Of a stretch of 64,000 nucleotides of DNA, positions 1-64,000 are shown in pieces (position 1 is the stretch's first letter; every line of letters begins with the position of its first letter). The notes under the pieces were generated by a model. It did not search any database. It had not been told where the DNA came from and saw only the letters and a program-made list of their open reading frames with translations. The translations under genes and the position numbers were made by a program. Source of the stretch: Halomicrobium urmianum (lineage in GTDB: Archaea; Halobacteriota; Halobacteria; Halobacteriales; Haloarculaceae). The stretch spans positions 1,488,001-1,552,000 of the forward strand of contig NZ_CP084090.1 in NCBI RefSeq assembly GCF_020217425.1, given 5' to 3'.

Positions 1-46
1 GTTCGACCCACCGCCACTAATATCCAAGCGATGCCGCGAATACTCG

Positions 47-60
47 TGGACGTACGTCCA
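47..60. repeat. 14-bp perfect palindrome upstream of tRNA-Gly
   Basis: TGGACGTACGTCCA is a perfect palindrome about 110 bp upstream of the tRNA gene. No coding region is evident between base 1 and the tRNA. It could be a protein-binding site or part of a repeat; nothing more can be said. Confidence 0.3.
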
Positions 61-113
61 CTTCGGCGCGAAGCGCTACGTTCAAGTGCCATCGGACGGT
101 TCTGCTAAGTGAG

Positions 114-124
114 AGCGCCGTTGG
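114..124 (+). repeat. Partial copy of tRNA-Gly 5' end
   Basis: GCGCCGTTGGT is identical to the first 11 nt of the tRNA at 171-181 and lies 57 bp upstream of it. With the 3'-end copy at 441-454 it brackets the intact tRNA. The match is short, so chance cannot be excluded. Confidence 0.4.
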
Positions 125-170
125 TGAGCGAACGTGGAACGTTCGTGATCCGCGGGCGCGAGGAACGAGC

Positions 171-241
171 GCGCCGTTGGTCCAGTGGTAGGACAGTGGC
201 TTCCCAAGCCACTAGCCCGGGTTCAATTCCCGGACGGCGCA
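171..241 (+). tRNA. tRNA-Gly (anticodon CCC)
   Basis: This is a 71-nt cloverleaf. The acceptor stem GCGCCGT pairs with ACGGCGC at the 3' end and the discriminator base is A. The anticodon stem GTGGC/GCCAC encloses the loop TTCCCAA, giving anticodon CCC (203-205). The T arm is CCGGG-TTCAATT-CCCGG. CCA is not encoded. The short length is typical of glycine tRNAs, and no intron is present. Partial copies of its 5' end (114-124) and 3' end (441-454) flank it. No T-run follows it directly; one follows the downstream 3'-end copy instead. Confidence 0.95.
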
Positions 242-440
242 TGCGAGAACCTCGGGTTGCGAGCGGCGACCCGAGGGAGCCGCGAGCCTTCTGCTGCGAG
301 CAAACCGCGGGCAGCGAATGCAACTTCGAGGGAATTGAGCCCTATCAGTCGCAGCCCGGGAAGCGAACGCAGTGAGCGACCCGGAACGTCTGATTCCGGT
401 CGACTCCGACGACCGGCGTTCGCGGGCGAAGCCCGCTCAC

Positions 441-454
441 TCCCGGACGGCGCA
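441..454 (+). repeat. Partial copy of tRNA-Gly 3' end (att-like)
   Basis: TCCCGGACGGCGCA repeats the last 14 nt of the tRNA (228-241) and is followed by CTTTTCTACTC, a T-rich run that would suit a tRNA terminator. The arrangement (intact tRNA, about 200 bp, then 3'-end copy with the T-run) is what integration into a tRNA 3' end leaves behind. The 200 bp between hold only short REP-like motifs and no integrase, so at most this is a remnant. Confidence 0.5.
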
Positions 455-668
455 CTTTTCTACTCTCGTGGAGTTCTGCGCTGAGTGTGTCTCTGGAGTC
501 CTATATAGACCCTCGACAGAGTGTGTGAGCAGCCAGAAAGCCCCGACCGGCTACACCCGGGGGTGCCGATAGACTCACGTCGCTCGTCTATCGAGATCAC
601 GCTCGCTCCGCTCGCGTGACGCTCGCTGCGCGCTTCGCTCACGCCGTTCGCTCCAGTGCTTGTGATCT

Positions 669-721
669 GAAAATCGCCTCCGGCGATTTTCATCATCCCG
701 AAAGAGCTACGCTCTTTCGGG
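669..721. repeat. Two adjacent perfect hairpins
   Basis: GAAAATCGCC-TCC-GGCGATTTTC (669-691) is followed at once by CCCGAAAGAGC-TAC-GCTCTTTCGGG (697-721). Both are perfect stems of 10 and 11 bp with three-base loops. The second hairpin has a weaker counterpart at the start of repeat copy B (AGAGC-AGA-GCTCT at 17450-17462), so it probably belongs to the larger element. Confidence 0.7.
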
Positions 722-906
722 CGACGTCGTCCGCCGTCGTGTAGCCGGCCGCCCCCTTTCAGTCCCGCCCGTAGCCGGCTGGTCAATCCACGCTGGGCGG
801 GACTGAAAGGGGCCGAGCGCTCGACTGGTCCCCGGCGAAGCAAGCACCGCAACGGAGTGAGGAGCGCAGCGAGTCGCGGGCCATCGAGCGCTCGGGGGCT
901 TTCTGG
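697..906. repeat. Structured dispersed element, copy A
   Basis: About 210 bp without a plausible gene. In order: a hairpin; a conserved GACGTCGTC..GTAGCC segment; a perfect 18-bp inverted repeat (753-770 and 795-812, beginning CCCCTTTCAG) around a 24-nt loop; a 12-bp stem CCGAGCGCTCGA/TCGAGCGCTCGG (813-824, 884-895) enclosing the shared core GCAAGCACCGCA; and a tail GGGGCTTTCTGG. Copies B (17446) and C (35603) keep this order. The 24-nt loop is inverted here relative to B and C. It could be a non-coding RNA, a MITE-like element, or both. Confidence 0.75.
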
Positions 907-991
907 CTCTTTGAACTAGACGTTGCCATCGCTATATCCGCACGATACGTGTTTTCTCTGGACCGGCCAGAGAAGCCAGCCACGAGTCCTC

Positions 992-1666
992 CTACTCCGC
1001 GGTCAGGACGAAGATGCCGCGCTCGGGTTCGTCGACGGCCCGCTCGACGACGTCGTACCCCTGCTCGTCGAGGGCGTCGCGCGTCGCTTCCTCGGGCGTG
1101 CCGAAGCAGGCGTGGGTCTCCACGACGACCGTTCGGGGTTCGGTGTCGAGGTTCCGGAGGACGTCGGCCTCGGCGCCCTCGCAGTCGAGGACGAGGACGT
1201 CGCAGTCGGGGAGGGCGCTCGGGGGGCGGCGGGCGGCGCCGGAGCCGTCGCCGTCGACCTTGACGCCGGGTCCGACGAGGGCGTGGTGGACCGCGACGCG
1301 GTCGTCGACGCCGTTGAGGGCAGCCGTCTCCCTGACGTACCGGTACCGGTGGCGCGCGGGCTCGAACGCGGTCACGTCTCCGTCCGGACCAGCGCGGCGG
1401 GCGGCGACGACGCTGGAGACGCCCCAGCCGCCGCCGACGACGACGACGTCGTCGCCGTGCTCGACGGCGGACCGGACCGCGTCGATCAGCGTGGCCTCGT
1501 ACTCCGGGAACTCGTCGGTCAGGTCGAGCAGCGGGATCCGGCGGACGGCGACGTCGTTGAACACGGCGATCTTCTCGGGCAGGTGCGGTCGGACGAACCG
1601 GTTGTACGCCCGGCGGACGGCGTCCGGGACGTCGTCACGGCTCGGGAACGTGTTCTCTCGGTGCAT
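992..1666 (-). CDS. FkbM-family methyltransferase
   Basis: A 224-residue protein with a class I SAM-dependent methyltransferase fold. The glycine-rich SAM site reads [12 protein letters not shown] and is followed by an acidic strand end (VTAFEPA). The motif [16 protein letters not shown] is characteristic of the FkbM family, whose members O-methylate sugars and polyketides. It is the last gene of a three-gene minus-strand operon. Its ATG lies 32 bp inside the end of the preceding glycerophosphotransferase gene, suggesting translational coupling. By context it probably modifies a cell-surface polymer or glycan; the substrate is unknown. Confidence 0.85.
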
Positions 1667-2885
1667 CGTCGATCGGTGTGTTGTGGGCCTGCGCGTCGGT
1701 CGGTCCGACCGCGTCGTCCGTCACGAGGTCGACTACGCGGGCGGCCGATCGGCCGTCGACGTCGTCGAAGACCGCATCCCGGACGGCCGCCCGGGCGTCG
1801 GCGTAGCCGTCGGTTCCGTCCGCGCAGTCGTCGAGGGCGCTCAGTAGCTCGTCGAAGTCGGCGGCGATCGGCCCGGGCGTGGCGGCCTCGTAGTCGAAGT
1901 ACAGGCCCGCCTCGGCCTCGTAGGAGTCGCGGTCGTACGCGTAGAAGATGACGGGCCGGTCGAGCAGCAGGTAGTCGAAGAACACCGAGGAGTAGTCGGT
2001 GACGAGCGCGTCGACGTGCCGGAGCGCGGGGTAGACATCGAAGTCCGGCGGGAGAACGCGGACGCGGTCGAGGTCGGCGGCGTCGACGTCGTGGTCCTCG
2101 AACGGGTGGAACTTCACGAGCAGGTGGGCGTCGCGGTCGGCGAGGAAGGCGTCCAGCGCAGCGAAGTCGACGGCGTCGGCGGGCGAACGACCGTCCTCGC
2201 GGTAGGTGGGCAGGTAGGCGAACACCGGTCCGTCGAGCGCCGCGACCGCGTCGTGGAGCGCCCGGTCCTGACCGACGTCGAAGCCGGGGACCTCGCGGAA
2301 CAGCGCGTCGTTTCTGGGGTATCCCGTGACGGAGACCCGGTCCCGATCGATCTCGAACGCCGAGCAGAAGACGTCGACGAAGCGGCGTCCGGTCACCGCG
2401 ACGCGGTCGAACTGCTGGTAGACGTAGCGGCGCGACAGCCGCTCGAACGGCGAGGCCCGCTCGAACTGCGGCCCGTCGGCGGAGATGCGCTTGAGCGGGA
2501 CGCCGTGCCAGAGCTGGACGACCTCCGCGCCGCCGGTCGGCCACAGCGGGAGGCCGGTGAAGCCTCCGGTCGTGAAGACGCGGCCGGCGCGGGCCAGCGT
2601 GCGGAGCCCCTCGGCCGCGTCGGTGCGGTAGGCCTCGTATCCGCGCTCCCGGAGGGCGGCGACCGTCTCGTCGCTCTCGGAGAGCCACACCGGCCGGACG
2701 TCGAGGTCGTCGCGCTCCTCGACGTGGAGGAACAGGTACTTCGCGTTCCCCTCGAAGCGCTCACCGCCGCGGCAGCCGAAGGCCCACAGGTCGTCGTCGC
2801 GGGGGACGAGGTGGGCGGCCCGGTGGGCCGCGAGGGAGGTGGCCGCGCCGGCGAGCGTCCGGAGCGCGGTCCGCCCCGGACTCAC
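1635..2885 (-). CDS. CDP-glycerol glycerophosphotransferase-like protein (TagB/TagF type)
   Basis: 416 residues, starting at a GTG that overlaps the stop codon of the upstream nucleotidyltransferase gene (GTGA). The open frame continues upstream, but that part is the shadow of the upstream gene. Family features are [35 protein letters not shown], and [25 protein letters not shown], which matches the nucleotide-binding region of TagB/TagF enzymes. These transfer polyol phosphate from a CDP-activated donor to a polymer. The upstream cytidylyltransferase-like enzyme would supply that donor. Haloarchaea lack teichoic acid, so the product is likely a phosphate-linked surface glycan (inference). 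Confidence 0.85.
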
Positions 2886-3610
2886 TCCGCGGTCACCTCG
2901 CCGAACAGCCGCCGGCCCGTCCGCAGGTCGTCGTGGTCGTCGATCTCGATCCAGTCGCCGTCGACCGGGACGACGCTCACGTCGACGGCGTCGAAGATGC
3001 GGTCGAACGCGGCCTCGTACCACTCGTTCGTCCGGCCGGCGTCGACCAGCGCGTCGAGTTCGTCGACCAGCGCGTCGGCGCCCGCGGGGCTGAACTTGCT
3101 CACGCCGATGTACTCGCCGGTCGCCGCCGAGAGGTCCTTCCCGATGGCCACCGCCTCGTCGCCCTCGGTCCTGACCTTCATCTCCTCGTCGCCGAGAGTC
3201 TTCTCGGCGTCGACGAGCAGGGCCGAGCCGTCGGTCGCGGCGAGTCGCCGCAGGCTCGCGGCCGGGAACAGCGTGTCGGAGTTGACGAGGGTGAACCCGT
3301 CGTCGAGGCGGTCGCGGGCCAGCCACAGCGAGTAGAGGTTGTTGGTCGAGTCGTACGCGTCGCTGTGGACGAAGTCGACGTCGAGGTCGAACCCGGCGGA
3401 TTCGCAGAACTCGCGCACCTGGTCGGCCTCGAAGCCCGTCACGGCCGTCACACGCTCGTAGCCGGTGCGGTCGAGCGACTCGAAGATGTGACCGAGGATG
3501 TGGCGGTCGCCGACCTCGACGAGCGTCTTCGGGGTCGACTCGGTCACTGGTCGCAACCGAGTCCCCATGCCGGCAGCGAGCACGACAGCATGACTACGTT
3601 CGTCACACAT
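2882..3610 (-). CDS. Nucleotidyltransferase (LicC / CTP:phosphoalcohol type)
   Basis: 242 residues. The N-terminal motif [18 protein letters not shown] is the nucleotide-binding signature of the NTP-transferase family. [12 protein letters not shown] and the metal-binding VNSDTLF resemble LicC-type phosphocholine cytidylyltransferases more than sugar-1-phosphate enzymes. EIDDHDD near the end is the usual second acidic site. First gene of the operon, overlapping the CDP-glycerol glycerophosphotransferase-like gene by 4 nt, so it probably makes the CDP-activated alcohol that the next enzyme uses. The exact substrate (glycerol, choline, ribitol phosphate or a sugar phosphate) cannot be told from sequence. 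Confidence 0.85.
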
Positions 3611-3692
3611 GCACTCGTGTTAGGACAGTAACATCAAGAAGCCTTCTCGCCGGTTGGTTACCGGGAGGAAAGCGACTGGACACCAGCTACGG

Positions 3693-3780
3693 TCTATAGT
3701 AGAAATTGAAACTATTCACACATCGAGGGGCACCCCGGGTGCCCCTCGAGTGTGTCAGTGCGTTCAATTTCTACTATAGA
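3693..3780. repeat. 88-bp palindromic element, copy 1
   Basis: Perfect 18-bp terminal inverted repeats (TCTATAGTAGAAATTGAA at 3693-3710 and its complement at 3763-3780) flank an inner palindrome CGAGGGGCACCC-C-GGGTGCCCCTCG (3724-3748) extended by ACACA/TGTGT. A second copy is at 63555-63640 and a lone right end at 62561-62580. There is no coding capacity. It lies between the surface-polymer operon and an HTH gene. It could be a MITE or a structured RNA/cruciform element. Confidence 0.8.
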
Positions 3781-3821
3781 GGGAGGAGGGTAGACGACGG
3801 CGAGGGCGTCGCTCGGCCGCG

Positions 3822-4181
3822 CTACTCGGGCCCGACGACGGACAGCAGCGTCTCCACGTGGGCCCGCTGGTCGGCCGCCGAGAGCGAGACGAGTTCGGCC
3901 TCCTCGTCGTAGGTGACGAGGCCGGCCTCGTCGAGCTTCGGCAGGTGGTTGTGGTGGAGCGAGGCGTAGGTCCGGAGGACCGCCGCCTCGGGGACGTCGG
4001 GGAAGGCCACGTCGTGGTCCCGCTCGGCGATCAGCTCGGCGAGGTCCGCGAGGGCCAGGGTCCGGTGGTCGAGCAGCGAGCGGAGGACGAACCGTCGGCA
4101 GTCGTGGTCCAGAACGTCGTAGAGACGGTCGATCCGCTCGCGTTCGCTCTCGTCGGCGGCCTCTGGGTGTTTCTCTGACAT
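3822..4181 (-). CDS. HTH domain protein (DUF7344-like)
   Basis: 119 residues starting at MSEKHPEAAD; the longer open frame upstream is not conserved-looking. IDRLYDVLDHDCRRFVLRSLLDH, then SLHHNHLPKLDEAGLVTYDEE and a short LS tail match the small winged-helix proteins common in haloarchaea that are annotated DUF7344. Likely a DNA-binding regulator or part of a signalling module. The target is unknown. It is transcribed divergently from leuS, 165 bp apart. Confidence 0.75.
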   Translation of the reverse strand: MSEKHPEAADESERERIDRLYDVLDHDCRRFVLRSLLDHRTLALADLAELIAERDHDVAFPDVPEAAVLRTYASLHHNHLPKLDEAGLVTYDEEAELVSLSAADQRAHVETLLSVVGPE

Positions 4182-4346
4182 TGGTAGCGTGCTCCGATCC
4201 CGTGGGCGGCGTGTCGTTCGAGAGAATATCATTAATGAAAATAAGTGTTGTGGACGACGGCCGGTCGCGTCCCGTGTTCGGCGTCCCGGACCCGTTCGAA
4301 ACGTCGACCCCTTTAGTCCCCCGGGCACGTGAGGTCGGACAAGAAC

Positions 4347-7271
4347 ATGGCTACAGACGAGACGGGGTACGAGCCGGCCGAGATCGAGCCGGAGTGGCGC
4401 CAGCGCTGGGCCGAGCAGGAACGGTACGAGGTCGACCCCTCCGAAGAGGACAGTGAGGCGCAACGCGCCTCAGAACAGTCGAGCGGTGACGGGACGGAAC
4501 CGCGAGACAAGACGTTCATCACCGTCCCCTATCCCTACCCGTCGGGCGGGATGCACATCGGGCACGCCCGCACGTACACGGTGCCGGACGTCTACGCCCG
4601 GTACCGCCGCCAGCAGGGCGACAACGTCCTCTTTCCCATCGGCTGGCACGTCACGGGCACGCCGATCATCGGGGCCGTCGAGCGCCTCAAGAAGGGCGAG
4701 GAGAAGCAGCTGTCGGTGCTCCGGGACACCTACAACGTCCCCGAGGACACCCTCGCGGACCTGGAGACGCCGATGGGCTACGCCCGCCACTTCATCGAGG
4801 AGCACTACAAGGCGGGGATGAAGCAGCTGGGCCTCTCGATCGACTGGCGCCGCGAGTTCACCACCGAGGACGACCGCTACGAGAAGTTCATCACCTGGCA
4901 GTACGAGACCCTCAGGGACCGCGGCCTGCTGGAGAAGGGGCTGCACCCGGTCAACTACTGCACGAACGAGGAGCAGCCGGTCACCACCCACGACCTGCTG
5001 GAGGGCGAGGACGAGGAGTTCCAGGAGTACACGCTGATCAAGTTCTCCGCCGACGAGGGCGGCGAGAGCGTCGTCTACCCGATGGCGACGCTGCGGCCCG
5101 AGACGGTGCGGGGCGTCACCAACGCCTACGTCGACCCCGACGCGACGTACGTCCGCGCGACGGTCGATGGCGAGACCTGGATCGTCTCCGAGGACGCCGC
5201 CGAGAAGTTCGAGCTGCAGGCCCGCGACGTCGAGGTCCACGAGCGGATCGACGGCGCCGATCTGGTCGGCCGCCGCGTCGACAACCCCGTCACGGGCGAC
5301 GAGATCCCGATTCTGCCCGCGGACTTCGTCGACGTCGACAACGCCACCGGCGTCGTCATGTCCGTCCCGGCTCACTCGCCGGACGACTACGTGGCGCTGC
5401 AGGACGCCAAAGAGCGAGCCGACGACCTGACCGAGTACGGCCTCGACCCCGAGGACGTCCGGGCCATCGAACCCGTCCCGATCCTCTCCGTCGAGGGCTA
5501 CGGCGAGATCCCCGCCCGCGACGCCGTCGAGGAGTACGGCGTCTCCGGCCAGGGCGACCCCGCGCTGGACGATGCGACCCACGAGCTGTACAACGCCGAG
5601 TTCCACGGCGGCGAACTGAACGACGACTACGGCGACTTCGCCGGCGCGGTCATCGAGGACGTCCGCGACGAACTGAAGGAGTACTACCAGAGCCAGGGCG
5701 ACTTCGACGCGATGTACGACTTCGCGGCCGAGGTCGTCTGCCGCTGCGGCGGCGAGGTCGAGGTCGCCGAGCAGGACACCTGGTTCCTGCGATACAACGA
5801 CGAGGAGTGGACCGCGAAGGTCGAGCGGGCCATCGAGAACCTCGACGCCATCCCGGAAAACACCCGCCAGCAGTACTACAACACCGTCGACTGGCTGGAG
5901 GAGTGGCCCTGCATCCGCAACTACGGCCTGGGCACGCCGCTGCCGTGGGATCCCGAGTTCATCATCGAGCCGCTGTCGGACTCGACGATCTACATGGCCT
6001 ACTACACCATCGCCCACCGGCTGTCGGACGTGCCCGTCGAGGAGCTGGATCGTGACTTCTTCGACGCCCTGTTCTACGGCGAGGAGGCCGTCGAGGACCC
6101 CGACCCGACGGCGCTGGAACTGCGCGAGGAGTGGTCCTACTGGTACCCCGTCGACTACCGCTGCTCCGCCGAGGACCTCATCAACAACCACCTCACCTTC
6201 TTCCTCTACCACCACGCGGAGCTGTTCGACGAGGACGAGTGGCCCCAGGGGATCACCGGCATGGGCATGGGCCTGCTGGAGGGCCAGAAGATGTCCTCCT
6301 CGAAGGGCCACGTGGTCCTGCCCGACGAGGCCATCAGCGAGTACGGCGCCGACACCGTCCGCTTCTTCCTGCTGAACAGTTCCGAGCCCTGGCAGGACTT
6401 CGACTGGCGGTCCGACGAGGTCGGCTCCACGCACGACCAGCTGGCGCGGTTCTGGTCGCGGGCCGTCGAGCTGATCGATGGCCCCGAAGGCGACCGCGAC
6501 GCCCTCGAGGACATCGACCGCTGGCTGCTGGCGAAGCTCCAGGAGACCGTCGAGGCCGTCACAGACAGCCTGGAGCGCTTCGAGACCCGCACCGCCAGCC
6601 AGGAAGCGTTCTACCGCTTCGAGGAGCAGCTGCGGTGGTACCGCCGGCGCGCCGACCTCGACCGGCCGGGCGCCCGGTGGACGCTGCGCCACGTACTGGA
6701 GACGCGCCTGCGCCTGCTGGCCCCCTTCGTCCCGTTCATGGCCAACGAACTGCACGAGCGCCTGACCGGCACGCCCGCCGAGGACGCCCCGTGGCCCGAG
6801 GTCGACGAGGCGTTCCGCGACGAGTCCGCCGTCGCCAGCGAGGCGCTGGTCGAGGACCTCCACGAGGACGTCGCCGACATCCTCGAAGTCACCGGCGAGG
6901 ACCCCGAGACCATCCGCGTGTACGTCGCCGCCGACTGGAAGCGCGACGTGTTCGCCGCCGTCCGCGAGGCCGGGGCGAACGTCGGCGCGGTGATGAGCGA
7001 GGCGATGTCGAACCCGGACCTGCGCGAGAAGGGCGACGCCGTCAACGACCACGCGCAGGAACTGGTCGAGTTCGCCCGCGGCCGCGACGACGGCGAACTG
7101 GCGACGCTCGCGGCCCTGGACGAGCGGGCCGTCTACGAGGACGCCGCCGACTTCCTGGCCCGCGAGCACGACGCCGACGTCGAGGTGTACGCGGAAGACG
7201 AGGACCCCGAGGACCCCGCGGGCAAGGCCGACCAGGCCGTCCCGTTCCGGCCGGCCATCCACGTCGAGTAA
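4347..7271 (+). CDS. leuS: Leucyl-tRNA synthetase
   Basis: 974 residues, start chosen at MATDETGYEPAEIEPEW; a slightly longer frame begins 18 bp earlier. It charges tRNA-Leu. The class I signatures are both present: HIGH at residues 70-73 (PYPSGGMHIGHARTY) and KMSSS at 648-652. The editing domain lies between them, and the anticodon-binding and C-terminal archaeal extensions follow. Length fits archaeal LeuRS. Residues about 31-53 form an acidic, Ser/Glu-rich insert (EEDSEAQRASEQ) encoded partly by a palindrome at 4454-4472, apparently an in-frame repeat insertion before the catalytic domain. Confidence 0.97.
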   Translation: MATDETGYEPAEIEPEWRQRWAEQERYEVDPSEEDSEAQRASEQSSGDGTEPRDKTFITVPYPYPSGGMHIGHARTYTVPDVYARYRRQQGDNVLFPIGWHVTGTPIIGAVERLKKGEEKQLSVLRDTYNVPEDTLADLETPMGYARHFIEEHYKAGMKQLGLSIDWRREFTTEDDRYEKFITWQYETLRDRGLLEKGLHPVNYCTNEEQPVTTHDLLEGEDEEFQEYTLIKFSADEGGESVVYPMATLRPETVRGVTNAYVDPDATYVRATVDGETWIVSEDAAEKFELQARDVEVHERIDGADLVGRRVDNPVTGDEIPILPADFVDVDNATGVVMSVPAHSPDDYVALQDAKERADDLTEYGLDPEDVRAIEPVPILSVEGYGEIPARDAVEEYGVSGQGDPALDDATHELYNAEFHGGELNDDYGDFAGAVIEDVRDELKEYYQSQGDFDAMYDFAAEVVCRCGGEVEVAEQDTWFLRYNDEEWTAKVERAIENLDAIPENTRQQYYNTVDWLEEWPCIRNYGLGTPLPWDPEFIIEPLSDSTIYMAYYTIAHRLSDVPVEELDRDFFDALFYGEEAVEDPDPTALELREEWSYWYPVDYRCSAEDLINNHLTFFLYHHAELFDEDEWPQGITGMGMGLLEGQKMSSSKGHVVLPDEAISEYGADTVRFFLLNSSEPWQDFDWRSDEVGSTHDQLARFWSRAVELIDGPEGDRDALEDIDRWLLAKLQETVEAVTDSLERFETRTASQEAFYRFEEQLRWYRRRADLDRPGARWTLRHVLETRLRLLAPFVPFMANELHERLTGTPAEDAPWPEVDEAFRDESAVASEALVEDLHEDVADILEVTGEDPETIRVYVAADWKRDVFAAVREAGANVGAVMSEAMSNPDLREKGDAVNDHAQELVEFARGRDDGELATLAALDERAVYEDAADFLAREHDADVEVYAEDEDPEDPAGKADQAVPFRPAIHVE
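4454..4472. repeat. Palindrome inside leuS
   Basis: TGAGGCGC-AAC-GCGCCTCA, a perfect 8-bp stem in the reading frame of leuS that encodes the SEAQRAS segment. Similar GAGGCGC..GCGCCTC motifs occur as intergenic repeats in haloarchaea (recollection), so this looks like a REP-type sequence accommodated within a gene. Confidence 0.6.
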
Positions 7272-7355
7272 CTGCCACCGGGCGACCGTTCGGCCGTGCG
7301 CGCCGACCGCCGTTTGGCCCCTCTTTTAAGTCAGGTCGTCCCTAACGAGTGAGGT

Positions 7356-9758
7356 ATGTCGAGCGGAGTGCGCGTGGTGGTCTGCGGGGACGACGAGGGC
7401 TGGGTGGCCGAGGCCGCCGCGGAACTGGAGGACGCGGCCGACTGCGAGGTGGGGACGGCGGTCGGTGAGGTCCCCGCGCAGGCGGGAGACGCCGACTGCC
7501 TGGTGACCGACGGCGCGAGCGTCGAGCGCGTCCGGCGCGCGGCGCCGGAGACGCCGGTGATCTGTCTCGTCGACGACGCGGCCGCCGTCGACGCGGCGCT
7601 GGCGGACGGCGCGACCGACGTCGTCCGGCGGGGCGACGGCAGCGAGCGCGTCCTCGCCCACCGGATCCGGACGGTCGTCGACGGCGAGGGGGACGCCAGG
7701 GGACGGAACGCGGGCGCGGGACGGACAGCGAGCATGCGGGAAGCGGGCGAGGTGGTCGAGGCGCTGGACGCCGGCGTCGCCGTCCTGGACGACGGCGGCC
7801 GATTCGACGACGCGAACGACGCGTTGGCCGCGCTGACCGGCCGCGACCGGAGCGAGCTACTGGGCGAGCACGTCGCTCTCGTCGCCGGCGAGGACGCGGG
7901 CGAGCGCGTCGACCGGGCGCTGGACCGACTGGAATCGACGGGGGACGGCGCGACGGTCGAGCTGGAGCTCCGGCCGGAGCGGGGGGAGCCGACGCCCTTC
8001 GAGGTCGACCTGGCGGCGCTGGACGGGGCCGGCGCGGTGGCCGCGTTCCGGGACGTCTCCCGCCGGAAGCGCCGCCGGGACCTGATCTCGCAGCTCCAGG
8101 AGACCTCGCGGGCGCTGATGCAGGCGCCCAGCCGCGAGTCGATCGCCGAGATCGCGGCCGACGCCGCCGAGTCGCTGCTGGGGTTCGAGTTCAACATCGT
8201 CCGGCTGTACGACGCCGACTACCGGGTGCTCCGGCCCGTCGCCCGGACCGACGCCGTCGACCAGCGGATGAGCGAACGGCCGGTCTACGACCTCGACGAG
8301 GGCCAGCCCGGGAAGGTGTTCGCCTCCGGCGAGCCCGCCGTGGTCCAGGACCTCCGGGCGCTTTCCGACGGCTTCGACCGCGAGCCCGCTCGGTCGGCCA
8401 TGTACTTCCCCATCGGCGTCCACGGGACGCTGACCGTCTCGACGGCGACGGTCGACGCGATCGACGAGGTGGACCGCCGGGTGGCGGAGCTGCTGGCGAC
8501 CAACGCCGCCGCGGCCTGCAACCGCGCCAAGCGCGAGCGGGAGGTCCGACAGGCCCGCGAGCGCATCGCGACCATCCTGGAGCGGATCAACGGGCTCGTC
8601 GAGGACACCGTCGAGGTGCTCGTCGAGGCGACCACCCGCGAGGAGGTCGAGGCCGGCGTCCCCGAGCAGCTGGCCTCGGCCGACCCCTACGTCTTCGCCT
8701 GGCTGGGGCGCCCGGACGTTCGCGCCGAGACCATCGCCGCCCGCGAGTGGAGCGGCGCGGCCGACCTCGACGTGAGCGACGTCGAGGTGCCGATGGACGG
8801 GGACGACCCCGGCGCCCGGGCCCTCGCGGCCGGCGAGTCCCGCGTCCTCGACGGGGACGACCTGGCCGGCGCCGCCGGGTGGCTCGCCGACGCCGCCGAG
8901 GCCGGCGTCGCGTCGGTGATGGCCGTTCCGCTCTCCTACACCGACACGAACTACGGTGTGCTGTACGTCTGCGCCGACAGGCCCGACGCCTTCGACGAGC
9001 GCGAGCGCGTCGTGCTGGACGCGCTGGGCCAGGCCGTGGCCAACGCCATAAACGCCATCGAGAGCGGACGCATCCTCAGCGCCAACAAGGTCATCGAACT
9101 GGAGTTCACCGTCGACGACTCCGACCTCCTGTTCTGCCGGCTGACCGGCCGCACCGACGCCGCGATCGAATCGGCCGGCACCGTCACCCAGGAGGAGGGG
9201 TCGCTGCGCCTGTACCTGACCGCCGAGGGCGACGACGCGGGCGCGGTCCTCGACGCGCTGCGGGCGGACGACGCCGTCACCGAGGCCCGCTGCGTCGCCG
9301 AGCACGACGGCGAGGCGCTGTTCGACGCCACCGTCACCGAGTCGCTCGTTGCCACGCTGGTCGACCACGGCGCCGTTCCGAAGGCCATCGAGAGCGAGAA
9401 CGGCGTGACCCGCTACGGCGTCGAGCTCCCCTACGAGGCCGAGGCCCGCGAGGTGTTCGGCCTCGTTCAGGACAACTACGTGAACACGGACCTCGTGGGC
9501 TATCACGAGCACGAGCGTCCCGTCCGAACCCAGCAGGAGTTCCGCTCGGCGCTGGCCGACCGGTTCACCGGCCGCCAAGAGACGGCGCTGCGGACGGCCT
9601 ACCTCGGCGGGTTCTTCGAGTGGCCCCGCGAGGTCGACGGCGACGAACTGGCGGAGGGCATGGACATCTCCCGACCCACGTATCACCAGCACCTGCGGGC
9701 CGCCCAGCGGAAGGTCTTCGAGGAGCTGTTCGAGGGCGAGACGACCGCGCGCAGGTAG
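7356..9758 (+). CDS. Bat-type sensor/transcriptional regulator (PAS-GAF-GAF-HTH_10)
   Basis: 800 residues, soluble. Residues about 5-110 resemble a degenerate response-regulator receiver. A PAS-like segment follows (about 125-230), then two GAF domains (about 240-390 and 400-570), a bacterioopsin-activator domain (about 577-720) and a C-terminal HTH_10 DNA-binding domain (LADRFTGRQETALRTAYLGG with GFFEWPR, and DISRPTYHQHLRAAQRK). No histidine kinase domain is present, so sensing and DNA binding are in one chain. It resembles Bat and the DMSO-reductase regulator family. Signal and target genes are unknown. It starts 84 bp after leuS and is probably transcribed separately. Confidence 0.85.
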   Translation: MSSGVRVVVCGDDEGWVAEAAAELEDAADCEVGTAVGEVPAQAGDADCLVTDGASVERVRRAAPETPVICLVDDAAAVDAALADGATDVVRRGDGSERVLAHRIRTVVDGEGDARGRNAGAGRTASMREAGEVVEALDAGVAVLDDGGRFDDANDALAALTGRDRSELLGEHVALVAGEDAGERVDRALDRLESTGDGATVELELRPERGEPTPFEVDLAALDGAGAVAAFRDVSRRKRRRDLISQLQETSRALMQAPSRESIAEIAADAAESLLGFEFNIVRLYDADYRVLRPVARTDAVDQRMSERPVYDLDEGQPGKVFASGEPAVVQDLRALSDGFDREPARSAMYFPIGVHGTLTVSTATVDAIDEVDRRVAELLATNAAAACNRAKREREVRQARERIATILERINGLVEDTVEVLVEATTREEVEAGVPEQLASADPYVFAWLGRPDVRAETIAAREWSGAADLDVSDVEVPMDGDDPGARALAAGESRVLDGDDLAGAAGWLADAAEAGVASVMAVPLSYTDTNYGVLYVCADRPDAFDERERVVLDALGQAVANAINAIESGRILSANKVIELEFTVDDSDLLFCRLTGRTDAAIESAGTVTQEEGSLRLYLTAEGDDAGAVLDALRADDAVTEARCVAEHDGEALFDATVTESLVATLVDHGAVPKAIESENGVTRYGVELPYEAEAREVFGLVQDNYVNTDLVGYHEHERPVRTQQEFRSALADRFTGRQETALRTAYLGGFFEWPREVDGDELAEGMDISRPTYHQHLRAAQRKVFEELFEGETTARR

Positions 9759-9798
9759 AGCGAAGGAGAGTGACTAGACGGGAGAGCGACGGAGAGCG

Positions 9799-10644
9799 CT
9801 ACTCGACGAGCCGCTCGATCTCGGTCACGAGGACGTCGCTGGCGCCGACGGCCTTCAGTTCGGTGATCGTCTCGAACACCTCGCCTTCGTCGACGACGGC
9901 GTGGACGGCGACGTCGTCGGAGCCGGCCACGTCCATCACCGTCGGCCCGCCCATGCCCGGGAGGACCTCCTTCACGTCGTCCAGGGCGTCCGCGGGGGCG
10001 TTCATCATGAGGTAGCGCTTGCCCTCGGCGTCGACCACCGAACTCAGCGCCGTCGCGACCTGGCGGACCTTCTCGTCGTCGGCCACCTCCTCGCGGGCGA
10101 ACAGCCGCACGGACGATTGCAGCACCTCGTCGACCACCTCCAGCCTGTTCATCCGCAGGGTCGTGCCCGTCGAGGAGATGTCGACGATGCCGTCGGCGAT
10201 GTCGACGTGCGGCGTCAGCTCCGTCGCGCCGGAGACCTCGGTGATGTCGACGTCGACGTCCATCTCCTCGAAGTAGTCGCGGGTGACGTTCGGGAACTCC
10301 GTGGCGACGCGGCCACCCTCGAAGTCGTAGACGGTCTCGACGTCGCCGTCCTCCGGCGCCGCCAGCACCAGGCGGCACTTCCCGAAGTCCAGGTCTCGCA
10401 GTTCCACCAGGTCGACCGGAGCCTCGCAGACCTGATCGTAGCCCGTGATTCCCACGTCGGCGGCGCCGTCGGCGACGTACTCCGGGATGTCCGCGGCGCG
10501 GGCGTAGAGGATGGTGACGTCGGGATCGACCGTCTCGGCGTACAGCTGGCGGTCGGCCCCGTCGACGACGTGCAGCCCCGCCCGCTCCAGCAGGTCGACC
10601 GACGGCTCGTGCAAGCGCCCCTTGTTGGGCACGGCGATGCGCAT
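9799..10644 (-). CDS. hisG: ATP phosphoribosyltransferase (long form)
   Basis: 281 residues, the length of the long HisG form that carries a C-terminal regulatory ACT-like domain. It catalyses the first step of histidine synthesis, joining ATP and PRPP. The start [11 protein letters not shown] is typical. The PRPP-binding loop is [14 protein letters not shown], and the C-terminal domain includes [13 protein letters not shown] and a final [20 protein letters not shown]. Long-form enzymes are feedback-inhibited by histidine and need no HisZ. It is convergent with the preceding regulator gene, and no other his genes are in the window. Confidence 0.95.
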
Positions 10645-10766
10645 ACCCCCACTGGCAGCGCGGCGGGCAACTGTCTTTCCCCTCGCGGCGGCGTGGGGCC
10701 CGGAGAGCGTGCGAGAGTCTATCGCCGAACGGCAGACTGACGGAGGGGGCCGTCCAACCTCGGGCC

Positions 10767-12071
10767 ATGAGCGAACTCCTCGTGACCGGCGGGCAGGTGC
10801 TCCGGCCGGACCGCACGGTCGAAGACGCGGACGTGCTCGTCGATCAGGTCAACGGCGAGATTCTGGCGGTGGACGACCCGGGCGCGCTCGGCCCGGCGGA
10901 CGACGAGCTCGACGCCGAAGGCGGGCTGGTGATGCCCGGGCTCGTCAACGCGCACACGCACGTGGCGATGACGCTGCTGCGGGGCTACGCCGACGACAAG
11001 CCGCTGGACGAGTGGCTGCAGGAGGACATCTGGCCAGTCGAGGCCGAACTGACGGCAGACGACGTCCGGGTCGGGGCCGAACTGGGCCTGCTGGAGCTGA
11101 TCAAGTCCGGCTCGATCGCCATCTCCGACATGTACTTCCACGTCGACGAGATCGCCGAGGCGGTCGAGCGGGCGGGGATCCGTGCGAAGCTCGGACACAC
11201 GGCGATCACCGTCGGCAAGGACGAGGAGGGGGCGCGGGAAGATATGCGGCAGAGCCTCGACGTGGCGAGGGAGCTGGACGGCGCCACTGACGGGCGGATC
11301 ACCACGACGTTCCAGCCCCACAGCCTCACGACGGTGGGCGAGGAGTACCTCCGCGAGTTCGTGCCGGAGGCGCGGGACGCGGGGCTGGCGATCCACTTCC
11401 ACGCCAACGAGACCGAGAACGAGGTCGATCCCATCGTCAAGGAGCACGGCGAGCGGCCCATGGAATACGCCGACGACTGCGGGCTGTTGACCGAGCGTGA
11501 CTTCCTGGCTCACGGCGTTCACGTCGACGAGACCGAGATCGACCTGCTGGCCGAGCGCGGGACGGGGGTCGTCCACTGCCCGGCCTCGAACATGAAGCTC
11601 GCCAGCGGGATGGCGCCGGTCCAGGACCTGCTGGACGCCGGCGTCCCGGTCGGCCTGGGTACCGACGGCCCGGCCTCGAACAACGACCTCGACCTGTTCG
11701 ACGAGATGCGCGACGCCGCGATGCTCGGGAAGCTGGCGGCCGACGACGCCGGCGCGATGGCGGCCGGTACGGTCGTCGACGTCGCGACGGCGGGCGGCGC
11801 GGGCCTGCTGGGCATCGACTCGGGGCGGGTCGCCGCGGGCGCCAACGCCGACCTGATCGTGCTCGACCTGGACGCGCCCCGCCTCACGCCCGCCCACGAC
11901 CTGGTGAGTCACCTCGCCTACGCCGCCAGCGGGAGCGACGTGCGTCACACCGTCTGCGACGGTCGCGTGCTCATGCGCGACCGCGAGGTGCTGACCCTGG
12001 ACGAGACCGCGGTGAAGGAGCGCGCCCGGGAGCGCGCAGCCGACCTGATCGAACGGGCCGAGGCGAACTGA
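10767..12071 (+). CDS. mtaD: 5-methylthioadenosine / S-adenosylhomocysteine deaminase
   Basis: 434-residue amidohydrolase. The metal site is visible as NAHTHVAM near residue 62, later HFHANE, HGVHVDE, and the catalytic [11 protein letters not shown]. This arrangement and the [10 protein letters not shown] segment match the MtaD/DadD group, which deaminates S-adenosylhomocysteine, 5'-methylthioadenosine and 5'-deoxyadenosine. Divergent from hisG. Together with ahcY at 17759 it gives the cell two routes for SAH. A guanine or chlorohydrolase-type substrate is less likely on motif grounds. Confidence 0.88.
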
Positions 12072-12234
12072 CCACCTGGCAGGTCAGATCGACCGCTCGT
12101 CGATCGAACGTAGCGTCGAGTCCGACGCCGGCCCGGTCGCGACGGCGACCCGCCGCCGTCGCCGCCACCGGATCGGACGATCGCCGTCAGGGCGGCGGCC
12201 GCCGCCTTTGTTTCAGCATATTCGAGGTGCTTTT

Positions 12235-12710
12235 ATGGTCGCATTCCGCCAACTGCTGGGCACGTCGTCCGGTGAAGACCCTTCCGTGAACCGGTACCTC
12301 GTCGCGCTCGCCGGAGTCGTCGCCGTCGGCGGGGCCATCGTCGCGGCCCCCGTCCGGGACGCCGGACCGGTCGCGTCGGTCGCGGACTGGGCCGTAGCCG
12401 GCGGACTGGTGGCGCTGATCGTGCTAGGCGGGGGCGCGCTCGTCCGCTCGTACAGGCGCGCAGTCGACGGTGGCGGTACCCGCGACGCTGGTGCGGCCGA
12501 GTCGCAGGCCGCGAACGGGGGATCGATCCGATCCGTCCGCTCGGCCTCAGCTCGGACACCTGGAAGCTCTCGCCGGTCTGGGTCATCATCGCGGTCGCTC
12601 CGCTGGCCATCGAGACCGGCCCAGTGCCGTGGTTCGTCTTCCCTGCCGCCGGGGCCGTCGGACTGTACCTCACGCACCGGCTGTGCGAGGGACCGCTCGC
12701 TGTCCCGTGA
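12235..12710 (+). pseudogene. Small membrane protein, frameshifted
   Basis: The frame from ATG 12235 encodes MVAFRQLLG.. with two hydrophobic segments (LVALAGVVAVGGAIVAAP and WAVAGGLVALIVLGGGALV), then turns to low-quality sequence near 12515. A second frame begins there and reads DPIRPLGLSSDTWKLSPVW, a third and fourth hydrophobic stretch, and a stop at 12708-12710. Adding one G to the run of five G at 12516-12520 joins both parts into a four-helix protein of about 158 residues. So this is either a real -1 mutation or a homopolymer sequencing error. Function unknown. Confidence 0.6.
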
Positions 12711-12782
12711 CCGGTCGGGCGTGCTCCCGACGGATCCGGGCCCGACGACGCCGGCCGGAGAGGGGAGACAGCCCATTTTATG

Positions 12783-12811
12783 CACTATTTATACTAGAAA
12801 TAAATATCTAG
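12783..12811 (+). promoter_or_regulatory. TATA-rich promoter with CTAGA/TCTAG dyad
   Basis: An AT-rich island in GC-rich DNA: CTATTTATACTA followed by the inverted repeat CTAGA-N8-TCTAG (12794-12811). It is 108 bp upstream of the secreted acidic protein gene. The TATA-like element and dyad suggest a regulated promoter; the direction fits that gene. Confidence 0.45.
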
Positions 12812-12918
12812 AATTGTTTGTAAACGAAACGAGATGCTCTCGACGGGTTTCGAACCGGCCGAACGCACCTGAACCGGATTCGGGGTTTATTGGTAGGCAA
12901 CCGAACGAATCTGGTAGC

Positions 12919-13683
12919 ATGAATCGGAAACTGCTTGCACTGATCGTCGCTGTCGCGGTCGTCGGGGCCGCCGTGAGCCCCGCGATCGGGACGGCGGCAG
13001 CGGACACGGGCACGGAGACCGCGAACGACGGCGATGAGACGACAGTCGACGACAACGAGACCGACGTCGACGACAACGAGACCGACGTTGAAGACGACGA
13101 GACGGAGACCGACGACGGTGGGATGGCCGTCGGGAACGCGCCCGACGCGTTCGGACTCCAGGTGTCCAGCTTCGTCGAGAGCCTGCACGAGGACAACGTG
13201 ACGGGCATCGGTCCGCAAGTCGCCGATTTCGTGACCGAGAACAACCCCGGCAACGCGCCGGACTACGCCGGCCCGCCGGATCACGCTGGACCGGACGGTG
13301 ACGACGACGAGACCGACGACAACGAGTCCGAGCGCGGACCGCCCGAGCACGCCGGTCCCGGCGGTGACGGCGACAACGAATCCGAACAGGGCCCGCCGGA
13401 CCACGCCGGTCCCGGCGGTGACGACGAGACCGACGACAACGAGTCCGAACAGGGCCCGCCGGACCACGCCGGTCCCGGCGGTGACGACGAGACCGACGAC
13501 GGCGACGACAGCGACGACGGCGCTGAGAGCGACGACGAGGAGAGGGACGACAGCGACGAGAGCGACGACGCCGAGAGCGGCGACAGCGACGAGAACGACG
13601 CCGAGAGCGGCGACAGCGACGAGGACGACGGCGGAAACAACGGTAACGGCGGCGGTCCGCCCGAGCACGCCGGTCCCAACTGA
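12919..13683 (+). CDS. Secreted acidic repeat protein with GPPxHAGP motifs
   Basis: 254 residues, start at MNRKLLALIVAVAVVGAAVS, a Sec signal peptide ending near AAAD. The mature part opens with a repeated DDNETDV acidic stretch, then a short folded-looking region (DAFGLQVSSFVESLHEDN), then at least six units of the type GPP-(D/E)-HAGP-(G/D)-G-D separated by DETDDNESE spacers, then an Asp/Ser tail, ending in GGGPPEHAGPN. No catalytic motif is seen. The next gene ends in the same motif. I do not recognise a named family; it is likely an extracellular or cell-wall-associated, ion-binding polypeptide. Confidence 0.75.
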   Translation: MNRKLLALIVAVAVVGAAVSPAIGTAAADTGTETANDGDETTVDDNETDVDDNETDVEDDETETDDGGMAVGNAPDAFGLQVSSFVESLHEDNVTGIGPQVADFVTENNPGNAPDYAGPPDHAGPDGDDDETDDNESERGPPEHAGPGGDGDNESEQGPPDHAGPGGDDETDDNESEQGPPDHAGPGGDDETDDGDDSDDGAESDDEERDDSDESDDAESGDSDENDAESGDSDEDDGGNNGNGGGPPEHAGPN

Positions 13684-13959
13684 AGCGACACAGCCGTCAC
13701 TGCTTCTCCCGGAGGGCGGATCGAACCCGGCCCCGGATCAATCGCGATCGCCAGTAGCAGCTCCCGACCCGGAACAGTCACCCAGACGTTCCACCGATTT
13801 GGAGATGGTCCCCGGCTGTGGATCGATATTTGAACTCTGAGATTGTAGTTTGAACGTTCTCGCGACACCTCAGACAGTCTCACGGACCGTTTTAGCAGCG
13901 TTAAAAAGGGCGAACCGAGTCTAATTTTTAATCTCAGCAGCCTCGACTGAACGGCTGCG

Positions 13960-14352
13960 ATGCGCGATGCACTGATCGCGCTGCTGCTGGTGGGGGTGCT
14001 CACGGCCGCGGGGCCGGGGGTCGCCACCGCCGGAGCAGCGCCGGCTGCTGCACCGATCGATGGAAACGCTGGCAACGCGCCGGCGGACGCGGGGCCGAGC
14101 TGTGACGGCGGCCAGCCGGGTACCGGGAGCGCCGCGCCCGGGGAGGGCGTGATCGAACTGCCCGACAACGCGACCGTCAGCCCGTCCGCGAACGCGAGCG
14201 TCTACCTGAACGAGGACGGCGACCTCGTGCTGCCGGACCGCGCTGGTCCCGCACACCGCGGCCCGCCCGCGTGGGCCGGTAGCGACGATGGCGCCAACGA
14301 GACTGAGGCACGCGACGGCGGCGGCCCGCCCGCCCACGCCGGGCCCAAGTGA
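13960..14352 (+). CDS. Small secreted protein ending in GPPxHAGP
   Basis: 130 residues with an N-terminal signal sequence (MRDALIALLLVGVLTAAGPG). The mature chain is Ala/Gly/Pro-rich, contains NAGNAPADAGP and potential N-glycosylation sites (NAT, NAS, NET), and ends GGGPPAHAGPK. That is the same terminal motif as the preceding secreted protein (GGGPPEHAGPN). An internal HRGPPAWAGS is a divergent copy. The two genes are 276 bp apart, same strand, and appear to be related. Function unknown. Confidence 0.7.
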   Translation: MRDALIALLLVGVLTAAGPGVATAGAAPAAAPIDGNAGNAPADAGPSCDGGQPGTGSAAPGEGVIELPDNATVSPSANASVYLNEDGDLVLPDRAGPAHRGPPAWAGSDDGANETEARDGGGPPAHAGPK

Positions 14353-14452
14353 TGCGACCCGGTCGCGACTGACCGACGTCGCGATTCTTTCTTTCGACGG
14401 CACCGTCGGTTCCGGGTCGAACGCGAGAACCCGCTTAGCGGCTGCTCGACGG

Positions 14453-15514
14453 TCAGAACTCGTCGACGACGGGGATGCCGACCGTCCCGTAGTCGGTCAT
14501 CGCGTCGAGCTTCTCGGAGACGTCCTCGAGCGCGATGGTCTCCGAGACGACGGCGGCGGGGTCGAGCTTGCCCGCCGCCACCATCCGGAAGATCTCGTCG
14601 TAGCGCTCCGGGGGCATCCCCAGCGCGCCGAGGAAGTCGATCTCGCTGGTGACCATCTCGTCGGTCGGCAGGGAGAGGTTGCCGCCGGCCTCCTCCGTGG
14701 TGAGGCCGACCTGGACGTGCTGGCCGGTCTTGCCGAGGCTCCTGACGGCGTTGCGGGCGGTGGTCTCGATCCCCAGCGCGTCCATCGACACGTGGGCGCC
14801 GCCGTCGGTGAGGTCCAGCACCGCCTCGGCGGGGTCGTCGACGTCGCTGGCGTTGACGGTCGCCTCGGCGCCCAGTTCCTCGGCGAGCTCGAGCTTGTCG
14901 TCGGTCAGGTCCACGCCGATGGGGTTGGCCCCCAGCGCGCTCGCGACGTGGATGGCCGAGAGGCCCACGCCACCGCAGCCGTGGATCGCCACCCAGTCGC
15001 CGGCGCCCAGGTCAGCCCGGTGGGCCAGCCCGTGAAAGGCAGTCATGAACCGACAGCCCAGCCCGGCCATCTCGACGGAGGAGACGCCCTCCGGCAGGTG
15101 GACGAGGTTGTGGTCCGCGTGGGGGACCGGCAGTTGCTCGGCGAACGCGCCGGGCGCTTCCGGCTGGAGCCCCAGCGCCTGCCGGTTCTCACAGATGTTG
15201 GAGTGGCCGGTCTGGCAGAGCCGACACTGGCCGTCGCCGAGGTTGAACGGCACGGTGACGTGGTCGCCCTCGCTGACGCTCTCGACCTCCTCGCCGATCG
15301 CCACGACGCGGCCGGCGGGTTCGTGACCCAGGATGTGCCCCGGCACGGGGTCCAGCCCACGCCAGTCCCAGTCGCCCTGCCAGGCGTGCCAGTCGCTCCG
15401 GCAGACGCCGCAGGCCTCGACGGCCACGACCGCGCCGTGTGGCTCCGGTTCCGGGTCCTCGACCTCGCGGACCTCCAGCGGTTCCCCGTAGTCCGTGAAC
15501 ACTGCTGCGCGCAT
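14453..15514 (-). CDS. Zinc-dependent alcohol dehydrogenase
   Basis: 353 residues, start chosen at MRAAVFTDYGEPLEV; a GTG four codons upstream is possible. Catalytic zinc ligands appear in CGVCRSDWHAW, GHEPAGRV and the later region. The structural zinc site is reduced to CRLCQTGHSNIC, which still holds three cysteines. The NAD(P) site is IHGCGGVGLSAIHVA. It oxidises an alcohol or reduces an aldehyde with NAD(P); the substrate is not evident. Single-gene unit next to the insertion element. Confidence 0.88.
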   Translation of the reverse strand: MRAAVFTDYGEPLEVREVEDPEPEPHGAVVAVEACGVCRSDWHAWQGDWDWRGLDPVPGHILGHEPAGRVVAIGEEVESVSEGDHVTVPFNLGDGQCRLCQTGHSNICENRQALGLQPEAPGAFAEQLPVPHADHNLVHLPEGVSSVEMAGLGCRFMTAFHGLAHRADLGAGDWVAIHGCGGVGLSAIHVASALGANPIGVDLTDDKLELAEELGAEATVNASDVDDPAEAVLDLTDGGAHVSMDALGIETTARNAVRSLGKTGQHVQVGLTTEEAGGNLSLPTDEMVTSEIDFLGALGMPPERYDEIFRMVAAGKLDPAAVVSETIALEDVSEKLDAMTDYGTVGIPVVDEF

Positions 15515-15582
15515 GAGAGCGACCACGGGGCGGTCCCCCTAATACGCTTGCCCGGCTAGGTGTTGCGAATCGGGAAGAAACA

Positions 15583-15599
15583 GCGGACGATACGTCCGC
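15583..15599. promoter_or_regulatory. Perfect hairpin between IS end and alcohol dehydrogenase promoter
   Basis: GCGGACG-ATA-CGTCCGC, a 7-bp stem immediately outside the left edge of the insertion element and 69 bp upstream of the dehydrogenase start. It could be an operator for that gene or a hairpin that served as the insertion target. Confidence 0.35.
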
Positions 15600-15605
15600 G
15601 AACAT

Positions 15606-15720
15606 TGACCTCCTCCCGCGCCTGAAGACGCGGGAATCCCACCATGGGATTTCAGGCCGAGTGTGGCCCTGTGGTTTCAAGACGCATACGTTCCACGCGT
15701 CTCTTGCTGGGTTGCACCAT
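15606..15720 (-). ncRNA. Probable omega (reRNA) guide RNA of TnpB
   Basis: By analogy with characterised TnpB systems, the RNA scaffold spans the 3' end of tnpB and the right-end hairpin (15615-15634), with the guide reading out into flanking DNA below 15604. The hairpin is visible; the rest, including boundaries, is inference. Confidence 0.4.
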
Positions 15721-16915
15721 CGGCGTGGCTGTCTTGTGGCGCGGTCAAACACGCCCCATCCTCAGCCGAGTCATCGTCGATCTCGTGTTCTCTGGACCGA
15801 CTCTCTCCGCTGAGGTAGCGGTCCGCGATGTTTATCGCCCCGTTCACGTCTGCCTGGTATTCGCCCATCCAGCAGCCGTCGTTCGTGCATTTGAACGTCG
15901 CCTGCTTCGGACGATACCCCACTTCACCACACGCGTGGCACTCTTTCGAGGTGTTGCGCGGATTCACCGTCTCGACGGGAATTCCCGTCTCGACAGCCTT
16001 GTACCGTATCTGCGCGTGGAGTTTGGCGAACGCCCAGCCGTGAAGACGGCGATTCATATACTCACCGTAGTCCATCGACTCCCGAATGTAGGTCAGGTCT
16101 TCCAGAACCAGCACTTGGTTCGGGACAGACTCGGCGTGCTCGACGACGTCGCGGGTGACACAGTGGAACACGTCGTCGATGTGGTTCCACAGGGCGTCGC
16201 CGAACGACTCGGCGATACGGTCGCTGCCGCGTTCTTGGAGCCGTCGCGTGGCGGTGAAGTAGGTTTTGCGGAGCCGACGAACGGTCTTGCCCTCGTCGGC
16301 CCACAGCTCGGGACGGGTCGGAGAACCGCCCTCGTCGCGGTGACACACCGTGGCGAGTGACGCTTCCCCGATATCGACTCCGATCGGCGTTCGTTCGTCA
16401 GCGGCCACCCCGGAACAGTCCTCCACGCCGCGGGTGGCGGTGACGTGGAGATACCACGTCTCATCCCGCTGGAAGAGCCGACGCTCACCCATCTCCGCGT
16501 CACCAGCGTTCACGGCTTCTAACCACTCCCGTTGGTCGGGGTTCGGTTGTGCTGGCAGCCAGAGGTGGTAGTCCTCGTGGTGCGGAATTTTGACGTACCA
16601 CTCGATAGCGTTCTGGGGGTTGTGATCGAGCCGGAGCCCCTCGTTTGTGAACCGAACTGGGTGGTCGTCGTGTAGCTCATCTGCATTGTACGTCGTCGTC
16701 AACTGCGGGACGTACTTCTTGAGGGCGTTTTTCGCGTACCCTGATAGGTCGTAGTTGACCACCACGTCGTTCGCTTCAGTTTGAGTGGTGCAACCAGCGT
16801 CGAACGCATCGGCGAGGGCCTGCTGGTAGGCGTCGCGCGTCTCTTGGAGTTTCCGCCGTTTGTGCGCGTTCGGGTCGACCAGCTTCAACTCCAGCGTCTT
16901 GGTGAGCTCGGTCAT
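15677..16915 (-). CDS. tnpB: TnpB RNA-guided nuclease (IS605 OrfB)
   Basis: 412 residues. The RuvC-like catalytic triad is complete: D181 in IGVDIGEAS, E272 in VLVLEDLTY, and D356 in ADVNGAINIADRY. The zinc finger is formed by C326, C329, C343 and C348. An N-terminal helix-turn-helix/wedge region with the usual ELKLVDPNAHKRRKLQETRDAY start is present. Family members are RNA-guided DNA endonucleases that help the element persist. The start overlaps the tnpA stop (ATGA), giving translational coupling. No truncation or frameshift is seen. Confidence 0.93.
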   Translation of the reverse strand: MTELTKTLELKLVDPNAHKRRKLQETRDAYQQALADAFDAGCTTQTEANDVVVNYDLSGYAKNALKKYVPQLTTTYNADELHDDHPVRFTNEGLRLDHNPQNAIEWYVKIPHHEDYHLWLPAQPNPDQREWLEAVNAGDAEMGERRLFQRDETWYLHVTATRGVEDCSGVAADERTPIGVDIGEASLATVCHRDEGGSPTRPELWADEGKTVRRLRKTYFTATRRLQERGSDRIAESFGDALWNHIDDVFHCVTRDVVEHAESVPNQVLVLEDLTYIRESMDYGEYMNRRLHGWAFAKLHAQIRYKAVETGIPVETVNPRNTSKECHACGEVGYRPKQATFKCTNDGCWMGEYQADVNGAINIADRYLSGESRSREHEIDDDSAEDGACLTAPQDSHADGATQQETRGTYAS

Positions 16916-17301
16916 TGCTCGCCCTCTTCGTGACGCTGGATGTAGTCCTGAACCGTCTCACTGGACACGTGGCCCGCCGTCCCTGCGTAGTAGCCCCGCG
17001 CCCAGCGAATCTTTTCGTCTTCGGTGTCGGCGTAGCGGTGGTTGTACTTCCGTGAGGGAATCCCCTTGAACCAGTTGGCGAGAAGCGATGGGGCGTGTTT
17101 CGGCGGGCTGCTGACGAACAGGTGAACGTGGTCGGGTCGAACGGTCAGGTCGAGTATCTCTACACCCTTGTCGTCGGCGATCTCGTGGAGGATGTCTCGC
17201 ACACGGTCTGCGACCTCCCCGGAGAGTACCGAGTTGCGGTACTTCGGCAACCACACTATGTGGTAGTTGAGAGTGTAGGTCGCGTGCCGTGTGGTCTTCA
17301 T
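16912..17301 (-). CDS. tnpA: TnpA Y1 transposase (IS200/IS605)
   Basis: 129 residues, the normal size for the Y1-type HUH transposase. The metal-binding HUH motif is H58-V-H60 in RPDHVHLFVS and the catalytic tyrosine is Y120 in SSETVQDYIQRH. It acts on single-stranded DNA by recognising the subterminal hairpins of the element. It is intact, and together with tnpB makes the element potentially autonomous. Confidence 0.93.
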   Translation of the reverse strand: MKTTRHATYTLNYHIVWLPKYRNSVLSGEVADRVRDILHEIADDKGVEILDLTVRPDHVHLFVSSPPKHAPSLLANWFKGIPSRKYNHRYADTEDEKIRWARGYYAGTAGHVSSETVQDYIQRHEEGEQ

Positions 17302-17445
17302 CCGTGTTGTGCACTATTGGACTTGAGACCTTAATTCCACCAGTAGAACCGTTGGAAATCCAGTCGTGACGTCGTCGATAGAAGTAGAGGCTGTTGTCCG
17401 CTTGACCCCCGCCTAAAGACGGGGTATGTGCTCGCTACTGTATCA

Positions 17446-17656
17446 CGGAAGAGCAGAGCTCTCTCGGACGACGTCGTCGGGGTTCGCGTAGCCAGCCACC
17501 CCTTTCAGTCCCGCCCAGCGCCGGTTGAACAGCCGGCTACGGGCGGGACTGAAAGGGGCGCCCTGCTCGACGAAGGCAGGCGAAGCAAGCACCGCAGGGA
17601 GGAACGACCGAGGAGCACAGCGAGCCTCCCGAGTCGAGCAGGGCGGGGCTTTCTGG
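17446..17656. repeat. Structured dispersed element, copy B
   Basis: Same order of parts as copy A: hairpin AGAGC-AGA-GCTCT, GACGTCGTC..GTAGCC, perfect 18-bp inverted repeat (17499-17516, 17541-17558) with a 24-nt loop, 12-bp stem CGCCCTGCTCGA/TCGAGCAGGGCG (17559-17570, 17634-17645), core GCAAGCACCGCA and tail GGGGCTTTCTGG. The stem differs from copy A at most positions yet is fully complementary. The loop matches copy C directly and copy A only as reverse complement (20 of 24). It begins about 20 bp outside the insertion element and ends about 100 bp before ahcY. Confidence 0.75.
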
Positions 17657-17758
17657 TTGTTCTCACCATTCGAACCAACACTTCCAGAACTCTCAGTTAC
17701 TCCTAGCCGTCGCGTCGATGGCAGGGGGTTTTTGACGGGGCTGCCCGTCGATAGAGGC

Positions 17759-19036
17759 ATGACCGAACCCATCACCGAGCAGCTATCGGATCCGGAATCG
17801 GCCCGCGAGGAGGGTCGGCGGAAGATGGACTGGGCGAGCCAGCACATGCCCATCCTCGAATCGCTGCGCGAGACCTTCGAGGACGAGCGGCCCTTCGAGG
17901 GCGAGCGCATCGGCATGGCGATGCACGTCGAGGCCAAGACCGCAGTACTGGCGGAGACGCTCGCGGCGGCCGGCGCGGAAGTCGCCATCACGGGCTGTAA
18001 CCCCCTCTCCACGCACGACGACGTCAGCGCGGCGCTGGACGCGGTGGCGGGCGTCACTTCCTACGCCCGCCGCGGCGTCGGCGACGAGGAGTACTACGAA
18101 GCCATCGAGTCCGTCATCGCCCACGAGCCGACGATCACCGTCGACGACGGGATGGATCTGGTGGCGGCGATCCACGAGGACTACCCCGAACTGATCGACA
18201 CCATCGTCGGCGGGGCCGAGGAGACCACCACGGGCGTCCACCGCCTGCGCGCGATGGACGAGGACGGCGAACTCGACTACCCCGTCTTCGCCGTCAACGA
18301 CACGCCGATGAAGCGGCTGTTCGACAACGTCCACGGCACCGGCGAGTCCTCCCTCGCGTCGATCGCCATGACGACGAACCTCTCGTGGGCCGGCAAGACC
18401 GTCGTGGTGGCGGGCTACGGCTACTGCGGCAAGGGCGTCGCCAGGAAGGCCGCCGGCCAGAACGCCGACGTCGTCGTCACCGAGGTCGAGCCCCGCCGCG
18501 CGCTGGAGGCCCACATGGAGGGGTACGAGGTCATGCCGATGGCCGAGGCCGCCGAGGAGGGCGACGTGTTCATCACGACGACGGGCAATCGAGACGTCAT
18601 CGTCGAGGAGCACTTCGAGCGGATGGACGACGGCGTCCTGCTGGCCAACGCCGGCCACTTCGACGTCGAGATCGACCTCGACGCGCTGGGAGACCTCGCG
18701 GTCGACACCTACGAGGCACGCGACGGCGTGCAGGCCTACGAGCTGGACGACGGCCGCCGCCTGAACGTACTCGCGGAGGGGCGGCTGGTGAATCTGGCCA
18801 CACCCGTCGCGCTGGGCCACCCGGTCGAGGTCATGGACCAGAGCTTCGGCGTCCAGGCCGTCGTGGTGCGGGAACTGGTCGAGAACGGCGACGCCTACGA
18901 GGCCGGCGTCCACGAGGTCCCCGACGAACTGGACGAGGAGGTCGCCGAGATCAAGCTCGCCGCTGAAGGCGTCGAGTTCGACGAACTGACCGACACGCAG
19001 GCGGAGTACATGGACTCCTGGCAGCACGGGACGTAG
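17759..19036 (+). CDS. ahcY: Adenosylhomocysteinase (SAH hydrolase)
   Basis: 425 residues, start at MTEPITEQLSDPESAREEG. It splits S-adenosylhomocysteine into adenosine and homocysteine, keeping methylation going. Archaeal-type SAHH features are WASQHMPILESL, HVEAKTAVLAETLAAAGAEV, EETTTGVHRL, the NAD site VVAGYGYCGKGVA, and the ending with VEFDELTDTQAEYMDSWQHGT, a close relative of the conserved C-terminus. Length is normal. It is preceded by repeat copy B and followed by another repeat-rich stretch, so it is probably monocistronic. Confidence 0.96.
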   Translation: MTEPITEQLSDPESAREEGRRKMDWASQHMPILESLRETFEDERPFEGERIGMAMHVEAKTAVLAETLAAAGAEVAITGCNPLSTHDDVSAALDAVAGVTSYARRGVGDEEYYEAIESVIAHEPTITVDDGMDLVAAIHEDYPELIDTIVGGAEETTTGVHRLRAMDEDGELDYPVFAVNDTPMKRLFDNVHGTGESSLASIAMTTNLSWAGKTVVVAGYGYCGKGVARKAAGQNADVVVTEVEPRRALEAHMEGYEVMPMAEAAEEGDVFITTTGNRDVIVEEHFERMDDGVLLANAGHFDVEIDLDALGDLAVDTYEARDGVQAYELDDGRRLNVLAEGRLVNLATPVALGHPVEVMDQSFGVQAVVVRELVENGDAYEAGVHEVPDELDEEVAEIKLAAEGVEFDELTDTQAEYMDSWQHGT

Positions 19037-19044
19037 GAAGTGTC

Positions 19045-19290
19045 AATCGAACTATGGGCCTCCCGACGCCAGCGCGGCCGGGAGCGGCCTCCGTGCCGCG
19101 ACCCGGGGAAGGGCAGGGCTGCAGTCCTGGCGGACGAAAGGGCGAGGCGCGGTCGCGGGATGTGCGCGGGCACTGTCCGAGCGCAGCGAGGATATCCCGC
19201 ACAGATCCCGCGAGCGGGCCGAGGGCTTTCTGTGCGTTCGCTGCTGTAGTGGTTCCAGCGAGCGGGCCGAGGGCTTGCTGAACTGACACA
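19045..19290. repeat. Repeat-rich intergenic stretch (possible divergent copy D)
   Basis: A non-coding 350-bp gap. It contains GACGAAAGGGC (about 19119) and, downstream, GAGCGCAGCGAG and GAGGGCTTTCTG, echoing the core and tail of copies A-C. The 19-bp unit GCGAGCGGGCCGAGGGCTT occurs twice (19210-19228 and 19258-19276). The 18-bp inverted repeat of A and B is not preserved, so membership is tentative. Confidence 0.45.
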
Positions 19291-19391
19291 GTTCTCACAG
19301 CGACTCCAGAACAGACAGACACTCCTAGCCGTTATCGCGGCTGATAAGCGCCGGCCAATCGTTATAACCACGAGTCGTGATGACAGGGTAA

Positions 19392-20582
19392 ATGCGTTCC
19401 CACACCCACCAGTCACGGGCCGGCGCCGACGTCGAGATGGCGCACTTCTGGCAGGAGGGCGGCGGCAAGCGGATGATCGAGGAGCTGTTCGCCGACTTCC
19501 GGTCCCGGAATCCGGGCGTCGAGGTGACCGAGCAGGCCAACACCATCGACGACCACGGGATGTTGATCAAGAGCCAGATCCTCCAGGAGTCGCCGCCCCC
19601 GGTGTTCGTCGAATGGCCGGGCCAGAACATGATCCCGTACCGCGACGCGGGCGCGGTCCGGGACGTCACGGACCTGTGGGAGGACAACGACTGGGCGTAG
19701 GCGTTCATCGAGGGACCGCGCGAGCGCGTCCGGATGGACGGAGCGTACTACGGCGTCCCCATCGACATCCACCGGATGAACAACCTGTTCTACCACGTCG
19801 ACATGGTCGAGGAGCGCGGCGTCGATCCGGCGCACGTCGACAGCCCCAGCGAGTTCCTGGAGGTGCTCCGGCAGTGCGAGGACGGTGACGTCATCGGGAT
19901 GGAACAGCCGATGAAGAACCCCTCGGACGTCCTCCAGCTGTTCGCCAACATCGTCATCGGGGAGTTCGGCGCGGAGACGTACCGGGGGATCACGCAGGGG
20001 GAGACGCGCAGTTACGAGAGCGAGCTCCGCGGGTCGGTGGAGCTGCTCGACGCCTACGCCGACCTGGCTCGCGACGACGCCACGTTCGTCGACATGGTGC
20101 AGGCGAACGGACGGTTCATGGACCGCGAGTCGGTGTTCTTCCACCAGGGCGACTGGATGGCCGGCTCCTACGAGGACCGGGCCGGCTTCGAGTACGGGAC
20201 CGACTGGGACCACGCGGTCTTCCCGGGGACCGAGGGCGTGTTCATGCTGTCGACCGACGCGCTGGTCGCCACCGAGGGGGCCGACTTCGACGAGGACGCG
20301 CGTGCGTTCCTGGAGTTCATGGCCTCGCCGGGGGCCCAGAAGACGCTGAACCGGATCAAGGGGTCGATCCCGCCGCGGTCCGACGTCGACCTCGGCGACT
20401 ACCCCGAGATCCTCCGGGAGCAGTTCCGCGACTTCAGGGCGGCCGACCACTTCCCGGGCGGTCACGCCCTCCAGATCACGCCGGACGCGTTCGTCGAGGC
20501 GAAGGTCGCCGCCGCGGAGTTCGTCACGACCCGCGACGTCAAGCGGACGACGCAGGCGCTCCTCGACGCTTACGGACACTGA
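19392..20582 (+). pseudogene. ABC-type sugar solute-binding protein, interrupted by TAG
   Basis: The frame from ATG 19392 reads as a solute-binding protein (VEMAHFWQEGGGKRMIEELF.., VFVEWPGQNMIPYRDAG), hits an in-frame TAG at 19698-19700 after NDWA, and continues in the same frame to 20582 (GAYYGVPIDIHRMNNLFYHV, VFFHQGDWMAGSY, MASPGAQKTLNRIKGSIP). A single substitution explains the stop. The N-terminus lacks the usual Tat/lipobox signal, and there are no permease or ATPase genes nearby, so the gene looks decayed at both the 5' end and the middle. Reinitiation at ATG 19734 could give a 282-residue fragment. Confidence 0.8.
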
Positions 20583-20650
20583 CGCGCGGTCCGTCACCGA
20601 ACCGCACACTGGCGTAAATTTCAACTCATCTGCCAGCGAATCTATCGGTC

Positions 20651-21421
20651 GTGGCTAGAAGCAACGACTGGGACGCCGACGCCTACGACGCCGACCACGA
20701 CTTCGTCTACGAGTACGGCGAGAGCCTGATCGACCTGCTGGACCCGAGACCGGGGGAGCGGGTGCTCGACCTCGGGTGCGGGACGGGACACCTCACGGCC
20801 GACCTGGCCGAGGCCGTCGGCGAGGGCGACGTCGTCGGAATCGACCAGTCCGACGAAATGGTCGCCGGGGCGCGGGAGACCCATCCCGACCTCCGCTTCG
20901 AGTGCGTCGACGCGACCGAGTACGAGGCCGACGAGCCATTCGACGCCGTCTTCTCGAACGCGGCGCTGCACTGGATAGCCAATCAGCGGGCCGTCGCCGA
21001 GCGCGTCCGGGCGGCGCTGCGTCCGGGCGGCCGCTTCGTCGCCGAGATGGGCGGCAGCGGCAACGTCGCCGCCGTCGTCGACGCGACGCTCGGCGAACTG
21101 GGCGAGCGGGGGTACGACGTCGACCACCCCTGGCGCTTCCCGACGGTCGGCGAGCAGGCGAGCTTGCTGGAGTCGACCGGCTTCGAGGTGCGACTGGCGC
21201 GGCTGTTCGACAGGCCCACCGACCTCGACGGGCCGGACGGACTGCGCAACTGGCTGGAGCTGTTCGGCGACTCGCTGTTCGCCGACCCGACGGACGCCGA
21301 ACGAGCGGCAGTCGTCGAGCGCGTCGAGGACCGCCTCCGACCGGACCTGTACGACCCCGAGACGGAGACGTGGACGGCCGGTTACCGGCGGCTGCGGTTC
21401 GTGGCCGTCCGGTCGGCGTGA
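20651..21421 (+). CDS. Class I SAM-dependent methyltransferase (trans-aconitate methyltransferase-like)
   Basis: 256 residues from a GTG start. The SAM site is VLDLGCGTGHLTADLA, followed by GIDQSDEMV, DATEYEADEPFDAVFSNAALHW and LRPGGRFVAEMGG. The FSNAALHWI motif and overall length match the trans-aconitate/TrmN-like small-molecule methyltransferases. Substrate unknown. Single gene, convergent with the signalling gene at 21542 across a purine-rich tract. Confidence 0.82.
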   Translation: MARSNDWDADAYDADHDFVYEYGESLIDLLDPRPGERVLDLGCGTGHLTADLAEAVGEGDVVGIDQSDEMVAGARETHPDLRFECVDATEYEADEPFDAVFSNAALHWIANQRAVAERVRAALRPGGRFVAEMGGSGNVAAVVDATLGELGERGYDVDHPWRFPTVGEQASLLESTGFEVRLARLFDRPTDLDGPDGLRNWLELFGDSLFADPTDAERAAVVERVEDRLRPDLYDPETETWTAGYRRLRFVAVRSA

Positions 21422-21467
21422 CGGAGCAGACGGGCGGAGAAACGGATCGGTGGGTTGAGAGAAGATC

Positions 21468-21527
21468 GGGGAGAGAAGAGGAGGAGACGAGAGGAGAGAG
21501 AAGAAGGGAGAGAGAAGAGGAGGAGAC
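21468..21527 (+). repeat. Polypurine tract between convergent genes
   Basis: About 59 bp that are all A/G except one C. An 18-bp unit (GAGAGAAGAGGAGGAGAC) occurs at 21471-21488 and 21510-21527. It sits between the stop codons of two convergent genes. It may form a triplex or act at transcription ends; no direct evidence. Confidence 0.6.
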
Positions 21528-21541
21528 CAGGCGACGGAATG

Positions 21542-22315
21542 TCAGTTCCGGGTCGACTGCGTCCCGCACTGCACGATGAACACCAGGCTGCCGTCGTCGA
21601 GTTCGGCGATGCGCGTCCGCGTGGTGAAGGTCTCGCCGTCCGCGCGGCGGCCCTCGCAGGCGCCGACCCAGTGCCACCCGTCCCCGAGGCTGGGGAAGGC
21701 GTCGGACTCGAGCCGGTCGATCTCCGCGTCGGTGAACAGGTCGCGCCAGTCGGAGCCGGGGAGGGCGTCGGAAGCGACGCCGAACTGGCGGGCGAACGCC
21801 GGATCGGCGAACGCGACCGTCCCGTCCGGCGCCGCGATAGCGGTGCCGTCGGGCACGAGTTCCAGCGCGGCGAGCGCCCGGCCGGCCAGGGTGGCGTCGC
21901 GCTCGTGGTCGACGAGGCGCCGGACGCAGTCGACGACGCCGCCGGGACCGGTCCTCGGGACGTGCTCGCTCCAGTCGTCCTCGCGGACGGCGGCCCGGCG
22001 GTCGTCGGTGGGGTCCGCCGCGACGAGGACGACGGGCACCCGCGGCGCCCGCTCTCGGACGGCGGCCAGCAGGTCGCGTCCGTCGACCAGCGTCGCGTCG
22101 GCGGCGACGACGCAGTCCGCCTCGTCGACGGCGGACAGCGCCTCGGTCGACTGCGGTCGGGACCGGACGTCGACGCCGTCGGCCGACCGGAGACGCGACT
22201 CGACCGCGTCGATCGACTCGGCGTCGCCGCCGACGTACAGGACTTCGACGCTATCGTCGAGTTCGTCGGCGTCGGGCAGGGACGGCGGCGACGCGTCGTC
22301 AGACGGCGTCGACAT
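21542..22315 (-). CDS. Receiver-like / PAS signalling protein
   Basis: 257 residues. The start at MSTPSDDASPPS is preferred because GGAGG lies 8 nt upstream; an ATG five codons earlier is possible. The N-terminal half looks like a degenerate receiver domain (VEVLYVGGDAESIDAVE.., CVVAADATLVDG, VPVVLVAADPTDD). The C-terminal half is a PAS domain (LELVPDGTAIAAPDGTVAFADPAFARQFGV..). There is no output domain. It is the third gene of a unit with HalOD1 and a DUF7331-like small protein, and faces away from the large sensor gene. Likely a partner in phosphorelay or ligand sensing. Confidence 0.72.
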   Translation of the reverse strand: MSTPSDDASPPSLPDADELDDSVEVLYVGGDAESIDAVESRLRSADGVDVRSRPQSTEALSAVDEADCVVAADATLVDGRDLLAAVRERAPRVPVVLVAADPTDDRRAAVREDDWSEHVPRTGPGGVVDCVRRLVDHERDATLAGRALAALELVPDGTAIAAPDGTVAFADPAFARQFGVASDALPGSDWRDLFTDAEIDRLESDAFPSLGDGWHWVGACEGRRADGETFTTRTRIAELDDGSLVFIVQCGTQSTRN

Positions 22316-22348
22316 CGTCACGGCCTCCATGACGGGTCGTGACTCCAG

Positions 22349-22504
22349 TCATTGGATCACTCGCTCGACGACCGTCGACTGGATCCAGGCGTTGCCGTTC
22401 TCCGGGTCGGCGATCATCCCCACCGTCGCGTCCCCGACGGCGAACTCCTCGTAGGTCTCCCTGATCGCGCCCGGGGACGCGGTCGCGTCCGTCGCGCCGG
22501 CCAT
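22349..22504 (-). CDS. Small protein, DUF7331-like
   Basis: 51 residues: begins MAGATDATASPG, then IRETYEEFAVGDATVGMI and ADPENGNAWIQSTVVERVIQ. Its ATG overlaps the stop of the HalOD1 gene by one base (TGATG). The pattern of a short protein with DPEN..AWIQS matches small haloarchaeal proteins that accompany HalOD1 genes and are annotated DUF7331 (recollection). Function unknown. Confidence 0.65.
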   Translation of the reverse strand: MAGATDATASPGAIRETYEEFAVGDATVGMIADPENGNAWIQSTVVERVIQ

Positions 22505-22761
22505 CACTCCGCCTCCGCCATCTCGGCTTCGCTCTCGCCCGTCACCGTAACGGAGCCGTCGCCCTCGACGACGACCGTGTGCCCGTGATAGTCGAACGAC
22601 ACGCTGACCTCCTCGCCGCTGCCGACGATCGCCTCGATGGCGTCGACGTCGACGGCGTCGTAGAGGGGGTCCATCTCGAGCGGGTCCGCGCCCGTTCGTT
22701 CGGCGATGCGGGTGACGATTTCCGAGCAGAGGTCGGTGGTGTCGACCGTGGTGGATTTCAT
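22504..22761 (-). CDS. HalOD1 output domain protein
   Basis: 85 residues from MKSTTVDTTDLCSEIV; an earlier ATG ten codons upstream is less likely. The pattern ERTGADPLEMDPLYDAVDVDAIEAIV and VSVSFDYHGHTVVVEGDGSVTV is the HalOD1 haloarchaeal output domain. It stands alone rather than fused to a sensor, and heads a three-gene unit with the DUF7331-like and receiver/PAS proteins. Presumed role: output or scaffold module for signal transduction. Confidence 0.8.
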   Translation of the reverse strand: MKSTTVDTTDLCSEIVTRIAERTGADPLEMDPLYDAVDVDAIEAIVGSGEEVSVSFDYHGHTVVVEGDGSVTVTGESEAEMAEAE

Positions 22762-22971
22762 CGTGTTCCTAGAGATGCACCAGCCGACCATGTCCCTGAC
22801 TTCAATATGCGTTGGCCAGCGGCCGTAGCGGGGGTTACATGTATAGTGTCTAGCGGCCAGATGCGTGACACAGCGGCTCTCCCGGCCGGTTCGAACTCGT
22901 CATCGGAATCTTCCGCGCCGTCGGTGCGCTCGTTCGGTAAACACTTCTGGACGAGGGCAATACATATAGCT

Positions 22972-25900
22972 ATGTCTACACGACGGCTCGTCCGGGCGGA
23001 CAGGCGTCGCTGGTCGGTCGCGGGTCAGTCGCTCGCTCCCGGCGTCGCGGTGGTCGTCGCGGCCGCCGCGACCGCGCTCGCCTGGACGCTCCTCGACGGG
23101 GGGTCCCCTGCGGGCCCGTGGCTGGTCGGTCTCCCGGGACTCGCCGCCGGCGACGACGCGCCGATCGAGGACCTGACGGCGAAGGTCAGGCGACTCGCGG
23201 CGGGCGAGTGCGACGTCGAGTTCCCCACCGAGCGCGACGACGCGCTCGGGGGACTGGCCGACGCGCTGGCCGACCTGGCGGCGTCGATAGAAGCGCGCGA
23301 GCGGGACGCGGGAGCGGCCGAGCGGTCCACGGGAGACGACGCGGCCGACTGGGAGGCCGCGTCGACGACCGAGCGTCAACTGGAGGCCATCGTCCAGAAC
23401 ACGGAGAGCGCCATCTACATCAAGGACGCCGACGGGGTCTACCGGTTCGTCAACGAGGCGACCGCTGACTTCCTCGGGCTGGACCGCGAGTCGATCGTCG
23501 GCAGGGACGACGAGGAGCTGTTCGACGCCGAGACGGCGGCCGACGCCCACGCGGACGACGAGCACGTCATGGAGACTGGCGAATCGATCTCGCGGGAAGC
23601 GACGCGCCCGATCGACGGCGGGGAGCACGTCTTCCTCGACAACAAGTACCCCTATCGCGACGAGGACGGCGAGGTGATCGGCGTCATGGGCGTCAGCCGC
23701 GACGTCACCGATCGAAAGCGGGCCGAGCGCGAGTTGCGCGAGACCAAAGACAGGCTGGAGCGGTTCATCGAGCGGGCGCCGGTGGGGGTCACGGCCCTGG
23801 AGGCGGACGGGACCGTCACGCTCTGGAACGACGCCATGGAGCGGATCTTCGGCTGGTCGGCGGGCGAAGTGGTCGGCAACCAGTACCCGGCGGTGCCGGA
23901 GGGGAAGAGGGACCAGTTCGAGTCGCTCCGGAATCGGACCTGGTCGGGGGAGTCGCTCTCGCAGGTCGAGGTCAGGCGCCGGACGAGAAGCGGACAGACG
24001 ATCGACGTGAGCGTGTCGACGGCGCCGATCTACGGCGACGGCGGCGAGGTCTCCGAGGTCGTCTCCTTCGTGGAGGACGTCACGGAGCGCAAGGAGCGGG
24101 AGCGAGAGCTCCGCGAGACGAAGCGTCGGCTCGAACTGGTGCTAGAAGGGACGAACACCGGACTCTGGGAGTGGCGGCTGGAGACCGACGAGGTGATCTG
24201 GAACGAGACGATGGCGCGGCTGGTCGGAATGGAGCCGGGCGAGTTCGAGGGGACGCTCGAAGCGTTCACCGAGCGCGTCCACCCGGACGACCGGGAGCGG
24301 CTACGGAGCGAACTGACGGCGGCCATCGAGGCAGACGACGTGCTCAACTCGGAGTTCAGGCTGTTCCACGAGAGCGGCGACGTGATCTGGGTCAGCGTCC
24401 GTGGCCGGGTCCTGTCCGACGACGGGGACGATCGGCGCATGGTCGGGATCAACAACGACGTCACCGAGCGCAAGGCGGCCGAGCGGGAGTTGCGCGAGCG
24501 CGAGGAAGAACTCCGGGAGTACCGGGACTACACTGAGGACATCCTGGACGCCATCGACGACGTGTTCTACGTCACCGACGAGGACGGCGAGGTGTTGCGC
24601 TGGAACGAGAGTCTCGTCGAGACGACGGGGTACTCGGACGCGGAGATCGAGGGGATGCACGCGACGGAGTTCTTCCGCGAGGAGGACCGCAGGGAGGCCC
24701 GGGCCGGGATCGACGCGGCGCTCCGGGCCGGAAAGAGCCGTGGCCAGCGGCCCTTCGTGACCAGCGACGGCGGCGAGATCCCCCACGAGTTCGTGGCGAC
24801 GGGGCTGACCGATCCGGACGGGAACCCGGTCGTCGTCGGCATCGGCCGCGACGTCACCGAGCGGATCGAGACGGAGCGAGAGCTGTCGCGGCTGATCAGC
24901 AACGTTCCGGGGTGCGTCTACCGGGTCGCGAACGACTCGGAGTGGTCGATCGAGTTCGTCAGCGAAGGGGTCCGGGAGATCGCCGGCTACGACCCCGAGA
25001 CGATCGAGAGCGGCGAGGTGAACTGGATCGAGGACGTCGAACTCGACGGACCGGACTGGACGGAGATTCACGAGGCCGCCGAGGCGGGCGAGGCCTACGA
25101 CCTGACCTACTCGATCGAGACCGCCGACGGCGAGGTGCGGTGGATCAGGGACCAGGGACGGGCCGCCCGCGGGCCTGACGGGACCGTCGAGGCCGTCGAG
25201 GGCGTCGTCCTCGACGTCACGGAGCGCATCGAGTACGAGCGCGAGCTGGAGCGGACGCGCGACCTCCTCCAGCACGCCCAGCGCATCGGCGGCATCGGCG
25301 GCTGGGAGATCGACCTGCGCTCCGACCCGAACGAGCTGTTCTGGACGGACGAGGTCTACCGGATCCACGGGCTCGAACCCGACGCGGACGTCGACCTCGA
25401 GGACGGGATCGACTACTACCACCCCGACGACCGGGAGCGCATCCGCGAGGCCGTCCGGCGGGCGATCGAGGAGGGGGAACCGTACGACGTCGAGGCCCGA
25501 CTGATCACGGCCGACGGGGAGCAGCGGTGGGTCCGATCGATCGGCGAGCCAGCCCGCGAGGACGGCGGCGACGCCATGATCCGCGGTTCGATCCAGGAGA
25601 TCACCCGGCGGAAGGAGCGCGAGCAGGAGCTAGAGCGGTCCCGGCACCTGCTCCAGCAGGCCCAGCGCCTGTCGGCGTTCGCCGCGTGGTCGGTCGACCT
25701 CACCGGGGACGGGCCCCACTACTTCGAGTGGAGCGAGGAGATGTTCGAGCTGTTCGAACTGCCCGACAAGGGCATGACCATCGAGGACGTGGTCGAACGG
25801 TACCACCCGGAGGACCGCGAGGGGATGGCGCGGGCCTACCGGCGCGCTGTCGAGGACGGCGAGGGATGGGACCGGGTCGACCGGACGCGCCCGCCGAGCG

Positions 25901-27738
25901 GCGAGCAGCGCTGGACGCGGACCATCTGCCAGCCCGTGGTCGAGGACGGCGAGGTCGTTCAGCTGATCGGATCGGCTCAGGACGTCACCGACCAGAAGGA
26001 GCGCGAGCGGACGCTCCGATCGCTCCACGAGACCGCCCGCGACCTGCTGGCGACCGAGAGCGACGCCGAGGTGGCCGAACTGGCCGTCGAGACGGCCCGG
26101 TCCGTGCTGGACGTCGCGAGCGTGTGCGCCTACCTCGTCGACGAGGGGAGCAACCGGCTGGTCCCCGCAGCGGCCACCGGGGCGTTCGGAGACGACGGCG
26201 GGCCGCCCCCGGTCGACGTCGGCGCCGACGACGCCGTCTGGGAGTGCTTCGCGACCGGATCACCCATGGTCGTCGACGCCAGTGACGACGAGGGCCGGTC
26301 GGTGGCGCTGGGCGACGGCACCGACGGCGGCCTGCTGGTACCGATCGGCGAGCACGGCGTGTTCGTCGTCGCCGCGGGCGCCGACCGGATCGACGACGAG
26401 GTCCGCCGGCTGGCCGGTACGCTCGTGGCGACGACCGAGGCCGCGCTGGACCGCCTCGCCAGCGAGGCGGAACTGCGCGCTCGCGACGAGGAACTGGCGG
26501 CGCGAAACGAGCGGCTCCGCCGACAGATGGGGATCACCGACATCATCAGGCGGGTCGACCAGTCCCTGATCGCCGCCGAGAGCCGCGAGGACGTCGAGCG
26601 GACCGTCTGCGAGCGGCTGGTCGAGTCCGACGACGTCGCCTTCGCCTGGATCGGCCGGCCCGACGAGGGCGAACAGCGGCTCGTCCCGCAGGCCTGGGCG
26701 GGCGACGGCGAGGCCTACCTCGACGACCGCTCGCTGTCGTTCGGATCGGCCGAGCCGGCGTCCGTCGCCGCCCGGACGGGGGAGACGACGGTCGTCTCGA
26801 ACGTCGTCGACCGGCTCCAGTCCGAGGACTGGCGCCAGGGAGCGGTCTCGAACGGCTTCCACTCCGTCGTCGCCGTCCCGCTGTCCGTCGACGAGTACTC
26901 CCACGGCGTCCTGGCGGTGTACGCCGGCGAACCGGACGCCTTCGGCGACCTGGAGCGGACCGTGTTCGCCGAGCTCGGACGGACCATCGCCAACGCCGTC
27001 GACGCCGTGATGACGCGGACGGCGCTGCACGCCGACACGCTGGTCGAGCTGACCCTGGAACTGGACGACGCCGACGAGTTCCTCTCGCGGGTCGCCCGCG
27101 AGGCCGACTGCGAGGCGACGTACGAGGGCATCGCCACGCACTCGGCCGACGAGACGCGGCTGTTCTTCGCGACGACCGGCGCGACCGGCGACGCCGTCGC
27201 CGCTGTTCTCGCGGACAGCTACGCCGTCGACGCGTTCCGCCTGATCGACGAGAGCTGCGAGGACGACGAGGACGGCGAGCGGCGGTGTCTGTTCGAAGCG
27301 ACCGTCACCGGCCCCGTACTGGCGTCGACGCTGGTGCGCCGCGGCGTCCGCCCGCGGTCGATCCGGGCCACGCCCGGGGGAACCGAGGCGGTCGTGGACG
27401 CGTCGGCCGCGACCGACGTCCGCGAGTTCGTCGAGGCGCTGGCCGAGACCTACCCCTCCGTCGAACTCGTCAAGCGCCAGACCGTCGAGCGGGACATGGC
27501 GACGCGCCAGGAGCTGGTCTCCTCGCTGCTCGACGGCCTGACCGACCGGCAGCGCGAGGTGCTCCGGACCGCCTACTACGCCGGCTTCTTCGACTGGCCG
27601 CGCACGTCCACCGGCGAGGACGTCGCCGAGATGCTCGACGTGACCCAGCCGACGGTCAACCGCCACCTGCGGCTCGGCCAGCAGCGCCTGCTGGCCCAGC
27701 TGTTCGACGAGGAGACGGGCGGCGTGGTGGCGGCGTAG
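22972..27738 (+). CDS. Giant multi-PAS/GAF Bat-type sensor-regulator with HTH_10
   Basis: 1588 residues, start at MSTRRLVRADRRRW. One N-terminal hydrophobic segment (VAVVVAAAATALAWTLL) and a HAMP-like linker (about 60-105) are followed by seven consecutive PAS domains starting near residues 133, 261, 385, 513, 640, 761 and 888, each closed by a DVT(E/D)RK-type linker. Two GAF domains start near 1017 and 1187, a bacterioopsin-activator domain near 1358, and an HTH_10 domain ends the protein (LTDRQREVLRTAYYAGFF, TQPTVNRHLRLGQQRL). No kinase domain is present. A membrane anchor and a DNA-binding end in one chain is unusual. Divergent from the HalOD1 unit. Confidence 0.85.
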   Translation: MSTRRLVRADRRRWSVAGQSLAPGVAVVVAAAATALAWTLLDGGSPAGPWLVGLPGLAAGDDAPIEDLTAKVRRLAAGECDVEFPTERDDALGGLADALADLAASIEARERDAGAAERSTGDDAADWEAASTTERQLEAIVQNTESAIYIKDADGVYRFVNEATADFLGLDRESIVGRDDEELFDAETAADAHADDEHVMETGESISREATRPIDGGEHVFLDNKYPYRDEDGEVIGVMGVSRDVTDRKRAERELRETKDRLERFIERAPVGVTALEADGTVTLWNDAMERIFGWSAGEVVGNQYPAVPEGKRDQFESLRNRTWSGESLSQVEVRRRTRSGQTIDVSVSTAPIYGDGGEVSEVVSFVEDVTERKERERELRETKRRLELVLEGTNTGLWEWRLETDEVIWNETMARLVGMEPGEFEGTLEAFTERVHPDDRERLRSELTAAIEADDVLNSEFRLFHESGDVIWVSVRGRVLSDDGDDRRMVGINNDVTERKAAERELREREEELREYRDYTEDILDAIDDVFYVTDEDGEVLRWNESLVETTGYSDAEIEGMHATEFFREEDRREARAGIDAALRAGKSRGQRPFVTSDGGEIPHEFVATGLTDPDGNPVVVGIGRDVTERIETERELSRLISNVPGCVYRVANDSEWSIEFVSEGVREIAGYDPETIESGEVNWIEDVELDGPDWTEIHEAAEAGEAYDLTYSIETADGEVRWIRDQGRAARGPDGTVEAVEGVVLDVTERIEYERELERTRDLLQHAQRIGGIGGWEIDLRSDPNELFWTDEVYRIHGLEPDADVDLEDGIDYYHPDDRERIREAVRRAIEEGEPYDVEARLITADGEQRWVRSIGEPAREDGGDAMIRGSIQEITRRKEREQELERSRHLLQQAQRLSAFAAWSVDLTGDGPHYFEWSEEMFELFELPDKGMTIEDVVERYHPEDREGMARAYRRAVEDGEGWDRVDRTRPPSGEQRWTRTICQPVVEDGEVVQLIGSAQDVTDQKERERTLRSLHETARDLLATESDAEVAELAVETARSVLDVASVCAYLVDEGSNRLVPAAATGAFGDDGGPPPVDVGADDAVWECFATGSPMVVDASDDEGRSVALGDGTDGGLLVPIGEHGVFVVAAGADRIDDEVRRLAGTLVATTEAALDRLASEAELRARDEELAARNERLRRQMGITDIIRRVDQSLIAAESREDVERTVCERLVESDDVAFAWIGRPDEGEQRLVPQAWAGDGEAYLDDRSLSFGSAEPASVAARTGETTVVSNVVDRLQSEDWRQGAVSNGFHSVVAVPLSVDEYSHGVLAVYAGEPDAFGDLERTVFAELGRTIANAVDAVMTRTALHADTLVELTLELDDADEFLSRVAREADCEATYEGIATHSADETRLFFATTGATGDAVAAVLADSYAVDAFRLIDESCEDDEDGERRCLFEATVTGPVLASTLVRRGVRPRSIRATPGGTEAVVDASAATDVREFVEALAETYPSVELVKRQTVERDMATRQELVSSLLDGLTDRQREVLRTAYYAGFFDWPRTSTGEDVAEMLDVTQPTVNRHLRLGQQRLLAQLFDEETGGVVAA

Positions 27739-27785
27739 TCCGGCACAGCCGCCCAATCCGGCAGGTGCTGGCGGAACCGCCGGGC

Positions 27786-28565
27786 TCACAGCGGATTCGC
27801 GTCGGCGCTGACTGACTCGTACCGCTCGCGGGCCCACTCGGTGACCGGGTGGTCGGAGCGCGCGTGGACGACGGCGATCGGGCGCATCCCGTCGTCGTAC
27901 GCCCCGAGGTAGGCCTCGCCGTCCAGGAGCGCGACGCCGTACGCCGGGACCGAGTCTGTCGACAGCAGCGTGACGTCGGCCTCGGACCGGAGGCGGTCGA
28001 GCGCTTCGGCGTGGTCCCGGCCGAGCGTCTCGGCGGCGGTCGGGGCGACTACTAGGTCCACGGAGAGGCTATCGAGGTGGTCCAGGACCGCCCTGAGGTA
28101 CACCGGATGCACCACGGGAACGAACCCGCGGGCGCGGTCGGCGGCGGCAAGTTTCTCGCGGACGCGGGCGACCGGCGCGTGGGGTCGATCGTCGGTCGCC
28201 ACCTCGACCGACAGCACGTCCACGTCCGCCGGTTCGATCGGGGGATCGGCCGGGAACTGCCTGAGGAAGGTCCCGACCCCGGTCGCCCCCGCGAGGGCGT
28301 CCGTGGCTTCCGCCATCGCGGCCCGCGCGCGCTCCCCGGCGGCCGTAAGCGCGTACTCGTCGGCCGCAGGGTCGCGCTCGATCAGTCCCCGCTCCTCGAG
28401 GGCCGCGATGTTCCGGTGGAGCGTGGTCCGGGGGACGTCGGCGGCCTCGCGGAGCGCCGCCCGCGAGCGCGGGCCATCCGCGAGCGCGTCGAGGGCGCAC
28501 ACCCGGACCGGCGTGCCGGCGAGGAAGGCCACCGCGTCGAGGCCGCGGGTCGCGTCGGGGTCCAT
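27786..28565 (-). CDS. Winged-helix transcriptional regulator
   Basis: 259 residues from MDPDATRGLDAVAFLAG. The N-terminal winged helix (VRVCALDALADGPRSRAALREAADVPRTTLHRNIAALEERGLIERD, split over residues about 18-65) is ArsR/MarR-like. The C-terminal domain (FVPVVHPVYLRAVLDHLDSL.., VAPTAAETL.., GVALLDGEAYLGAYDDG) resembles the FilR1/DUF1724-type ligand or effector domain common in archaeal regulators. Divergent from the HAD phosphatase gene, with promoters in the 170-bp gap. Target unknown. Confidence 0.8.
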   Translation of the reverse strand: MDPDATRGLDAVAFLAGTPVRVCALDALADGPRSRAALREAADVPRTTLHRNIAALEERGLIERDPAADEYALTAAGERARAAMAEATDALAGATGVGTFLRQFPADPPIEPADVDVLSVEVATDDRPHAPVARVREKLAAADRARGFVPVVHPVYLRAVLDHLDSLSVDLVVAPTAAETLGRDHAEALDRLRSEADVTLLSTDSVPAYGVALLDGEAYLGAYDDGMRPIAVVHARSDHPVTEWARERYESVSADANPL

Positions 28566-28735
28566 GCCGGCCACGCGGAGCGGCACGACATAAAACGTCG
28601 CGGACCGGAATCCGTCGTTGAGGGAGAGTCCCTGCCCACACCGTGACCGCGACCACGGCGTGCACGTTCCCGGGGCATGTGCGCGGGAACGGCGCGGACA
28701 CGTCCACCGCGCAGTCACGCTCATGGGACAACCTG

Positions 28736-29431
28736 ATGGTCGACGCCGTCGCAGGAGCGGACGTGTACGAGGCAGTGGTGTTCGACAACGACGGCGTGCT
28801 GGTGGAACCGCCCAGTCGGGAAGCGCTCGTGTCGGCGACGCGGTCGGCGCTCGAAGACGTCGGACTCGACGCCGATCCGCGGGCGGTCTGCCGGGACCTG
28901 TCCGAGGGGGACGTCGAGTCGCTCGCGGGCCGCTGTCGCCGCGAGGCCGTCGAGTTCGCCTCGTTCTGCCAGCGCGCCGCGTCGGCCGCCTTCGAGGCCC
29001 AGCGGCGGGAACTGGAACGGGGCCGGCGCGCCGTCTACGACGACGTGGCCGCGCTGCGCGAGTTCGACGCCTCGCTGGGCCTCGTCAGCGACAACCACCC
29101 GCAGTTCGTCGACTACCTGCTGCGCCGGGCGGGGCTGGACGACCTGTTCGAGACGGTCCGCTGCCGGTCGATGACGCCGCGGGCGCTCGAGCGCTGCAAG
29201 CCCGACCCGCGCAACGTCAGGGCGGCGCTTTCGGACCTCGGGACCGAGGACGCGCTCCTCGTCGGCGACAGGACGGCGGACGTCGTGGCGGCCGAGCGGG
29301 CCGGCATCGACAGCGCGCTGATCGAGCGCCCGGACGCCGGCGACGGCACCGTCGGCTCGGTGCCGGACGCCGACGTCGATCCCGACTACCGGGTCCAGAG
29401 CATCGCGGAGTTGCGGGCCGTGATCGGGTAG
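28736..29431 (+). CDS. HAD-superfamily phosphatase
   Basis: 231 residues, start chosen at MVDAVAGADVYEAVVFDNDG; an upstream in-frame ATG would add 31 residues of unlikely sequence. HAD motif I is VVFDNDGVLVEPP, motif II LVSDN, motif III around RCKPDPRN, and motif IV LLVGDRTADVVAAERAG. A helical cap lies between I and II. The FDND rather than FDxD signature still provides the nucleophile aspartate. Likely a phosphoglycolate-type small-molecule phosphatase; substrate unknown. It abuts the MATE gene tail to tail with one base between. Confidence 0.85.
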   Translation: MVDAVAGADVYEAVVFDNDGVLVEPPSREALVSATRSALEDVGLDADPRAVCRDLSEGDVESLAGRCRREAVEFASFCQRAASAAFEAQRRELERGRRAVYDDVAALREFDASLGLVSDNHPQFVDYLLRRAGLDDLFETVRCRSMTPRALERCKPDPRNVRAALSDLGTEDALLVGDRTADVVAAERAGIDSALIERPDAGDGTVGSVPDADVDPDYRVQSIAELRAVIG

Positions 29432-29432
29432 C

Positions 29433-30905
29433 CTAGTCGGCGGCCGTCGCGGGGGCCGCATCCTCCTCGTCCTCGATGACGTTGTCCGTCCAGGAGCCCC
29501 GGAAGAACCACGCGAGCACGATCAGGGCGCTGCCGACGTGCATGCCGGCGATGCCGATCCACGCGCCCGTCGTGCCCATGTCGAAGGTCGTCACGAGGAC
29601 GTAGGCGGGGACGACCTGCAGGCCCCACACGGAGGCGACGGACATGAGCATCGCCGCGCGGGTGCTGCCGGCACCGTTGAAACACCCCTTCACGACGTGG
29701 AACACGCCCATCATCGCGAAGGTGGGGGCGACGATGTACATGTACTCGGCCCCGATGTCGACGACGCGGTCGGCGCCCTCACCGACGATGAAGACGCCGA
29801 CGATCTCACGCGCCCAGACGACGCCGGCCGCGCTGACGGCGACGTAGGCGGTGACGAGCATCCCGACGGCCATGTAGACGACCCGCCTGGCCCGCTCCTG
29901 GCGGTCGGCGCCGAGGTTCTGCCCGACCGCGGTCTCGACGCCCATCCCCAGCCCGACGGCCGGGAGGAAGACGAAGGAGGTGAGCCGCGCGGTGATGCCG
30001 AAGGCGGCGACGGCGGTCGATCCCACGAGGGCGACGACGGCCGTCATCGCGGTGTACGAGAGGGCCCCTGAGCTCTGCTCGATGCTCGCGGGGTAGCCGA
30101 CCGAGAGGATCTTCTTCACCGTCGCCGCGTCGAGGACGAGGTCGGAGAGGGACAGCGAGAGCCCGAGGCGGCCGGTGAACAACAGGGCGACGCCGGGGAC
30201 GGTCGCGAGCGCGCGCGAGAGGATGGTGGCGATGGCGGCGCCGCGCACGCCGTAGCCGGTGAAGCCGGTCGCGGAAAGCAGCGTCGCCTCCAGCCCCTCA
30301 AGGCCGAGCATCGCGAACAGCGGGTTGTCGCGGAAGCCCATGATGAACACGGGGTCGACGACGACGTTGACGGCCACGCTGACCGCCATCAGGTACATCG
30401 GCGTCTTCGTGTCGCCCCAGCCGCGCAGCAGCGACTGGAAGACGAAGAAACCGAACATGAACCAGACGCCGGTGAAGATGACGCGCATGTAGTCGACGGA
30501 GTAGTCGAAGACGGTCGTCCCGGGTTCGGCCCCGATGAGGCGGAGGAACGTCGGCGCCATGACGTAGCCGACGGCCCCCAGCGCAAGCGAGAACAGCGAG
30601 ACGAACGCCAGCGTCTGGCCGGCCACCTCCTCGACGCGCTCGAAGTTCTCCGCGCCCTTGTGCTGGGCGACGAGGACGCTGCCGGCCAGCGTCAGCCCGC
30701 CGCCGAGGCTGATCAGCACGAACACCGGCGGCCAGGAGAAGGACAGCGCCGAGACGGCGTCCTGTCCCAGTCGGCCGACCCAGAAGGTGTCCACCAGGTT
30801 GTACAGCACCTGCAGCAGCTGTGTGAATACGATGGGCGCCGACAGCGCCAGAAGCGGTCGCAGCAGCGATCCCTCGGTGAGGTCCCGGTCGGCAGTCGCC
30901 GGCAC
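29433..30905 (-). CDS. MATE-family multidrug/sodium exporter
   Basis: 490 residues from a GTG 3 bp after the TetR stop codon. Twelve hydrophobic segments are arranged as two MATE repeats (LLALSAPIVFTQLLQVLYNLVDTFWVGRLG at the start; GYPASIEQSSGALSYTAM in the second half). The family exports cationic compounds in exchange for Na+ or H+. Its operon partner is the TetR regulator just upstream, so expression is probably derepressed by a ligand of TetR. A second, similar MATE is encoded at 60995. Confidence 0.93.
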   Translation of the reverse strand: MPATADRDLTEGSLLRPLLALSAPIVFTQLLQVLYNLVDTFWVGRLGQDAVSALSFSWPPVFVLISLGGGLTLAGSVLVAQHKGAENFERVEEVAGQTLAFVSLFSLALGAVGYVMAPTFLRLIGAEPGTTVFDYSVDYMRVIFTGVWFMFGFFVFQSLLRGWGDTKTPMYLMAVSVAVNVVVDPVFIMGFRDNPLFAMLGLEGLEATLLSATGFTGYGVRGAAIATILSRALATVPGVALLFTGRLGLSLSLSDLVLDAATVKKILSVGYPASIEQSSGALSYTAMTAVVALVGSTAVAAFGITARLTSFVFLPAVGLGMGVETAVGQNLGADRQERARRVVYMAVGMLVTAYVAVSAAGVVWAREIVGVFIVGEGADRVVDIGAEYMYIVAPTFAMMGVFHVVKGCFNGAGSTRAAMLMSVASVWGLQVVPAYVLVTTFDMGTTGAWIGIAGMHVGSALIVLAWFFRGSWTDNVIEDEEDAAPATAAD

Positions 30906-30908
30906 GGG

Positions 30909-31505
30909 TCAGTCCTCCAGGTCGACGCCCTCGGCCAGCAGGTCGCGCACGAGCAACCGCTCGATGCCGGCCAGCGCGTCCTCCGTCGGGGCGGCCTCGC
31001 CCAGGATCACGTCGTGCGACTGCGCGCCCTCGATGGCCGACCGGAACGTCGCGGCGAACGCCTCCGGGTCGACCTCGCGGAACCGTCCCCGCTCGATCCC
31101 CTCGCGGACGACGTCGGCGATCTCCTCGCGGATGGCCGCGTCGTTGCGAACCAGCTGCTCGCGAATCGACTCGTTGTACGGCGCCTGGGCCCGCAGCTCC
31201 AGCAGGACGGTGTGGAGGTCCGACGCCGCGTCGTCCTCCCTCGTCACGACCAGCTCGGCGATCCACAGTAGCCGCTGGGCGGGGTCCATCTCCGGACAGT
31301 CCTCGATGTCCGCGATGAACGCCTCCAGCAGGTGCTCCAGAAAGGAGACGAGCAAGTCCTCCTTCGATTCGAAGTGGTAGTGCAACAGCGACTTGCTCTT
31401 CTCGAACTCGTCGGCGATCGACTGCATCGTCAGGTCCGCGTAGCCGCGCTCGCACAGCGCCGCGAACGTGGCGTCCATGATCTGCTCTCGCGTGTCCCCC
31501 GCCAT
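30909..31505 (-). CDS. TetR-family repressor
   Basis: 198 residues from MAGDTREQIMDATFAALCERG. The TetR HTH is clear: YADLTMQSIADEFEKSKSLLHYHFESKEDLL. The C-terminal ligand-binding part is helical. It is co-transcribed with the MATE exporter 3 bp downstream. A TATA element and a perfect inverted repeat lie between the promoter and its start, fitting autorepression of the operon. Confidence 0.93.
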   Translation of the reverse strand: MAGDTREQIMDATFAALCERGYADLTMQSIADEFEKSKSLLHYHFESKEDLLVSFLEHLLEAFIADIEDCPEMDPAQRLLWIAELVVTREDDAASDLHTVLLELRAQAPYNESIREQLVRNDAAIREEIADVVREGIERGRFREVDPEAFAATFRSAIEGAQSHDVILGEAAPTEDALAGIERLLVRDLLAEGVDLED

Positions 31506-31508
31506 CGT

Positions 31509-31537
31509 ACTGGCTGGACGGCCAGTCAATATATAAG
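31509..31537 (-). promoter_or_regulatory. TATA box and operator of the tetR-MATE operon
   Basis: On the minus strand a TATA-like CCTTATATATTG (about 31527-31538) is followed by ACTGGC-N6-GCCAGT (31509-31526), a perfect 6-bp inverted repeat ending 3 bp before the tetR ATG. With initiation about 25 bp after the TATA, the repeat covers the transcription start and the message would be nearly leaderless. Binding there would block initiation. Confidence 0.65.
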
Positions 31538-31708
31538 GGCGTGGGTTCGCTCCCACCACGCGACGGCCCGCGGTGCGAGCGTCCGGGGCAAGGCTAAAGG
31601 GGAAGTACCGGGGATGTAGATGGAACACGGACGATGACGGGGAACGACGGCGAGTCGAGCGAGCGGCCGCGGCCCGACGGCGACCGCCGCTCGCTGTAGG
31701 GCAGGGGA

Positions 31709-33486
31709 GTGCGTGCGGCGCTGCCGGGACCGATCAGGCGCAGCTACGCCGCGAAGTTCGCCCTCGCCATCGTACTCGTCGTCCTGCTGATCGTCGGCGT
31801 GGGGACGCTCAGCTACGTCCAGATCCAGGGGATCATCGAGGAGGACGCGGAGAACTCGCTGCGATCGACCGCCACTGTGCAGGCCGACTCGGTCAGCGAG
31901 TGGATCGCCGGGATGCAGTCGCAGGCCGGCGGGATAGCGGCCGCCGACGTGTACGCGACGGACGATCGCGTGCGGATCGGACGGCACCTCCGCGACTCGC
32001 TCCGGTGGACCAGTTCGGACGTCGCCGCCGTCCACTACGTGGACCCCGAGAGCGACGAGGTCGTCGCGAGCACGGGGAGGGACTACGTCGGTCGTCAGGT
32101 CACGTCGGTGGCGCCGGCCTGGCAAGAGCCCATCGCGGAGGCGGTCGGCGACGGCAACGAGAGCATCGGGATGTCCGACAGCGCCTACGAGCGGAACGGA
32201 CGCCTGTTGATGGCGTTCGCGCGTGAGAGCCGGGTCGGCGGCGGCGTCGTGGTCGTCGTCGGCGACGCCAGGCAGGACTTCGAGCAGCTCCACGAGTCCC
32301 AGCCGGTCGTGACGACGCGCCTGCTGAACGCCCGGGGTCACGACGTGTTCTCGTCGCGAGGGATCCGGTCGAGCAGCCTCGCCGGGACCGAGGCCTTCGA
32401 GTCGGCGCAGGCCGGTGACACCGCCATCCACGAGCGCGACGACGACGTCGTCGCCGTCGCCCCGGTCGAGAGCACGAACTGGGTCGTCGTCACCGCGGCG
32501 CCGAAGTCCCGCCTCTACCAGGCCAGCGAGACCGTCGGCCGGAACGTCGCCGTGCTCATCACCTCCGGGGTGGCCATCCTCGGCGTGGTCGGGTTCGGGC
32601 TCGGGCTGGGGACCGTCCGGTCGCTGCGGCGCCTGCGGGAGCGCACCCGGGAGATGGAGGACGGGAACCTCGACGTCGACCTCTCGACGACCCGCGAGGA
32701 CGAGCTGGGTCGGCTGTTCGTGGCCTTCGGGCACATGCGTGACGCGCTGCGGGATCAGGTCCGCGAGGCCGAGGCGGCGCGGGAGCGCGCGGAGGCCTCC
32801 CGCCGGGAGCTGGCCCGGCAGAACGAGCGCCTCGACCAGTTCGCGAGCACCGTCAGCCACGACCTCCGGAACCCGCTGAACGTGGCCGACGGCCAGCGGG
32901 AACTGCTCGCGACCAAGATCGAGAGCGCCGAGTCGGTCGCCGCCGGGCAGGTCCGGTCCCACCTCGATAAGATCGGCGACGCTCACGGGCGCATGGCGGC
33001 GATCATCGACGACGTCCTCGCGCTGGCCCGGGAGGGCGCGTCCGTCGACGACACCGAGATCGTCGACCTCGAGTCGGTGGCGAACGACGCCTGGGAGAAC
33101 GTCGAGGCCGACGAGGCCTGGCTCTGGACGAACGACACCCGGCGGATCGAGGCCGACCGGGCGCGCCTGCTCCGGGCCTTCGAGAACCTGATTCGCAACG
33201 CCGTGGAACACGCCGGCCCGGACGTGACCGTCGAGGTCGGCACCACCGACGACGGCTTCTACATCGCCGACGACGGCCCCGGGATCCCGCCGGCGGAGGT
33301 CGCGGACGTCTTCGAGTACGGCCACACCACGGAGGAGGACGGCACCGGGTTCGGGCTGGCCATCGTCGAGACAGTCGTCACGGCTGGGAGATCGACGTCG
33401 ACGAGTCCCACGACGGGGCGAGGTTCGTCGTCAGCGGCGTCGGCGCGGCCGAGGAGGCCGCTGCCGGCGTCGCCGAGGGCGAGTAG
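31709..33486 (+). CDS. Sensor histidine kinase, C-terminus frameshifted
   Basis: GTG start; TM1 (FALAIVLVVLLIVGVGTLSYV), an extracellular dCache-like sensor, TM2 (VAVLITSGVAILGVVGFGLGL), HAMP, HisKA with H-box STVSHDLRNPLN, and HATPase_c with N-box ENLIRNAVEHA, DDGPGIPP and GTGFGLAI. Just after AIVETVVT the frame shifts near 33381: the sequence in frame +1 below reads GWEIDVDESHDGARFVVSGV and stops at 33486, as in normal kinases, while the unshifted frame runs as Arg/Ser-rich nonsense to 33604. A one-base loss, or a 7-bp deletion between ACGGC repeats (the family usually has HGW here), would explain it. No partner regulator is adjacent. Confidence 0.8.
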
Positions 33487-33630
33487 GACGCCGACGGCGT
33501 CCCGCTCGCGGGGTCGGCGGCCCACCGCCGCGACGCGGAGACGACGGGACGGCAGACGCTCACACCGCATCTCACGGACGATAACCCGACCACCAACGTT
33601 TTAATGCGATACGACAGATCCACAGTGAAA

Positions 33631-35560
33631 ATGGACAGGCGGCAGTTCCTGGCCGGAACGGCGGCCGGAGCAGCGGGCGCGCTGGCCGGCTGTTCGGACC
33701 GGAGCGAGTCCGCAAGCGCGTCTCGCCCGCCGCGGCTGAGCGTAGAGGGACGATGGCTGACCGATCCTGACGGGCATCGGGTCGTCCTCAGGGGGGTCAA
33801 CGTCGTCGACCCCCGGTGGGGCGTCCGGAACGAGGACGAGCGCGGCAAGGGCTACCGGGACACGTTGCGGCTGGCGACCGACGCCGACGCCGGCTGGCAC
33901 GCGCGAGTCCTCCGGGTCCCGGTCACGCCCGCTTCCGTGCGGGCCGCGAGGCTGGGAACGCTCCTCGAGGACTACCTCGACCGGGTCGTCGAACTGGCGG
34001 CAGAGCAGGGCGTGTACGTCCTCATCGACTACCACGCCATCGAGCGGTACGACACCTCCGAGATCGACACCAGGCTCCGGGAGTTCTGGGACCGCGTGGC
34101 GCCGCGGTACGCCGACGAGGCCCACGTCCTCTACGAGCTGTTCAACGAACCGACCGAGCCGGCCGGGAACGGAATCGAGAGCTGGCGGGCCTGGCGCGAG
34201 ACGGCCCAGCCGTGGGTCGACCTGATCCGCGACCGGGCGCCGGAGACGCCGGTCCTCGTCGGGTCGCCGCAGTGGACGTCGATGACCCGCTTCGCGCCGG
34301 AGGCCCCCTTCGACGGGGAGGACCTGCTGTACACGGTCCACCTGTTCCCCTCCTGGGAGCGGGACACCTGGGAGGCGAACTTCGGCGATCCGGCCCTCGA
34401 CGTGCCCGTCTTCGTCACCGAGTGGGGGTACGCCAACGCCGACGGCGAGCGATACGAACCGCACATGGTCGGCACGACCGAGGACTGGGGCCGGCCGTTC
34501 CGGCGGTGGACGGAGACGCACCCGGACGTCAACTGGTGCGCCTGGACGTTCGACTCCCACTGGGCCCCCAACATGTTCGACCACGACTGGAACCTGCTGG
34601 GCGGCGACGACTACATGGGCCAGTTCACGAAGGAGTGGCTCCGGGACGCCCGCGACGAGCACCCCGTGTCCGGCGACGCCACGTCGACTATCGCCGAGGG
34701 CGCCCCGGCGCCGCCGGCGGCGTGCGCGTCGAGAAGGTGGTGCCGACCCGGGTCGACCTCGCCTGGGACGGAGCCGACGGCGTCGCCCAGTACCGCGTGG
34801 CCGTCGACGACCGGGTCGAGATACTGCCCGGCACCGCCACCGGTGCGTCGATCGGCGACCTCACTCCCGGCGAGACATACCGGTTCGCCCTCGTCGCCGT
34901 CGGCAGCGACGGGGCCACCTCCGACTCGACGGCGGTCACCGCCACCCCGCCGAAGCCGACCGAGCCCGCCGCGACGATTCCCCGGACCCCGACCGTCCCC
35001 GAGATCGACGGCGCGGTCGACGACGCCTGGTCTGACGTCCCGAGCCACGCCATCGACCGGACGGTGGTGTCCACCGACGTCGAGACCGACCTGGTCGCCT
35101 CCTGGCGGGCGCTGTGGGACGAGACGGCGCTGTACGTCCTCGTCGACGTGACCGACGGCGACGCCTGGACCGACTCCACCAAGAGCTGGAACGACGACTC
35201 CGTCGAGGTGTACCTCGACCCCGACGACAGCCGCGAGGACGAGTACGACGGGGAGAACGACCGCCAGTTGATCGTCCCGCGCGATTGGGAGCGGATCCTG
35301 TCCGGCGCCAACTCCGCCGGCGACACCGAGGCGATCGAGTTCGCCCGGACCGAAACCGACGACGGCTACCGCGTCGAACTCGCCGTCCCCTGGGACGTGC
35401 AGGGGTCGACCCCACACTCGGCCATCGGATGGGCATGGACGTCCACGTCATCGAGGACCACGACGGCGGCGAACGCGACGAGAAGCGGGCCTGGTACGCC
35501 ACCGACGACACCGCGTGGGAGAACCCCCAGACGTTCGCCGTCGTGCGGCTGGGTGAGTAG
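33631..35560 (+). pseudogene. Tat-lipoprotein GH5 glycosidase + FN3 + CBM9-like, two frameshifts
   Basis: MDRRQFLAGTAAGAAGALAGC is a Tat signal with lipobox; an ATG 27 bp upstream is less likely because a TATA-like GTTTTAATG fits leaderless start here. GH5 domain: catalytic acid/base in [10 protein letters not shown] and nucleophile in [10 protein letters not shown]. Near 34705 the frame drops by one base, continuing as an FN3-like domain ([19 protein letters not shown]) and a CBM9-like domain ([20 protein letters not shown]). Near 35403 it drops again to reach [20 protein letters not shown] and a stop at 35560. Adding one C to CCCC (34703-34706) and one G to GGGG (35402-35405) restores about 640 residues. 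Likely a cellulase/mannanase-type secreted enzyme, broken or mis-sequenced. Confidence 0.78.
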
Positions 35561-35602
35561 CGGTGGGCTTCGTATCGACGGAAGATACGAACAGCCGGAC
35601 AG

Positions 35603-35772
35603 CCCCGGCCTTTTCAGGCCAGCCCAGCGCCGGTCGATCAGCCGACCTGGGCGGGACCGAAAGGGTCAGTCGCTCGGCGGAGACGGACGACGCAAGCACC
35701 GCAGGAGCGAACGGAGTGAGCGACGAGGAGCGCGGCGAGTGCATCGAGCCGAACGACTGGGGACTTGCTGGC
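35603..35772. repeat. Structured dispersed element, copy C (degenerate)
   Basis: The left arm of the 18-bp repeat is decayed; the loop (AGCGCCGGTCGATCAGCCG..) and the right arm GGGCGGGACCGAAAGGG (about 35650-35666) remain. The following stem CAGTCGCTCGGC/GCCGAACGACTG (35667-35678, 35748-35759) pairs at 11 of 12 positions although its sequence differs from A and B. The core GCAAGCACCGCA is identical, and the tail is GGGGACTTGCTGG. The loop orientation is as in copy B. Confidence 0.65.
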
Positions 35773-35858
35773 CGTTCACACGCTCTTCCACGGTACGAAA
35801 AGCAGCTAGTGGTCGTCCCGTCAGAGCTTTCACCGCCCACCGTTCAGCACCCACAGGA

Positions 35859-36377
35859 ATGGCGAACTCGAACGCGAAAGGGGACAGACGCGAGCGCGAA
35901 CTGGTCAACGCGCTCGACCAGGCCGGCTTCGCGGTGATGCGCGCGCCCGCCAGCGGGTCGGCGACCGAGCGGGAACTGCCAGACGTGCTCGCCGGCGACG
36001 GCAACCGCTTCTACGCCGTCGAGGCCAAGTCCAGCGCCGGCGACCCCATCTATCTGGACGGCGAGGAGGTCGAGGCGCTGCTCTTTTTTGCCCGGAACTT
36101 CGGCGCCAAGCCCCGCATCGGCGTCCGCTTCGACCGCGAGGACTGGTTCTTCTTCCACCCCGGCGACCTCCACGTCACCGACGGAGGCAACTACCGCGTC
36201 AAGAGGGAGACGGCGCTGTCCGAGGGCACCGACTTCGAGGAGTTCGTCGGCCACTCCGAGAAGGTGACCCTCGCGGAGGTCGGCGACGCCGGGCCCGACC
36301 AGGCGACGCTCGACGTCCTCTCGGCGTTCGAGCGCGGCGACCTCTCGAAGGAGGAGGCCGCGGAGATGCTGGAATAG
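35859..36377 (+). CDS. hjc: Holliday junction resolvase Hjc
   Basis: 172 residues from [19 protein letters not shown]. Archaeal Hjc cleaves four-way junctions during recombination. The nuclease core is visible: [18 protein letters not shown] with the catalytic Glu, then [21 protein letters not shown] with the D..ExK site. [12 protein letters not shown] follows. A C-terminal extension of about 45 residues ([35 protein letters not shown]) is typical of haloarchaeal members. A hairpin GTGGTCT..AGACCAC follows the stop. Confidence 0.95.
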
Positions 36378-36378
36378 C

Positions 36379-36403
36379 GTGGTCTGAGCGAAGCGAAGAC
36401 CAC
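36379..36403 (+). terminator. Hairpin after hjc
   Basis: GTGGTCT-N11-AGACCAC directly after the hjc stop codon. It lacks a T-run, so it may be a repeat-type hairpin rather than a terminator. Confidence 0.35.
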
Positions 36404-36474
36404 GTTGAAGCCGAACGGCGACGGAGGAGCCGTGAGGCAGCGAGGGACCGACCGCAGGGAGGGCCCTCGAACAT

Positions 36475-36535
36475 GCGAGCGGGAGCCGAACGGAGTGAGC
36501 GCCACATTACGCGAGCGGGAGCCGAACGGAGTGAG
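36475..36535. repeat. 25-bp direct repeat pair
   Basis: Two identical 25-bp units (36475-36499 and 36511-36535), beginning GCGAGCGGGAGCCGAACGG and ending AGTGAG, are separated by 11 bp. They lie in a 275-bp non-coding gap of REP-like composition (GAGCGAAGCGAAG, GAACGGAGTGAG). No gene is seen in the gap. Confidence 0.7.
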
Positions 36536-36652
36536 TGACGCGCGAGCAGCGCGGTTCCGGCCCCGCCCGGACCACGACGTGGGCGAGTCGACGGACAGTC
36601 GAACCGCCCGACGGCACTACATACTTCGGCCCGAGGCTCCTACCGACGGGTA

Positions 36653-37477
36653 GTGACGACCGACCGCGTGGCCGAGTCCTGGACCGAGGCGCAGGAGCTG
36701 CTGTACGCGGAGTCGTGGAACGAGGAGATCAATCGGTATCGGCCGGGCTACGCCTACCGGGGCGTGCCGGACGCGGAAAACGACCTCCGGACGTCGCTGC
36801 AGCGGCTGGGCGGGGACGACGAGTACGGTGCGACCGTCGAGCGGGACCTGCTGCGGAACTTCACCAAGTACGCGCAGGCCGAGGACGGGACGGCCGACGG
36901 GGGCGTCTGGCACCGGCTGGCGCTCGCCAAGCACCACGGCCTCCCGACCCGGCTGCTGGACTGGACGTTCTCGCCGCTGGTGGCGCTGCACTTCGCGACG
37001 GCGGAGCTCGACCGGCTGGACCGGGACGGCGTCGTCTGGCTGGTCGACCTCCAGGCGGTGGAAGCGCGGCTACCGCCGGAGCTGTCGGAGCCGCTGGCCT
37101 CCGCCGACGTCTACACGGCCGACGGGCTCGCCGAGCAGGCCGGGACGCTGTCGGACTTCGAGACGCTGTTCGACGACCACGAGCCGGCCCCGGTGTTCTT
37201 CGAGCCGCCGGCCGTGGACGACCGGATCGTCAACCAGTACGCGCTGTTCTCGGTGTTCCCCGATCCGACCGCGCGGCTCGACGAATGGCTGGCCGACAAC
37301 CCCGACTGCTATCGCCGCGTCGTGATCGACAGCGACGCCAAGATGGAGATTCGGGACAAGCTCGACGCCGCGAACGTCAACGAGCGCCTGCTGTTCCCGG
37401 GGCTGGACGGGCTGGCCGACTGGCTGGAGCGGTACTACACGCCGATCGACGCGGCCGACGCCGGGCCACCGGAGTGA
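36653..37477 (+). CDS. FRG-domain protein
   Basis: 274 residues from a GTG. The FRG domain is clear: YAYRGVPDAENDLRTSLQRL, then WHRLALAKHHGLPTRLLDWTFSPLVALHFATAE, and a later QYALFSVFPDPTARLDEW. The domain is named for its Phe-Arg-Gly core, here Tyr-Arg-Gly. It occurs in bacteria, phages and archaea and has been linked to anti-phage and toxin-like functions, but no enzymatic role is firmly assigned. It stands alone here without an obvious antitoxin, surrounded by repeats. Confidence 0.82.
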   Translation: MTTDRVAESWTEAQELLYAESWNEEINRYRPGYAYRGVPDAENDLRTSLQRLGGDDEYGATVERDLLRNFTKYAQAEDGTADGGVWHRLALAKHHGLPTRLLDWTFSPLVALHFATAELDRLDRDGVVWLVDLQAVEARLPPELSEPLASADVYTADGLAEQAGTLSDFETLFDDHEPAPVFFEPPAVDDRIVNQYALFSVFPDPTARLDEWLADNPDCYRRVVIDSDAKMEIRDKLDAANVNERLLFPGLDGLADWLERYYTPIDAADAGPPE

Positions 37478-37495
37478 GGCCGGGGTAGAAGCCGA

Positions 37496-37693
37496 TCACT
37501 CCAGGTCGGGGTCGAACAGGTCCTCGATGGAGCAGTCGAAGTGATCGGCGAGCGCGAAGGCGAGTTCGAGCGACGGATCGTACCGGTCGCGCTCGATGGC
37601 GTTGATAGTCTGGCGAGTGACGCCGACCGCCTCGGCGAGGTCCGCCTGGCTCAGCCCGTCGCGGTCGCGGAGTTCCGGGAGCCGGTTTTTCAT
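37496..37693 (-). CDS. XRE-family regulator (YozG/Cro-type)
   Basis: 65 residues: MKNRLPELRDRDGLSQADLAEAVGVTRQTINAIERDRYDPSLELAFALADHF.. in register with the small Cro/XRE family that pairs with membrane proteins. The whole protein is an HTH with a short tail CSIEDLFDPDLE. The start overlaps the stop of the membrane-protein gene (ATGA), so the two are translationally coupled. It probably represses its own operon via the GTAAAG array upstream. Confidence 0.88.
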   Translation of the reverse strand: MKNRLPELRDRDGLSQADLAEAVGVTRQTINAIERDRYDPSLELAFALADHFDCSIEDLFDPDLE

Positions 37694-38085
37694 TGCCGTC
37701 GACGCCCGACGAGGAGGAGGGCGCCGTACGTCCCGTACACGACGGGAACAGTCAGGGCGATGGGCACCAGCCACTCGGGCCAGGTCGCGTACCCGAGCGC
37801 GACCAGGGCGGTGAGGGTCGGGAAGAAGACCGCACACGCCCAGCCGAACAGCGCGAGCGTCCGCCCGGCGGCCCGCTGGTGGATCCGCCGGTCCCGTTCG
37901 TCGAACAGCGCGCCGGGATAGGTGACCTGTAGGTACCCCGCCGCGCCGAGCAGGAGCGCGAAGCCGGCGACGCCCGCGAGCGGTCGGCCCGCAGCGACGA
38001 GCAGCCCGAGCGCGAGTCCCGAGAGTCCCGACAGCGCGCCGTACGTGAGCCGATACGTCCGTTCTGATCGGGCGTGTGTCGACAT
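37690..38085 (-). CDS. Four-helix membrane protein paired with XRE regulator
   Basis: 131 residues from MSTHARSERTYRLTYG. Four hydrophobic segments in two pairs, with a central soluble loop YPGALFDERDRRIHQRAAGRT. The DERDRRIHQRA loop is a hallmark of the DUF2178-like proteins that co-occur with small XRE regulators. Function unknown; possibly a sensor controlling the regulator. First gene of the two-gene operon, 15 bp below the operator array. Confidence 0.8.
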   Translation of the reverse strand: MSTHARSERTYRLTYGALSGLSGLALGLLVAAGRPLAGVAGFALLLGAAGYLQVTYPGALFDERDRRIHQRAAGRTLALFGWACAVFFPTLTALVALGYATWPEWLVPIALTVPVVYGTYGALLLVGRRRQ

Positions 38086-38100
38086 CGTAGTGGCCTCCGT

Positions 38101-38149
38101 GTAAAGGAGACGTTCCGTAAAGCCTCCTTTACAGTAAAGCATGCTTTAC
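38101..38149 (-). promoter_or_regulatory. Operator array of five GTAAAG/CTTTAC motifs
   Basis: Within 49 bp: GTAAAG at 38101 and 38117, CTTTAC at 38127, GTAAAG at 38134 and CTTTAC at 38144. The last two form the perfect palindrome GTAAAGCATGCTTTAC (38134-38149). The array lies 16-64 bp upstream of the membrane-protein/XRE operon start and is AT-rich compared with its surroundings. Probable binding site for the XRE protein. Confidence 0.65.
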
Positions 38150-38217
38150 ACACCAGCATAAAACCAGGGGGTCGGCGTACAGACCGGTCGTGTCGCCGCC
38201 AACAGCCGCGAGCGCCG

Positions 38218-38847
38218 TCAGGCCACGAGGGCGGCGTCGTCAGCCTCGGCCAGCCGCGAGAGGGGGAAGGAGTACGTGCGCTGGCGATCGCGGCCGAGGT
38301 CCGAGAGGTAGCTCACCTCGATCACGAGGTCGTCGGCCGGGTAGTCCCGGTTGGTGGCGTACTCGGCGACGGTGCAGTCGGCGGCGTCGATCCGGACGTC
38401 GTCGGCCCGCTCGTCCGTGACGCGCTGGACGACCAGCCTGTCGCCCGTCTCGCGGTCCTGGACGACGTCGCCGGGCTCGACGTAGCAGGCGTCACAGAGG
38501 TGCGGCCGGTCGGCGTCCTCGTCGACGAACGTCTCCGTGCCGCAGGCGTCGCAGACGGCCCGCACGTGCCCCGGTGGCGGCACGCGACGGGAGGTGATCT
38601 CGAGGGCGACCCGCCGGAGGTGCTTGCACTGCTGGTGGCGGATCTCGTGGTCCGGACAGGTGCAGGTGCGCTCGGACAGGTCCACGACGTAGGTCGCGCC
38701 GCTCTCGGAGTCGACGGCGTATTCGGCCCCACCGAGATGCCGGACGGCCATCCGCTCCGTCCAGGCGCGCGCCGACCGCTCGTCGAGCCGTCGGAGGTCC
38801 GGTGCGAGTGCGGTCCGCGTGTCGTCGTCGGGAGTGTCGATGAGCAT
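38218..38847 (-). CDS. SWIM zinc-finger domain protein
   Basis: 209 residues from MLIDTPDDDTRTAL. SWIM signature: TCTCPDHEIRHQQCKHLRRV (CxC..CxH). A second cysteine cluster, CDACGTETF..LCDACY, forms a rubredoxin-like zinc site. SWIM domains bind DNA or proteins; this haloarchaeal family has no assigned role. It is divergent from the small membrane protein gene at 38998. Confidence 0.82.
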   Translation of the reverse strand: MLIDTPDDDTRTALAPDLRRLDERSARAWTERMAVRHLGGAEYAVDSESGATYVVDLSERTCTCPDHEIRHQQCKHLRRVALEITSRRVPPPGHVRAVCDACGTETFVDEDADRPHLCDACYVEPGDVVQDRETGDRLVVQRVTDERADDVRIDAADCTVAEYATNRDYPADDLVIEVSYLSDLGRDRQRTYSFPLSRLAEADDAALVA

Positions 38848-38997
38848 TGTCAGTCCCGGACGCGGTCGTTTTCCCGCTTGCGTCCACTCGAAACGTAGGT
38901 GCTGGAACTGGGTAAACCCCTCGCCCGGAGACGACATGCCCGTCGGGCGGCCCGGTGCTTCGAAGCGCTTTTGCCGGGGCCGGGGATACGGCCGAGC

Positions 38998-39207
38998 ATG
39001 GATATCGAGCGGGAGACGGTCATGCAGATCTTCCTGTCCCTCGTCGCGGTCGGGATCTTCATCGCCGCCGCCGTGTTCGTGAGCGCGAACTACGGGACGA
39101 ACGGCAACCTGAGCGCTCAGGGCGGACAGTTCCTGGTCGGGGTGATCGGGCTGTTCGTCGTGCTGATGGTGGCGGCCGGCCTGTGGCTGGAGCGCCAGGA
39201 GTTCTGA
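38998..39207 (+). CDS. Small two-helix membrane protein
   Basis: 69 residues from MDIERETVMQIFLSLVAVG: two hydrophobic segments (IFLSLVAVGIFIAAAVFVSA and FLVGVIGLFVVLMVAAGLW) joined by a polar loop, ending WLERQEF. A short conserved-looking haloarchaeal membrane protein of unknown function. It is tail-to-tail with priL. Confidence 0.7.
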   Translation: MDIERETVMQIFLSLVAVGIFIAAAVFVSANYGTNGNLSAQGGQFLVGVIGLFVVLMVAAGLWLERQEF

Positions 39208-39275
39208 GAACGGCGGCGCTGGCGGACAGTCAACTGTTCTACGAGAATCCGGAAGACGGCCGAGCAGCGGCCCAG

Positions 39276-40337
39276 TCAGGCGTCCTGGGCCTCGCGCCAG
39301 TCCTCGAGTTCGTCGTCGTCAGCGTCGTCGATGGCCTGTTCGTAGTAGGCCATGGGATGGGAGATGCGCTCGCAGCGGTCGTCCATGTTGACGCAGTCGC
39401 CGTACGACTGCATCGTCGCGCAGGCGGGCGTGGAGTACTCCGTCGGCGAGGTGTCGCCGCGGATGTGGTTCACCTGGTAGCGGGTGGCCTCCTCGCCGAA
39501 GCCGGGGTTGACCTGGAACAGTTCGACGATCTCGTCGGTGGTCATGCCGATGCCGGCGAGGAAGGCGGCGATGGCGAACCGCGAGTGGTGTTCGAGGTGC
39601 TCGCCCTTCTGGACCCGGTCGAGCAGCGACTTCATGCAGGGCGGGAACAGGTCCGGGACGACGGTGTCGATGTCCCGCGTGAGGTCCAGTTCGGCCAGCA
39701 CCTCGTGGATGCGAGCGACCTCGTCGTCCAGTTCCGCGGCGATGGCCTCCGGGACGGGGAATGGGAGACCGTCCTCGATGCGATGCCGGACGGCCTGCTT
39801 GAGCAGGGTGTGGAGCTCGTCGGCGGTCACCGGCACCTCTCCGTCGGTCAACTGGCGGTTGACGAGGCGCCACTCGTCGCCCCACTGGTCGGCCGCGAGG
39901 TCGAGGTACGAGCCCACGTCGACGCGGTAGCCGTCGGGCGTCTCGCGGACGGCGTCGACGAGGCTGAACTCGGACAGGAGCGTCCGCAGGTCGAGCGATT
40001 CGCTGTCGCCGTAGCTCAGGTCGTCCGTGACGGTGAACTCCTCGGTGAACCGCTCGCGGGCCGTCGCGGCCTCCGCCTGGGCGTACTTCCGGGTGCAGAT
40101 GTGCTGGTCGACCAGCGAGACGAGCACCCGCGCGACGGGGTAGGAGAGGAGTTCGACGCGGGTGCGCCTGTGGGACTCGCCGACGCTGTCCTCGGTGATC
40201 GCCCCCTCGACGCGCTCCACGGCGCGCGCGACGACCGCGTCGTTCGTGGCCACGACCTCCCCGAGATCGACGTCTGCGGCCTCGACGGCCTCCCTGGCCG
40301 ACTGGAGGAACGGGTAGCGCGCGTGGAGGGGCTTCAT
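39276..40337 (-). CDS. priL: DNA primase large subunit PriL
   Basis: 353 residues from MKPLHARYPFLQSAREAVE; the longer open frame is the shadow of the divergent gene. PriL partners the catalytic small subunit PriS in making replication primers and carries a 4Fe-4S cluster. Cysteine ligands: FPPCMKSLL near residue 230, and the cluster CATMQSYGDCVNMDDRC near the C-terminus. Other family landmarks are RVQKGEHLEHHSRFAIAAFL and GMTTDEIVELFQVNPGF. priS is not in the window. Confidence 0.95.
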   Translation of the reverse strand: MKPLHARYPFLQSAREAVEAADVDLGEVVATNDAVVARAVERVEGAITEDSVGESHRRTRVELLSYPVARVLVSLVDQHICTRKYAQAEAATARERFTEEFTVTDDLSYGDSESLDLRTLLSEFSLVDAVRETPDGYRVDVGSYLDLAADQWGDEWRLVNRQLTDGEVPVTADELHTLLKQAVRHRIEDGLPFPVPEAIAAELDDEVARIHEVLAELDLTRDIDTVVPDLFPPCMKSLLDRVQKGEHLEHHSRFAIAAFLAGIGMTTDEIVELFQVNPGFGEEATRYQVNHIRGDTSPTEYSTPACATMQSYGDCVNMDDRCERISHPMAYYEQAIDDADDDELEDWREAQDA

Positions 40338-40496
40338 CGCCCACCCGTTGCGTGCGGGCGCGAATAAATTCGGTGGTCGGACGCGGCCCTCCGCGATCAG
40401 TTGACAGGATCCGTCGGGTCCCCCGCGGTCCTCGCGGCGATGCGCCGACGCCCCCGGGCGAACACATATCCGTCGGACGGCCATACGTGTGTGGAG

Positions 40497-41831
40497 ATGG
40501 CCGAGGACCACGGCGAGCCGGTCTACTACGTCGTCAGTGACCTGCACATCGGCGGCGACGAGCAGCTCGAACACGTCGAGTTCCTCGACGAACTGCTCGC
40601 CTTCCTGCAGCGGCTGGAAGCGACCGACGAGGACGCGGAGCTGATCATCAACGGCGACGCCTTCGGCCTCTGGGAGTTCACGGGGCTGGAGGGACTGGCA
40701 AAGTTCGACGCGCTGGAAGCGACGTACCCGGAGCTGTTCGAGCAGTTCCGCGCGACCGGCGAGACCGTCCCGATCACCCTGCTGCCCGGCAACCACGACC
40801 ACGAGCTGGCCGCCTACGACGCGTACGTCGACCGGTTCGCCAAGTACAACGTCGAGCTCGTGCCCGAGCAGTCGCTCACGCGCACGGTCGGCGACCGGGC
40901 GATCCACTTCGAGCACGGCCACCAGCGGGACCCCAACAACCGGATCGAGGACTGGGGGAGCCCCCACGCGACGCCGCTGGGGTACTACTACAACACCCTC
41001 GTGACCAGCCGCGCCGGCCAGCTCTCGAACCGCGGCCGCTACAACTGGCTGAAGGACGTCCAGGCCGTGACGCCGACCGAGCGGATGCCCGCATGGCTCA
41101 TCTCGAAGTACTTCTACCGCGAGATGCACCCGCTGCTGCGGTACGCGCTAGTCCCCTTCCTCCTGCTGTTCAACGTCAGCGCGCTGCTGGCGGTGCTGGT
41201 GGGGCTAGACCTCGCCGGCGTCTGGTCGATGCCGCTGGCCCAGACCGAGGCCTTCCTCGGCCAGTTCGGCACGGCCGGCGCCGCGCTGTGGTTCCTGCTC
41301 GCGGTCAACGTCGCCGTCGCGGGGCTGCTGGTGCTGGTCGGGATCCCGCTGTACTTCATCCGCCGGGACGTCCGGCGGACGATCCAGCGCTTCGGCGTCT
41401 TCGAGACGGCGCTGACCGTCGACGCCGAGGCTCCCTACGAGGCGGCCGCCCGCGAGGTCTTCGACGAGCAGCGGGAGACGGCGATCTTCTGCTACGGCCA
41501 CACCCACCGTCCGACCCTGCAGGCGATCGACGGCGGCCTGCTGGTCAACACCGGGACCTGGCTGAAGCGGCTGCACCGCCGCGACGGCGTCATCGGGATC
41601 CTCCCGCCGGTCTTCTACCCCACCTACCACATCCCCGTCGTCCGCATCGCCGCCGAGGAGGAGGGCGTCGCCGTCGAGTTCGAGGAGATAGAGAAGTCCA
41701 ACCCCGGGCCGGAGGAACTCACGCTCACCGAGCGCCTGCTCACCGTGGGCCGAGTGCCCGACCCCGACCTCCCCGGCCGCGCGGTCGTCGCGGGAGAGCA
41801 GATCGCGGCGGCGCCCGCCGTCGACGACTGA
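40497..41831 (+). CDS. Membrane-anchored metallophosphoesterase
   Basis: 444 residues from MAEDHGEPVYYVVSDLHIGG. Calcineurin-like metal-binding motifs are SDLHIGG, INGDAFGLWEF, LPGNHDHEL, EHGHQRD and YGHTHRPT. Two or three hydrophobic segments (YALVPFLLLFNVSALLAVL, WFLLAVNVAVAGLLVLVGI) are inserted between residues about 220 and 305. Related to UDP-2,3-diacylglucosamine hydrolase-like and other phosphoesterases; substrate unknown, perhaps a lipid pyrophosphate at the membrane (inference). Divergent from priL. Confidence 0.85.
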   Translation: MAEDHGEPVYYVVSDLHIGGDEQLEHVEFLDELLAFLQRLEATDEDAELIINGDAFGLWEFTGLEGLAKFDALEATYPELFEQFRATGETVPITLLPGNHDHELAAYDAYVDRFAKYNVELVPEQSLTRTVGDRAIHFEHGHQRDPNNRIEDWGSPHATPLGYYYNTLVTSRAGQLSNRGRYNWLKDVQAVTPTERMPAWLISKYFYREMHPLLRYALVPFLLLFNVSALLAVLVGLDLAGVWSMPLAQTEAFLGQFGTAGAALWFLLAVNVAVAGLLVLVGIPLYFIRRDVRRTIQRFGVFETALTVDAEAPYEAAAREVFDEQRETAIFCYGHTHRPTLQAIDGGLLVNTGTWLKRLHRRDGVIGILPPVFYPTYHIPVVRIAAEEEGVAVEFEEIEKSNPGPEELTLTERLLTVGRVPDPDLPGRAVVAGEQIAAAPAVDD

Positions 41832-41849
41832 AGCGGCGCACGGTCGCGG

Positions 41850-41978
41850 TCACAGGCCCCGTTCCTCGAAGTCCGCCAGCGTGACCGCGTAGCCGCCCTC
41901 GCCGAGGTCGTGGGTCGCGTCGGTCGTCGGATAGCACCCGTCCCGCGGGTAGAATCCGCTTTCGCGTCCGGGCCGCAT
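41850..41978 (-). CDS. Possible small protein
   Basis: 42 residues ending in DLGEGGYAVTLADFEERGL. The composition is protein-like and unlike the surrounding Arg-rich shadows, but no family is recognised. It may be a genuine small protein or the tail of a lost gene. Apart from this, the 300-bp gap holds nothing recognisable. Confidence 0.3.
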   Translation of the reverse strand: MRPGRESGFYPRDGCYPTTDATHDLGEGGYAVTLADFEERGL

Positions 41979-42138
41979 CGACCGTTGCGGTAACCCCGAC
42001 GTGTGACCGTCAAACGCGTCTATTGAGCGCACAAACGTCGCGTTTCCCCGCGTTCCGAGACGGGCCACCAGAACGGATCGCCTCCGGAAATCGCTCCCGC
42101 TCGCATTGAAGGACGTTCCTCGCTACGCTCGGATCACC

Positions 42139-42750
42139 CTACTCCTCGAACTTCTCCTCTAGCTCCTGAATGACCTGCTCAGTGTTCCCGCCGTCGCCGC
42201 GGACCGCCTGCTGGTACTGGCGGTACTGGTCCCGCGGGACTTCGACGGTCTTCGTCTCGCCCTGGCGGGTCAGCTCCAGTTGCACCGTCCCGCCGGGCGT
42301 GTTCCGCAGGCGATAGCTCGCTATGGCAGTGAACACGAACCAGAAGGCCACCGAGCCGCCAAGGAAGTACGTCAGTGCCGTGGGGAAGGCCAGCGACTGG
42401 CCCGTGCCGGTCCACCTCGTCGGGTAGGCGCGAGCGAACAGGGCGACACCGGCGAGACAGCCCACGGTGCCGACGAGGACGCCGAGGCGCTGGCGGCGGC
42501 TGGCGGGCAGCACGACCACGACGCCGGCCATCGACGCCGGGACGCCCAGGCCGGCGAGGACGCCGGCGAGCCACTGGGCCTCGGTGGTCGTCTCGGCACC
42601 GGCTACGGCCGAGAGCGACGTCGTCACGACGAGGATGCCGGCGACGACGGCAAGCAGGCCGAGGGCGAACAGCGCCCCGCCCGCTGCGACGCGCCGGGGG
42701 TCCCGTCCCTCCCAGCGGCTGCCGGCGTAGGCCTCCCCGAGACTCTCCAT
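42139..42750 (-). CDS. Membrane protein, DUF7139-like
   Basis: 203 residues from MESLGEAYAGSRWEGRDPRRV. Four hydrophobic segments (ALFALGLLAVVAGILVVTTSL; WLAGVLAGLGVPASMAGVVVV; LGVLVGTVGCLAGVALFA; ALTYFLGGSVAFWFVFTAIAS), then a soluble tail with VQLELTRQGETKTVEVPRDQ and a Glu-rich end. Conserved haloarchaeal membrane protein of unknown function. Same strand as, and about 110 bp downstream of, pcn. Confidence 0.75.
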   Translation of the reverse strand: MESLGEAYAGSRWEGRDPRRVAAGGALFALGLLAVVAGILVVTTSLSAVAGAETTTEAQWLAGVLAGLGVPASMAGVVVVLPASRRQRLGVLVGTVGCLAGVALFARAYPTRWTGTGQSLAFPTALTYFLGGSVAFWFVFTAIASYRLRNTPGGTVQLELTRQGETKTVEVPRDQYRQYQQAVRGDGGNTEQVIQELEEKFEE

Positions 42751-42864
42751 GTGTGCGCCGTCGGTGCCCGCGTACAAAACGATACGTCAGACGCGCGTCC
42801 GACGGCGGGCGTCGAGCGCGGAGAAAGAGGGACGGCGTCGAGGTCGAGACCGGCGACGGGGTCG

Positions 42865-43608
42865 CTACTCGCTCTGGATGCGCGGCGCCAGCATGTAGGT
42901 GACCGATCCCTGACCCTCGGCGAAGTCGAAGTGGAGCTTCACGGGGAACTCCTGACCCAGTTCCATCCGGACTTCGGCGTCCTTCGGGATCGCCTTGTTC
43001 ATGTTCTGCAGGTAGTCCAGCGAGAACAGAGAGTGGGCGTCGCCGGCGGTGAGGTCGATCAGGTCGTCCCGGTCGAGTTCGAGGTGGACGTCGTCGGTGT
43101 CGCCCTCGGCGTCGACGTAGAACAGTTCGGCGTCGGGGTCGACGCCCAGCGCGATGTGGTCGGAGACCATGTCCGCCGCGGTGACGGAGCGGTCGATGTC
43201 CCGGCCCTCGATGACGATGTGCGAGGAGAGGTCCAGATCGGGGAGGTCGGGCTCCTGACGGATGGAGTCGGGGTCGATGAGCGCCAGGGTGTACTCCAGA
43301 CCGTCGATGGCGATGTGTAGCTTGCGGGTCTCCTCGTCGAGGTCGAGGTGGACGAGCTGGCCGGCGTCGGCCATGCCGGCGATGTCCTCGAGCCGGGAGA
43401 GGTTGACGCCGATCAGCCCGCCGTCGGTCTCGTAGGACTCGAAGGCGGCGGCGTCGAGCGTGAGATCCACCATCCCCACGTTGGCGGGGTCGACCGCCCG
43501 GATCTCGAGGCCCTCGTCCTCGAGGTGGATCTTGCACTCGTCGACCAGCACGCTCACCGAGTCGAGCGCGGCCTGGAGCGTGTCGGCGCTCACGATGGCG
43601 TTGAACAT
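42865..43608 (-). CDS. pcn: DNA polymerase sliding clamp (PCNA)
   Basis: 247 residues. Starts [45 protein letters not shown] in family register. The interdomain connector and C-terminal LAPRIQSE are present. The clamp forms a trimer and tethers polymerase, ligase and FEN1. The promoter has a TTTTTAAAGG element (about 43632-43641, minus strand), about 25 bp before a short leader. Confidence 0.97.
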
Positions 43609-43825
43609 GTTGCTCCGGTATAGGCCCCGATCCTTTAAAAAGTCACTTCATTGCGCGCGCGCAGTATCAACGCTGGAGACGGCCGGAAGCGACGTGCAAG
43701 GGAATCGCTGACGCGGTTTCGATCCGGAGCCGAGGTTCGCTTTCGGGCCGGCTTGTCCCCAGCCGAATCGGCTTCTATTCCAGTCGAGCCACTCCTTTCC
43801 CGCCGTTGACCCTACAGACGGGTAC

Positions 43826-44443
43826 ATGACTGGACCGCCTCGCGGCCAGCGGACGCCCACGCGTCGATCCGTCCTCCGAACCTGTGCCGCCGGCCTCGGA
43901 CTCGCCGCCGGCGCGACCTCCGTCGCCAGCGCCCAGGAGGACGACGCCCTGCAGGACGCCGTGATCCCCGCGCAGGAGCAGCAGTTCGACCAGAACCTCG
44001 TGGGCTTCTGGATCCACATCGGGGCGACGGTCGATCCGCTGGAGGCGAGCATCAGCGACCGGTGTGACTTCGTCGACTGGGGCGACGACGACACGCTGGC
44101 CTACGACGCGCAGTTGATCGACAAGACCGCCGACCCGGAGCAGTCGTCGATCACGCTCTACCTCAACCAGAAGGTGGACATCTCCCCGGGGACGCTGTTC
44201 ATCATCAACGAGAACGTCGAGTGCGAGTCGGGGTACATGGGCGTCCGACTGGAGCGGGTCGGCATGGACCTCCAGGACGTCCGCGCCGCGGAGCCGGCGA
44301 GTCCGACCGAGACGGTCGACGACGGCGAGGGCGGGGGCGCCGAGGGGCCGGTCGACGGGGCGGGCCCCGGCTTCGGCGTCGCCGGCGCGCTGGCGGGCCT
44401 GACCGGTGCCGGCTGGCTCCTGCGGAAGCGAGACGGGGAATAG
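43826..44443 (+). CDS. Tat-exported protein with PGF-CTERM-like sorting signal
   Basis: 205 residues. Tat signal TRRSVLRTCAAGLGLAAGATSVASA. Mature core of about 130 residues (NLVGFWIHIGATVDPLEAS.., TLFIINENVECESGYMGVRLERV) containing two cysteines. A Glu/Gly linker leads to GPGFGVAGALAGLTGAGWLLRKRDGE: a PGF motif, a hydrophobic segment and basic residues, the signature of archaeosortase (ArtA) substrates. Presumably anchored at the cell surface by lipid modification. Function unknown; the neighbour nirK also has a Tat signal. Confidence 0.78.
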   Translation: MTGPPRGQRTPTRRSVLRTCAAGLGLAAGATSVASAQEDDALQDAVIPAQEQQFDQNLVGFWIHIGATVDPLEASISDRCDFVDWGDDDTLAYDAQLIDKTADPEQSSITLYLNQKVDISPGTLFIINENVECESGYMGVRLERVGMDLQDVRAAEPASPTETVDDGEGGGAEGPVDGAGPGFGVAGALAGLTGAGWLLRKRDGE

Positions 44444-44461
44444 GAAACGACCGACCGCGGC

Positions 44462-45550
44462 TCAGGGCTCGGGGTCGAAGATGTCGGGCTGTGCCTCGCC
44501 CTCGGCCGTGATGACCGCCATCATGCCCTTCCGGGCGACCCGGGAGAGCGCGTGGTCGACCAGCTTCACCGGCCCGGGGACGTCGAACGACAGCGTGGCC
44601 ATGGTACAGGACCCGGGCAGCACGGGCGTGGTCTGGATGTTCCGATTGGGCTCGCTGCCGATCCCGCCCTGGGGCCAGACCTCGTCCCAGACGGACCCGA
44701 TCGGGTGGAAGTTCGACTGGAGGTTCGGGCCACCGGTGGCCATGAACACCCGGGCGGTGTCGCCGACGTCGACCGTCGGCGCGCCGTAGCCGTCGGGCGT
44801 GATGGCGTACTTCTCGCCGTTCATGAGGACGTAGGTCGGGTCCTCGGCGGCCATCGCGTCCATGTCGAAGTCGTGGTGGCCCTCCTCGCCGGCCTCGCCG
44901 GTGGTGTACAGCTCGTGCTGGCCGAAGTAGAACTCGTGGTCCACCTCGGGCAGCCCCTCCGGCGGCTCGACGAGGATGGCCCCGAACATCCCGCTGGAGA
45001 TGTGGTAGTCCAGGTTCGGGACGGCGCAGTGGTAGATGAACAGGCCGGGGTAGGTCGCCTTGAACCGGAACTCCGCCGTCTCGCCGGGGGAGACCATCGA
45101 CGCCTCCGCGCCGCCGCCCGGACCGCGGACGGCGTGGAGGTCGATGTTGTGCGGCATCGAGTTGCTCCCGTCGTTGGTGATGGTCATGTGGACCGTATCC
45201 CCCTGCCGGACCCGTATCATCGGCCCCGGAATCCGGTTCTCGAAGGTCATGTACGTGTACGTGACTCCCGGCTCGACCTCCGCGACGACCTCCGTGGTCG
45301 TCATCTCGATCTCGACTGTCCTGGGCGAACTCCGATCGATCGGACCGGGGACGTCAGTCGGATCGGCGGCGATGCGGTCGACGTCTGGCTCCTGTGGCTG
45401 GTTCATGGCTGGCTCCGTCGGCGTCTCGCTGGCTGCCGATTCCTGCTCGGTGCTGCCCGGAGCGCTCGCACAGCCGGCGACCGCTGCGGTCCCGGCCGCG
45501 CCCAGCGCCTTGAGCACTCGACGTCTCGTCGAGCGTGGGATAGTGGTCAT
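44462..45550 (-). CDS. nirK: Copper-containing nitrite reductase
   Basis: 362 residues from MTTIPRSTRRRVLKALG. Tat signal ending in a lipobox-like GCA. It reduces nitrite to nitric oxide in denitrification. Type 1 copper ligands H134, C175, H183, M188 (FIYHCAVPNLDYHISSGMFG) and type 2 ligands H139, H174 and the His of SNFHPIG. GGAGGT lies 7 nt before the ATG. A TATA-like TGTATATG is on the minus strand at about 45591-45598. No other denitrification genes are in the window. A halocyanin-like protein (51925) is a plausible electron donor. Confidence 0.95.
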   Translation of the reverse strand: MTTIPRSTRRRVLKALGAAGTAAVAGCASAPGSTEQESAASETPTEPAMNQPQEPDVDRIAADPTDVPGPIDRSSPRTVEIEMTTTEVVAEVEPGVTYTYMTFENRIPGPMIRVRQGDTVHMTITNDGSNSMPHNIDLHAVRGPGGGAEASMVSPGETAEFRFKATYPGLFIYHCAVPNLDYHISSGMFGAILVEPPEGLPEVDHEFYFGQHELYTTGEAGEEGHHDFDMDAMAAEDPTYVLMNGEKYAITPDGYGAPTVDVGDTARVFMATGGPNLQSNFHPIGSVWDEVWPQGGIGSEPNRNIQTTPVLPGSCTMATLSFDVPGPVKLVDHALSRVARKGMMAVITAEGEAQPDIFDPEP

Positions 45551-45672
45551 GGATCCTACCTCCTCACATGCGAAGATGTGTGATGCTGCCCCATATACAG
45601 GGACGCGCGTTCTCAGCCGCCGGCAAGCGCTCTCGGCGCGCGAGAAGCGGTCCCGGGGTTCGGGAAGGCGAT

Positions 45673-45684
45673 CGAACTCGTTCG
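45673..45684. promoter_or_regulatory. CGAA-N4-TTCG motif upstream of nirK
   Basis: CGAACTCGTTCG is a perfect palindrome matching the CGAA-N4-TTCG site reported for the haloarchaeal denitrification regulator NarO (recollection). It lies 123 bp upstream of nirK and about 75 bp upstream of its TATA-like element. It is also 85 bp upstream of rlmE on the other strand. A chance match is possible. Confidence 0.4.
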
Positions 45685-45768
45685 GCTGTCGAACGACCTC
45701 ACAGAACCGATCAGCCGACGGCGGCGAGAACGACACGTCTAACCGGGTCGACCGACTATCCGCTGGAA

Positions 45769-46557
45769 ATGAGCGGCAAGGACAAGTACTACAACAAGGC
45801 CAAGCAGGAGGGGTATCGCGCCCGTTCGGCCTACAAGCTCAAGCAGCTCGACGAGACGACCGGCCTGCTGGGGCAGGGCCGGACCGTCGTCGACCTGGGC
45901 GCGGCGCCCGGCGGGTGGCTCCAGGTGGCCGCCGAGGCGGTCGGCCCCGAGGGCACCGTCGTCGGCGTCGACCGCCAGCGCATCGACGACCTCGAGGACC
46001 CCGACGCCACCGTCGAGTACGTCCGCGGGGACATGACCGACGAGTCCACCAAAGAGGAGATCCGCGAGCGCGTCGGTGCCGACGGCGAGGAGCGGCCGGT
46101 CGACGCCGTCGTCTCGGACATGGCGCCGAACATGACCGGTGAGTACGACCTCGACCACGCCCGCTCGGTCCACCTCGCGCGCCAGGCGTTCGACGTCGCG
46201 CTGGACGTGCTGGGCGCCGGCGGCGACTTCGCCGTCAAGGTGTTCGACGGCCGCGACCTCGACGACCTCGAGGAGGAAGTCGACGAGGAGTTCGAGTACG
46301 TCCGCCGGGTACGCCCCGACGCCTCCCGGGACTCCTCCTCGGAGCTGTACCTCGTCGCCAAGGGCCGGCTCACCGCGCCCGTCCGCGAGGGCGACGAACT
46401 GGAAGTGACGATCGAGGACGTCGGCAGCGAGGGCGACGGCGTCGCCAAGGTCGACGGATTCACCCTCTTCGTCGACGGCGTCGACGAGGGCGAGACCGTC
46501 GAGGTGCGCGTCGGCGACGTCAAGCCCAACTTCGCGTTCGCGGAGCCCGCGGAGTAG
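45769..46557 (+). CDS. rlmE: 23S rRNA 2'-O-ribose methyltransferase RlmE (FtsJ) with TRAM domain
   Basis: 262 residues from MSGKDKYYNKAKQEGYRAR. It methylates a uridine of 23S rRNA. The catalytic tetrad K-D-K-E is consistent: YRARSAYKLKQLDE, VVSDMAPNMTG, FAVKVFDG and SSELYLVAKG. SAM site VVDLGAAPGGWLQVA. Residues about 205-262 form a TRAM domain (VEVTIEDVGSEGDGVAKVDGF-like pattern), an RNA-binding extension seen in haloarchaeal RlmE. Divergent from nirK. Confidence 0.94.
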   Translation: MSGKDKYYNKAKQEGYRARSAYKLKQLDETTGLLGQGRTVVDLGAAPGGWLQVAAEAVGPEGTVVGVDRQRIDDLEDPDATVEYVRGDMTDESTKEEIRERVGADGEERPVDAVVSDMAPNMTGEYDLDHARSVHLARQAFDVALDVLGAGGDFAVKVFDGRDLDDLEEEVDEEFEYVRRVRPDASRDSSSELYLVAKGRLTAPVREGDELEVTIEDVGSEGDGVAKVDGFTLFVDGVDEGETVEVRVGDVKPNFAFAEPAE

Positions 46558-46585
46558 TCTTTCTCTTTCTCGAACGCGGGTCGAG

Positions 46586-47308
46586 TCAGTCGGCTCGCAC
46601 GGCCTGCGGTTCGGCGCTCCGGCGCCGCGCGGCACCGACGACGGCGTAGACGAAGGGCGTGTCGAGGACGGCGATCCCGAGCTTGAAGAGGTACTGCCCG
46701 GCGACGAGGGCGACCGCCGTCTCCGGCGTCGTCGAGCCCAGCAGGACGAACCCGACGCCGACGAAGATGACGGTGTCGAGCAGCTGGCTGGTCGCCGTCG
46801 ATCCGACGTTGCGCAGCCAGAGGTGGTCGCCGTCGGTCGCGTCGCGGAGCCAGTGAAAGGCGAACACGTCCCAGTTCTGGCTGACGACGTACGCCGCGAG
46901 GCTGGCGACGACGATGCTCGTGCTGGAGCCCAGCACCGAGCGGAACGCGGCGAGGTCGATCTGGCCGGGCGCCAACTGGGGGAGCGCGGGCGCCTCGATG
47001 GTGCTCCAGACGAGCGCCAGCAGCACGAAGTTCATCACGAACCCGACGTTCACGACGACCGTCGCTGCGCGGCGGCCGTACAGTTCGGCGTAGCAGTCGG
47101 AGGCGAAGAACGTCAGCGCGTACGCCAGCGCAGCGCCCGGGAGGACGAGCGACGCCCCGACGGCCGGCAGTTCGAAGGGAAGGCCGAACGCGAGCAACTT
47201 CGCGGCGGTCACCTGGGCGGCGACCAGCGCGGTCACGAACAGCCCGACGAGGGCGACCTGCGCGATCGACGGCGCGGCCCTGCCGCGCTCGTCACTCGCG
47301 CTCGTCAT
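46586..47308 (-). CDS. Queuosine-precursor transporter (YhhQ/VUT family)
   Basis: 240 residues, six hydrophobic segments. Family marks are VAAQVTAAKLLAFGL, FFASDCYAELYGRRAA, QNWDVFAFHWLR and a conserved QLLDTVIFVGVGF. The family imports 7-cyano-7-deazaguanine-type precursors; in archaea these feed archaeosine synthesis. The start overlaps the end of the upstream ribbon-helix-helix gene by 17 nt, suggesting co-translation. Confidence 0.9.
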   Translation of the reverse strand: MTSASDERGRAAPSIAQVALVGLFVTALVAAQVTAAKLLAFGLPFELPAVGASLVLPGAALAYALTFFASDCYAELYGRRAATVVVNVGFVMNFVLLALVWSTIEAPALPQLAPGQIDLAAFRSVLGSSTSIVVASLAAYVVSQNWDVFAFHWLRDATDGDHLWLRNVGSTATSQLLDTVIFVGVGFVLLGSTTPETAVALVAGQYLFKLGIAVLDTPFVYAVVGAARRRSAEPQAVRAD

Positions 47309-47471
47309 CCAGTCGTCCCTCCCGCTGGTCGATGTCGTCGAGCAGGTCCAGCGTCTTGCGGATCGACGCCCGGATCGCCTCGCTGCGGTTGACGAACTTG
47401 CCCTCCTCTCCGACGTGGCTGTCGAGGTCCTCGAGCAGTTCCTCGGGCACCTCGACGCTGATCTTCGGCAT
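47292..47471 (-). CDS. Ribbon-helix-helix (CopG-type) protein
   Basis: 59 residues: MPKISVEVPEELLEDLDSHV, then GKFVNRSEAIRASIRKTLD, and an acidic tail LLDDIDQREGRLDDERE. This is a complete RHH DNA-binding fold: one beta strand and two helices. It is the first gene of a two-gene unit with the YhhQ transporter, overlapping it by 17 nt, and probably an autoregulator. It is easily missed because of its size. Confidence 0.85.
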   Translation of the reverse strand: MPKISVEVPEELLEDLDSHVGEEGKFVNRSEAIRASIRKTLDLLDDIDQREGRLDDERE

Positions 47472-47581
47472 AATCGTGCGATAATCGCATGAGAATATAA
47501 GCTACGGGGTTCGTCGGGAGAGCGAGCGAGTGCATCAGCTATCGGCGGTGTCGCGTGAACGGGAACGAGCGCGAACCCGGA

Positions 47582-49744
47582 TCAGTCGGCGGGTTCGCGC
47601 TCGGGCTTGGGCTCCCGGCGTCCGCCCAGCGTGTACAGCCACAGCAGTCCGAGGCCGATCAGGAAGAACACGGTCACCGGGATAGCGATGATGAACATCG
47701 TCCAGACGTCGTCCGGGGAAAACAGAACGCTGGCGACGAACACGCCCAGCGTGACGGTGCGCCACCGCTCCTGGATCGTCTGGAAGGTGACGATGCCGCC
47801 GCGGTGGAACAGCAACATAGTGATGGGAATCTCCACCAGCAGTCCGATCCCGACGGTCAGGAACAGGACGAGCCAGCCGAACTTGGCGACCCGGTAGGAG
47901 ATGATCATGAAGGAGTTGAGCACGTCGTAGGCCAGCCAGGAGATGATCGTCGGCGCGACGTAGAGGAAACCGCCGACGGTGCCGCCGATCAGCGTGGCGA
48001 TCACCGTGAACCCCCAGATACCGAGCATATTGCGGTCGCCGCGGACCCAGCCCCGTTCGAGCAGGGCCGGCCACGCGAAGTAGACCAGCAGTGGGAGGGC
48101 CGAGACGACGCCCAGTATCGTCGAGAACTTGACGATGAACACCAGGTGCTCGACGGGGTGGAGCGTGATGAACTGGACGTCGGCCTGCATCGTCGCCGGC
48201 AGGTTGGCGACGAAGATGCGCTTGATCCGGCCGATGCCGCCGGAGTAGAGGAAGACGAACGCCGAGCCGGCCACGAGCATGAACGTGCCGACCAGCCAGA
48301 TGGCCTTCGAGGTCAGCGAGTCGAGGATGAAGGCGATGTCGTAGTAGTAGCCGCCGATGTCCTCCTCGGTGGTCTCCTCCTCGGTGAAGGAGTCGACCAC
48401 GCCAGCGGTGGTCGAGGCGAGGACGCCGGTCTCGTCGTCCTCGCCCTCGGCCGCGTCGCCGTCGTCCTCGTTAGCGGTGTCCCAGCGGTCGAGGATCAGT
48501 TCGGCCTTCTCGGGGTCGTCGTCGCTCATCGCGTCGTCGGCGAGCTGGAGCGCCTCGGCCTCGCTGAGCTCCTTGAAGGCCTCGCGCGGGGCGCTGCGGA
48601 CGGCGCCGGCCGACAGCTCACCGAGGTCGATGGCGGTCGGGTCGCCGAAGTTGCCGGCCTCGGCCGCCGCGACGTCCAGCTCCTTGACCATGTAGTAATA
48701 GAGGACCAGCAGCGCCGCGCCCAGGCCGACGAGGGCGGCGATCAGCGCCGTGGTCTCGGTCGACGAGAGCCCGAACCACGCGGGGCGAGCGAGGGTGTCG
48801 TAGTTGCTCGAAACCGTCGTCACGCCCGTCTCGATGTACTGGAAGAGCGCGCTGGCGATGACGTAGTACGTGACGCCGCCTGCGAGGACGGCCGCCGCGG
48901 CGAGCTTGTTCCAGCGGGCGCGCGCGACGTCGGTGGCGTCGACCACCTCGCCGGCCCGTTTCGTCAACACGAGCAGCTTCGAGATGCCGAGGCTGATGGC
49001 GTACAGGCCGACGAGCGGGGTCGCCCACATGACCTGCGTGAACGGGTCCGGCGGGGAGAACAGCGCCCCGAAGCCGAAGATGATGACGACTGCCCACTTC
49101 CAGTTGTCCCGGAACGTCTCGTAGGGGACGATGCCGGAGTAGCTCAGCGTGCTCATCACGAGCGGGAGCTGAGCGGCCAGGCCGAAGGATAGCGCCAGCA
49201 GCGCGACGAAGCCGACCCACTTGACGATGGAGTAGTGGGGCTGGAAGTCGGCCTGTCGGGCGTTGCCGGCTAGGAAGTCGAACATCAGGGGGAAGAACAG
49301 GTCGTACGCGTAGAGGATACCACCGGCGAACAGCCCGAGCGAGATCGTCACTATCGAGCCGACCTGCCACGTGGGGAGTTTCTCGCTGGGCCACTTGTCG
49401 CGTTCGCGGAGCGCGTCGCGACTGTAGTAGATCAGCAGCGGGAGGGCGACGATGATCCCGACCACCGCCCCGATCTTGAACTGCAACAGTATCACGTCGA
49501 AGGGCGTGACGGCGATGATCTCGGTCTCGTCGATCAGCGCCGAATCCATCTTCTCGTAGAGGAGGTCCTGGCGCAACCGGTCCCACAGGAAGTTCTGCAG
49601 GAGCATGATCGTCGCCAGGAGCACGAACACCCAGACGAGAAACACCTTCTGGAGGTGCGACTGTGCGGCCCCGAGCATCGACCCCAACGTGTCGCGACCG
49701 CTCTGGAGCGTTCGGACAGTGTCCTCGTCGAGACCGGCAGCCAT
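47582..49744 (-). CDS. tatC2: Double TatC protein (TatCt/TatC2 type)
   Basis: 720 residues with about 14 hydrophobic segments, made of two TatC units joined by an acidic, cytoplasmic-looking linker (about residues 395-475). First TatC unit: VTPFDVILLQFKIGAVVGIIVALPLLIYY, FGFGALFSPPDPFTQVMWATP. Second: LHPVEHLVFIVKFSTILGVVSALPLLVYF, LFSPDDVWTMFIIAIP. This fused form is known only from haloarchaea, where it works with TatCo and TatA in exporting folded proteins. Divergent from the single TatC gene. tatA is not in the window. Confidence 0.92.
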   Translation of the reverse strand: MAAGLDEDTVRTLQSGRDTLGSMLGAAQSHLQKVFLVWVFVLLATIMLLQNFLWDRLRQDLLYEKMDSALIDETEIIAVTPFDVILLQFKIGAVVGIIVALPLLIYYSRDALRERDKWPSEKLPTWQVGSIVTISLGLFAGGILYAYDLFFPLMFDFLAGNARQADFQPHYSIVKWVGFVALLALSFGLAAQLPLVMSTLSYSGIVPYETFRDNWKWAVVIIFGFGALFSPPDPFTQVMWATPLVGLYAISLGISKLLVLTKRAGEVVDATDVARARWNKLAAAAVLAGGVTYYVIASALFQYIETGVTTVSSNYDTLARPAWFGLSSTETTALIAALVGLGAALLVLYYYMVKELDVAAAEAGNFGDPTAIDLGELSAGAVRSAPREAFKELSEAEALQLADDAMSDDDPEKAELILDRWDTANEDDGDAAEGEDDETGVLASTTAGVVDSFTEEETTEEDIGGYYYDIAFILDSLTSKAIWLVGTFMLVAGSAFVFLYSGGIGRIKRIFVANLPATMQADVQFITLHPVEHLVFIVKFSTILGVVSALPLLVYFAWPALLERGWVRGDRNMLGIWGFTVIATLIGGTVGGFLYVAPTIISWLAYDVLNSFMIISYRVAKFGWLVLFLTVGIGLLVEIPITMLLFHRGGIVTFQTIQERWRTVTLGVFVASVLFSPDDVWTMFIIAIPVTVFFLIGLGLLWLYTLGGRREPKPEREPAD

Positions 49745-49852
49745 GTCATCGACTCTAACCGACTCGCTGTTATCAATTTATTCATTGAATCGGGCGACGA
49801 GCGACGGCGCGAGAAGAAAGTTTACAATAGCCACCGGCCAAACCCGGGGCAG
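49745..49852. promoter_or_regulatory. Divergent tatC promoter region
   Basis: A 108-bp gap between the two tatC start codons. TATCAATTTATTCATTG (about 49772-49788) is the AT-rich core, and GAAAGTTTACAATAG (about 49814) is a second. Shared regulation of the two genes is likely from the arrangement. Confidence 0.45.
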
Positions 49853-51664
49853 ATGGGCGAGCGCGACGGCACCGACGACGCCGACGACGAGCCGACGCCG
49901 CCCCCCGAGGACGACGTCGGGGACGACGAGCCCGACGGCGGCGGGGGCGACGGCGGTGGGAGCGGGACCGCAGGGAGCGGTCCCGGGACGGCGAGCGGCG
50001 ACGCCGAAAATGACGACAGCGGCGGCCCCAACCTCCCCGAGCGGAGCGACGGCGATGACGACGGGTACGACCTGTACGATCCGCCGACGACCGACGACTC
50101 CTGGGGATCGACCGATGACGTCCTCTCGGCCGCCGACGAATCGGGCGACGACGGTGACGGGAGCGATAGCGGCGGGAGTGAAGACGACGCTGACGCGCGC
50201 GAGCCCGACGACGAGGACGGGAACGACGCAGCGAGCGACGACGTCGTGACCGATCCCGGGCCGACGGGCGAGGACCTCGACATCAATCCCGCGGCCGAGG
50301 CGGACTACACGGGTGCTGCCGAGGAATCCGAGTCGGAGTCGGTTCCGAACCCCGAACGCAGCATGAGCAAACCGACCGACGGCGGGACGGTCCGCGGTGG
50401 CGACGGCGTCGGGGGGACCGGCTTCGACGAGACGGCTCCCGACGACGAGGAGATGCCGCTGGCAGACCACGTCGAGGAGATGGCGCTGCGTCTGCTGGCG
50501 GTGGGGCTCGTGATGTTCGGCGTCGCGGGCATCGTCCTCTTCTACTCGGACGAGCTGATCAACTTCCTGTGGTACTCGTTCATCGGCCCCGAGTACGGCG
50601 CCGTCTGTCCCGGACCGGAGTGTCCGCGCGACGTCCGGCCGCGCGTCTACCACCCGCTGGCGCTAGTGCTGGCGCGCCTGAAGGTGTCGACGATGGTCGG
50701 GTTCGTGCTGGCGCTGCCGGTCGCGGTCTACCAGACCTACCGGTTCATGCGGCCCGGCCTCTACCCCAACGAGCGCCGCTACTACCTCGCGGCGGTTCCG
50801 ACGAGCCTCGTGCTCGCGGCCACGGGCATCGCGATGGCCTACTTCGCCGTGCTGCCGTCGCTGTTCTCCTACTTCCGGACCTACTCCGAGGAGGCCGCCG
50901 TCATCGCCTTCGGCCTCACGGAGACGTTCAACCTCATCGTCATCATGCTGGGCTTTTTCGCCCTGATCTTCCAGATCCCGCTGCTGGTGATGCTGGCGAT
51001 CATGATGGGCGTCACCACCCGGGAGTGGATGCAGGACCGGCGGCTGTACTTCTGGGGTGGGTTCGCCGCGGTCGCCTTCGTGTTCAGCCCGGACCCGACC
51101 GGGATGGCGCCGCTGATCGTCGCCGTGACGATGATCGGCCTCTTCGAGGGGACGCTGACGCTGCTGCGGTGGGTCGGCGAGGGGAGCATCGTGCCCACCC
51201 CCGACGGCATGGCCGCGCGCCGGCCGCTGGCCTACCTCGCGGCCGCACTGGGCGGCTACCTGGTCAGTGCCGCGCCCGTGCCGACCGGCTACTACGGCCA
51301 GCTACCCGGTGTCGTCCGCGAGACGCTCGCCTACAACGGCCTGACGATCTACACGCCGCTGCTCATCGCCGGCGCACTGATCGCGCTGTTCGAGGGCGGC
51401 GCCTTCCTCCTGCGCCGGTTCGGTCACACGCGACGCGCGCTCAAGGCGCGGCTGGCCGTGGACAGCGCCCGCCGGCCCGTCTGGCTGGTCGCCATCGTCG
51501 TCGGGTACTTCGGCAGCCCGAACCCGCTGTTGCTCGAGGTCGTCGACGACGTCTCGCTGGCGCCGGTCTACGCGGCCGGGGTCGCCGTGGGCCTGATCGC
51601 CCTCTACGAACTGGCGATCGTGGTCCTGCGCTGGCGCGAGAACCGCGCGGCGGCCGAGGCCTGA
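49853..51664 (+). CDS. tatC1: Single TatC protein with long acidic N-terminus (TatCo/TatC1 type)
   Basis: 603 residues from MGERDGTDDADDEPTPPPED. Residues 1 to about 200 are low-complexity Asp/Glu/Gly/Ser, without predicted fold. The TatC core starts at DEEMPLADHVEEMALRLLAVG, followed by six core helices (landmarks LARLKVSTMVGFVLALPVAVYQTY, AFGLTETFNLIVIMLGFFALIFQIPLLVML, FVFSPDPTGMAPLIVAV), then about four further hydrophobic segments after residue 450. Tat translocase receptor subunit. Both the length and the extra C-terminal helices go beyond a minimal TatC (about 250 residues). Confidence 0.92.
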   Translation: MGERDGTDDADDEPTPPPEDDVGDDEPDGGGGDGGGSGTAGSGPGTASGDAENDDSGGPNLPERSDGDDDGYDLYDPPTTDDSWGSTDDVLSAADESGDDGDGSDSGGSEDDADAREPDDEDGNDAASDDVVTDPGPTGEDLDINPAAEADYTGAAEESESESVPNPERSMSKPTDGGTVRGGDGVGGTGFDETAPDDEEMPLADHVEEMALRLLAVGLVMFGVAGIVLFYSDELINFLWYSFIGPEYGAVCPGPECPRDVRPRVYHPLALVLARLKVSTMVGFVLALPVAVYQTYRFMRPGLYPNERRYYLAAVPTSLVLAATGIAMAYFAVLPSLFSYFRTYSEEAAVIAFGLTETFNLIVIMLGFFALIFQIPLLVMLAIMMGVTTREWMQDRRLYFWGGFAAVAFVFSPDPTGMAPLIVAVTMIGLFEGTLTLLRWVGEGSIVPTPDGMAARRPLAYLAAALGGYLVSAAPVPTGYYGQLPGVVRETLAYNGLTIYTPLLIAGALIALFEGGAFLLRRFGHTRRALKARLAVDSARRPVWLVAIVVGYFGSPNPLLLEVVDDVSLAPVYAAGVAVGLIALYELAIVVLRWRENRAAAEA

Positions 51665-51861
51665 GCATAGGGGGCCTCGACCGGTTTTCTAGGTCGACGC
51701 ACCGTCCGGGAAGGGCGCCGTTATTTCGCTGTCGTCCGACTGCCGCGCGTCGAACCCGTCGCGCGTTCAGCCGACGTTAACTCCCATCGCGTCACCGGGG
51801 CGTCGGAGCGTCAGTTCGGACGTCTCGTCTGGCGGTCGCGACGGGTCGATAGTTCGACCAT

Positions 51862-51905
51862 TGGTAACAAATAACACGTCATACGTTACTGATAACAAAG
51901 CGGGC
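51862..51905 (+). promoter_or_regulatory. AT-rich promoter with GTAAC/GTTAC dyad
   Basis: GGTAACAAATAACACG followed by TCATACGTTACTGATAACAAAG. GTAAC and GTTAC form an inverted repeat with about 16 bp between, and ATAACAAA repeats GTAACAAA. It lies 20-60 bp upstream of the halocyanin-like gene in otherwise GC-rich DNA. Confidence 0.4.
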
Positions 51906-51924
51906 GGGGGCCGACGTACGCTCT

Positions 51925-52833
51925 ATGTCGGAGAAACGACCGACGCGACTGGGTTCGTACAGGCGCGACCTGATGAAGGCCCTCGGAGCGGGGGCCGGCG
52001 TGGCGGCGCTCGGCGGCGTCGCGACAGCACAGAGCGGCGACGACGACGGCGGGGTGGAGGCCGCCGACGACGGCGGCAACGCCGTCCACGAGGTCCTGAC
52101 GTTGATCGGCCCCCCGACCCACCCGGAGCGCCCGGCGGACTTCTACTACCAGCCCACGGGCCTGCACGTCCAGCCGGGCGACGTCGTCCGCTTCCGGTTC
52201 GTGACGCCGGACCACAACGTTGTCTCGATGCACCCCGCGTACGGAATGCGGCGACGGGTGCCGACGGGCGTCGACGCCTTCTCGTCGCCGCTCCTGGGGT
52301 TCGAGTCGATTCCCGACGATCAGGTCGAGCCGCCGGAGCTACCGATGGAGGGCAGCGAGTCGGCTGGCGGTGACGAGGGCGGCACACAGGAAGCGGACGA
52401 CGGCGAGAGCGAGGACGGGCCCGACCCGGCGACCTGGCTGCGCGCGTTCGAGACGCCGGGCGTGTACGACCTCATCTGCTCGCCCCACGAGGCGTTCGGA
52501 ATGGCGATGCGGGTCGTCGTCGGCGACGAGACCGACGCGGCGTTCGAGACGTCGGACCCCGAGGCGCTCCCCGAACCGCGGGCCGGCCCGGTCGGACTGG
52601 CCCGGGTGACGCTGACCGATCCGGCGCTGGAACCGGAGACCGTCGTCGAGCAGGGGGCGGTCGCGTGGGAAGACCTCGAAGCGTGGAGCGACGCGGCGGC
52701 GGAAGAGGAGACGCCCGCCGGGACGCCGGCGGAGACGCCCGCGGCGGGCGACAACGAGACGGATGGAAACCTGACCAGCGGTACGCTGACGGACGAAAAC
52801 CCGGCCGGCGGCAACGGGAGCGGCGGCTCCTGA
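51925..52833 (+). CDS. Tat-exported halocyanin-like blue copper protein
   Basis: 302 residues. N-terminal Tat signal (YRRDLMKALGAGAGVAALGG). The cupredoxin domain has type 1 copper ligands: His in TPDHNVVSMH, then ICSPHEAFGMAMRVVVG supplying Cys, His and Met. An insert of about 45 acidic residues (EGSESAGGDEGGTQEADDGES) splits the domain. A long Thr/Glu/Asn tail follows without a membrane anchor. Likely an extracytoplasmic electron carrier. It lies next to tatC1, which fits its export route but is not proof of linkage. Confidence 0.83.
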   Translation: MSEKRPTRLGSYRRDLMKALGAGAGVAALGGVATAQSGDDDGGVEAADDGGNAVHEVLTLIGPPTHPERPADFYYQPTGLHVQPGDVVRFRFVTPDHNVVSMHPAYGMRRRVPTGVDAFSSPLLGFESIPDDQVEPPELPMEGSESAGGDEGGTQEADDGESEDGPDPATWLRAFETPGVYDLICSPHEAFGMAMRVVVGDETDAAFETSDPEALPEPRAGPVGLARVTLTDPALEPETVVEQGAVAWEDLEAWSDAAAEEETPAGTPAETPAAGDNETDGNLTSGTLTDENPAGGNGSGGS

Positions 52834-52836
52834 CGC

Positions 52837-53718
52837 CTACTCGTCGGCGACCGGATAGTCGGTGTCGAACACGTCGGCGACGACGGGTTCGTCGTCCTCG
52901 GCGTCGTCTTCGCCCTCCGGACTGACGCTCCCGGTCTGGTACCCGTGGAGGTCCAGCGTCACGTGGTCGAACCCGAGGTCGCCGACGTGGTCCCGCGCCG
53001 CGCGGACGAAGTCGGGGTCCAGCGCCACGTCCAGTTCCTCCTCGGCGACCTCGATGCGCGCGAGGCCGTCGTGGTCGCGAACGCGGAACTGCTCGAAGCC
53101 CCAGGTCCGCAGCAGGCGCTCGGCCTTCTCGACGCGTGAGAGGCGGTCCTCGGTCACCTCGAGTCCGGTCGGGATCCGCGAGGAGAGGCAGGCCATCGAG
53201 GGCTTGTCGGCGACCGAGAGGTCGTACTCGCGGGCGATCTCCCGGACCTCCTCCTTGGTGATGTCGTGCTCCAGCAGCGGCGAGTAGGCGTTCAGTTCCT
53301 CGACGGCGCGCAGCCCGGGTCGGTGACCCTCGCCGGGGTCGGAGGCGTTGGTGCCGTCGCAGACGATGTCGATGTCCAGCTCCCGGGCCCTGTCGTACAT
53401 CGCCGAGAGGCGCATCGACCGGCAGTGATAGCACCGCTCCTCGTCGTTCTGGACGAAGGCCTCGCTGTCGAGCTCGCTGAACTCGACGATTTCGTGACGG
53501 ATGCCGATCTCGTCGGCCACCCGGTTGGCGTCGACCAGTTCGGCCTCCGGGAGCGTCTCGCTCTTGGCGGTGCAGGCGACGGCGTCCTCGCCCAGCGCGT
53601 CGTGGGCGATCGCCGCCACCACCGACGAGTCCACGCCGCCGGAGAAGGCGATCAGCACGCCCTCGCGGTCGGCGAGATCCGAGCGAGCGGCCTCGAGCTT
53701 GGCCTCCACGGCTGTCAT
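52837..53718 (-). CDS. larE: LarE-like sulfur transferase, three-cysteine (4Fe-4S) type
   Basis: 293 residues from MTAVEAKLEAARSDLADREG. PP-loop AFSGGVDSS (residues 24-32) adenylates the pyridinium dicarboxylate in nickel-pincer cofactor synthesis. Cysteines C96, C99 (RCYHCRSM) and C178 (SMACLSSRIPTG) match LarE forms that hold a 4Fe-4S cluster, in contrast to the single sacrificial cysteine of Lactobacillus LarE. C178 is at the position of Cys176 there. larB and larC are not in the window. Confidence 0.88.
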   Translation of the reverse strand: MTAVEAKLEAARSDLADREGVLIAFSGGVDSSVVAAIAHDALGEDAVACTAKSETLPEAELVDANRVADEIGIRHEIVEFSELDSEAFVQNDEERCYHCRSMRLSAMYDRARELDIDIVCDGTNASDPGEGHRPGLRAVEELNAYSPLLEHDITKEEVREIAREYDLSVADKPSMACLSSRIPTGLEVTEDRLSRVEKAERLLRTWGFEQFRVRDHDGLARIEVAEEELDVALDPDFVRAARDHVGDLGFDHVTLDLHGYQTGSVSPEGEDDAEDDEPVVADVFDTDYPVADE

Positions 53719-53862
53719 GCACCTTCGTTCGTCGCCCACGGCCAAAAGCCCGTTGCGTCGCCCGTTCGGGTGTCAACCGCCCGACTCGACCGGGCCCGCC
53801 GGCGGCCCCCGATATCGCGTTTGGCAATATTTTTCACCGTCTTTCCACAGCAACTAGCCGGG

Positions 53863-54579
53863 ATGGGGAGTCGAAGCTACGCGATCGCAGGGGGGAAAGG
53901 AGGGGTCGGCAAGACGACGACCACCGTCAACGTGGTCGCGGCGCTGGGGGCGTCGGGTCACTCCGTGGGCGTCGTCGGCGCCGACCTCGCGATGCCGAAC
54001 CTCGGTGCGGTCCTCGGCGTCGAGGCCGACGCGACGCTGCACGACGTGCTCGCCGGCGCGGCCGACCTGGAGGCGGCTCTCGCCCGCGTCGACGGGCTCG
54101 CCGTCGTCCCGGGAGACCCGCGGCTGGACCGCTACCGGCGGGCCGATCCGGCGGGACTGCGCGACGTGATCCGGCGGCTCGCCACCGCCGTCGACGTCGT
54201 CCTGGTCGACACCGGCGCCGGGCTGACCCACGAGTCGCTCGTCCCGTTCGGGGCCTGCGACGGCGTCGTCCTCGTGACCACGCCCGACCGCGCGGCGGTC
54301 GACGACGCGGCCAAGACGGCAGAGCTGGTCGCCGAGGTCGACGGCACCGTCGCGGGCGTCGTCGCTGCCCGGGCGGACGAGGCGGGCGCCGAGCGCGTCG
54401 ACGCCGACGTCCCGGGGTCGCTTCTGGGTCGCGTCCCCGACGCCCCGGACCTCGCCGGGGACGAACCGGTCGTCGAGACGGCACCGGACAGCACCCTCGC
54501 CGACGCACACCGCGAGGTCGCCGACGCGCTCGCCCCGCAGCCGGACGGGGGTGCCGCCGCGACGGCCAGCGACGGGTGA
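53863..54579 (+). CDS. MinD/ParA-like ATPase
   Basis: 238 residues from MGSRSYAIAGGKGGVGKTTT. Deviant Walker A GGKGGVGKTT, switch I GADLAMPNLGAVLG, and switch II VLVDTGAGLTHESL. The C-terminal part is short, without the amphipathic membrane-targeting helix of bacterial MinD. Haloarchaea encode several MinD paralogues, some of which position motility structures; which this is cannot be told. Divergent from larE. Confidence 0.88.
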   Translation: MGSRSYAIAGGKGGVGKTTTTVNVVAALGASGHSVGVVGADLAMPNLGAVLGVEADATLHDVLAGAADLEAALARVDGLAVVPGDPRLDRYRRADPAGLRDVIRRLATAVDVVLVDTGAGLTHESLVPFGACDGVVLVTTPDRAAVDDAAKTAELVAEVDGTVAGVVAARADEAGAERVDADVPGSLLGRVPDAPDLAGDEPVVETAPDSTLADAHREVADALAPQPDGGAAATASDG

Positions 54580-54630
54580 GAAGCGTCGCTGCTGGCCGCG
54601 TGTCACACGGCGATGCGACCGAGGGCGACG

Positions 54631-55236
54631 TCACTCGGCGTCGCTCTCGTTGTCCTCGGGCAGATCGAGTTCGACCTCGGTGCCGGGACCGACGCCGGTC
54701 TCGTTGGCGAACCCGCGCTCCATCTCGACGACGTACTGCGCGTCCCCGTCGCTGTAGTAGGACTTCAGCTCGCCCGCGCTGGCGTTGGGCTGGGTGCGGG
54801 CGTGTTCGACGTTCAGCACGGTCCCGTTGGGCGCGACGAAGATCATGTCCAGCGGGATCAGCGTGTTCTTCATCCAGAAGCCCCGCTGGGCGGCCCCGTC
54901 GTAGACGAACACCATCCCGTGGCGCTCGGGCAGGTGCGTCCGGTTCATCAGCCCCTCGCTGCGCTCCGTCCTGTTGTCGGCCACCTCCAGCGTGACGGTG
55001 ACGTTCCCGTCGTCGGTCAGGAACGTCCCCGTGGCGTTCCCGCGTTCGAGGTCGATCGTCGGGGTCGACGCCGGAGTCTCTGTGGGCGTCGCCGTCGCGG
55101 TCGGGGCCGGCGTGTCAGTCTCGGTCGGCGTCCCGGTGCTCGTCGCCGTCGTCGACCCCGCGTCGAACTGCGCGCACCCCGCCAGCGCGACGAGGAGGAC
55201 GAGCCCGACGACCGACAGTGAACGTGCTCGCGTCAT
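54631..55236 (-). CDS. DUF192 lipoprotein
   Basis: 201 residues from MTRARSLSVVGLVLLVALAGC, a signal peptide with a lipobox. A Thr/Pro-rich linker (TPTETDTPAPTATATPTETP) leads to the DUF192 domain: RSEGLMNRTHLPERHGMVFVY, RGFWMKNTLIPLDMIFVAPNG, VVEMERGFANETGVGPGTEV. Function unknown; the fold may bind a small molecule. Surface-anchored by lipid on motif evidence. Confidence 0.88.
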   Translation of the reverse strand: MTRARSLSVVGLVLLVALAGCAQFDAGSTTATSTGTPTETDTPAPTATATPTETPASTPTIDLERGNATGTFLTDDGNVTVTLEVADNRTERSEGLMNRTHLPERHGMVFVYDGAAQRGFWMKNTLIPLDMIFVAPNGTVLNVEHARTQPNASAGELKSYYSDGDAQYVVEMERGFANETGVGPGTEVELDLPEDNESDAE

Positions 55237-55363
55237 TGATTCCGGATATGGACCGGCCGTTGAAAAGTTCCGCTGGTGCAGCACCGGTCCGCCCGACGGC
55301 GGGCCCGTGGTCGGCCTCGCCCCCCACCGCGGGCCTTAATCGCGTGGCAGCCCAGAGACGGGT

Positions 55364-56098
55364 ATGGACGTGGCGCTGCTGACCGTGGGTGACGAACTGC
55401 TGTCGGGCGACACCGAGAACACGAACGCGACGTGGCTGGCGCGGGAGTTGACCGGCCGGGGCGCGAGCGTCCGGCGGGTCCTCACCGTGCCGGACGACCG
55501 CGAGGTCATCGCCGACTACGTCCGCGAGTGGCGCGACCGGTTCGACGCGGTGATCGTCACCGGCGGGCTGGGCGACACGCCGGACGACGTGACGGTCGAG
55601 GCGGTCGCAGACGCCTTCGACCGCGAGCTGGAGGTCCGCGAGGACGTCCGCGAGCGCGTCGAGGAGAAGGCCCGGCAGTACCGCGAGGAGAACCCGGAGC
55701 GCTTCGAGGAGTACGAGTTCGACATCGACTTCGACGAGACGGCGGCGCTCCCCGCGGGCGCGCGGCCGCTCCAGACGGAGGAGAGCTTCAACCCGGGCTG
55801 CGTCGTCGAGAACGTCTACGTCTTCCCGGGGTTCCCCGAGGAACTGCGGACGATGTTCGGGGCCGTCGCGGAGGAGTTCGGCGGCGACGTCGTCACCGAG
55901 TCGGTGGCGACGGTGACCCCCGAGGGCGCGCTGAAGGACGTGCTGGACGGCGTCCGCAAGCAGTTCGACGTGGCCGTCGGGAGCTACCCCGTCCGCGACG
56001 ACCGGCCCGGGCGAGTGAAAGTCAGCGGGACGGACAGCGAGGAAGTCGAGAGTGCCGCGGCGTGGGTGCGCGAGCGCGTACGGACGCCCGAGGAGTGA
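55364..56098 (+). CDS. CinA-like molybdopterin-binding domain protein
   Basis: 244 residues. MDVALLTVGDELLSGDTENTNATWLARELTGRG and VIVTGGLGDTPDDVTVEAVA are the MoCF-biosynthesis/CinA N-terminal signature. The C-terminal CinA amidase domain is absent, as usual in archaea. Bacterial relatives hydrolyse ADP-ribose or NMN-type nucleotides; the archaeal role is not settled. Its stop codon immediately precedes the stop of the convergent DedA gene. Confidence 0.85.
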   Translation: MDVALLTVGDELLSGDTENTNATWLARELTGRGASVRRVLTVPDDREVIADYVREWRDRFDAVIVTGGLGDTPDDVTVEAVADAFDRELEVREDVRERVEEKARQYREENPERFEEYEFDIDFDETAALPAGARPLQTEESFNPGCVVENVYVFPGFPEELRTMFGAVAEEFGGDVVTESVATVTPEGALKDVLDGVRKQFDVAVGSYPVRDDRPGRVKVSGTDSEEVESAAAWVRERVRTPEE

Positions 56099-56749
56099 TC
56101 AGATCGGAAGCAGATCCAGCAGCCCCCACTCGAAGGCGTAGTGGGCGGCCAGCGCGAGCCACGACTCGAATGCGAGCGTGCCCAGCGCCGACAGGAGGGC
56201 GAACTCCCGGACGTCCATGTCGGCGATGCCCGCCGGGACCGTGAGCATGCCACGCGTGAACAGCAGCGCGTTGCTGATCGGGACGGCGGGGCGACCCCAG
56301 CGGTCGAACCAGCCCTCGAAGCGGGCCAGACTGGACTCGTCGACGCGGAACCAGGGCTTGTCCAGGAGCCACTCGCGGCCGCCGCGTTTGGCGAGCACGA
56401 ACAGCGCGGTCTGGCCGGCGGTGGCACCGACCACCGCGACGGTCAGGATAGCGGCGACGACGCCGACGTCGTAACCGCCGTCGGTCGTCGCCAGCACGCC
56501 GATGGAGATCGGGACGAGCGCCTCGCTCGGGGCGAAGTACAGCAACATTGCGCCCTCCAGCACGAAGATCGCCAGCAGCGCGAACAGTCCGTACCGGTCG
56601 ATGAGCTGGCGGGCGTACTGCTCGTCGCCGATCAGGAACAGGGCGACGCCGGCGACGGCGAGGAGGACGAACGTCCCAGCGACGACCAGCAGGCCGTAGT
56701 CCTCGGCGAACGTGCGGAGGGAGCTACGCGAGGGCTCCAGGGAAGCCAT
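56099..56749 (-). CDS. DedA/SNARE-associated family membrane protein
   Basis: 216 residues from [20 protein letters not shown]. Five or six hydrophobic segments. DedA features: [69 protein letters not shown]. Family members are involved in lipid scrambling or carrier recycling and in membrane potential maintenance; the role in haloarchaea is untested. Divergent from hemB with 94 bp between. Confidence 0.87.
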
Positions 56750-56843
56750 TCGGGCGAAGCAACGCCCGTCCCGGGCAAAGGTCTTGTTATCGCGGTACCG
56801 GCCAGTGGAAAGGCGCTTTAGCGCCGGCCGACAAGGGCCGGGC

Positions 56844-57824
56844 ATGAACCCCACGCGTCGCCCGCGGCGGCTCCGGACGGACGGGGTCCGCCCGCTGGTC
56901 AGCGAGACGGAGCTGTCGGCGTCGGACCTGATCGCCCCGGTGTTCGTCGACGCCACGACGGACGAGCGGGTGCCCATCGAGTCGATGCCCGGCCACGAGC
57001 GCGTGCCCGTCGAGGCGGCCGTCGACCGCGTCGAGGAGGTCCTGGCGACGGGCGTCGAGGCGGTCATCGTCTTCGGCATCCCCGAAGCCAAGGACGAGCG
57101 GGGCTCCCGCGCCTGGGCCGAGGACGGCGTCGTCCAGCGGGCGGTCCGCGACGTCACCGCCGAGACGGACGCCTACGTGATCACGGACGTCTGCCTCTGC
57201 GAGTACACCGAGCACGGCCACTGCGGTATCCTGGAGCCAGACGCCGACGAGGACCCGACGCTGACGGTCCGCAACGACGAGACGCTGGACCTGCTCGCGG
57301 AGACGGCCGTCTCCCACGCCCGTGCTGGCGCCGACATGGTCGCGCCGTCCGCCTCGATGGACGGGATGGTGGGGGCCATCCGCGAGGCGCTCGACGGCGA
57401 GGGGTACGACGACGTGCCGATCATGAGCTACGCGGCCAAGTACGAGTCGGCCTTCTACGGGCCCTTCCGGGACGCCGCCGACGGGGCACCGGCCTTCGGC
57501 GACCGCCGGCACTACCAGATGGACCCCGCGAACGCGCGCGAGGCCATGCGCGAGGTGGCGCTCGACGTCGAGGAGGGCGCCGACGTGCTGATGGTCAAGC
57601 CCGCGCTGCCCTACCTCGACGTCGTGAGTGCGATCCGGCGGGAGCACGACCACCCCGTCGCCGCCTACAACGTCTCCGGGGAGTACGCCATGCTCCACGC
57701 CGCCGCCGAGAAGGGCTGGCTGGACCTGGAGGAAGTCGCCTACGAGTCGCTGCTGTCCATCAAGCGCGCCGGCGCGGACCTGATCCTGACCTACTTCGCC
57801 GAGGACGTCGCCGAGCGGCTGTGA
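56844..57824 (+). CDS. hemB: Porphobilinogen synthase (delta-aminolevulinate dehydratase)
   Basis: 326 residues from [19 protein letters not shown]. It condenses two 5-aminolevulinates in tetrapyrrole synthesis. Zinc-type metal site [16 protein letters not shown] with three cysteines. Schiff-base lysines in [16 protein letters not shown] and [13 protein letters not shown]. Length and motif order are normal. A hairpin GTTCCGAG..CTCGGAAC follows about 15 bp after the stop. Confidence 0.96.
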
Positions 57825-57836
57825 GGTGCGGGGTTC

Positions 57837-57866
57837 CGAGCGCTAGCGAGGACCCTCGGAACGAGC
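57837..57866 (+). terminator. Hairpin after hemB
   Basis: GTTCCGAG at about 57839-57846 pairs with CTCGGAAC at about 57854-57861, giving an 8-bp stem shortly after the hemB stop. The following 100 bp are REP-like (GAGCGAGCGGGAGTGAGC, GAAGCCGAACGAAGCGAGGC). No T-run, so terminator function is uncertain. Confidence 0.4.
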
Positions 57867-58039
57867 GAGCGGGAGTGAGCAGAACGGAATGACCCGCGAG
57901 CCGCGAAGCCGAACGAAGCGAGGCTCGATTAGCGCGGCGCGCGCGAGCTATAGCGGCGCTGAACGGGGTCGCCGGTCTCGTTTCCGGTTGACGAACGTCC
58001 GAAATATGGGCCGACGAACGCCCTGTTTCTGAACGGAAT

Positions 58040-58132
58040 ACAACCTTATATCCATAATACCATGGTATAATCTGGACAGTTGTCTATTCATACGACCAAA
58101 TATTCAGAATCATCAAGCCAATCCTTATGTAG
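58040..58132 (+). promoter_or_regulatory. AT-rich promoter of amtB-glnK-lrp with 12-bp palindrome
   Basis: After REP-like DNA the sequence turns AT-rich for about 160 bp. It contains CCTTATATCC (58044-58053), the perfect palindrome ATACCATGGTAT (58057-58068) directly after it, and a second TATA-like CCTTATG near 58126. The palindrome sits where a repressor would block initiation from the first TATA. It precedes the ammonium-transport operon and is a candidate nitrogen-control operator. The rest of the 408-bp gap holds no gene. Confidence 0.5.
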
Positions 58133-58232
58133 TGGTGATCCGAGTGCATCTCCCGTGAGTGAGATGACGAAATTGGTCGAATACGAGGGAAAGTTGGACA
58201 TCTAACCACAGTAGCGATACAGAAGGATACGA

Positions 58233-59585
58233 GTGAACATACACATGCTGTACGAACCACTACAGGTCAGCGCGGACGCGCTCAACTACACGTGGATACT
58301 GGTGGCATCGTTCCTGATCTTCTTCATGCACGCCGGCTTCGCCATGCTCGAGGCGGGGCAGGTGCGATCGAAGAACGTGGCGAACCAGCTGACGAAGAAC
58401 CTCCTGACCTGGTCGGTCGGGGTGACGATGTTCTTCCTGGTCGGCGCGGGCATCTCTGGCCTGGTCGGCGGCAGCGACTTCGCCGCCGGCTTCACGACCA
58501 GCGGAACGGGCTGGATCGACTGGCTGTACGGCGCCGTCTTCGCGATGACGGCGGCGACGATCGTCTCCGGGGCCGTCGCCGGCCGCGCGAAGCTCCGGGC
58601 CTACGTCGGCTACACGTTCCTGCTGGCCGCCGTGATCTACCCCGTCGTCACCGGCCTGACGTGGGCCGGGAGCCACATCTCGTTCGGCGGCGCGGTCTTC
58701 ACCGACTTCGCCGGCGGGATGATCGTCCACGGCATGGGCGGCGTCGCCGGCCTCACCGCAGCGTGGGTGCTCGGCCCGCGCATGGATCGGTACAACGACG
58801 ACGGCACGGCTAACGTCATCCCGGGTCACTCGATGACCTTCGCCGTGCTCGGCACGCTGATACTGGCCTTCGGCTGGTACGGGTTCAACGTCGGTACGTC
58901 GGCGATCATCGGCGAGGAGTTCCTCGGCGCCCAGCTCGGCCGCGTCGCGATGACGACGACGATCTCCATGGCGTGCGGTGCCATGGGCGCCGGGCTCGTC
59001 GCCTGGTTCAAGACCGGGAAGGTCGACACCCTGTACGTCGCCAACGGCCTGCTGGCCGGTCTGGTCGGCATCACGGCGATCCCACACACGACGACCTGGT
59101 GGGGGGCCTTCGTCGTCGGCGGCCTCGCCGGCGCGCAGCTGCCCGTCGTCTTCGGCTTCGTCGAGAACACGCTGAAGATCGACGACGTCTGCGCCGTCTT
59201 CCCCGTCCACGGGAGCGCGGGCGTGCTCGGCACGCTGCTGTTCCCGTTCGTCGCGGCCCCCCAGTTCGTCGATTCCGTGGTCGACGCTTTTGTCGCCCAG
59301 GTGATCGGCGTCGCCGTCATCACGGCCTGGACGGTCGTCGCGACCGGCGTCGTCTGGGGCGCGTTCAAGGCGACGGGGCAGGCCCGGGTCACGCCCCAGC
59401 ACGAGCGCGACGGCCTCGACGTCAGCGAGCACGGCGTCGAGACCTACCCCGAATTCGGCGAGGACGAGGGCGTCGTCGCGGACGGTGGTCTGGTCGGAGA
59501 CCAGACCTCGTCGGAGCGCCGGTCCGGCGGCGGCACCGTCGTGACGAACGAGAACGTTGCGGCCCAGAGAGGTGACGACGAATGA
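58233..59585 (+). CDS. amtB: Ammonium transporter
   Basis: 450 residues from a GTG; an ATG four codons later ([17 protein letters not shown]) is an alternative start. Eleven hydrophobic segments. Amt signatures: [23 protein letters not shown], then the twin pore histidines in [14 protein letters not shown] and [14 protein letters not shown] cytoplasmic tail of about 60 residues follows the last helix. It conducts ammonium and is normally blocked by PII proteins. glnK overlaps its stop (ATGA). Confidence 0.95.
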
Positions 59586-59956
59586 GCGACACTGACACCG
59601 ACGAGGACGAGCGCGAGATCAAACTGGTGATGGCGATGATTCGTCCCGACAAGCTCGGCGACGTCAAGGAGGCGCTGGCGGAGGTCGGCGCCCCCTCGCT
59701 GACGGTGACGAACGTCTCCGGCCGCGGCAGCCAGCCCGCCAAGACGGGCCAGTGGCGCGGCGAGGAGTACGTCGTCGACCTCCACCAGAAGGTCAAGATC
59801 GAGTGCGTCGTGGCGGACATCCCCGCCGAGGACGTCGTCGAGGCCATCCAGCAGGGCGCCCAGACGGGCGAGCCCGGCGACGGCAAGGTCTTCGTCCTCC
59901 CCGTGGAGGACGCGGTCCAGATCCGAACGGGCGAGCGCGGACCCGACGCAGTGTAG
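59582..59956 (+). CDS. glnK: PII nitrogen regulatory protein
   Basis: 124 residues. An acidic 13-residue lead precedes the PII fold [20 protein letters not shown]. The T-loop [17 protein letters not shown] keeps the tyrosine at the position modified in bacterial PII proteins. [20 protein letters not shown] completes the ATP/2-oxoglutarate site. It binds and closes AmtB when nitrogen is abundant and may regulate glutamine synthetase. Overlaps amtB by 4 nt and abuts the Lrp gene. Confidence 0.95.
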
Positions 59957-60412
59957 ATGGAGCCCGACGAGACGGACCGAACGGTGATCAACGCACTGCT
60001 CGCGGACGGGCGGGCCAGCGCCCGGGAGATCGCCTCCGAGACGGGCCTGCCCGCGCCGACGGTGGCCAAGCGGCTCGACGCCCTCGAGGCGGCCGACGTC
60101 GTCGAGGGGTACGAGCCCCGCGTCGACTACGAGCAGCTGGGGTACGACGTCGGCGCGGTCTTCCAGCTGTCCGTCGACGGCGACGGGCTGACGGACCTGA
60201 CCGACCGGTTGCGCGACCACGAGCGGATGATCGCCGTCTACGAGGTGACCGGCGGCCACGACGTGGTCGCCATCGGGAAGTTCCGGGACACCGCCACGCT
60301 GGACGAGGAGATCAAGACGCTGCTGACCGACCCCGCGGTCGAGGACGCCACCACGGCCATCGTCCTCGACACCGTCCGCGAGTTCGAACAGTTCTCCGTC
60401 GACGCCGGCTGA
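59957..60412 (+). CDS. Lrp/AsnC-family regulator
   Basis: 151 residues. HTH: DETDRTVINALLADGRASAREIASETGLPAPTVAKRLDALEAADVVEGY (residues about 3-51). The RAM ligand domain has AVYEVTGGHDVVAIGKF. Its ATG follows the glnK stop with no gap, so the three genes are one operon. A small-molecule-sensing regulator inside an ammonium transport operon suggests nitrogen or amino-acid control, possibly of this operon itself (inference). Confidence 0.9.
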   Translation: MEPDETDRTVINALLADGRASAREIASETGLPAPTVAKRLDALEAADVVEGYEPRVDYEQLGYDVGAVFQLSVDGDGLTDLTDRLRDHERMIAVYEVTGGHDVVAIGKFRDTATLDEEIKTLLTDPAVEDATTAIVLDTVREFEQFSVDAG

Positions 60413-60611
60413 CGCCGCGGTCGCGGGCACGCGCCCGAAACCGGCGTTCGACGGCGCAGTGAGTCGCGCCGACGGTCGGGCGGCGCTCGGCCGTTCCGAT
60501 CCCATCGGGCAGTTTTCCGGGAGCGGCCGGGGGAGAATCAGCCGGTCAGTCCGAGTGCGTAGTGTCCGCTATCGCTCGTCAACGCGGAGCGAACGCACTG
60601 GCAGTCTCCGC

Positions 60612-60683
60612 ACTGGTCGCGTGCCAGAGCTCACTGGCCACGCGCCAGAGCTTATTTATACCGTACGTCCGTGACAGACGGTA
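60612..60683 (+). promoter_or_regulatory. Complex promoter: tandem 20-bp repeats, TATA box, inverted repeat
   Basis: Two 20-bp direct repeats, 21 bp apart (60612-60631, 60633-60652), each contain the dyad CTGG-N7-CCAG and differ at three positions. Next is a strong TATA CTTATTTATA (60651-60660), then the inverted repeat TACCGT-N13-ACGGTA (60659-60683). Seven bases later a five-codon frame, ATGAGCGCCGTGCTCTAG (60691-60708), could be a leader peptide. About 285 bp separate this from the MATE start. No other gene is seen in the 582-bp gap. Confidence 0.55.
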
Positions 60684-60994
60684 GTTCCCATGAGCGCCGT
60701 GCTCTAGCGGGGCCCGATGCACGCGGGCCCACGATCGGTCGCTCCGACCGAAAGCGACGGCTCTCGGTGACCGATCCTCGCCTCTGACGTCTCTCCTCCG
60801 TGGTATCCCGCGTTTTCACGGTCTGTAGCGAACCGTTCGCCGACCACGTAGTATCGAGACACACCGGAATTTCACATGCTCAGATTGCAACGCAGCCGGT
60901 CCAGCAGACCGCCGCTCTCGCCGCGAGAGCGAGCACCGCGCAGTCGAACGACTCGATCGCTCGATCGACGCGAACGTCGAGTCGGGAGGGACAG

Positions 60995-62491
60995 ATGACG
61001 GATACCTCGACTGACCAGTCCGATCAATTCACGCGGGGATCTATCGTTCGGCCGCTACTGGTGCTCGCCGGCCCCCTCACCGCGACTCAATTGCTGCAGG
61101 TGGCGTACAACCTCACCGACACGTTCTGGGTCGGACGGCTGGGTGCCGGGGCAGTGAGTGCGCTCTCCTTCTCCTGGCCGCTCATCTTCCTGCTGATAAG
61201 CGTCGGTGCGGGGATGACCAATGCCGGAACGATCCTCATCTCGCAGAACGTCGGTGCGGGCAACGACGACCGACTCGGGCACGTCGCAGGGCAGACGATC
61301 GCGTTCGTCGGCCTGCTCTCGATCGGCGTGGCGGCACTCGGGGCAGCGTTCGCTCCGCAGTTGCTTCAGGCGATCGGCGCTCCCGCGGGCACGACGGTCC
61401 ACGACCTCGCCGTCGCGTACACGCGAGTGATCGTCCTCGGGATGCCCTTCACGTTCGGATTCTACGTGTTCATGGCGCTCCTTCGCGGCTGGGGCGACAC
61501 GAAGACGCCGATGTACCTGATGGCGCTCAGCGTCGGTCTCAACGTCGCCCTCGATCCGTTCCTCGTCCTCGGATTCGCCGGCAATCCGCTGTTCGGCTGG
61601 GTGGGTCTCGGCGGCCTCCAGGACGCGCTGTTCACCGCGACCGGGTTCACCGGCTTCGGCGTCACAGGCGCTGCGGCGGCGACTGTCTTCTCACGCGCCG
61701 TGGCTGCAGTCGTCGGCCTGTGGCTGCTGTTCGGTGGACGCGTCGGCCTCCGGCTCGGACTGGACGACCTCCTGTTGCAGTTCGAAACGGTCGCGAAGAT
61801 CGTCCGACTCGGGGGCCCCGGAGCCGTCGATCAGAGCACCGAATCCGTCGCGGCCATCGTCACGACGGCGCTGGTCGCCACCGTCGGTACTGATGCCGTC
61901 GCTGCGTACGGAATCGGCAACCGGTTCGTTTCGCTCGTCTGGCTCCCCACTGTGGCGATGGGTATGTCCGTCGAGACGGTGGTGGGACAGAACCTCGGTA
62001 GCGGTCGTCGCGATCGCGCTCGACGCACGGTGTACGTCGCCGTCGCGATCCTCGCGACGGCCTTTCTCGTCGCCGGTGCGTTCACCGTCCGGCTCGCCCG
62101 ACCGATAGTGGAAGTGTTCATCGCCGGTCCCGACGCGGGCCCGATCATCAGCCACGGTGCGGCGTTCCTCCGGATCGTCGCGCCGACGTGGGTCGTCATG
62201 GCCGCCTATCACATGATGAACGGGGCGTTCTACGGGTCCGGGTCGACCCGGATGGCGATGGGCATCGGCGTGACGTCGCTGTGGGGCGTCCGTGCCCTCG
62301 CCGCAGTCCTGCTCGTACTCGTGGCAGGTCTCGGTGCGAGCGGGGCGTGGTACGCCATCGCCCTCTCCAACGTCACTGCGGCCATCGCAGGAGCGATCTT
62401 CTTCTTCCGTGGCGACTGGCTGGGGGACGTCCTCGCAGTCGATTCGACGCCGGAAGCGACTGACGATGCGGACGCGGGGACGACTGACTGA
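60995..62491 (+). CDS. MATE-family multidrug/sodium exporter
   Basis: 498 residues from MTDTSTDQSDQFTRGSIVRP, chosen because GGGAGGG lies just upstream; the frame stays open to 60800 but without MATE-like sequence. Twelve hydrophobic segments in two repeats (VLAGPLTATQLLQVAYNLTDTFWVGRLG; GGPGAVDQSTESVAAIVTTAL). Clearly related to the MATE at 29433. Unlike that one it has no adjacent regulator gene. Codon use is slightly less GC-biased than neighbours, which could indicate more recent acquisition. A lone end of the palindromic element lies 70 bp downstream. Confidence 0.92.
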   Translation: MTDTSTDQSDQFTRGSIVRPLLVLAGPLTATQLLQVAYNLTDTFWVGRLGAGAVSALSFSWPLIFLLISVGAGMTNAGTILISQNVGAGNDDRLGHVAGQTIAFVGLLSIGVAALGAAFAPQLLQAIGAPAGTTVHDLAVAYTRVIVLGMPFTFGFYVFMALLRGWGDTKTPMYLMALSVGLNVALDPFLVLGFAGNPLFGWVGLGGLQDALFTATGFTGFGVTGAAAATVFSRAVAAVVGLWLLFGGRVGLRLGLDDLLLQFETVAKIVRLGGPGAVDQSTESVAAIVTTALVATVGTDAVAAYGIGNRFVSLVWLPTVAMGMSVETVVGQNLGSGRRDRARRTVYVAVAILATAFLVAGAFTVRLARPIVEVFIAGPDAGPIISHGAAFLRIVAPTWVVMAAYHMMNGAFYGSGSTRMAMGIGVTSLWGVRALAAVLLVLVAGLGASGAWYAIALSNVTAAIAGAIFFFRGDWLGDVLAVDSTPEATDDADAGTTD

Positions 62492-62560
62492 TCCCGCGTG
62501 GGTCACGTTCTGACCGATTCCGGCACCGCGATCGGCGTCTCGCTCGTTCGTACTGACTGT

Positions 62561-62580
62561 AGTTTCAATTTCTACTATAG
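62561..62580. repeat. Lone end of the palindromic element
   Basis: TTCAATTTCTACTATAG (62564-62580) equals the right terminal repeat of the 88-bp element at 3693-3780. No left end or core is present nearby. It may be a solo remnant after deletion. Confidence 0.65.
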
Positions 62581-62690
62581 CGCGGGCGGGCTCAGTCAAT
62601 CGGAGGGAATCGCAACGGGGACGGCCGTCCCGTTTTCGCGACTGAGACTCCCGGCAGAGGCGTTATACCGCTCGAAGCGGATGCGCTCGT

Positions 62691-63332
62691 ATGGCGCTGG
62701 AAGTCGACGTCAGGAAGCTCGACATCTTCAACGGGATGGCCAGGGAGGGGTCGGGGACGGTCGCCGATCACCTCGGACAGCTGACGGGGCGCGACGCCGC
62801 CGTCCGGACCTCGCAGATCAACTTCCTCGACATCGAGGACGTCAAGACCCACATCGGCGCTGATCGGCGCGTCGGCATCTACGTGGAGTTGAACGAGCCG
62901 CCCTACGGCTACGTCCTGTTCATGCTCGAACCGGCCGACAGCAAGCAACTGGCCGGCGCGATGACGGGCGGGATGGGCGGGGAGAGCGACGAGTCGGGAT
63001 TCAGCGAGATGGAGCGGTCGGCCATGCAGGAGATCGGCAACATCATGACCAGCGCCTTCATCGACGGGTGGGCCAACGTCCTCGAGACGACGATCGACAT
63101 GGGGACGCCGAACTTCGTGCTCGGACCCGCAGACGGCATCGTCGACGAGATGGGCGGCTGGCCGGAGTCGGAACTCGTCTTCGTCGTCGACTCCCGGATC
63201 ACGGTCGAGGGGGGCGACCTCGGGATGACCGTCTACACCTTCCCCGAACTCGAGTCGCTCGTCGGACTGATCCAGAACATCGACCTCGACACCGACGTCG
63301 AGGCTGACGTGGCGGCCGACGAACTGTTCTAG
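62691..63332 (+). CDS. cheC: CheC-like chemotaxis phosphatase
   Basis: 213 residues from MALEVDVRKLDIFNGMAREG. CheC-family active-site helix: SEMERSAMQEIGNIMTSAFIDGWANVL, with the E-x2-N pattern used to dephosphorylate CheY. Landmarks of a single CheC domain pair are spread over residues 10-200. Haloarchaea carry several CheC paralogues. No other che genes are present, so it is a stand-alone copy. Phosphatase activity is inferred. Confidence 0.83.
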   Translation: MALEVDVRKLDIFNGMAREGSGTVADHLGQLTGRDAAVRTSQINFLDIEDVKTHIGADRRVGIYVELNEPPYGYVLFMLEPADSKQLAGAMTGGMGGESDESGFSEMERSAMQEIGNIMTSAFIDGWANVLETTIDMGTPNFVLGPADGIVDEMGGWPESELVFVVDSRITVEGGDLGMTVYTFPELESLVGLIQNIDLDTDVEADVAADELF

Positions 63333-63412
63333 CCGAGAGGGCCGGTGGACCGACGGGCCCGGACACGTGGGGAGAACAGGACTGGTTTGCCGGTCGGCCT
63401 CGAGTCCCAGCG

Positions 63413-63646
63413 ATGGTAACGCCGGAGTGGCTCCAGCGCAATCAGGTGGCCGTCTACGCGCTCGCGGTCGCCGTCGCCGTCGCGGTCGGCGAGCGGCCGC
63501 GAGTGGCAGGGGCGGACGGCGTGGCTCCCGGTGCCGATGACGGGCGCGACGCTGCTATAATAGAAATCGAAACTATTTATACATCGAGGGGTACCCGGGG
63601 TGCCCCTCGAGTGTATCATTGCGTTCAATTTCTACTAGAGTCGTGA
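63413..63646 (+). pseudogene. Membrane-protein N-terminal remnant cut by palindromic element
   Basis: MVTPEWLQRNQVAVYALAVAVAVAVG is a plausible first helix (it recalls the N-terminus of bile-acid/arsenite (BASS) transporters, weak inference). After about 45 codons the frame enters the palindromic element (63555) and ends at 63646. No continuation of the gene is found beyond. Most likely a truncated remnant; a real 77-residue protein is less likely. Confidence 0.4.
63555..63640. repeat. 86-bp palindromic element, copy 2
   Basis: Ends CTATAATAGAAATCGAA (63555-63571) and TTCAATTTCTACTAGAG (63624-63640) enclose CGAGGGGTACCC-G-GGGTGCCCCTCG with flanking ATACA/TGTAT. Copy 1 has ACACA/TGTGT at this place: both partners of one pair changed together. 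Ends are less perfect than in copy 1. Confidence 0.75.
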
Positions 63647-63851
63647 TCGGCTCACAGCTCCCCCGCGTCCGGGCGTCGATCGACCAGATAGCCGCCGTCG
63701 TCGTGTCTCTCGTCAGTGAAGTCCCATCGTTGACCGGTAGCGAGGGCTTGAAGCGGCAGACGCGCCGACCAGGGGACGTGGTGAAGAAGCCCGTCGCCGG
63801 TCGCCGGCCGAGCCGATCGATCGCTGGACGCCCCGCCGGAGTCGTCCGACC

Positions 63852-64000
63852 ATGACGGGCGACGGGAAGCCGGCGGGCCGAACCGGCGTGTTCCTCACGA
63901 TCTGTGCGTTCTCCTTCATGGTGAACTTCGGGCGCGTCGCGTTCGCGCCGCTGGTCGATCACTTCATCAGCACGGGCGTCGCTCCGGCGACCGCCGGTCT
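63852..64000 (+). CDS. MFS transporter, N-terminal part (runs off window)
   Basis: The first 49 codons are in the window: a polar lead MTGDGKPAGRTG, then helix VFLTICAFSFMVNFGRVAFA and the start of the next segment (PLVDHFISTGVAPATAG). NFGRVAFAPLVDHF resembles the first helix and loop of major-facilitator exporters. Substrate unknown. Confidence 0.7.
   Translation, partial: MTGDGKPAGRTGVFLTICAFSFMVNFGRVAFAPLVDHFISTGVAPATAG

Follow-up and report, generated by a model that had tools for sequence, protein, structure and literature searches.

Three copies in the window and the layout of the element

The window, by which we mean the whole stretch of 64,000 nt of Halomicrobium urmianum DNA that was analysed, contains three intergenic copies (A, B, and C) of a palindromic element, whose core GCAAGCACCGCA lies at 840-851 in copy A, 17585-17596 in copy B and 35692-35703 in copy C. 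The three copies, with their stems, cores and tails, had been described in the initial annotation, and all of them were found at the places given there. The tail is CTTTCTGG in copies A and B, and CTTGCTGG in copy C. The stems that enclose the core, claimed to be complementary at 12/12, 12/12 and 11/12 positions, pair as described: 813-824 with 884-895 in copy A (12/12), 17559-17570 with 17634-17645 in copy B (12/12, and 13/13 when lengthened by one), and 35667-35678 with 35748-35759 in copy C (11/12, with a single C-A). The extents proposed earlier hold for the right half of the element, but the left repeat and left arm had been overlooked, and copy A spans at least 531-908. The folding energy is far below that of shuffled sequences in copies A (z = -6.5) and B (z = -6.6), and modestly so in copy C (z = -2.6).

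The full element is dyad-symmetric. In the order seen in the other copies of the genome, it comprises AGCCAGAAAGCCCC, a left arm, CCCCTTTCAGTCCCGCCC, a short loop, GGGCGGGACTGAAAGGGG, a right arm, and GGGGCTTTCTGGCT. The first and last of these form an inner inverted repeat, framing the element as GAAAG..CTTTC, and the central hairpin is flanked by one or two hairpin arms, with an outer inverted repeat beyond them in many copies. In each arm, about 12-13 bp of stem enclose a conserved tip, GCAAGCACCGCA..GAGGAGCGCAGCGAG, which is present as its reverse complement on the left. Because the element is dyad-symmetric, a cloverleaf can form on either of the DNA strands. Family members are about 200-450 bp long, and the copies bounded by the listed outer repeat pairs measure 208-518 bp. 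One arm is missing in some copies, which are joined at the short repeats GGGCGGGACT/TTCTGG (L012, L022, and L024).

In copy A, the left inner inverted repeat AGCCAGAAAGCCCC (531-544), which recurs in other copies, is followed by the left arm on the minus strand (545-750; L001-), where a 13-bp stem, GACCGGCTACAC/GTGTAGCCGGCC, surrounds a 182-nt tip with nested palindromes such as that at 697-721. Sequence and folding place the central hairpin at 753-812, with CCCCTTTCAGTCCCGCCC at 753-770 and GGGCGGGACTGAAAGGGG at 795-812. A G-quadruplex is a conceivable alternative reading of GGGCGGGACTGAAAGGGG..GGGG. The right arm on the plus strand (813-895) has the stem CCGAGCGCTCGA (813-824)/TCGAGCGCTCGG (884-895) and the tip GCAAGCACCGCA..GAGGAGCGCAGCGAG, and the right inner inverted repeat GGGGCTTTCTGGCT occupies 895-908. 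As the initial annotation proposed, two exclusive folds are available: the GAAAG at 806-810 can pair upstream, with the CTTTC at 756-760, or downstream, with that of the tail at 899-903. Clear outer ends of copy A were not found.

Copy B has a probable left outer boundary at a CTAG (15556-15559), a word that is enriched 35-75 nt beyond the inner repeat. Its left arm appears to be interrupted by an IS200/IS605-type transposon on the minus strand (15605-17447), which encodes TnpA (16912-17301; Y1_Tnp, PF01797, E = 5.6e-37) and TnpB (15677-16915) and has a 98% copy elsewhere in the genome. The truncated arm and the CTAG at the outer boundary suggest that the transposon sits within copy B. The central hairpin (17499-17558) is formed by 17499-17516 and 17541-17558. 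It is followed by the right arm (17559-17645, plus strand; stem CGCCCTGCTCGAC/GTCGAGCAGGGCG), the right inner inverted repeat GGGCTTTCTGG (17646-17656), and a probable right outer boundary CTAG (17703-17706) about 50 nt beyond CTTTC. In copy C, which is without a left arm, the left inner inverted repeat AACAGCCGGACAGCCCC (35590-35606) leads directly into the central hairpin (35607-35665), the right arm (35667-35759, plus strand; stem CAGTCGCTCGGC/GCCGAACGACTG, 11/12) and the right inner inverted repeat GGGACTTGCTGGCCGTTC (35760-35777). A CTAG at 35806-35809 is its probable right outer boundary.

Some features of these and other copies are of separate interest. Copy C lies between a gene (34722-35560) with an apparent frameshift near 35410-35440, whose other frame runs to the stop at 35560, and a gene starting at about 35860 that by eye resembles the Holliday junction resolvase Hjc. 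Upstream of copy A is a tRNA gene (171-241), and its 3' end CCCGGACGGCGCA (230-242) recurs about 210 bp downstream, at 441-453; the repeat might be a trace of an element integrated at the tRNA site. Elsewhere in the same genome, L024 (near 563000 of contig C1) contains a different small element nested within the copy, with ends TACTGCCGGCTGTAA..TTACAGCCGGCAGTA. In L103 of Haloarcula rara, the right end and downstream flank (GGGGCTTTCTGGCTGTTTGCGG..CTCACGG) are tandemly duplicated near 6204. A much longer central arm is present in L402 (CP002989.1, archaeon DL31) and L405 (a Natrinema pellirubrum plasmid), with CCGGAATGGTCGGTCGCGA..GACGCGGAGGGCGG common between the genera. Stretches of 2511 bp of DL31 and of the Halobacterium DL1 plasmid are identical.

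Distribution, ends, and known mobile elements

In the genome that holds the window, 24 distinct loci pass E < 1e-5, and the 3.36-Mb contig carries every one of them; relatives have about 40 loci each. A scan of the order for the 18-bp core found it in 138 of 392 genomes and 52 of 95 genera, and gave no match for the reversed control. Haloarcula, Halorussus, Natrinema, Haloglomus, and Halonotius are carriers among the matches listed. The family accounts for much of the palindromic intergenic DNA in the window's and related haloarchaeal genomes. None of 143 arms lies within a predicted gene, the predictions being those of a simple codon-usage gene caller made for this analysis. The flanking genes are co-directional in 61 cases, divergent in 50 and convergent in 21 (132 in all), the element having no fixed orientation to them.

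In all 28 listed pairs of outer inverted repeats, some of them one site counted twice, the core lies between the two repeats. The form of the repeat varies with the lineage. In several other lineages it is of the form GGYRGTGTTCAGATAAGC, with GG tips and a TGTT motif that match an IS6 transposon; the IS6 family is characterized by 8-bp duplications, GG tips, and a cTGTt motif (PMC7986276). Among nine cases compared by eye, allowing a shift of 1-2 bases at the tip, 8-bp target duplications are perfect in three (L132, CACCCCGT; L049, CATCTTCC; L114, AGCGAGAG) and match at 7/8 in two (L048 and L090). The same tip precedes an IS6-family transposase in L043, where the fragment is cut by the locus end and falls short of the family cut-off score, and it is also present in the window's own genome, on IS6 elements that are intact. 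In these lineages the element is a MITE, presumably moved in trans; the ends and duplications support IS6-driven movement for some lineages only. Viral contigs with an IS6-type tip were taken as chance 14-mers, and the phage collection that was searched gave no match.

The two relatives designated G191 and G283 have a different outer repeat, AACTACTGTGTTGATCAG. At 11 of 22 ends in the window's genome, CTAG, a rare word, is found 33-78 nt beyond the inner repeat; a control window has none. The IS6-type tip CTGAACA has no exact match at the same 22 ends and one match with a single mismatch, equal to the control window. CTAG could be either a target duplication or part of the element end. A transposase whose ends match those of the window copies was not found. 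The IS200/IS605 transposon was considered as a general mobiliser and set aside: it adjoins copy B only, which it seems to interrupt. The copies of other genomes are short, have no transposase gene and carry terminal inverted repeats, as expected of MITEs; the ends of the window copies are partly defined.

The initial annotation knew of no named family that would fit. That is true in part, but the element belongs to the MITE class, in which the IS6-related haloarchaeal MITEHarch3 is listed in ISfinder (PMC6807381). Two IS6 MITEs are listed, MITEBth2 and MITEHarch3, of 227 and 336 bp (PMC7986276, PMC6807381), which is near the lengths of the IS6-type copies with one arm (about 210-225 bp) and two arms (about 324-440 bp). 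These MITEs likewise lack a transposase, and the tips and 8-bp duplications are shared in some lineages. The comparison with MITEHarch3 is by description only, and the window copies are without IS6-type tips. Neither arm covariation nor in-place inversion is described for IS6 MITEs in the texts consulted. Another resemblance is to the SMRs and PATEs of Haloquadratum walsbyi: these too are short non-coding haloarchaeal mobile repeats, have inverted repeats or palindromes near their ends, and often lie one inside another (PMC3119063). However, SMRs are about 80-110 bp, highly uniform, have inverted ends unrelated to transposons and make no target duplication (PMC3119063), whereas the present family is longer and diverse in sequence. 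PATEs have no terminal repeats, match IS605 ends and also lack target duplication (PMC3119063), unlike the present family, which in other lineages has terminal inverted repeats and 8-bp duplications. The papers searched on palindromic and cruciform repeats of haloarchaea gave no description of the present element. In bacteria, REP/BIME (REP: PMC2817692) and Correia-type elements are intergenic palindromic repeats that occur in tens of copies. The present family shares these properties, but differs in its multi-arm cloverleaf with covarying stems.

Remodelling in place and pairing of the stems

G191 and G283 have about a dozen loci in common, with flanks about 90% identical. At 7 of 11 informative orthologous pairs the element is inverted in place, most clearly in L225/L241, where both arms are swapped; the other four are direct (L205/L251 was scored direct from the stem alone). 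Some elements have lost an arm, the right arm being missing in L221 and present in L228. Whole elements also differ. The element of G283 in L278 (about 5540-5960) corresponds to about 14 bp in G191, where the flank next to the inner repeat is also missing for about 50-75 bp on both sides, and the difference could be a deletion in G191 instead. The site of copy B is empty in six relatives, the exact junctions being hidden by intergenic divergence. A clean insertion junction is lacking for the window copies because the intergenic DNA of the nearest relatives compared is too diverged. Insertion sites are polymorphic, as in MITEs, at the sites of copy B and L278, with a deletion in the empty genome as a possible alternative. 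In-place inversion and arm turnover make natural palindrome dynamics in archaea testable with long reads.

A longer segment also differs between these two genomes. In G283, 6.5 kb lie between two elements (L277 4166-10805; C2:27766-34405), and G191 has one element and no such segment. This difference is a deletion or insertion via recombination between element copies. The segment was inspected by eye for an autonomous version of the element, and no recombinase was apparent among its predicted genes.

Among 201 arms, 97.3% of stem pairs are Watson-Crick despite the differing stem sequences, a percentage inflated by the collection of arms, which required a helix. Ranking all column pairs in the alignment of 174 distinct sequences puts stem pairs in the first ten places, each above every value of the tree-simulated null, and another stem pair in the eleventh; 10 of the 12 stem pairs exceed the null. 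The test follows the R-scape idea in a home-made form, uses a tree-based null, and ignores recombination. From three copies the initial annotation had taken the joint change of both sides of the stem as a signature of selection on structure; the pairing counts and the covariation in the larger alignment strongly support such joint change, the covarying pairs exceeding the tree-based null. Orthologous stems likewise differ yet pair (CGAGAGG/CCTCTCG in L211 vs CGATAGG/CCTATCG in L250). The stems differ also between the single-arm orthologs L269 and L275, where a wholesale exchange of the arm is possible.

Explanations of the family and a second family with like arms

The mismatches that do occur are unevenly distributed. 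On the G-rich strand of each arm, G-T (21), G-G (17), and G-A (14) outnumber A-C (10), C-C (2), and C-T (2), namely, 52 vs 14 (p = 3e-6), or 33 vs 9 when distinct stems are counted; the helix requirement favours no mismatch type over its complement. The asymmetry is present in two-arm elements, whose arms are on opposite strands (29 vs 9), as well as in copies without the left core (23 vs 5). Together with the slight wobble excess, it most likely reflects selection for the folding of single strands, of a kind closer to DNA than to RNA. As a simple sequence test, it helps to separate such selection from templated repair.

The family probably represents non-autonomous, MITE-like palindromic mobile elements that are widespread in haloarchaea. 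Since the stems keep their pairing as they change, and entire elements are flipped in place, we read them as jumping DNA and not as a proven RNA gene. The initial annotation had offered a structured RNA or a mobile hairpin; site differences, terminal repeats, 8-bp duplications, and IS6-type ends favor the mobile branch, and nothing positive was obtained for the RNA branch. Resident transposases would move the element in trans, those of the IS6 family where the ends match and, in the window's genome, an enzyme associated with CTAG. Once inserted, the element is remodelled in place by whole-element inversion, probably by way of its inverted repeats; arms are lost at short repeats and probably also exchanged. 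The stems drift with pairing kept, most likely because the G-rich strand is selected to fold as single-stranded DNA; template-switch repair of imperfect palindromes may contribute.

The interior of the element is kept across lineages whose outer ends differ. Such conservation would be superfluous in a pure passenger and hints that the interior has a function of its own. The multi-hairpin interior could accordingly be the functional unit, a cloverleaf of single-stranded DNA (or RNA) under strand-specific selection order-wide, with ends that vary by lineage and with flips in place. We regard this possibility as tentative and less likely than not, together with its corollary that the outer end types (IS6-type, CTAG-type, and AACTACTGTG-type) were acquired lineage by lineage.

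It is unlikely that the pairing is purely mutational, with template switching or repair of cruciforms maintaining it and folding under no selection. The high Watson-Crick fraction with few intermediates, the in-place inversion, and the arm turnover would fit, but a strand-symmetric mechanism predicts complementary mismatch types in equal numbers, contrary to the excess seen in all arms and in distinct stems.

A structured RNA, either a regulator or an intergenic transcript that is processed, is improbable to a somewhat greater degree; in this reading, selection on RNA pairing would preserve the stems, and the spread in copies would be secondary. The covariation beyond the null, the conserved tip motifs, the very stable folds of copies A and B, and the mismatch asymmetry, which indicates that folding of one strand matters, all agree with it. 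Covarying stems by themselves, however, are no proof of an RNA gene. Structured RNAs usually show a clear wobble excess, but G-U accounts for 21 of 2555 pairs, about as frequent as G-G or G-A, so that there is little such excess. From general thermodynamics we infer a better fit to DNA mismatch stability than to RNA. The asymmetry in both arms of two-arm elements, on opposite strands, the variable orientation to genes, and the mobile-element ends also speak against an RNA. At gathering score, Rfam 15 matches only a tRNA within the window; at a loose threshold there are weak chance matches to eukaryotic miRNA models.

An invertible regulatory switch, in which a dedicated recombinase inverts the element and thereby alters expression of the flanking, often divergent, genes, is very improbable: the inverted orthologs with conserved flanks, and the divergent pairs (50 of 132, the most frequent single context), where a predicted start codon often lies about 90-110 bp from an arm end, are suggestive, but inversion of so nearly symmetric an element alters little, recombination between inverted repeats can itself yield it, divergent gaps are perhaps just tolerant targets, and no recombinase was found.

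The arm design extends to a second, larger family, in which a GAAAG..CTTTC frame and the same arms surround a conserved center of about 200 bp, for a total of about 450-700 bp. By sequence comparison, the window holds a partial copy with a like arm, GACGAAAGGGCGAGGC..GAGGGCTTTC, on the plus strand in the interval 19116-19280, of which 19116-19240 is assigned to the copy; another example is at L192:1520-1960. There are dozens of copies in G191 and G283, and partial copies in relatives without the first core. A 718-bp segment with one element of this second family is missing from G191.
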